From a virus: DNA of 21,503 nt. Below the pieces are notes generated by a model. The model ran no database searches. It had not been told where the DNA came from and saw only the letters and a list, made by a program, of their open reading frames with translations. Shown piece after piece: positions 1 to 21,503 of this stretch. A program made the position numbers and the translations under genes. The stretch spans positions 1 to 21,503 of the IMG/VR virus record IMGVR_UViG_3300044546_001170; one strand, 5' to 3'. Numbering within the stretch: position 1 is the first letter of the stretch; every line of letters starts with the position of its first letter.

Positions 1-10
1 TCGCACAAAA

Positions 11-814
11 ATGCCGAAAGCATCCACCTACAATATCTACACGCTCAAAGTTTCCACGCCCCCATACGGTCTGTGGATTAATATTCCGTTTCGCACCAAG
101 GGCAGCACCGCTATTCGCGATGAAGCAAAAACTCGCGGAGCGCGTTTTGTTCCTGCTGCAAAGGGCAAAATGAAGTGGTGGCTTCCGCAAAATAAGTTTA
201 CTACTGAAACCATTGCTTGGTTGAACACGAACCAAATGATTCACGGCGAACGCTTGGCTCCTGTGTTTAATGCCAATGCTTTGCAGTTCAGCGACATCAA
301 TACAGCACTGCCGTTTCGCTTGTGGCTTGTTGTTCCGTTTGCCCACAAGGACGGAGTGAAGAACCTTGGTGCAAAGTGGAGCGGCGATTTAAAGAAGTGG
401 TATTTCGATAATCGCACACTCACGCCTGGCATTTTCACCAATATGTTGGCGAATAAATGGGCTTGGTGCTTTAGCGGTACAACCGTTTCAAATCCAGGAC
501 AGATTTCAGAAATCAATTTTTCTGCTGAAGACTTGGATAGTAAGCGTACTGCTCCTCTTACTCGCACAGTGGTGCAGCCTACAGCGGCTCCTGCTGCTGA
601 TGTTCCGTTTCGGATGCAGTTGTGGTCATTCGAGAAGAATGATCACCTCATTGTCATGTGTACTACAGCCGATGGTCGTGTAAATATTAAGTCTTCAGAC
701 GAGACTTATGTAAGCAACATCTACACCAAGGAAGAAGCGCGTACCTGTTGGAACTGTATTGTTGCTGACGGTTGGGTACTCACAGTCACACACAAGCAAG
801 GAGAACACGAATGA
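11..814 (+). CDS. Hypothetical protein with two DUF5710-like repeats and a duplicated C-terminal domain
   Basis: Function unknown; 267 aa. Two copies of a short module resembling DUF5710 are visible: residues about 18-62 (LWINIPFRTKG, then GARF and KWW) and about 101-136 (LWLVVPFAHKDG, then GAKW and KKWYF). Such modules occur in phage and plasmid proteins, often beside DNA-processing domains. Residues about 198-260 form a third domain (FRMQLWSFEKN to ADGWVL) that reappears as the separate protein encoded directly downstream. The ATG at 11 is the first in the window; with only 10 bases upstream, the ribosome site cannot be judged and the gene could start earlier. Its stop overlaps the next start by ATGA, indicating translational coupling. 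It heads a run of small overlapping + strand genes. Confidence 0.75.
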   Translation: MPKASTYNIYTLKVSTPPYGLWINIPFRTKGSTAIRDEAKTRGARFVPAAKGKMKWWLPQNKFTTETIAWLNTNQMIHGERLAPVFNANALQFSDINTALPFRLWLVVPFAHKDGVKNLGAKWSGDLKKWYFDNRTLTPGIFTNMLANKWAWCFSGTTVSNPGQISEINFSAEDLDSKRTAPLTRTVVQPTAAPAADVPFRMQLWSFEKNDHLIVMCTTADGRVNIKSSDETYVSNIYTKEEARTCWNCIVADGWVLTVTHKQGEHE

Positions 815-1038
815 ATGAAGTATTCACTATACGACAGTGGATGTTTACACGAAATCATGAGGAGTTAGTCATCATGAGCACCACCACTTATGATCGTGGA
901 ATGATAAGGATTCAGTCTCGTGACCGACACGGAACCATATTAGACGATATGCACACGAAGGTTGAAGCGCGTACCATGTGGTACGCTCTACTCGCTGACG
1001 GTTGGTTTCTTAATAAAAAGGAGAAAACTTATGCATAA
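811..1038 (+). CDS. Small hypothetical protein, paralogue of the upstream protein's C-terminal domain
   Basis: 75 aa, unknown function. The start is the ATG at 811, preceded by AAGGAGAACACGA and overlapping the previous stop by ATGA. Almost the whole protein aligns with the last 65 residues of the upstream gene product: F-x3-W-x-F near the start, a TKxEARTxW core and an ADGWxL end. The DNA also retains identical blocks (GAAGCGCGTACC and GCTGACGGTTGG in both), so the duplication is fairly recent. The upstream TTG at 772 in the same frame is a poorer start because it lies inside the neighbour and lacks a ribosome site. Its 3' end overlaps the next gene by 8 bases (ATGCATAA). Confidence 0.8.
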   Translation: MNEVFTIRQWMFTRNHEELVIMSTTTYDRGMIRIQSRDRHGTILDDMHTKVEARTMWYALLADGWFLNKKEKTYA

Positions 1039-1255
1039 CAAAAAAGATATTGTTGATCGCTTGATGCTCAAGTCACCACTGCATAATTTGACTAGTTACG
1101 AATTAGTCGAAGCAGCAAATGAAATTACGCGGCTCCGCAAGGAGCGGGATGAAGCACGGCGAGAGGTTTGCAATTTGCTGTCAAACATTAATTGGGCAAA
1201 CGCAGACGCAGTTGCAGCATCTCGTAGTTGGGATTACCTAAAGGAGAACACATGA
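1031..1255 (+). CDS. Small hypothetical protein with a charged helix
   Basis: 74 aa, unknown function. The start ATG at 1031 has a good ribosome site (AAAGGAGAAAACTT just before it) and overlaps the preceding gene by 8 bases. A predicted helix with heptad-like hydrophobic spacing runs from about residue 22 to 50 (LVEAANEITRLRKERDEARR), suggesting a short coiled coil. The C-terminus carries several Ala and Trp residues. Small coiled-coil proteins of this kind are common in phage early regions and often have no assigned role. The stop overlaps the following start by ATGA, continuing the coupled cassette. Confidence 0.75.
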   Translation: MHNKKDIVDRLMLKSPLHNLTSYELVEAANEITRLRKERDEARREVCNLLSNINWANADAVAASRSWDYLKENT

Positions 1256-1389
1256 AGATTAGAGCAGGAAAGTTCGTCTACGATGCCCTGTGCGAAGGAC
1301 AACGCCTACGCCCCAAGACATGGGGCAAGAAGGATCGGTGTCCACGCAAGGAACGAAGACAGGCAAAACGAGAATTACATAATCACTGA
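1252..1389 (+). CDS. Very small basic hypothetical protein
   Basis: 45 aa, strongly basic (many Lys and Arg, with KERRQAKRELHNH at the C-terminus). The start ATG at 1252 overlaps the previous stop by ATGA, and AAGGAGAACAC precedes it, so translation is well supported despite the small size. Two Cys residues (about positions 14 and 34) are too far apart for an obvious zinc motif. The charge suggests nucleic acid or ribosome contact, which is inference only. The gene is the last of the first cassette and is followed ten bases later by a strong terminator hairpin. Confidence 0.65.
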   Translation: MKIRAGKFVYDALCEGQRLRPKTWGKKDRCPRKERRQAKRELHNH

Positions 1390-1398
1390 ACCCCCTAC

Positions 1399-1424
1399 AA
1401 GCCGCCCTATGAGGCGGCTTTTTT
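1399..1424 (+). terminator. Rho-independent terminator after first gene cassette
   Basis: Perfect 8-bp stem AAGCCGCC/GGCGGCTT (1399-1406 with 1413-1420), 6-nt loop CTATGA, then TTTT. It lies ten bases after the stop at 1389. The leading AA could also give weak function on the other strand, but no gene approaches from that side. Confidence 0.85.
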
Positions 1425-1447
1425 CATAGATACTTTGGGAGTTTATC

Positions 1448-1789
1448 ATGCTTGACAGTGAAAAAATCATCGGCATTGATTTGGTGCGTATTGACGGCGA
1501 CCAAGGAGTCTACGGAATATATCAATCCGTGGATGGAGGAGGTGAGTGGGAGAAACTCACAGAGGCTTCGCGAGTGTATGACCTGTTGGATTACGCAAAG
1601 GATAAATTTGCAAACACCACACCAATGGTAATTCCTCAACAGATTCAAAGCATTCTTCGGTATGAAATAATGGAAGAGGCGGCAACGGAAAAGTTAAAGG
1701 CAGTAACAAATAAAGTAGAACCAGTACAACCAAAAACAAATACTATATGGTGGAGACGACTCCTTGAACTTGTTTTAAAAAGGAAGTAG
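1448..1789 (+). CDS. Hypothetical protein
   Basis: 113 aa, not recognised. The ATG at 1448 follows TTGGGAGTTTATC, a usable ribosome site. The N-terminal half has alternating hydrophobic strands (IIGIDLVRIDG, GVYGIYQS) resembling a small beta sheet. The middle is helical, and the C-terminus is basic and contains WWRRLLELVLKRK, which could be an amphipathic membrane- or nucleic-acid-binding helix. The gene lies between the terminator at 1399-1424 and another small gene starting 3 bases after its stop, so the two are probably co-transcribed. Confidence 0.65.
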   Translation: MLDSEKIIGIDLVRIDGDQGVYGIYQSVDGGGEWEKLTEASRVYDLLDYAKDKFANTTPMVIPQQIQSILRYEIMEEAATEKLKAVTNKVEPVQPKTNTIWWRRLLELVLKRK

Positions 1790-1791
1790 CC

Positions 1792-1965
1792 ATGAAGAAA
1801 ACCGAGAATGAACTCCGCGAAGAACTGCTTAACTCTGCCGCTCTAGCAATTCATTCCTACGAAGAGTATTTGCTTGACAAGGTTGGATGGCGAGAACTTG
1901 CCCTTGTAATGGATGCCCTCCGTAAATCCATTACCGCGATAGACAAACACAAACTATCGAAATAA
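1792..1965 (+). CDS. Very small helical hypothetical protein
   Basis: 57 aa. The ATG at 1792 is preceded by AAAAAGGAAGTAGCC, a good ribosome site that overlaps the end of the upstream gene. The sequence starts MKKTENELREELLNSAALAI and looks almost entirely helical, rich in Glu, Lys and Leu. No domain is recognisable. The ribosome site, spacing and normal codon use support a real gene. A 275-base stretch without a gene follows. Confidence 0.6.
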   Translation: MKKTENELREELLNSAALAIHSYEEYLLDKVGWRELALVMDALRKSITAIDKHKLSK

Positions 1966-2240
1966 TCTATTTTCGTGAAGTATAGATTTTTATATTGAGT
2001 GGTTTTTTCCACTCGTATAAGTATCTGTGTGCTGGTTCAATGAATGATAGTATTAAGATATAAGAAACATATATCAGAATACACTCTCAGTACCAGAGGG
2101 ACACCCAACAGAATTAAATAGACGAAGAAGACCCCGAAGAGGTCACGCTGTCCCCCGATCAAATCAAATATACGAAATGCTCCCATAGGGGTTGCGTTCT
2201 CTTTGCGCCTTGCTATAATTAGGGAGTAAGGAGTCAGAGC
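1966..2240 (+). other. Gene-free stretch with a nested stem-loop
   Basis: No convincing gene is visible on either strand. It contains a short hairpin GAGTGG/CCACTC at 1997-2014 with no U tract. A nested structure follows: GGGACA at 2098-2103 pairs with TGTCCC at 2149-2154, and GACC at 2130-2133 with GGTC at 2141-2144. The last 50 bases hold a sigma70-like promoter for the gene at 2241. The nested fold may be an untranslated RNA or a leader element; this is a guess from pairing alone. Confidence 0.4.
2192..2219 (+). promoter_or_regulatory. Sigma70-like promoter
   Basis: -35 TTGCGT (2192-2197), 16-bp spacer, perfect -10 TATAAT (2214-2219). Transcription would begin about 2226, leaving a short leader containing TAAGGAG before the ATG at 2241. 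A host-polymerase promoter here fits early expression of the 2241-4351 cassette. Confidence 0.7.
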
Positions 2241-2510
2241 ATGACAGCGTACAGGCTACACATCGACATCGCCATGCCTTTGAGTGAAGCAGAAGCACTC
2301 GTGGTTTCCCAAACCGTGATTGCTGCACTTCAATCCCCTCATCTCCTTGAGGAACTTCGGAGCCGCGAAGTTCCCTCTATTAACTACCGTCTTGGTCACG
2401 ATACGGATCGAGGGAAGAGCAACTACTTCCTGAAGACCCCTAGTGGTCATGTCATTAACAAGAAAAGTCGAGTTGCAATTACCGAGGATACCCATGAAGA
2501 AGTCAATTAA
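2241..2510 (+). CDS. Conserved-looking small phage protein of unknown function
   Basis: 89 aa. The start ATG at 2241 has TAAGGAG 8 bases upstream and lies directly behind a strong sigma70-like promoter, so this is the lead gene of an early transcript. The N-terminal half (YRLHIDIAMPLSEAEALVVS) suggests a beta strand followed by a helix. The C-terminal half has RLGHDTDRGKSNYF and HVINKKSR; from memory, similar small proteins occur in T4-like cyanophages without an assigned role. Its last 17 bases overlap the next gene. No catalytic motif is visible. Confidence 0.75.
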   Translation: MTAYRLHIDIAMPLSEAEALVVSQTVIAALQSPHLLEELRSREVPSINYRLGHDTDRGKSNYFLKTPSGHVINKKSRVAITEDTHEEVN

Positions 2511-2715
2511 GTCTGCTCCAAAGAAGTCTACCAAGAAGTCCACTAAGACCGCTCCATCTACTCTATATGTGAATACTGAACTAGAAGCAATTGCTGTGAG
2601 TGTAATGCTGTCGGTTGCATTGGTGATTGCCCTTGTCTCTGCACCTTTGGTTCCTGCAATGTGCATTACAGGACTTGTTGCTGCTTCATTCTTGATTGCA
2701 TCAATTCATCGTTAA
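2494..2715 (+). CDS. Small membrane protein with Lys/Ser-rich N-terminal tail
   Basis: 73 aa. The ATG at 2494, preceded by GAGGATACCC, is chosen over an in-frame GTG at 2443 inside the previous gene. Residues 2-19 are a basic tail (KKSIKSAPKKSTKKSTKTAP). From about residue 29 the protein is almost wholly hydrophobic, fitting one long or two closely spaced membrane helices. The design (cationic soluble tail plus C-terminal membrane segment) is repeated in the protein at 5608. Possible roles in envelope modification or superinfection exclusion are inference; no family is recognised. A tRNA-like gene begins six bases after the stop. Confidence 0.7.
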   Translation: MKKSIKSAPKKSTKKSTKTAPSTLYVNTELEAIAVSVMLSVALVIALVSAPLVPAMCITGLVAASFLIASIHR

Positions 2716-2721
2716 ATTTTT

Positions 2722-2792
2722 GGGCGGTGGGCGGACGGCTCCGCAGATCCGCTTATATCGGATTCAATCAGGATCGACACCTGAACCGCCTA
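2722..2792 (+). tRNA. Probable atypical tRNA-Ile (anticodon UAU)
   Basis: This gap folds into a complete cloverleaf of 71 nt. The acceptor GGGCGGT (2722-2728) pairs with ACCGCCT (2785-2791), with one G-U. The D stem is GCGG/CCGC with a 6-nt loop that keeps GG. The anticodon stem is ATCCG/CGGAT (2747-2751, 2759-2763) around loop CTTATAT, giving U33 and anticodon UAU, which reads the Ile codon AUA. The T stem is TCAGG/CCTGA with loop ATCGACA. Departures from consensus are G at position 8, A at 54, a short D loop and a 4-nt variable region. CCA is not encoded. All four helices form, so a real if divergent tRNA is likely; a decayed copy is the alternative. Confidence 0.55.
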
Positions 2793-2840
2793 TTTTACTA
2801 CTTCACCCCCGTCTGATTGCCTACTCACCTTGGACACGCT

Positions 2841-3119
2841 ATGAACGAAAACGAATTCTTAAATTACGAGTCTGATACCGAAACCGATCAAATTGCTTTT
2901 ATTGACTACGAAGGAATGGGATTGTGGATTTTTGGAATTCATCACGGCGCAAGTGTAAAGCCTGAATTTGAAACTTCCGAGATCGTGGATCGGGATTCCG
3001 ATCTAAATAAGTTGGTGGGACGAGCAGTTCGTGATTGGGGTGTTGATCCCCGTGAATTGTGGGTTTCACCGTGTGCGCGAGAAATTGCTGTTCTCGCTTT
3101 GACAGGAATGAAAATCTAA
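2841..3119 (+). CDS. Acidic hypothetical protein
   Basis: 92 aa, acidic. The ATG at 2841 is used, preceded by the weak site TTGGACACGCT; an in-frame TTG at 2817 is less likely. Strand-like segments (IAFIDYEGMGLWIFGI) are followed by an acidic linker and a C-terminal helical part with SPCAREIAVLAL. The IDYEG element resembles VDFEGG in the protein at 4019, perhaps hinting at distant relationship, but the similarity is short. Function unknown. It precedes a possible ribbon-helix-helix protein in the same cassette. Confidence 0.65.
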   Translation: MNENEFLNYESDTETDQIAFIDYEGMGLWIFGIHHGASVKPEFETSEIVDRDSDLNKLVGRAVRDWGVDPRELWVSPCAREIAVLALTGMKI

Positions 3120-3133
3120 CGGAGCACTACATT

Positions 3134-3343
3134 ATGAGTACACCCAAGAAGCCCATGCAGATCACCCTTACGCTGAATATTAGCGACACGGTGTTTCTAA
3201 AGATTGCAAAGTTGGCGCACGACACCAACACCACATTCAATCAACAGATTAATCGTATTGTGCAGGAAGGTATTTCTCGCGTTGGCGAGACTACACCCGC
3301 TGCATCCCCTGTGCCTACTACCGTTTCTACTCATACTTTTTGA
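3134..3343 (+). CDS. Possible ribbon-helix-helix DNA-binding protein
   Basis: 69 aa. The ATG at 3134 has GGAG (3121-3124) upstream. Residues 8-50 show an Arc/CopG/MetJ-like plan: a short beta strand (QITLTLNIS), a first helix (TVFLKIAKLAHDT), a turn, and a second helix (FNQQINRIVQEGISRV). Proteins of this fold bind operators as dimers, with the strand contacting the major groove. The C-terminal 20 residues are Pro/Thr-rich and probably disordered. The gene follows the previous one by 14 bases. The family assignment rests on pattern only; a small regulator is the best guess. Confidence 0.6.
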   Translation: MSTPKKPMQITLTLNISDTVFLKIAKLAHDTNTTFNQQINRIVQEGISRVGETTPAASPVPTTVSTHTF

Positions 3344-3406
3344 ACGGTACTCCATGCACGGTTTAATTTATGGATTTGGAGACGAGTACTCACATGGGGG
3401 TTTGCC

Positions 3407-3610
3407 ATGCAAGGGAAAAACGAAGCCGAATTGGAAGCCCTTCGGGACTTGGCGAAAGCCGTTGCTGAATTACGCGGAGGGTTGCCGCCACTTGAACGAT
3501 TCAGGCGTGATCGTGGAGGGGCATTGGAATACTCCCCTCACACCCTCTCTCTATTCAGATCCGCTTGGAGAAAATTAAATGTCTGCAAAAAATTTCATAC
3601 AAGCGAGTAA
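3407..3610 (+). CDS. Small hypothetical protein with Arg-rich helix
   Basis: 67 aa. The frame starting at ATG 3407 is preferred over a competing ATG at 3354 in another frame. It gives a coherent amphipathic helix (EAELEALRDLAKAVAELRGG) and a basic segment (ERFRRDRGG). The ribosome site GGGGG is weak. The stop TAATGA is followed at once by the next gene's ATG at 3614, fitting translational coupling. Function unknown. Confidence 0.55.
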   Translation: MQGKNEAELEALRDLAKAVAELRGGLPPLERFRRDRGGALEYSPHTLSLFRSAWRKLNVCKKFHTSE

Positions 3611-3613
3611 TGA

Positions 3614-3796
3614 ATGTCTAGAAAACACGCAGCAGGAAAAGGCGACTCCTATCGCAAGGTTGATCGCGTGGCTTGGGAGAGTGGGTGGGAAGCCGCCTTT
3701 GGCTCCAAAGGATCTGCCTCCAAGCGGAACCGTAATAAACGGAAGAATGGGGGGACGAGAAATCCACCGAAAGATTCTTCTGCGGGTAATGCATAA
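3614..3796 (+). CDS. Small basic phage protein
   Basis: 60 aa. It begins MSRKHAAGKGDSYRKVDR and continues with WESGWEAAFGSKG; small phage proteins with this kind of basic opening and a Trp/Phe pair are familiar, but no function is known to me. The C-terminal 25 residues are Lys/Arg/Asn-rich and probably disordered. The ATG follows the previous TAATGA directly. A longer frame (ATG 3579) crosses this region but matches nothing in its first 70 residues. The 3' end overlaps the next gene by 8 bases (ATGCATAA), the same overlap used at 1031-1038. Confidence 0.6.
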   Translation: MSRKHAAGKGDSYRKVDRVAWESGWEAAFGSKGSASKRNRNKRKNGGTRNPPKDSSAGNA

Positions 3797-4022
3797 TTTA
3801 AGTGAAGAGTACTACGGAGCAGGATGGATTGTGGGGTTAGAACACTACCTGTGGCACATGGCTCTTCGACAGAGTACTGAAGAAGGACAAATTCTTCTGT
3901 ACTGCGCGGAAACAAGTGGCGGGTGGTGGATGTGGGATGACTCTCAAGGAGGACCGCTGTTTGTTCCTCTTGCTGTGTGGCGCACCGCTTACAATGAAAA
4001 CGAAATGGCTTTACCAATATGA
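3789..4022 (+). CDS. Trp-rich hypothetical protein
   Basis: 77 aa. The start is the ATG at 3789, overlapping the previous gene by 8 bases; no strong ribosome site is seen, so re-initiation is likely. Features are a helical first half (GWIVGLEHYLWHMALRQ) and a Trp-rich second half (GGWWMWDDSQGGPLFVP). Remembered cyanophage hypothetical proteins share the GWxxGLE and GGWWxWDD pattern, but none has an assigned role. The stop overlaps the next start by ATGA. Confidence 0.65.
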   Translation: MHNLSEEYYGAGWIVGLEHYLWHMALRQSTEEGQILLYCAETSGGWWMWDDSQGGPLFVPLAVWRTAYNENEMALPI

Positions 4023-4351
4023 CCGCAAAAAATTCAAAAACTCAGTGGTCGTGGCGCAACCGATACGGTCAAGAGCGCATCACCACAAAAACAGGTGACA
4101 ACACTTTTACTGTTGAAGGCGCAAGTGCGTTTATTCGTTCTGCGTGGATGGAAAACGAACCAGGTGTAATTGACTTTGTAGACTTTGAAGGTGGACCGTT
4201 TATTTGTGTGCGGTCTTCCATGTGGGAATACGGTGTTACAGGGGAAGACCGTGAGCGGGTTGTAAAGAGTGTGGCTATGTCGGCACTCAATGTAGAACTC
4301 GGCGAATTGCGGACAAGTGATTGGACTCGCGTTGAAGTCACTGTTATATAA
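4019..4351 (+). CDS. Hypothetical protein, last gene of the small-gene cassette
   Basis: 110 aa, unknown. The ATG at 4019 overlaps the preceding stop (ATGA). Central strands (GVIDFVDFEGGPFICV) resemble a stretch of the protein at 2841, and the C-terminus (LGELRTSDWTRVEVTVI) is strand-like. No catalytic motif is visible. Its stop codon at 4349-4351 lies inside a TATAAATA late-promoter motif (4347-4354), so the end of this gene doubles as the control element of the tmRNA that follows. Confidence 0.65.
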   Translation: MTAKNSKTQWSWRNRYGQERITTKTGDNTFTVEGASAFIRSAWMENEPGVIDFVDFEGGPFICVRSSMWEYGVTGEDRERVVKSVAMSALNVELGELRTSDWTRVEVTVI

Positions 4352-4354
4352 ATA
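4347..4354 (+). promoter_or_regulatory. T4-type late promoter for the tmRNA
   Basis: Exact TATAAATA, the T4 late -10 consensus, overlapping the stop of the upstream gene. The predicted start is 5-7 bases downstream, close to the 5' edge of the tmRNA acceptor piece near 4366. T4 late promoters need gp55 with gp33; gp33 is encoded at 13381. Confidence 0.65.
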
Positions 4355-4584
4355 ACTTTTGGTATTGTTGATCTCGGAATGAAATCCGTACAAGACGGGG
4401 GTTCGAATCCCCCCGACTCCATTAGCCTAATCTAGAGCACCTGTAAAACTCTAGAGACGGCGAGACAAGTCCTCGCAACAGTGGGGCATTTCCCGAAGTC
4501 CTAGGCTTCGGGTCACGGGGTCGAAAGGAATAGATTGGCGAAGAGTAAGGATGAAGGAGATACCCGACACGGGTAACAAGTGTC

Positions 4585-4638
4585 GTAAATAAACCGTTGC
4601 AAACCATGATTGCTAACAAACTAGCAATGGCGGCTTAA
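4585..4638 (+). other. tmRNA tag-peptide reading frame
   Basis: The frame is fixed by the TAA at 4636-4638 in the P5 loop. If translation resumes at GTA 4585, placed like E. coli's GCA after a conserved GTC, the tag is VNKPLQTMIANKLAMAA. If it resumes at GCT 4612, the tag is ANKLAMAA. Both end in small hydrophobic residues plus AA, the kind of end ClpXP recognises. The GTA choice follows a 10-nt upstream stretch matching E. coli at 7 positions. Confidence 0.65.
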
Positions 4639-4676
4639 AGCCGTGGGGACTAGCCCTCCCGCATCTGAAAGGGCTG

Positions 4677-4702
4677 AAAGGGGAGTCGCAAGGCTCCCTT
4701 TT
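4677..4702 (+). terminator. Terminator at the end of the tmRNA gene
   Basis: An 11-bp hairpin with a GCAA tetraloop: AAAGGGGAGTC (4677-4687) pairs with GGCTCCCTTTT (4692-4702), including G-U pairs. The right arm ends in TTTT. The GGGA at 4681-4684 could alternatively pair with TCCC at 4657-4660 as the second stem of a tmRNA pseudoknot. Confidence 0.75.
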
Positions 4703-4734
4703 CCATTTATACATACAATACAAGGAGATCGCGC

Positions 4735-4983
4735 ATGAGTTACCTATTCAACGAAGCAATACCATTTGGTGGCACAGGTGGGCAATTTGGCGGCAAGAAC
4801 AAAGGCGTTCTACTCACCAATACTACGGGTAGTGGAAATACTGTAGACATTTACACTTACAAGGCTAACGGCACAACACTTTCAAATCGTGTTAGCCTGA
4901 TGGGCAATGAGTCTAAGATTTTTCAGATTCGTGCATGGGGTATTTCCTGTGGTGCTGGCATCACGGGTGCGCTGCTCTCGTAA
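4735..4983 (+). CDS. Small Gly/Thr-rich protein, possibly a virion decoration
   Basis: 82 aa. The start ATG at 4735 has a strong ribosome site (CAAGGAGATCGCGC). The sequence is beta-rich: a Gly-rich opening (FGGTGGQFGGKNKG), strands with Thr/Asn turns (VLLTNTTGSGNTVDIYTYK), then SKIFQIRAWGI and a small-residue end. Small beta-sandwich proteins of this look are often minor virion proteins in T4-like phages, but no family is recognised and the assignment is inference. It stands alone between the tmRNA terminator and the tRNA-Gly promoter. Confidence 0.7.
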   Translation: MSYLFNEAIPFGGTGGQFGGKNKGVLLTNTTGSGNTVDIYTYKANGTTLSNRVSLMGNESKIFQIRAWGISCGAGITGALLS

Positions 4984-5010
4984 TTAAATAATTGAGATGG
5001 GGTTGCTCCC

Positions 5011-5043
5011 TTGACACTCTCGCCACACACGCTATACTGTGTG
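5011..5043 (+). promoter_or_regulatory. Sigma70-like promoter with inverted repeat over the -10
   Basis: -35 TTGACA (5011-5016), 16-bp spacer, -10 TATACT (5033-5038), start about 5045, reading into tRNA-Gly. CACACA (5024-5029) and TGTGTG (5038-5043) form an inverted repeat flanking the -10, a plausible operator. Confidence 0.7.
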
Positions 5044-5087
5044 CATGGCAAAGAGAATTCTGTATCACATTAAAGTAGATGCAATAC

Positions 5088-5159
5088 GCGGGTGTCGTAT
5101 AGCGGCTATTACGCGGGTTTTCCAAACCCGTCACGAGAGTTCGATTCTCTCCTCCCGCA
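5088..5159 (+). tRNA. tRNA-Gly (anticodon UCC)
   Basis: Cloverleaf of 72 nt. The acceptor GCGGGTG/CTCCCGC has one T-T mismatch. Anticodon stem CGGGT/ACCCG surrounds loop TTTCCAA, anticodon TCC (reads GGA). T arm is GAGAG-TTCGATT-CTCTC. Discriminator A at 5159; CCA not encoded. It is transcribed from the promoter at 5011 together with the tRNA-like element two bases downstream. Confidence 0.9.
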
Positions 5160-5161
5160 TT

Positions 5162-5227
5162 GTAGGTATGATGTAAATGGAAACATTCCACTTCGTGGAT
5201 ATGCAAGTTCGAATCCTGCTACCTACA
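5162..5227 (+). ncRNA. tRNA-like element with collapsed anticodon loop
   Basis: 66 nt, two bases after tRNA-Gly. The acceptor GTAGGTA (5162-5168) pairs perfectly with TACCTAC (5220-5226). D arm ATGT/ACAT has an 8-nt loop containing GG, position 8 is U, and the T arm GCAAG-TTCGAAT-CCTGC has one mismatch. The anticodon arm is only 13 nt: TCCAC/GTGGA around TTC, or TCC/GGA around a 7-nt loop that lacks U33. Nothing presents a normal anticodon. It is either a decayed tRNA gene or a tRNA mimic kept for RNA processing or as a decoy. Confidence 0.7.
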
Positions 5228-5269
5228 CCTAATTAAACCGAGTTACATTAGCACTACAGGAAACATTAT

Positions 5270-5500
5270 ATGAGCAAGCGAGAACTAAAGCAAAACATGG
5301 ATTTGTTTATTACAATTAATCCACACCACCCTGATGAGCCAGCACTCCACATCAGGGGAGTGGACACTCACGAACAGGCAGATACATATAATGTTGATGA
5401 GGTGGAAGACCTTATTGACCGACTTCATGTAGTGCTTGGTGAAATGCTTCACAAGCAGAAAATCATGGAGTTAAATAAAACTCCATCGCTTTGGGATTAA
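5270..5500 (+). CDS. Hypothetical acidic protein
   Basis: 76 aa. The ATG at 5270 follows CAGGAAACATTAT, a moderate ribosome site. A strand-rich first half (LFITINPHHPDEPALHIRG) leads into a helix (VDEVEDLIDRLHVVLGEMLHKQK). No family is recognised; the plan resembles small phage proteins that interact with other proteins rather than enzymes. It lies between two tRNA units, with tRNA-Lys beginning 16 bases after its stop, so it may share a transcript with the tRNAs. Confidence 0.7.
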   Translation: MSKRELKQNMDLFITINPHHPDEPALHIRGVDTHEQADTYNVDEVEDLIDRLHVVLGEMLHKQKIMELNKTPSLWD

Positions 5501-5515
5501 ATATATTCGCCCATC

Positions 5516-5588
5516 GCCTTGGTAATTCAGTTGGTAGAATAACGAACTTTTAATTCGTAAGCCGTGGGTTCGAGTCCCACCCAAGGCA
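5516..5588 (+). tRNA. tRNA-Lys (anticodon UUU)
   Basis: 73 nt. Acceptor GCCTTGG/CCAAGGC is perfect, anticodon stem ACGAA/TTCGT encloses CTTTTAA (anticodon TTT), and the T arm is GTGGG-TTCGAGT-CCCAC. Discriminator A at 5588, CCA not encoded. ATTAAATA at 5496-5503 could act as a weak late promoter. The gene at 5608 starts 20 bases later with no terminator between. Confidence 0.93.
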
Positions 5589-5607
5589 CAATACACAGGA
5601 ACCGCAC

Positions 5608-6048
5608 ATGGCAAAGAAGACAAAGAAACTCGTCAGTAAACGAATCAAACCAGTGGTTGCCCCCAAGGCTCCCAAGGCTACCCGCAAGCCCTACACGAAG
5701 GCTGTGAAGCCCGTAGAAGCCCCTGTAGAAGCCCCTGTGGTTGTGGTTACCACCGAACCCGCTGTACAGACGCTGTTACAGGTAGAGCCAACGGACAAGC
5801 CTTTAAATATTACATGGAATTATCCTGTTGAATATACCAAAGTCAGCAAAGACGAACCGCTGATGGACGAGGTATTGAATTACAGTACTTCAGTAATTTC
5901 CAAGGTGAAATCATTCTTTAATAAGTCTGATTATATTACTGATATTCGTGATGCTGCGTTTGCACATCCCCTGATCTTTGGTGTACTGTTTGCTGTTGCA
6001 CTATTTGCATTCTCTGCACTTGTGTACGCAGTCATTGGTCTGTATTGA
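5608..6048 (+). CDS. Lys/Pro/Ala-rich protein with C-terminal membrane anchor
   Basis: 146 aa. The ATG at 5608 follows CACAGGAACCGCAC. Residues 1-33 are strongly basic and Pro/Ala-rich (KKTKKLVSKRIKPVV and similar), and residues about 34-60 hold Pro-Glu-Ala-Val repeats (VEAPVEAPVVVV). A mixed middle follows, and the last 30 residues are one hydrophobic helix (LIFGVLFAVALFAFSALVYA). The plan suggests a cytoplasmic cationic tail tethered to the inner membrane. Residues 5-36 resemble a nucleic-acid-binding histone-like tail, so a role anchoring DNA at the membrane is possible; this is inference. It follows tRNA-Lys without a terminator. Confidence 0.75.
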   Translation: MAKKTKKLVSKRIKPVVAPKAPKATRKPYTKAVKPVEAPVEAPVVVVTTEPAVQTLLQVEPTDKPLNITWNYPVEYTKVSKDEPLMDEVLNYSTSVISKVKSFFNKSDYITDIRDAAFAHPLIFGVLFAVALFAFSALVYAVIGLY

Positions 6049-6090
6049 AATATTGAGTCAAATCAAATATAGAAATATCAGCACTACCCA

Positions 6091-6119
6091 TTGACAGTAC
6101 ATACTAAGCGTGTTACAAT
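6091..6119 (+). promoter_or_regulatory. Sigma70-like promoter for the HTH gene
   Basis: -35 TTGACA (6091-6096, consensus), 17-bp spacer, -10 TACAAT (6114-6119). Start about 6126, leaving a roughly 70-nt leader. The leader can fold as GATGT/ACATC (6141-6157), or alternatively TGGGCT (6146-6151) with AGCCCA (6177-6182), so a switch in the leader is conceivable. Confidence 0.75.
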
Positions 6120-6198
6120 TAGGACATCGAAACGCAGAATGATGTTGGGCTGACATCCGATGCGTAAACTTTCTAAAGCCCACTATTGGAGATTTGCA

Positions 6199-6474
6199 AT
6201 GGCTACTAAGACTCTCAGCAATCGTCGTCGTGTTCTCAACTTCCTCGCCGCTGGCAACAGCCTGACTTCCGCTCAGGCTGCTACGAAGTTCGGTGTGAAG
6301 AACTTCCGCGCCATGATCAGCGACATTCGTTCGCAGGTCGAAGCGTTTGGTAATTGGGAAGTCGTTAGCACCGTTAAGAACGGCAAGACGATTTACAGCA
6401 TGGAAGACACCCACGAGGGTGATCGTACCTATGCTTTCAAGCAGGACGGTACGCGCTACATGGTCAATGCCTAA
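6199..6474 (+). CDS. Small helix-turn-helix (winged-helix-like) regulator
   Basis: 91 aa. The ATG at 6199 is preferred (TTGGAGATTTGCA upstream) over ATG 6160, which lacks a ribosome site. Residues 8-45 read as a DNA-binding helix-turn-helix: RRRVLNFLAAGNSLTSAQAA, then TKFGVKNFRAMISDIRSQ as turn and recognition helix. The rest (WEVVSTVKNGKTIYSM) looks like a wing hairpin. Similar small proteins in other phages are annotated as helix-turn-helix proteins. A strong promoter precedes it and an 11-bp terminator follows, so it is a one-gene unit, likely an early regulator. The target is unknown. Confidence 0.75.
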   Translation: MATKTLSNRRRVLNFLAAGNSLTSAQAATKFGVKNFRAMISDIRSQVEAFGNWEVVSTVKNGKTIYSMEDTHEGDRTYAFKQDGTRYMVNA

Positions 6475-6499
6475 TCATTGACTAATTACTTGCCCTTGG

Positions 6500-6534
6500 G
6501 GGTGGCTGCGACCGATTGGCGTAGCCACCCTTTT
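6500..6534 (+). terminator. Rho-independent terminator
   Basis: 11-bp stem GGGTGGCTGCG (6500-6510) with CGTAGCCACCC (6520-6530), one G-U, 9-nt loop, followed by TTTT. It ends the HTH transcription unit. Confidence 0.85.
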
Positions 6535-6565
6535 GGGTTTATATACTCTTTATGAAAGGTTTAGC

Positions 6566-6967
6566 ATGAATAAGTCATCTGTTTTTGTTGCGTATGCGGC
6601 TTTGTGCGTTGCAGGTTTTGCAGGTATTGCTCTGCTTGGAGTAACAGGCAAGAGTGATGATGTTCACGCAATCACTGCATTCTTTGCGTTTTATGGATTT
6701 CTGTGCACCACTGGTCTTTTCTATGTGATTGCAAAGCAGAAGGCAACCATTGATGCCATGACTGCACGAACCGACTCTATGCACGACACAATGTTCACCT
6801 TGAGTGAACAAAATAATGAGGACGCGGTTCGATGTGTTGATGAACTTCGTTCGGATCTTGAACGCCGATTTGATGGTCTAGAAAATTTTGAACTGTCTAA
6901 TATTTGGCGCAGCATTGAGGATTTGCAAAACTCAGACGCTGATGCAAAGTGCGGTTCTAAGAAGTAA
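6566..6967 (+). CDS. Two-helix membrane protein with coiled-coil tail
   Basis: 133 aa. The ATG at 6566 follows GAAAGGTTTAGC; an in-frame TTG at 6533 lies within the terminator and is rejected. Residues about 6-27 (VFVAYAALCVAGFAGIALLG) and 36-56 (AITAFFAFYGFLCTTGLFYV) are membrane helices. Residues about 60-115 are a charged helical region (SEQNNEDAVRCVDELRSDLE) likely to form a coiled coil in the cytoplasm. A hairpin-like inner-membrane protein of this type could act in lysis control or exclusion, but no family is recognised. A tRNA-like remnant ending in six T residues follows. Confidence 0.7.
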   Translation: MNKSSVFVAYAALCVAGFAGIALLGVTGKSDDVHAITAFFAFYGFLCTTGLFYVIAKQKATIDAMTARTDSMHDTMFTLSEQNNEDAVRCVDELRSDLERRFDGLENFELSNIWRSIEDLQNSDADAKCGSKK

Positions 6968-6979
6968 ATTTTAATATTG

Positions 6980-7032
6980 CGGTGCAGCGTCAGGGCTGTT
7001 GGGGGGTTCGATTCCCCTTCCACCGTTTTTTG
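6980..7032 (+). pseudogene. tRNA remnant that may serve as a terminator
   Basis: The T arm GGGGG-TTCGATT-CCCCT (7002-7018) and acceptor strand TCCACCG (7019-7025) are intact and pair with CGGTGCA (6980-6986) at 6 of 7 positions. Only 15 bases separate the acceptor from the T stem, so one whole arm is missing. The folded GC-rich block is followed by six T residues (7026-7031), so it can end transcription of the gene at 6566. It lies directly before the deaminase gene's ATG. Confidence 0.6.
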
Positions 7033-7034
7033 AT

Positions 7035-7445
7035 ATGAACGCAAAACAGATTCATCGTTTGCTTGGTATTGCGTATCCCCTGTGTTTGGGTATTCCTCGT
7101 CCTAAAAAGCACATTAGTATTGTGCTGTACAAGGGACGGGTTGAATCTATTGGAACCAATACCATCAAGACCCATCCAATGGCAGTGCAGCACGGATACC
7201 TGTTTGGAGAAATGCACTCCGAACTTGATGCATTCTTGAAACTGCATCGCAAGCCCAAAAGCATGATCCTGTTTAATATTCGATTTAATCGGTTTGGGCA
7301 GATGCGAATGGCGCGTCCGTGTCCGCGGTGTATGCCGTGGTGTGTGGGCTGTTTTGAAGAGATTTGGTATACCACCAACGAAGGCGTAATGCTGCACGGA
7401 GAAGGACTGACTCCTATAAATATAGGATCATCCAAGGAGATCTAA
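7035..7445 (+). CDS. Cytidine deaminase-like zinc protein
   Basis: 136 aa. The zinc-deaminase signature is present: H61-S-E63 (GEMHSELDAF), then P95-C96-P-R-C99 (ARPCPRC), with extra cysteines C103 and C106. H61, C96 and C99 would hold zinc and E63 would shuttle protons in hydrolytic deamination of cytosine. The strand-helix order (ISIVLYKGR, THPMAVQHG, SMILFNI, EEIWYTT) fits the fold, and remembered phage homologues share THP, HxE and PCPxC. The substrate (dCMP, cytidine, or a base in nucleic acid) cannot be read. The ATG at 7035 lacks a ribosome site and sits next to the tRNA remnant; a TTG at 6999 inside it is an unlikely alternative. Its end holds a late promoter for the next gene. Confidence 0.75.
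   Translation: MNAKQIHRLLGIAYPLCLGIPRPKKHISIVLYKGRVESIGTNTIKTHPMAVQHGYLFGEMHSELDAFLKLHRKPKSMILFNIRFNRFGQMRMARPCPRCMPWCVGCFEEIWYTTNEGVMLHGEGLTPINIGSSKEI
7415..7422 (+). promoter_or_regulatory. T4-type late promoter
   Basis: Exact TATAAATA, flanked by inverted arms TCCTATA and TATAGGA, 27 bases before the ATG at 7450 and within the end of the deaminase gene. The distance allows a leader containing AAGGAG. Confidence 0.75.
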
Positions 7446-7449
7446 TTAA

Positions 7450-8286
7450 ATGAAAAAGTTCACACAATATCTTGATGCCACGGCACTAAATGAATCGCTT
7501 AACAACAAAGAGATTACGGAAACTCCACTTGTTGAATCAAAACTGTCTCGTGTTTTCCAATATGTGGAAGACGATAAGCGTGACTTTGGAATTGTGAGCG
7601 CATCGCGTGGTGCTAATTCCGCAGAACAGAACAAAGCCAAACACGAAGAACTCAAGAAGGCGATTCGCGCTATGGGTTACGGCTACATTGAACTGCGTGG
7701 TGGCTACAAGGGTGACGAAGGTGTTGTTGAAGAACTCAGCATACTTGTTCCCAACATCAAGAAAAATCAAATCCTTTCGCTTGGACGCACATTTGGACAG
7801 CACTCTGTGATGTACAAGAACGATCAGGACTTTTACTATATTGGCACAAACGAAGAAGCAGGTATTGGCAAGGTTCTTATGAGGTTTAAGAAGGGTGAAG
7901 GACAAGAGAATCTTGAACTTGCAAAGCACAAGGTTGTAGACTTCTTCTCTCAATTAAAGAAGGGCGCACACTCAGACAAGAAGTTTGTTTTCAAGGCGAA
8001 AGACGAAACTCCCGCTGAAGGAGGAGAATCTTCTGCTGATCAACACGCTGCATCCACTCACAAAGCAGGTGATGTGTGGAAAACTTCTAGTGGGTTGTGG
8101 GGCGGCAAGAATTCACAGGGCGAATACGAATACTTTGATGATCAGCCAGCGGCAAAGAAGTATGCAAAAAATACTAAAAAAGGCTTAAAGATTCAAGAAC
8201 GCGAAGAGTGGAGTTTTTCAAAGGCTGCATATTTGAGAAGGGGCGAAGACCCCAAGTGGATAACAATTTATGAAGACTTGTCGTAA
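7450..8286 (+). CDS. DUF3293-like protein with possible capsid-targeting peptide
   Basis: 278 aa. The ATG at 7450 follows CAAGGAGATCTAATTAA. Residues about 45-150 resemble DUF3293 (FGIVSASRGANSAEQN, GYGYIELRGGYKG, LGRTFGQHSVMYKND), a domain of unknown function seen in bacteria and phages. Residues 1-30 open MKKFTQYLDATALNE and hold three L/I-x-E sites (L13-N-E15, I22-T-E24, L27-V-E29), the pattern cut by the T4 gp21 prohead protease. With the late promoter just upstream, this suggests a protein packaged in the head and perhaps injected. The C-terminal part has a GDVWKTSSGLWGGKN element and a basic end. Packaging is inference. Confidence 0.7.
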   Translation: MKKFTQYLDATALNESLNNKEITETPLVESKLSRVFQYVEDDKRDFGIVSASRGANSAEQNKAKHEELKKAIRAMGYGYIELRGGYKGDEGVVEELSILVPNIKKNQILSLGRTFGQHSVMYKNDQDFYYIGTNEEAGIGKVLMRFKKGEGQENLELAKHKVVDFFSQLKKGAHSDKKFVFKAKDETPAEGGESSADQHAASTHKAGDVWKTSSGLWGGKNSQGEYEYFDDQPAAKKYAKNTKKGLKIQEREEWSFSKAAYLRRGEDPKWITIYEDLS

Positions 8287-8293
8287 ATCAATT

Positions 8294-8301
8294 ACTAAAT
8301 A
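8294..8301 (+). promoter_or_regulatory. Possible late promoter (ACTAAATA)
   Basis: One base off NATAAATA, 15 bases before the small gene at 8317. Spacing to its ribosome site (GGAGGG) is tight, so support is moderate to weak. Confidence 0.35.
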
Positions 8302-8316
8302 AGTGTGGAGGGCTAT

Positions 8317-8445
8317 ATGCCTAAAAACACAAATAATAAAAAAGCATTGAGTAAATCATTGCTAAAGAACGCAATAGAAAAATTGCGTACTGATGCTGTT
8401 GATAAGACACGCAGTTCGGTCAAATCAAATAAACAATCATCGTGA
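8317..8445 (+). CDS. Very small basic protein
   Basis: 42 aa, Lys/Ser/Asn-rich, predicted to be one basic helix (KKALSKSLLKNAIEKLRTD) with a disordered end. The ATG at 8317 has an excellent ribosome site (TGGAGGGCTAT). The size is below usual gene-calling limits, but the ribosome site and its place between a possible late promoter and the 8453 promoter support expression. Function unknown; a DNA-binding or capsid-internal peptide are options. Confidence 0.5.
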   Translation: MPKNTNNKKALSKSLLKNAIEKLRTDAVDKTRSSVKSNKQSS

Positions 8446-8452
8446 TTGTGTA

Positions 8453-8480
8453 TTGACTCCTCCCGTGGTTTTGCTACAAT
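8453..8480 (+). promoter_or_regulatory. Sigma70-like extended -10 promoter
   Basis: -35 TTGACT (8453-8458), 16-bp spacer, extended -10 TGCTACAAT (TACAAT at 8475-8480). The start about 8487 gives a short leader with AAGGAG before the ATG at 8503. Confidence 0.78.
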
Positions 8481-8502
8481 AAGGTCTTGAAAGGAGTTCG
8501 TA

Positions 8503-8985
8503 ATGAACTTTAACACTCTGGTTGCTTCGGCGGTTGTCACCCTCTCGCTCACTTCTATTGCTTCGGCTCAGTGGTCTAACAGCGGTGGTGGACTTAATAT
8601 TGGAATTGGCGGCTCATACGGTAAGTTCAAGGACAAGATTAGTGAGACAGGCGCAAACGGACAAACCGTTAGCCGCACTCGCACCGTTACGAACAACGAC
8701 TTTCGTTGGGGCGTTGGCATGGGTGGGTACTCCAACACCAACAACTACGGCGGTGGCGGCTATGGCTACGGCGGGGGTGGCTTCTACGGCGGTGGTGGCT
8801 ACGGTGCACAAGTAATGCCGTACTACGGTGGCGGCTACGGCGCACAAGTAATGCCGTACTACGGTGGTGGCTGTTATCCTGTCGTGGTTCCGTACTCCCC
8901 GTTCACTGGCACCTTCGGTAATCCGTGCTACGCTCCACAGGTGTTTGCTCCTGCGGCAGTCTGCCCTCAGTTTATTGTTCGTTAA
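8503..8985 (+). CDS. Secreted glycine/tyrosine-rich protein
   Basis: 160 aa. The ATG at 8503 has AAGGAG upstream and its own strong promoter. Residues 1-22 look like a Sec signal peptide with an A-S-A|Q cleavage site at 20-22, although the n-region lacks Lys/Arg. The mature part starts with strand-like NIGIGGSYGKF, then a Gly/Tyr-rich segment (GGGGYGYGGGG), two 12-residue repeats (GYGAQVMPYYGG), and a Pro/Cys-containing end with three cysteines. It resembles bacterial cell-surface Gly-rich proteins and may be a host-derived cargo gene that alters the cell surface after infection. No family is assigned. Confidence 0.75.
   Translation: MNFNTLVASAVVTLSLTSIASAQWSNSGGGLNIGIGGSYGKFKDKISETGANGQTVSRTRTVTNNDFRWGVGMGGYSNTNNYGGGGYGYGGGGFYGGGGYGAQVMPYYGGGYGAQVMPYYGGGCYPVVVPYSPFTGTFGNPCYAPQVFAPAAVCPQFIVR
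8797..8868 (+). repeat. Two tandem 36-bp repeats in the Gly-rich gene
   Basis: Units at 8797-8832 and 8833-8868 are nearly identical at DNA level, each coding GYGAQVMPYYGG. In-frame slippage would add or remove whole units. Confidence 0.9.
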
Positions 8986-9229
8986 CTAGTTTGGATATTC
9001 TAAAAATGCCTATCCCGTTTCGCTACCAAAGATCATGGTCGGGCTGACAACCCAATAAAACGCGAGACAAAGCCAAGAAATACTCCGTTAAGTCCAGAAG
9101 CACATACGCATACACCCATACGATACTAGTTGGGTTGGCAGGAGAGGAATGCTTGGAGTTTGAAGACTGTTGGGGTTCTTCATGCGGTGTTCAGAGTACC
9201 GTGGCGCAGCACACTCACTGAAATGGTTT
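8986..9229 (+). other. Gene-free stretch ending in a strong terminator
   Basis: No gene of useful size with a ribosome site is seen on either strand. Frames beginning at the ATG near 9006 or 9150 stop within 14 codons. It ends at a strong terminator just before three tRNA genes. The block could be the 3' region of the Gly-rich gene's transcript or an independent small RNA; no clear promoter is visible within it. Confidence 0.4.
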
Positions 9230-9263
9230 GACGGCTCCATTCAAAAGCCGTCGTTTTTTTTTT
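9230..9263 (+). terminator. Strong rho-independent terminator
   Basis: Perfect 7-bp stem GACGGCT (9230-9236) with AGCCGTC (9246-9252), a 9-nt loop, then G and ten T residues. The T run ends at the first base before tRNA-Glu. Confidence 0.9.
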
Positions 9264-9338
9264 GGTTCTGTCGTCTAGTCTGGTCTAGGACACCTCCTTT
9301 TCACGGAGGCGACACGGGTTCGAATCCCGTCAGAATCA
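9264..9338 (+). tRNA. tRNA-Glu (anticodon UUC)
   Basis: 75 nt. Acceptor GGTTCTG/CAGAATC has one G-U. Anticodon stem CCTCC/GGAGG surrounds TTTTCAC (anticodon TTC). T arm is ACGGG-TTCGAAT-CCCGT. Discriminator A at 9338, CCA not encoded. It begins at the last T of the preceding terminator, so read-through or processing must deliver it. Confidence 0.93.
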
Positions 9339-9342
9339 TTTT

Positions 9343-9424
9343 GGGAGAATACTCAAGTGGACAACGAGGCTTGACTGTAAATCAAGCGGCATAGCCTTCG
9401 GGGGTTCGAATCCCTCTTCTCCCA
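9343..9424 (+). tRNA. tRNA-Tyr (anticodon GUA)
   Basis: 82 nt class II tRNA. Acceptor GGGAGAA/TTCTCCC is perfect. Anticodon stem CTTGA/TCAAG encloses CTGTAAA (anticodon GTA). A long variable arm and a GGGGG-TTCGAAT-CCCTC T arm follow. CCA not encoded. Four bases separate it from tRNA-Glu and three from tRNA-Thr, so the three form one precursor. Confidence 0.93.
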
Positions 9425-9427
9425 TTC

Positions 9428-9499
9428 GCCGCCTTAGCACAGTGGTAGTGCAGTTGATTTGTAATCAACAGGTCATCGGTTCGAATCCGATAGGCGGCT
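9428..9499 (+). tRNA. tRNA-Thr (anticodon UGU)
   Basis: 72 nt. Acceptor GCCGCCT/AGGCGGC is perfect. Anticodon stem GTTGA/TCAAC encloses TTTGTAA (anticodon TGT, reads ACA). T arm is ATCGG-TTCGAAT-CCGAT. Discriminator T at 9499, CCA not encoded. Confidence 0.93.
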
Positions 9500-9542
9500 T
9501 TGTTAAGACACGGTTCAACTATTCTACAAATGAACATAGGAT

Positions 9543-9746
9543 ATGGAAACACTGGCATTTATTCTTTACGGAATCGGAGCAATAGCCGTTACATCAGCGG
9601 CTACGCTAAAACTGTACGCACACGCATACGCTCGTGGTTATGAAAACGGTAAGCACTATGGATTTTCTGATGGGTTGAATCACGCTAGGCTGAAAACTTT
9701 AAAGCCGCATAATTCATCTCGCAAGCAGATGGTTGCTACTGTCTGA
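9543..9746 (+). CDS. Small single-pass membrane protein
   Basis: 67 aa. The ATG at 9543 follows AACATAGGAT. Residues about 3-23 are a membrane helix (LAFILYGIGAIAVTSAATLK), followed by a soluble part rich in Tyr, His, Lys and Arg (YARGYENGKHYGFSDG). No family is recognised. The stop directly abuts the stop of the converging gene at 9747, and no terminator hairpin separates them, so transcripts may overlap head-on. Confidence 0.65.
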   Translation: METLAFILYGIGAIAVTSAATLKLYAHAYARGYENGKHYGFSDGLNHARLKTLKPHNSSRKQMVATV

Positions 9747-11111
9747 TTAAACCAATAACAAATCAGCAGTCAAGATTGGTCTGTTCATCACCGATAGAAT
9801 GTCGGTGTTCAGACCAATTCTATTTTCCGAAACAGTTGTTTCGTTAAGATATATACGAACCCGATTCTGCTTCAGAGTTTCATCGGATGTAAACTTCACG
9901 GTGAATGAATGGGCATTAGATGCAGCAGTTCCTGCTCGGTACTTAACTAGTAGGGTTTCACCCGCAAACAGTGCTGCAACAGCAGTCTTTGTTTGCGTGT
10001 TTGGTGATGTAATCTCTAGAATATTTGTTCCTGTAGGAATAATTGAAGTGCTGCTGAATTCTGCTGTGGTGTAGTATTCGGTAATTGCACCAAGAGAAAT
10101 ACCTGTAACTACAAGCGGTGACCCTGTGTCTGTACTAGTACGACCAGTTAGTGTGCAGGGTACTGTTCCCAATACAACTCCCTGTTCGGTATCAGGAGAG
10201 AAGAACGAGAATGTTGTGCCTACGCTTGTGGCAGCACCAAAGGAATTCCACTGCTGTACAGCAGCCGCACTATCGTCTGCAAGAGATACTGTGGTTGCGG
10301 AACCAACCGAAACCAATACACGAATGCCTTCAGTCTGTATTGAGTTTGTGTCTCCGCCAGCAAGAAACTTACAGTTCTGTAGAGTACCACCACCAATAGG
10401 TGTGTTCTCGCTTTCCCATGAATAAAATTCAGTGATACTTGAGGAGTTTTCTTCTCCTCGAATCAGCACTGCCAACAGAGAAGATCCTCTGGAATCCCAA
10501 ATATTTAAGAATGGGGTAAGATCGAATTCCACGGTTGAGCCACTCCATGAACCGATTGGTATTATTTCGGATGCCGTTGGTTCTGCGTCACCGCCTTCGG
10601 TAGTCCATCCTGTTGTGGCGGCTTCTGATGGTTTGTACCAAGACACAGACGAGTCTATGGTGGTATCTAAAGGCAGCAGAACGGCTTCTAGAAGCCCTCC
10701 TGTGGTTCCTGCGGATCGTGTCAGCGTGAGAGTAGCATTGCCAATTGTGTACGGACTACCTGCGGTGTAGCCTTCTATAGTACTCACAGCAGCAGAAAAA
10801 TATTGGCGTGGATTCAGCAGTAGCACTGTTCTGAATTCTTGTGTTTTCGTTCCACCAACCTTCAACATATTTCTAGAACGATACAGTAAGTTGCCGCTGT
10901 CCCCACCTGTGTAGTATCCAGAAATTATTTTTGTTGGTTGCTGCACATCACTCAGTTCAATAAACTTGGAACTGAACGAATCAAATGCTTTTATCTTTAC
11001 TTCTGCTGAAAGATTCGTAATATAGGTATCGCTGTTTCCGTCTGCTCCATATACCGTTGCTCTCACGGTCTGTGAATTAGAGTAATTATTGCGATAACTA
11101 GAGTTAATCAT
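9747..11111 (-). CDS. Putative virion structural protein, unknown role
   Basis: 454 aa. The start is the ATG at 11111 with GGAG upstream (AATAGGAGCACT); the in-frame extension to 11204 would overlap the upstream gene and is rejected. The sequence is beta-rich with many Ser, Thr and Gly and few Cys, as in tail-associated proteins. It opens SSYRNNYSNSQTVRATVYG and has a middle resembling a carbohydrate-binding beta-sandwich (TVEFDLTPFLNIW, SLLAVLIRGEEN). The gene directly follows the adhesin-like gene (10 bases apart), so the two probably form one late operon and may assemble together. No known family is recognised. Confidence 0.7.
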   Translation of the reverse strand: MINSSYRNNYSNSQTVRATVYGADGNSDTYITNLSAEVKIKAFDSFSSKFIELSDVQQPTKIISGYYTGGDSGNLLYRSRNMLKVGGTKTQEFRTVLLLNPRQYFSAAVSTIEGYTAGSPYTIGNATLTLTRSAGTTGGLLEAVLLPLDTTIDSSVSWYKPSEAATTGWTTEGGDAEPTASEIIPIGSWSGSTVEFDLTPFLNIWDSRGSSLLAVLIRGEENSSSITEFYSWESENTPIGGGTLQNCKFLAGGDTNSIQTEGIRVLVSVGSATTVSLADDSAAAVQQWNSFGAATSVGTTFSFFSPDTEQGVVLGTVPCTLTGRTSTDTGSPLVVTGISLGAITEYYTTAEFSSTSIIPTGTNILEITSPNTQTKTAVAALFAGETLLVKYRAGTAASNAHSFTVKFTSDETLKQNRVRIYLNETTVSENRIGLNTDILSVMNRPILTADLLLV

Positions 11112-11121
11112 AGTGCTCCTA

Positions 11122-13320
11122 TTACGAAGCGTAGAACGAGAAGGTGATTCCTGTTCCCGTGTTGTGCGGTGCAAATCCAACCGAATACGGTGGGTAAAAT
11201 ACATTAATCATGTTAATGTTGTCTACTTCAAGGAATAGTTCATCTCCGTGATACATTACATAAGAATATGTTCCAGCAGTAAATCCGTATGTTGATGCGT
11301 CTGTTACGGAACCAACACACATAAATTCATTTTGTGATGAGTTGGCTCCTGTGGCAATACGCGAAACCTTGATACGAACACCACTTGCACAGGTAAATCC
11401 TGCGTTAGAGTTGTAGTCGGTTAGGTTCTTTGCCACATATCCCACAACATCTGTACGAGCCATGAACAACGGCTGTGTTGCGTTAGAATCAATTGCCACA
11501 CTAACCGAACCACTTGATACAGTATTTGCAAGAGTCTGCAACTGTGTGTTGACAGCATTCTTGACCAGTGAATAAATCGAGAGCGAATCGGTATAGTCAA
11601 AAGCACCAACGCTTACAGTTGGATCGTAGAGAGCCTTCTTTGCAGCAACCAAGAAGTCTGTGTTGGTTTTTACTTGAGCAATAGTGGCATTCACTGTGGA
11701 TGTTGGAGTATCAAGATTTGCCAATTCGATTGGCATAAATCCACCCGAATATCCTTTGACGATTACTGGTCCGTTGAGTGTGTCTCCTGCAACCCACAGA
11801 CCAACCACTGCTGCACTTGATCCCGCTACGGGAACAGGATTGAATGCTTCTTGTGAAATGCCAATGCCTGTGCTGAATGTAGCGTAGGCATTAAAAGAGA
11901 ACCCTGAGTTAACAAGGTACATATTCACTGCGGCACCACACCAACCTGCACCCGTAGTACCACTAACTCGTGTTAGTGTTCCTGTTGGGCTTACTGCGGC
12001 ATTCATGTATGTTGGAACAGTAGATAGAGACAGGCTGTCTGCTGCTCCCTGACCAACAATAGTAACGGTGTCTATGGTGTAGTCTAGATTACGAATATCA
12101 AGATCAGCAGCAGACACCGTGATGCCAGCAGAAGTCTTGATGTTTACATTAAGAGCATTGGATTCTGCATAGATGGGATCAACACCTGTTCCCGTGAATC
12201 CAAATAGTCCTGTTGAAACGGTGGAAGCAGTTCCTCCACCGTATACTGTGATGTTATCTGTGGCTGCGGTAATACCGCGAATACTAAAGTTGGAAGCCTG
12301 AACATAAACAGCCGTTGCGCCTGTTACTCCGAATATTCCAAGATTAGAGAAGGACGATACTGTTACAGGAAGAGGAGCACTTACGGTAATACCAATGGGG
12401 TATCCGCTTGCAATGCCTTGAATTCCTACAAAGTCTATTCCAGCGGTACTGCCGAGAGTGGCTCCACCGTATAGATTTCTAATACTGAAACTACTACCAG
12501 CAACATTGAGCGTTCCAACCGTGATGCCTACAGCCACTCCTCCTGATACGCCAACAACGGTAAGAGATGTTCCTGTGATGCCTACAATAGTTGTGGCAAG
12601 ACTATAAAATCCAGATGGAGCAAGAAATTCATAGTTTGCCCATGAGCCACAAATACCCACTGGAAGTGGAGATGAAGCCTGAACATACACAGCCGTTGCA
12701 CCTGTTACTCCGAATATTCCAAGATTCGATAAGGACAGACTAGCGAAAGACGATACAGTTACAGGAAGTGGGGTATTTAAAGTAATACCAATGGGGTATC
12801 CGCTTGCAATGCCTTGGATACCCACATAGTCTATTCCAGCGGTACTTCCAAGAGTTTCTCCACCGTATAGATTTCTAATACTGAAACTGCTACCCGCAAC
12901 ATTCAGTGTTCCAACTGTAATGCCTACAGCCACTCCTCCTGATACACCAGCAACATTCAGTGTTCCAACCGTGATGCCTACAGCCACTCCTCCTGATACA
13001 CCAGCAACATTCAGTGTTCCAACTGTAATGCCTACAGCCACTCCTCCTGATACACCAACAACGGTAAGAGATGTTCCTGTGATGCCTACAATAGTTGTGG
13101 CAAGACTAGTAATTCCAGATGGAGGAAGAAAATCATAGTTTGCCCATGAGCCAGAAAGACCCACTGGAAGGGGCGCGGACTCACTTGCATATATTATTGT
13201 GTCGTTTAGACCGTAGGCAATCTTTACAATCTGATGATGTGCGGTATTGACATAATCGCTGGCTATGGTATAACTAATACCATCAGTAACAATTTCGTAG
13301 TTGTCGCTAGTCGCTGCCAT
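11122..13320 (-). CDS. Repeat-rich adhesin or tail-fibre-like virion protein
   Basis: 732 aa. The ATG at 13320 has a good ribosome site (GGAGAAGCAA). The N-terminal 45 residues contain HHQIVKIAYGLND, followed by PLPVGLSGSW; HxQxVKxAYG and PLPV motifs recur in phage virion proteins. Residues 49-342 are two copies of a 130-170-residue module with short Gly/Val repeats (VSGGVAVGITVGTLNVAG). The middle continues with Ala/Ser/Thr strands, and residues about 620-732 form a C-terminal domain (YVMYHGDELFLEVDNI). Beta-solenoid or fibre folding is likely. Host recognition is inference; no known family is recognised. Confidence 0.7.
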   Translation of the reverse strand: MAATSDNYEIVTDGISYTIASDYVNTAHHQIVKIAYGLNDTIIYASESAPLPVGLSGSWANYDFLPPSGITSLATTIVGITGTSLTVVGVSGGVAVGITVGTLNVAGVSGGVAVGITVGTLNVAGVSGGVAVGITVGTLNVAGSSFSIRNLYGGETLGSTAGIDYVGIQGIASGYPIGITLNTPLPVTVSSFASLSLSNLGIFGVTGATAVYVQASSPLPVGICGSWANYEFLAPSGFYSLATTIVGITGTSLTVVGVSGGVAVGITVGTLNVAGSSFSIRNLYGGATLGSTAGIDFVGIQGIASGYPIGITVSAPLPVTVSSFSNLGIFGVTGATAVYVQASNFSIRGITAATDNITVYGGGTASTVSTGLFGFTGTGVDPIYAESNALNVNIKTSAGITVSAADLDIRNLDYTIDTVTIVGQGAADSLSLSTVPTYMNAAVSPTGTLTRVSGTTGAGWCGAAVNMYLVNSGFSFNAYATFSTGIGISQEAFNPVPVAGSSAAVVGLWVAGDTLNGPVIVKGYSGGFMPIELANLDTPTSTVNATIAQVKTNTDFLVAAKKALYDPTVSVGAFDYTDSLSIYSLVKNAVNTQLQTLANTVSSGSVSVAIDSNATQPLFMARTDVVGYVAKNLTDYNSNAGFTCASGVRIKVSRIATGANSSQNEFMCVGSVTDASTYGFTAGTYSYVMYHGDELFLEVDNINMINVFYPPYSVGFAPHNTGTGITFSFYAS
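12295..13176 (-). repeat. Two-copy segmental duplication inside the adhesin-like gene
   Basis: Copy 1 is 12676-13176 (residues 49-215) and copy 2 is 12295-12672 (residues 217-342). Both run from PLPVG-x-x-GSWANY to GVTGATAVYVQA and are almost identical in protein, with many identical DNA blocks. Copy 1 has two more 54-bp units than copy 2. Confidence 0.9.
12896..13052 (-). repeat. Three 54-bp tandem repeats
   Basis: Units start at 12896, 12950 and 13004 and differ by only a few bases. Each codes 18 residues containing GVSGGVAVGITVGTLNVA. The near-identity suggests recent slippage, and the length keeps the reading frame. Confidence 0.93.
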
Positions 13321-13359
13321 TTGCTTCTCCGCTTTTGCAGTGTCGTGATCAAGTCAAGG

Positions 13360-13367
13360 ACTAAATA
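13360..13367 (+). promoter_or_regulatory. Possible late promoter before gp33
   Basis: ACTAAATA, one base off NATAAATA, 13 bases before ATG 13381 and 40 before ATG 13408. The short distance to the first ATG favours the second start if this promoter is real. Confidence 0.4.
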
Positions 13368-13380
13368 AGAGTACCCCCCT

Positions 13381-13623
13381 ATGTATATTTCCGAAAGTAA
13401 ACCCGTCATGGACATCAACAATATCCGTTTTCCCCGTGAAGTAGAAAATCATGTCAAAAACTATGAAGTTTCATATATTGACGCAGTGATTGCGGTATGT
13501 GAACGGTACGGCATTGAGCCACAGGTGGGAGCCAAGTTCCTGAGCAAGCCAATTATTGAAAAAATAAAGGCTGAAGGACAGGAACTAAACCTGCTTCCTA
13601 AAAAATCAAAACTACCTGTTTAA
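13381..13623 (+). CDS. 33: gp33-like late promoter coactivator
   Basis: 80 aa. T4 gp33 binds the beta flap of host RNA polymerase and links the sliding clamp (gp45) to late promoters. The sequence resembles remembered cyanophage gp33: VSYIDAVIAVCERYGIEPQ, KFLSKPIIEKIKAEGQELN and the ending LLPKKSKLPV, which is where the clamp- or polymerase-contacting tail lies. It sits directly upstream of gp32; in T4, 33, 59 and 32 are also neighbours. Neither ATG 13381 nor ATG 13408 has a clear ribosome site; 13408 would give a 71-aa protein starting MDINNIRF and better leader spacing. T4 gp33 is longer (112 aa); the short form is normal in the cyanophage group. Confidence 0.78.
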   Translation: MYISESKPVMDINNIRFPREVENHVKNYEVSYIDAVIAVCERYGIEPQVGAKFLSKPIIEKIKAEGQELNLLPKKSKLPV

Positions 13624-13625
13624 CC

Positions 13626-13653
13626 TTGACTCGGCGCGATTATGTGGTACTAT
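13626..13653 (+). promoter_or_regulatory. Sigma70-like extended -10 promoter for gene 32
   Basis: -35 TTGACT (13626-13631), 16-bp spacer, extended -10 TGGTACTAT (TACTAT 13648-13653). Start about 13660, just before a leader hairpin, giving a 65-nt untranslated leader. Confidence 0.7.
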
Positions 13654-13665
13654 TGGCTACATAGT

Positions 13666-13686
13666 TGTGGTGAATTGTTCACCACA
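13666..13686 (+). promoter_or_regulatory. Leader hairpin of gene 32, possible autoregulatory operator
   Basis: Perfect 9-bp stem TGTGGTGAA (13666-13674) with TTCACCACA (13678-13686) and a TTG triloop. It is close to the predicted mRNA 5' end and is followed by about 25 unstructured, A-rich bases leading to the AAGGAG site. In T4, gp32 represses its own mRNA by nucleating on a 5' pseudoknot and coating adjacent single-stranded leader; this arrangement is analogous. ATTAAATA at 13688-13695 could also be a weak late promoter. Confidence 0.55.
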
Positions 13687-13724
13687 CATTAAATACATCG
13701 TACAAATCGCACAAGGAGTTTACT

Positions 13725-14648
13725 ATGGGATTCAAGGATATGAAGTCGGCATCGGGTTCAAACTACCAATCACTTGCCTCTGAAATGGACAAGATGGCAA
13801 AGAAGTCGGAGTCCTACAAGGATGACCGTATGTGGAAGGCTGACACCGATAAGACAGGAAACGGCTATGCAGAGATTAGATTTCTTCCCGCACCCGATGG
13901 CGAAGACTTGCCGTGGGCGCGTATTTGGAATCACGGGTTTCGTGGACCAGGTGGTTGGTACATTGAAAATTCCCTCACGACCATTGGTCTGAAGGATCCT
14001 GTGTCTGAGATGAACTCTCAGTTGTGGGCAAGTGGTTCCGATGATGACAAGAAGATTGCGCGTGATCGTAAGCGTAAGTTGTCGTACATCAGCAACATTC
14101 TTGTTGTTAGCGACCCAAAGAATCCTCAGAATGAGGGCAAGGTGTTCTTGTTCCGTTACGGCAAGAAGATCTTTGAGAAGATTCAGGAAGCAATGAATCC
14201 ACAGTTCCAAGACGAGAAGCCCACCAATCCCTTTGATTTTTGGAATGGTGCAACCTTTAAGTTGAAGATTCGTCAGGTTGAAGGCTACACCAACTACGAC
14301 CGCAGCGAGTTTTCTGCTCCGTCTGCCGTGCTTGGTGGAGACGATGCTGCTCTAGAGAAGTTGTGGAAGAAGCAGTATTCTCTCAAGGAGTTTACGGATC
14401 CAAAGTCATTCAAGACATACGAAGAACTGAAGACTCGTCTTCGTGATGTGTTGGGTGACAATATTCGTGCTTCCACCTCTGAGAATGCGTACAAGGGTGG
14501 AGCCGAGAAGGCTTCGTTTGATGATGAGGATGCGGCTCCTGTTGTAAAGAAGACTGCACCACAATCAAAGAAGCCTGTGAAGGAAAGCACTGATGACGAT
14601 ACCGAAGACGCACTTTCTTACTTCGAGAAGTTGGCAAGCGAAGACTAA
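13725..14648 (+). CDS. 32: gp32 single-stranded DNA-binding protein
   Basis: 307 aa. It coats ssDNA cooperatively in replication, recombination and repair, and recruits partners through an acidic tail. The start ATG 13725 has CAAGGAG upstream. Basic N-terminal residues (about 1-35) suit cooperativity. The core (about 45-240) matches T4-like gp32: EIRFLPAPDGEDLPW, NHGFRGPGGWYIENS, NILVVSDPKNPQNEGKVF, RYGKKIFEKI, NPFDFWNGATFKLKI. T4's zinc ligands (His and three Cys) are absent: no Cys occurs in the core, as in cyanophage gp32. The C-terminus is acidic (TDDDTEDALSYFEKLASED), the usual protein-interaction tail. Expressed from the 13626 promoter. Confidence 0.95.
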   Translation: MGFKDMKSASGSNYQSLASEMDKMAKKSESYKDDRMWKADTDKTGNGYAEIRFLPAPDGEDLPWARIWNHGFRGPGGWYIENSLTTIGLKDPVSEMNSQLWASGSDDDKKIARDRKRKLSYISNILVVSDPKNPQNEGKVFLFRYGKKIFEKIQEAMNPQFQDEKPTNPFDFWNGATFKLKIRQVEGYTNYDRSEFSAPSAVLGGDDAALEKLWKKQYSLKEFTDPKSFKTYEELKTRLRDVLGDNIRASTSENAYKGGAEKASFDDEDAAPVVKKTAPQSKKPVKESTDDDTEDALSYFEKLASED

Positions 14649-14676
14649 ATACTTACGACCTTCGGTTTCGCAATAA

Positions 14677-14707
14677 AGGGGCGCACTTCGGTGCGCCTCT
14701 TTGTTTT
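14677..14707. terminator. Bidirectional terminator between gp32 and tape-measure gene
   Basis: 11-bp stem AAGGGGCGCAC (14677-14687) with GTGCGCCTCTT (14692-14702) and a TTCG tetraloop, including one G-U. T-rich bases follow on the + strand, and on the - strand the A-rich 14670-14678 reads as U. It ends both converging transcripts. Confidence 0.9.
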
Positions 14708-17564
14708 ATGGCATTATAGAGTATGCTTGCATCTGCTTGATGGTTGGTTCGTTGTTACGAATTCGAATATCATCATTGAAATTGTTTGTGGTGTTGCTAA
14801 TCTTGTTCTGCACATTTGCAGTGTTGTTTGTGTTGCCACCTGTAGCCGTGGGCATATTACGAGCCTCATTTAATCCGTTCTGTTCTGCTGTGGCTTGAGC
14901 AACCATTCTACCCACAGTTGTGTTTGCGGTAGCAGGATTCGTAACCTTTCCTTCCACTGTAGTACTGCTTGATGCACCACCTTCTCCTGCTGCCGCTGCC
15001 CCCGTTGCACTTGCAGCAGCAGTAATTGCGTTTTCTGCTTCTTTGCCTGTTTTTTGATCTTCGGTTCCACCTACTTCAATCAGAGAACCAACACCAGGAA
15101 TGGAAGCCACCATGTCGTAGATACCCTTGCCGCCAATTTGATCTGCAAGCATTTCTGCTAATTTTCCACCAACCCATCCTCCACCAAGAGTTCCTACTAA
15201 GGTTCCAATTCCTGGAACGGGTATGAGTGTTCCTAGTGCACCACCACCAATAGTTCCGAGTGCTTGTCCAAGAGTTCCAACAATAGATCGACCTATTTTT
15301 TCTTTCTTTTCATCTACTGATAGTTCGGGATCACTCTTAATAGATGCAATATCCACAGCCCCCATTACGGTTGATATAACGGCACCAAGACCAGGAAAAC
15401 TAACAATGCTCTTCGCAACCTTTCCTGCATTTTTTCCAATAAAGGAACTTAATCCTTTCACTGGATTCATGCTGCTTAGTGCTGATCCTGCTTTTGCTGC
15501 AAGGTTGCTAAAGAATCCACCACCAGTACTAGCAACGCCTGATGCTGCTTGACTTGCTCCACCAAGAACACTCTTACCTAGATTTGCTACTCCACTAACA
15601 GCACTCTTGCCTATATTCATTGCTCCCTTAGCAACACTACTATTTGCAATACCACTAACAGCACTCTTGCCTATATTCGTTACTCCACCAATAGCACTCT
15701 TGCCTAGATTCGCTACTCCACCAAGAGCACTCTTGCCTAGATTCATTGCTCCCTTGGCAACACCTGATGCTGCTTCACTTACTCCACCAATAGCACTCTT
15801 GCCTAGATTCGCTACTCCACCAAGAGCACTCTTGCCTAGATTCATTGCTCCCTTGGCAACACCTGATACCGATTTTCCTATTGAGGCAGTATCTTTATAC
15901 AGTGATGTTGTTTTAAATAACTCTAGGGATTTGGCTCCTCCAAATTTAGAAATCAATCCGCCAGCACCACGCAATCCCTTCATTGCCAATCCGCCAGCAC
16001 CACGCAACCCCCTCATTGCCAATCCGCCAGCACCACGCAACCCCCTCATTGCCAAACTTGGCGCACCCAACAGGGCAGTACCAACGGATCCTGCACCGCT
16101 TGCAATACGGGATAGAATTCCTTCACCACCACCCATACCGAGCATATTTCTAAGAGAGGACAGCATTCCTCCGCCTTTTTTGGCTTCTCCCTTGATAGGC
16201 TTTTCTGCACCAAGTCCTTCTAGTTCCGATTCTCTCTTTTGGAGTTCTACTGTATCGCTTGTATCACTTTCTAATGCAAATTTGCTTTGCAACAGTTTTC
16301 GTATTTGAGAAACTTCTTTGAGTAGTTCGCCAAGAGTGGACGGAGTTCCTGTTTGGGGAGATGCTGGTGATGATTGTGGTGATTCCGTTCCTGCCAACAT
16401 ACCAGGAATATTAGCGGCAGGAGTTCCTCCTAGATCAGAGAATCCTTGTCTTTTTTGTGGACCTATGTCAAGACCTTCGCCTCTTTTTCCTTTTCTAGAA
16501 ATTTGTTTCTGCAATCCACCCGTATAGCGTTCCATCTTTTCCCGTGATATGCGCTTCTGTTGAAGGAAATCTCCGAGTATTCCTCCAACAACAGGAATCT
16601 TTGATGCAATTCTTTCGGGAATGGTTTTCTTGAAGTCCGAAGCCTTTTCCGTCAAAAATGCTTTGAATGATGACTTTTTCTTTAGTTGGGCTTCTACAGG
16701 AGCAATAATCTCCTGCAACTTTTTGGCAATTTCACCCTGATCTCCCTCTGTCTTTTTTGCAAGTTCTCGAATGAAATTGAGTTCAGCGTAGATACTCTTT
16801 GCTTCTTCGTGGGAAGCATCCAATGAGGCTTCCGACAATGCTACAGTTTCTTCCATTAACTCATATGCAGCAGCACCAGCAGGATCATCTTGGTTGAATT
16901 TATCTCTATTTTCTCGAATATAGTCTTCAACAGTAGAACGAACTCCCTGTTGCTCACTTGTGCCAATAATATAATCTTCAAGTGCATCACTCTTGTATCC
17001 TTGAGCCTGTCGTTGTGCCTTTAATGATTCAAGCAGACCAATCTTGTTGGATATATTTTTTTCTGTTTCTTCTACAGATTTCGGAGGATCCATTGTGGCA
17101 GTAGCAGTTGATGATGTGCTTACCATTCCTGCTAATCGTGCAGCGTCTCGGTCTTGTTGTTTCTGTGATCGTGCTGCCGCAGCCGCTTGTTCTTTTTGTG
17201 CTTTAGCGATTTGCTGTTCAGCAATTCTTTGAGATTTTGCTGTCGCCGCCGCTTGTTCTTTTTGTGCTTTAGCGGTTTGCTGTTCAGCAGCCCTTTGCAA
17301 TTTTTTTGCTTCTGCTTCTGCTTTAGCCTTAGACTTTGCCGAGGCTATTACCGTTTTCTGCTCTATCTTTGCTATACGAGTTAATGCAGAATCGAGTGCT
17401 TTGTTTGCTGCTTTTTTTGCGGCAGGTAAATCTTTTTTGGATACAAATTTACCACGAATATTTCTTCCGTTCTTCAGTGCAGCAATAGTCTTCTCAGCGA
17501 CTTGTAGATCGGTCTGAGCAAATTGAAGTTCTGGATTTGCTGAAATATCGTTATTGATTTCCAT
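14706..17564 (-). CDS. Tail tape measure protein (gp29-like role)
   Basis: 952 aa. A tape measure sets tail-tube length and leaves the tail at infection. The start ATG 17564 has GAGGGAGTCC upstream. Residues about 1-145 form a Lys/Ala/Gln-rich helical region (KAQKEQAAATAKSQ repeats). Helical residues to about 350 follow, then a low-complexity Ser/Thr stretch. Next come 11-residue repeats (NLGKSALGGVA, LAMRGLRGAGG), a Gly/Ala-rich hydrophobic region (ALGTIGGGALGTLIPVPGIG), and an Asn/Thr-rich end. Length, helix content, hydrophobic Gly-rich region and position after the gp26-like chaperone fit a tape measure. At about 1.5 angstrom per residue, a tail near 140 nm would follow. Direct similarity to T4 gp29 was not visible. 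Confidence 0.75.
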   Translation of the reverse strand: MEINNDISANPELQFAQTDLQVAEKTIAALKNGRNIRGKFVSKKDLPAAKKAANKALDSALTRIAKIEQKTVIASAKSKAKAEAEAKKLQRAAEQQTAKAQKEQAAATAKSQRIAEQQIAKAQKEQAAAAARSQKQQDRDAARLAGMVSTSSTATATMDPPKSVEETEKNISNKIGLLESLKAQRQAQGYKSDALEDYIIGTSEQQGVRSTVEDYIRENRDKFNQDDPAGAAAYELMEETVALSEASLDASHEEAKSIYAELNFIRELAKKTEGDQGEIAKKLQEIIAPVEAQLKKKSSFKAFLTEKASDFKKTIPERIASKIPVVGGILGDFLQQKRISREKMERYTGGLQKQISRKGKRGEGLDIGPQKRQGFSDLGGTPAANIPGMLAGTESPQSSPASPQTGTPSTLGELLKEVSQIRKLLQSKFALESDTSDTVELQKRESELEGLGAEKPIKGEAKKGGGMLSSLRNMLGMGGGEGILSRIASGAGSVGTALLGAPSLAMRGLRGAGGLAMRGLRGAGGLAMKGLRGAGGLISKFGGAKSLELFKTTSLYKDTASIGKSVSGVAKGAMNLGKSALGGVANLGKSAIGGVSEAASGVAKGAMNLGKSALGGVANLGKSAIGGVTNIGKSAVSGIANSSVAKGAMNIGKSAVSGVANLGKSVLGGASQAASGVASTGGGFFSNLAAKAGSALSSMNPVKGLSSFIGKNAGKVAKSIVSFPGLGAVISTVMGAVDIASIKSDPELSVDEKKEKIGRSIVGTLGQALGTIGGGALGTLIPVPGIGTLVGTLGGGWVGGKLAEMLADQIGGKGIYDMVASIPGVGSLIEVGGTEDQKTGKEAENAITAAASATGAAAAGEGGASSSTTVEGKVTNPATANTTVGRMVAQATAEQNGLNEARNMPTATGGNTNNTANVQNKISNTTNNFNDDIRIRNNEPTIKQMQAYSIMP
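15560..16056 (-). repeat. 33-bp (11-residue) tandem repeats in the tape-measure gene
   Basis: Two arrays. 15958-16056 has three near-identical 33-bp units coding LAMRGLRGAGG. The second, about 15560-15870, has imperfect units coding NLGKSAxGGVA with interspersed EAASGVAKGAM units, also 11 residues. The unit matches a hendecad helical repeat, and loss or gain of a unit keeps the frame. Confidence 0.85.
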
Positions 17565-17593
17565 AGGACTCCCTCTACATCATTATAAATGGG

Positions 17594-17782
17594 TCACAAT
17601 GGTTTTCTTCCGCTTACCTGTTCCTTCTCTTTTTTCAAATGAGAAAGTAGCATTTGTATGTATACCTCTCGTTCCCAAGGTATCATGTCCTCAATTTCTG
17701 CCAATGAGTACTTGTGGTTCTGCATCAGCATGAAATTCAGTTGAAAATACGCCCCCAAATCGTTATGACAGAGGGCTATTGA
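17594..17782 (-). CDS. Frameshift extension of the gp26-like gene (GT-like C-terminus)
   Basis: Open frame of 62 residues in the -1 frame, entered by slippage at 17782-17788 and ending at TGA 17594-17596. It has no stop at its upstream junction. Residues 24-45 (KYSLAEIEDMIPWEREVYIQ) match a pattern of the T segment in tail-assembly chaperone GT fusions, where a YSL/GWSL-x-E-I motif precedes an acidic helix. An internal ATG at 17731 lacks a strong ribosome site, so frameshifting is the more likely route. The fused protein would be about 297 aa. It lies 29 bases before the tape-measure gene, as GT does before gene H in lambda. Confidence 0.7.
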   Translation of the reverse strand, partial: SIALCHNDLGAYFQLNFMLMQNHKYSLAEIEDMIPWEREVYIQMLLSHLKKEKEQVSGRKPL

Positions 17783-17788
17783 AAAAAA
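17751..17788 (-). promoter_or_regulatory. Programmed -1 ribosomal frameshift signal
   Basis: Slippery heptamer T TTT TTT at 17788-17782, read as GAT TTT TTT CAA TAG in the normal frame. A 5-nt spacer (CAATA, which includes part of the stop) is followed by a 6-bp stem GCCCTC (17776-17771) with GGGGGC (17756-17751), including one G-U, and a 14-nt loop. Heptamer, spacer and stem spacing all agree with known -1 signals. Confidence 0.75.
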
Positions 17789-18486
17789 TCAGATACGCTT
17801 TTCAACTCCACCAATACTGTTTCCTGACAGGTGGGACAGGTATATTTGAAAGAGTAGTACAGTTCGGGAATGCTCTGCATGAATTCCATGATTTGAGCAA
17901 ACTGATCTGGCAGCATATTGTCAACGAAATCGGATAACTCCTGTGGATCAATGTCGCTGTGCTGATACACCTGATCGCCCATGATGATTCCTTCTACGCA
18001 TCGCTTGGCTAGTTCGAATGCAATCTCTACTTCGTCTTTGTTGTAGTCAATATCGTGGATGGACGGATATCGTAGAATAATAGTTACATCATCTGTAATC
18101 TTGATGTTTGGATCCACCGTGGGCTTGGGTGTTTGCTTTACGGTTACTTCATCTAGTTTAATTTTTATATTGATTGACTTGGAGCACTTGGTGCAGGTCA
18201 CTTGTGGTTTGACTTCTTCCCCTACGCTCTTCCCACGAATCTGTAGGAATGCGTATTCGGAATCTGCCGCACAAATACGGCGAGTATCTAACTGGCTATT
18301 GGTGCACGCCAATATGACATTTCGCATTGCCTCGTTGATCTGATTCAGATTCTTGGACTGTAATGCTATAAGAAGGATCTTTTCCTCCTTTACAACAAAC
18401 GGTCTAAACTTTGTGATTATGCCAGAGACTGGCAAAGTCATAGAATACTGCGGCAGGGTAGAGTTCACTAGATTCAATCGGGTCAT
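17776..18486 (-). CDS. 26: gp26-like baseplate hub / tail-assembly chaperone
   Basis: 236 aa. T4 gp26 is a baseplate hub assembly protein; the T4_baseplate family looks similar (FRPFVVKEEKILLIAL, VTIILRYPS). The start ATG 18486 has AAAGGATTACC upstream. Two CxxC pairs are visible (C98-T-K-C101 and C217-P-T-C220), consistent with a zinc ribbon. The last codons before the stop (GAT TTT TTT CAA TAG) contain a slippery heptamer that would extend the protein by 62 residues. Position directly before the tape measure suggests it is the G part of a G/GT chaperone pair. A late promoter sits just upstream. Confidence 0.85.
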   Translation of the reverse strand: MTRLNLVNSTLPQYSMTLPVSGIITKFRPFVVKEEKILLIALQSKNLNQINEAMRNVILACTNSQLDTRRICAADSEYAFLQIRGKSVGEEVKPQVTCTKCSKSINIKIKLDEVTVKQTPKPTVDPNIKITDDVTIILRYPSIHDIDYNKDEVEIAFELAKRCVEGIIMGDQVYQHSDIDPQELSDFVDNMLPDQFAQIMEFMQSIPELYYSFKYTCPTCQETVLVELKSVSDFFQ

Positions 18487-18512
18487 GGTAATCCTTTAAT
18501 ATAGAGTCACTG

Positions 18513-18520
18513 TATTTATC
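18513..18520 (-). promoter_or_regulatory. Late promoter (GATAAATA) for the gp26-tape measure unit
   Basis: Reads GATAAATA on the minus strand, matching NATAAATA, 26 bases before the gp26 start. It overlaps the stop of gene 54. Confidence 0.7.
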
Positions 18521-19262
18521 ACCGAACTATGCTGTTTGTCTGTAACGCATTTGCTAAATCTGGGTCATATATTCCATTCACGGTTCCGTCAGATCCCACT
18601 CTATAAAATTGTCCAGGAGCGGGTGAGTATATTGCAAATGATTTTTCGGGTGATGGTGGTCCATTTAGAGCAACATCAGCGGGTGAATTTGGTCTAGGTA
18701 GTGGTGATGTGTTTGGTTGAACTGTGACAGGAGAGTACTTTCGATACGCTATAGTGATATCTTGTCGTACAAATTCATCGTTCTTGTCGTAGGCTAATTG
18801 TATATCTCCAATTGCTTTGGGATAGGCTTCTTCCACCAATACTTGATACTTAACCGCACTTGACCTGTCTAATACACTAATGATTAGTGGTGCAGTATAT
18901 TGATCGTAGTAGTTGAACTTGTAGTTATTCTGACTGCACACCGCGTCCATCCATGCTTCAAAGAACGCTCGTTCACGGAGATCGTCCGAAACAATCACAG
19001 ACATTGTTAGTTCCCCGCTGTACAGTGGTTCATACGGCATATTTCTTGCTGGTCCATAGAATCTGTATGGCGTAGTAGAAAATCCGCGACCTGGAACGGT
19101 TATTGCATCACATCGAACAGCCAACTGTCGTGCGGAGTCGTTACTTATAGATGTAAATGCAGGTGGATAGTTAATCAGTACTTCAAATCTGTTGCTGTAC
19201 GCAAGACCTGTGGCGAATACACTGCTGAATATCTCATTAATGTTTGATGGGACTTGTGACAT
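18519..19262 (-). CDS. 54: gp54-like baseplate tail-tube initiator
   Basis: 247 aa. gp54 sits on gp48 at the top of the baseplate and starts polymerisation of the gp19 tube, whose fold it shares. The sequence has tube-protein features: SNRFEVLINYPP near residue 23, LAVRCDAITVPGRGFSTTPY (residues 47-66), NMPYEPLYSGELTMSVIVS, FEAWMDAVC, and FVRQDITIAYRKYSP near residue 165. The C-terminal 75 residues are Pro/Ser/Asn-rich. The ATG at 19262 follows GAGGAAAATAA, overlapping the end of gene 53 (zero gap). T4 gp54 is longer (320 aa). A gp19 paralogue is the main alternative; its place next to gene 53 favours 54. Confidence 0.85.
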   Translation of the reverse strand: MSQVPSNINEIFSSVFATGLAYSNRFEVLINYPPAFTSISNDSARQLAVRCDAITVPGRGFSTTPYRFYGPARNMPYEPLYSGELTMSVIVSDDLRERAFFEAWMDAVCSQNNYKFNYYDQYTAPLIISVLDRSSAVKYQVLVEEAYPKAIGDIQLAYDKNDEFVRQDITIAYRKYSPVTVQPNTSPLPRPNSPADVALNGPPSPEKSFAIYSPAPGQFYRVGSDGTVNGIYDPDLANALQTNSIVR

Positions 19263-19850
19263 TTATTTTCCTCGTATTGCCTTTAGATTTGACTGTCTGT
19301 GTATTGTTGGCGCACGGGCTTTAACAAACCGATGCAGTTCTGCGGATACCATGTCTTCCCACATCTCAAACGGAACCACAGTTGGTCGTTTCTTCATGCC
19401 CTTCCACAAGTACCGCCTATAGCAAGGTTTGAAATACTTGTAGCGTTTGCTGCTATTCAATCGGTCGTAGTCAACACGCAGTCGGTTTCGCCATTCCTCT
19501 TGACTTTTGATGACTGGCAGGTTCCTCATTATGATGTCGAATAGGAATTTACGATTATCCAAATCCAAAAAGTGTAAATTGACCCCCTCGAATCCTCCCT
19601 GATACTGTTCGGTCACCAGCACTAAAGGATACTTATCATAATATTTATTGCTTGCAATGAAAGATTCGCTTATGGGTTGGTATTTAAAAAATAATAGTTG
19701 CCCCTGCATTACTCGGTTGGGAACCGATAGTTTGCCTTCAGTCTGTAGAAGTTTCAGGAAACGGATGTAGGTTTGATCCGTGGCTCCAAGCGCAGAGGTG
19801 GTTTCCTCTATCAGAGTTTGTAGTTCTTCTTGTGCGCTTAGTCTGATCAT
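19263..19850 (-). CDS. 53: gp53-like baseplate wedge protein
   Basis: 195 aa. gp53 joins adjacent baseplate wedges. The start ATG 19850 overlaps the gp4 stop (ATGA); an in-frame extension to 19898 would lie entirely inside gene 4. Recognisable segments are LLFFKYQPISES (residues about 52-63), YYDKYPLVLV, GFEGVNLHFLD, and KYFKPCYRRYL near residue 140, which match remembered gp53 of T4-like cyanophages (FKPCxxxYL). The upstream bases are AAGAAAAAACC, a weak ribosome site, so translation is probably coupled to gp4. Confidence 0.85.
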   Translation of the reverse strand: MIRLSAQEELQTLIEETTSALGATDQTYIRFLKLLQTEGKLSVPNRVMQGQLLFFKYQPISESFIASNKYYDKYPLVLVTEQYQGGFEGVNLHFLDLDNRKFLFDIIMRNLPVIKSQEEWRNRLRVDYDRLNSSKRYKYFKPCYRRYLWKGMKKRPTVVPFEMWEDMVSAELHRFVKARAPTIHRQSNLKAIRGK

Positions 19851-20287
19851 GGTTTTTTCTTGAAGAGATCGTCTTCCGTTAATATTTTGAATTCCCATCC
19901 CTTGGCATCAGATACTCGTTTTGCTGCTTCCCACTTGGCTTTATTCACCACCCATGTCTTTACTTCTGTGATATATCCTCTAGTGACTTTGGTTTTCTTT
20001 TTCGGTTCGATGCACTGTTTCTTGGGTTTAATCTCTACTAGCCAAGTTTTTATTCCTTCGGGAGTCTTTATCTCCACCAAGAAGTCTACAAAATAACGGT
20101 GTGGTTTGTTGTCTAGCGGACTCATATACGGTATCACAACCTCTTCTGATGACCACCGAAGCACATTTGAACTGCTGTCGCAGTACTTCATGAACTTTCG
20201 TTCCCACATACTACGATAAGTAATCTTTGTGGGATCACCAATGTATTTGGTGCAGTTATCGGGTTTAAAAATACCTTTGTATGCCAT
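19847..20287 (-). CDS. 4: gp4-like head-completion nuclease
   Basis: 146 aa. T4 gp4 (50) is needed to complete heads before tail joining and has a TnsA/PD-(D/E)xK nuclease fold. It matches this: ITYRSMWERKFMKY (E29), YFVDFLVEIK (D68), WLVEIKPKKQ (E85, K87) and YITEVKTWVVNKAKW. E29, D68, E85 and K87 form the likely catalytic set, all present, so it may be active. The start ATG 20287 was chosen over an in-frame TTG at 20305; no clear ribosome site precedes either. It is the first gene of the leftward baseplate operon. Confidence 0.88.
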   Translation of the reverse strand: MAYKGIFKPDNCTKYIGDPTKITYRSMWERKFMKYCDSSSNVLRWSSEEVVIPYMSPLDNKPHRYFVDFLVEIKTPEGIKTWLVEIKPKKQCIEPKKKTKVTRGYITEVKTWVVNKAKWEAAKRVSDAKGWEFKILTEDDLFKKKP

Positions 20288-20288
20288 A

Positions 20289-20296
20289 CATAAATA
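20289..20296 (+). promoter_or_regulatory. Late promoter (CATAAATA) for gp48
   Basis: CATAAATA matches NATAAATA, 31 bases before the ATG at 20328, in the 40-base gap between the divergent gp4 and gp48 genes. The flanks ACATA and TATGT form an inverted repeat. Confidence 0.65.
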
Positions 20297-20327
20297 TGTA
20301 GCCAACCGCCCAAGAGGAATACTTCAG

Positions 20328-21503
20328 ATGTTAGTACCCAACAAATTTGCCAAAAGTCCCGATGTTGCACTGACAAGCACAGGAAAGCCGTTTGTTGCCA
20401 GCAATCGCACAGGGCGAATCTCTGATGAATTACGATCAGAGCAGATTCAGGACGAGATTTCCAAAAGCCTAGAAGGGTTTACTCCCCTTAAACGCGGTTC
20501 GCGAACCCGCCCGTCTATTTTAAAATATCCAGTAGAGATTGGATCAGGACAGGTTCCCCATGTCATGCAGTTCAAGGTGTTTTGGCGGTGGGAGAATAAA
20601 GACCTGACGGAAGGACTCAAGGCTGCTCAGGTAGAAACCGAAAAGAAAATAGGAAATCTCAAAACACTTGCTAGTCTTATTGAAAACGGTCAATGGAACG
20701 AAGCGGATGTAATGCGTAGTCCCCTATCAGATGAGGGCATTGCGGCACTACAGGAAGTAATGAACAGCGATAAAACGCTTAAAGTTGTTGATCCAAGCAT
20801 GAACGACAGTATGGCAACCATGCTGAACAACAATCCACAGAGAGCGAAGCAGATTTTGGAAGAGACTATAACTTCCTATCAAACTCGCCTCACTGATATA
20901 AGTTCTGAAATATCCAATGGATCGGGTAAAATTGGTCATGACGAGCAAGAACGATTGCAGTTGCAGGGCAGATTTGGCGAACAGGTCGCTAATTCCACTG
21001 CGGGTGGCTCTGCTGTTAGTGGTTCTATATTTGGTGCTGCTGTTGGTGGAGTTTTAGGATTTCTTGCTGGTGGATTCAAGGGATTGGCAGTGGGAGCAGT
21101 TGGAGGAGGTGCAGCAGGTGCTGCGGCAGCAGTAGCGGTTCAGCAAAGCGCAAAGGCATTTGCTAATCAGGCTGTGTACGATCAGATGGTGTCCATCTAT
21201 CTGCCGTTCTGCACAAAGATAAACAATGAAGACACCTTTCAGTATGAAGATCCTAGCATGGGTATGGCGGGTGGTCTTTTTGATGCATTGGGAAATCCAC
21301 TTGCAACCACCGAACAAGCCGCTCAGTTGGCACTAAACAAAGGCGTAGAACTTGTTGGCGGTGGTCAGGCTGGTGCTGTTGGAACAGGACGAGTGGTTAA
21401 TCCTCGTCTTGAAAAACTGTTCAAGCAGAAAGACTTTAGAAACTTTAACTTTAGTTGGGAGTTCTATCCCAAAACAAAGGATGAAGTAGAGCAAGTACGA
21501 AAC
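20328..21503 (+). CDS. 48: gp48-like baseplate tail-tube cap, 3' end outside window
   Basis: 392 codons, open to the window edge. gp48 sits on the baseplate hub and with gp54 forms the platform for the tail tube. The start ATG 20328 has AGAGGAATACTTC upstream. It opens MLVPNKFAKSPD; residues about 225-270 form a Gly/Ala-rich hydrophobic stretch (GAAVGGVLGFLAGGFKG), and the visible end (NPRLEKLFKQKDFRNFNF, then SWEFYPKTKDE) is typical of the conserved gp48 region NPxxExLFxxxxFRxFxF. A late promoter lies upstream. T4 gp48 is 364 aa, so the remaining part is probably short; this copy is longer than T4's. Confidence 0.85.
   Translation, partial: MLVPNKFAKSPDVALTSTGKPFVASNRTGRISDELRSEQIQDEISKSLEGFTPLKRGSRTRPSILKYPVEIGSGQVPHVMQFKVFWRWENKDLTEGLKAAQVETEKKIGNLKTLASLIENGQWNEADVMRSPLSDEGIAALQEVMNSDKTLKVVDPSMNDSMATMLNNNPQRAKQILEETITSYQTRLTDISSEISNGSGKIGHDEQERLQLQGRFGEQVANSTAGGSAVSGSIFGAAVGGVLGFLAGGFKGLAVGAVGGGAAGAAAAVAVQQSAKAFANQAVYDQMVSIYLPFCTKINNEDTFQYEDPSMGMAGGLFDALGNPLATTEQAAQLALNKGVELVGGGQAGAVGTGRVVNPRLEKLFKQKDFRNFNFSWEFYPKTKDEVEQVRN

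What the first reader, a model, noticed from the sequence alone, without database searches (positions are those of the whole stretch)
12295..13176. Recent repeat expansion in the adhesin-like gene
A module of 130-170 residues is duplicated and one copy contains three nearly identical 54-bp units. Near-identity at DNA level means recent events. Frame-preserving repeats in host-contact proteins can change length or specificity quickly.
Basis: partly seen in the sequence, partly recalled or inferred. Interest (0 to 1): 0.5.

Follow-up and report, generated by a model that had tools for sequence, protein, structure and literature searches.

The report
Expanding repeats in a phage attachment-type gene
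A virus of bacteria carries a gene, probably for a surface fibre that touches its host, whose middle has been copied in some strains while its tail end is swapped between strains, which is a known way for phage attachment proteins to change.

Summary
The repeat is real. The gene (11122-13320, minus, 732 aa, 'P0001') holds a 127-132-residue module twice; the upstream copy has three 54-bp units (12895-13056), identical as protein with 1-3 silent differences, the other has one (12499-12552). The window is a fragment of a T4-like phage. Of 57 complete relatives (window + 56 IMG/VR contigs) 46 have one module (566-629 aa) and 11 are expanded (732, 786 or 817 aa), so expansion is derived. All 11, and a one-module form (L012/L013), belong to one cluster with gp32 about 98% identical in DNA, so length varies among close relatives. 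'Recent' is only relative: the window's array is unchanged in 5 of 5 other complete contigs of its haplotype. A second process was missed: in 20 of 38 pairs with gp32 differing by under 3% (5 of 7 clusters), the last 132 residues differ by 16-36% in DNA. C-termini have been exchanged, and their divergence tracks the downstream gene P0002, not gp32. Best reading: a virion adhesin evolving by in-frame tandem duplication plus C-terminal swapping, as reported for T4-type fibres. Function and fold are not shown; both AlphaFold2 models were unusable, and no named family or phage record matched significantly.

The parts
11122..13320 (-). P0001, 732-aa repeat-bearing protein, proposed virion adhesin (function inferred)
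   Evidence: open frame; 71 relatives in viral contigs, in each the gp33 and gp32 genes lie just upstream
13168..13320 (-). N-terminal segment aa 1-51, conserved in single- and multi-module forms
   Evidence: alignment; coordinates
12676..13167 (-). module 1 (aa 52-215), the inserted copy
   Evidence: absent from single-module relatives; repeats; module limits are approximate
13003..13056 (-). 54-bp unit 1 (aa 89-106)
12949..13002 (-). 54-bp unit 2 (aa 107-124)
12895..12948 (-). 54-bp unit 3 (aa 125-142)
12298..12675 (-). module 2 (aa 216-341), aligned with the single module of other phages
   Evidence: alignment; divergence tracks gp32 (rank correlation 0.66, 0 of 2000 permutations as high)
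12499..12552 (-). single 54-bp unit of module 2 (aa 257-274)
11125..11520 (-). C-terminal segment aa 601-732, exchanged between close relatives
9747..11111 (-). P0002, 454 aa, next gene downstream; divergence tracks the P0001 C-terminus; weak DNRLRE-domain match below cut-off

Best explanation
P0001 is most likely a fibrous virion adhesin (tail-fibre or receptor-binding type) of an uncultured T4-like phage. Shown: its N-terminal half is made of repeated short beta-type motifs; in one near-species cluster a 127-132-residue block was duplicated in tandem and further 18-, 45- and 56-residue pieces were added; its C-terminal third is exchanged between phages whose neighbouring genes are nearly identical, and it varies together with the next gene, P0002. 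Inferred: the repeats form a fibre shaft that tolerates added units; duplications arise by slippage or unequal crossing-over between short similar stretches coding for (A/P)(V/I)GIT, which lie at both ends of the 18- and 45-residue units; the C-terminal part (perhaps with P0002) is the host-contacting end; length change and end swapping alter which hosts are reached.
For: Family: 57 complete members, 46 with one module and 11 expanded. Lengths fit whole pieces: W = base+132+2x18; L010 = base+127+2x18+45; L006-L009 = base+132+18+45+56 (my arithmetic from the lengths and offsets). Same cluster, gp32 97.7-98.3% DNA identity to W while P0001 aligned codons are 87.3, 83.5 and 81.4% (L006/L007, L010, L012/L013). 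Identity drops at the start of P0001 (98-100% to 85.6-93.3% between adjacent 150-bp blocks, three haplotypes). C-terminal exchange: 20 of 38 near-gp32 pairs differ by 16-36% over aa 601-732 (12 of 16 after collapsing near-identical rows), in 5 of 7 clusters; L016 and L017: gp32 0.3% apart, C-terminus 32%. Each of four segments rejects the trees of the other three (AU p at most 0.0016, 38 sequences; IQ-TREE warned that 2000 replicates are few). P0002 tracks the C-terminus (rank correlation 0.57, 0 of 2000 permutations as high) and not gp32 (0.09, 382 of 2000). GIT-coding stretches at unit ends. Location among T4-type tail and late genes.
Against: No experiment and no homologue of known function: no PHROG or NCBIfam match for P0001 and only sub-cut-off Pfam matches, no significant match in 50,697 phage records, no PDB sequence match for the single sequence at E<=1 and only chance-level ones for the profile. 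Structure prediction failed. Expanded forms were found in only one cluster, so repeat expansion is not a general habit of the family. The neighbouring gene P0003, which need not contact the host, also diverges strongly in some of the same phages (84.4% in L006/L007) and varies in repeat number, so divergence alone does not prove host contact. Linkage of C-terminus and P0002 may be simple adjacency.
Confidence: 0.58

Rival explanations
1. Tolerated, nearly neutral repeat turnover: the protein is a structural fibre or decoration whose length does not matter, and slippage adds and removes units without effect on host range.
For: All differences among the three 18-residue units are silent; repeat number is constant inside haplotypes; the neighbouring P0003 also gains and loses a 66-bp unit among near-identical contigs.
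Against: Does not by itself explain repeated C-terminal exchange in 5 of 7 clusters or the joint variation with P0002. It can hold for the repeats while the swapping is selected.
Confidence: 0.25
2. P0001 is a virion protein other than an adhesin, such as a capsid decoration or neck whisker, diversified by escape from other pressures or by hitch-hiking with P0002.
For: No test places it on the tail; gene order beside gp33/gp32 and away from any recognised tail-fibre gene in the window.
Against: The next gene P0002 has a weak DNRLRE-domain match (19.8 bits, cut-off 34). A separate variable C-terminus with conserved upstream part resembles receptor-binding proteins (inference).
Confidence: 0.12
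3. Assembly artefact: the tandem copies were created or mis-counted by short-read assembly.
For: All sequences are metagenome contigs; no reads were available. A 162-bp array can exceed read length.
Against: The same array was assembled in 5 other contigs with different IMG sample numbers; units and modules carry distinguishing differences; the frame stays open in all 57; 817-aa form seen in 4 contigs.
Confidence: 0.04
4. Diversification by a reverse-transcriptase retroelement (DGR).
For: A variable C-terminus in a phage attachment-type gene.
Against: No RVT_1 (PF00078) in 0 of 10 records searched, 22.6-149.9 kb each, all possibly incomplete; control genomes rang in 3 of 14. Variation is spread over hundreds of bases with block structure, not limited to one short variable stretch.
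Confidence: 0.01

Closest known systems
T4 tail-fibre adhesin small-domain duplications (Tetart et al. 1996, title seen in the reference list of PMC6957217; paper not read)
   Same: In-frame duplication of a small part of a fibre protein in a T4-type phage.
   Different: There an effect on host range is in the title; here no phenotype, no sequence match to known adhesins, and the duplicated part lies in the N-terminal half.
[quoted passage not shown] 1998, title seen in reference lists; paper not read)
   Same: Exchange of the distal part of an attachment gene between close relatives, with a conserved upstream part and alternating conserved and variable blocks.
   Different: Unrelated sequence as far as tested; motif here would be (A/P)(V/I)GIT rather than the glycine motifs reported for gp38 (passage in PMC6027323); specificity change not shown.
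DNRLRE-domain proteins (NF033679)
   Same: P0002 matches residues 39-159 of 164 weakly.
   Different: 19.8 bits against a cut-off of 34; concerns the neighbour, not P0001.
Triple beta-spiral or beta-solenoid fibre shafts (recalled)
   Same: Units of 18 residues with alternating hydrophobics and glycine turns.
   Different: No usable model; resemblance is by eye only.

Membership tests
T4-like phage (host genome of the gene) | T4-type late-transcription, replication, head and baseplate genes | tested here: met
   gp33 (phrog_254), gp32 (phrog_224), baseplate hub (phrog_150), tail tube (phrog_45), end protector (phrog_429), head closure (phrog_218), tube cap (phrog_230)
T4 gp37/gp38 adhesins | sequence homology to known members | tested here: not met
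   no PHROG match, no significant tblastn match in the phage records, best E 9; profile against PDB gives chance-level matches only
T4 gp37/gp38 adhesins | recombinational swapping of the distal part | tested here: met
   20 of 38 near-identical gp32 pairs, 5 of 7 clusters; incongruent trees
T4 gp37/gp38 adhesins | binds a host receptor and sets host range | not testable with these tools
   needs bench work
beta-solenoid / triple beta-spiral fibre | regular stacked beta fold | tested here: inconclusive
   AlphaFold2 mean pLDDT 38.6 (window protein) and 37.8 (L011), monomers; strands predicted in the 18-aa array only at pLDDT about 50
DGR target gene | reverse transcriptase and template repeat nearby | tested here: not met
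   0 of 10 records with PF00078; records incomplete; template repeat not searched
strain-level variable-number tandem repeat | repeat number differs among otherwise identical strains | tested here: not met
   constant in 6 of 6 contigs of 732 aa and 4 of 4 of 817 aa; differs only between haplotypes

The most novel reading that the evidence does not exclude
An unnamed family of T4-like phage virion proteins, with no match in the libraries searched here, diversifies in nature by two coupled processes without a retroelement: tandem duplication of shaft units at a recurring (A/P)(V/I)GIT junction, and exchange of a two-gene cassette made of its C-terminus and the adjacent P0002, which together form the host-contacting device.
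Probability: 0.3. Interest if true: 0.55.

Novelty: new member of a known kind. Interest (0 to 1): 0.38.

Why it matters
If right, it gives a natural series of adhesin alleles (566, 732, 786 and 817 aa) in nearly the same phage background, so the effect of fibre repeats and end swapping on host range in uncultured freshwater- or marine-type phages could be tested directly. It also gives markers for following allele turnover in metagenome time series. The general principle is already known from T4-type phages.

Tried and rejected
Structure: two AlphaFold2 jobs (window protein with 41 rows; single-module L011 with 38 rows) gave mean pLDDT 38.6 and 37.8; I ran no fold search on them because the tool warns that low-confidence models give meaningless matches. 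Named relatives: tblastn of P0001 at E 1e-5 and at 10, of P0002 at E 1, and of P0003 at 0.01 against phage records gave none or chance matches. PHROG scan of 38 relatives gave only weak scattered matches (best 0.0073). Two named cyanophages, S-SRM01 and SynMITS9220M01, have no match to the P0001 profile. Genome contigs: 40 pattern matches, none a relative. Cyanophage origin: no psbA (PF00124) in 8 records, so the host stays unknown. DGR: no RT in 10 records.

Rejected as worded: 'recent' expansion in the sampled population, since the array is constant inside its haplotype. Also considered independent duplication in the three expanded haplotypes; the head of module 1 (LSGSWANY / VSGSWANY) and of module 2 (CGSW) are alike across the three, which favours one shared duplication or its spread by recombination. 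The 45-residue piece is shared by L006-L009 and L010 but not W, and the two extra 18-residue units by W and L010 but not L006-L009, so gain and loss or recombination must have recurred.

Limits: pair counts are not independent; near-identical contigs may come from the same lake or series (sample origin not known here). P0002 comparison used the 28 of 43 rows with a complete P0002 frame; the other 15 were dropped. The gp32 comparison used 43 of 44 distinct P0001 coding sequences (L018 dropped, gp32 cut). Of 71 loci, 15 carry only part of P0001 and were left out of the counts of 57.

Full report
What is there. The finding lies in a 732-aa frame on the minus strand, 11122-13320. Around it are T4-type genes: gp33, gp32, a baseplate hub protein, a tail-tube protein, an end protector, a head-closure protein and a tube cap; gp32 is closest to those of Kyanoviridae cyanophages at about 55% among the best-ranked records. 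The record is a 21,503-base virus fragment. No Pfam, PHROG or NCBIfam family reaches significance for P0001.

Repeat anatomy. A 54-bp unit occurs three times at 12895-13056 and once at 12499-12552. The three tandem units are identical as protein; pairwise they differ at 1, 2 and 3 of 54 bases. The larger module recurs at offsets of 132 and 168 residues, the difference being two units. A 54-bp self-match of 54/54 compares with at most 36/54 in 100 codon shuffles. Outside the units the two modules are 86-90% identical in DNA and carry 8-9 amino-acid differences per stretch compared, so they are not near-identical.

Relatives. Two scans of viral contigs gave 71 loci. Fifty-six carry a complete gene; with the window that is 57, of 40 distinct proteins. 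Forty-six are 566-629 aa with one module: their best internal self-match scores are at most 101, against 271 or more in the expanded forms. Eleven are expanded: 732 aa (window and L001-L005), 786 aa (L010), 817 aa (L006-L009). Single-module proteins align with module 2. The expansion is therefore derived.

How recent. L001-L005 differ from the window at 0 or 1 of 2196 bases (at most 2 among themselves), with the same array. The array is older than this spread. The 786- and 817-aa haplotypes, and the single-module L012/L013, have gp32 97.7-98.3% identical in DNA to the window's, yet P0001 is only 81.4-87.3% identical over aligned codons. Blocks of 150 bp fall from 98-100% to 85.6-93.3% at the start of P0001. 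So length differs among close relatives, not within a haplotype. The three units of the window are closer to one another (1-3 differences) than to the units at the same place in L010 (4, 6 and 4), which fits later homogenisation or separate expansion.

C-terminal exchange. Among 43 distinct coding sequences with full gp32, 38 pairs differ by less than 3% in gp32; 20 of them differ by 16-36% over aa 601-732. After collapsing near-identical rows it is 12 of 16 pairs; the exchange is seen in 5 of 7 clusters and not in 2. L016 and L017 differ by 0.3% in gp32, 1.2-4.7% over the first parts of P0001 up to aa 457, and 32% at the C-terminus. Trees of gp32, the N-terminal part with module 2, the middle and the C-terminus reject each other (AU p at most 0.0016, with a warning on few replicates). 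In the C-terminal tree L010 falls with L014 and L022 (support 100 for the three, 69 for L010 with L014) and L013 with L015 (99), whereas gp32 puts L014 with L011 (100).

The neighbour. For 28 rows with complete P0002, P0002 distances follow those of the P0001 C-terminus (rank correlation 0.57; 0 of 2000 permutations as high), weakly those of aa 458-600 (0.30; 2 of 2000), and not module 2 (0.13; 267 of 2000) or gp32 (0.09; 382 of 2000). Module 2 follows gp32 (0.66; 0 of 2000). The exchange tract therefore seems to run from the 3' part of P0001 through P0002. Adjacency alone could cause this.

Mechanism. Shown: in-frame tandem duplication and exchange. Inferred: crossing-over or slippage at stretches coding for (A/P)(V/I)GIT, present at the ends of the 18- and 45-residue pieces; a fibre shaft made of the repeats; a host-contacting C-terminus. 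AlphaFold2 could not test the fold.

Known parallels. Titles of two papers by Tetart and colleagues, seen only in reference lists, name duplication of a small domain of the T4 fibre adhesin and swapping of adhesin specificity by recombination between conserved motifs. P0001 behaves like these; it is not a member of those families by any sequence test made here. I did not search the literature for this protein family itself.

Against the reading. The neighbouring P0003 also diverges in some of the same phages (84.4% in L006/L007, 81.2% in L012, but 99.8% in L010) and varies in a 66-bp unit among near-identical contigs, so variability here is not limited to a proposed adhesin. Expanded forms come from one cluster only.

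Noticed in passing
17172-17304 in P0003 (14706-17564, minus): A 66-bp tandem unit has two copies in the window, L002, L004, L005 and L010 but one in L001 and L031, although L001 is about 99.9% identical elsewhere: a strain-level repeat-number difference more recent than that of the finding.
   Followed up: partly
15557-16055 in P0003: Further 33-, 99- and 126-bp tandem repeats coding for glycine/alanine-rich segments; L006-L009 and L012 have other arrangements.
   Followed up: partly
8503-8985 (plus): 160-aa frame with tandem GGGYGAQVMPYY-type repeats (36-bp period) and a signal-like start (translation).
   Followed up: no
9747-11204 (minus): The longest P0002 frame overlaps the P0001 end by 83 bases; the ATG at 11111 gives a 454-aa protein starting just after P0001.
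   Followed up: partly
L017, L029, L036, L050, L028 between P0001 and the P0002 relative: A gap of about 780-1360 bases separates the two genes, room for another gene or a longer frame; not examined.
   Followed up: no
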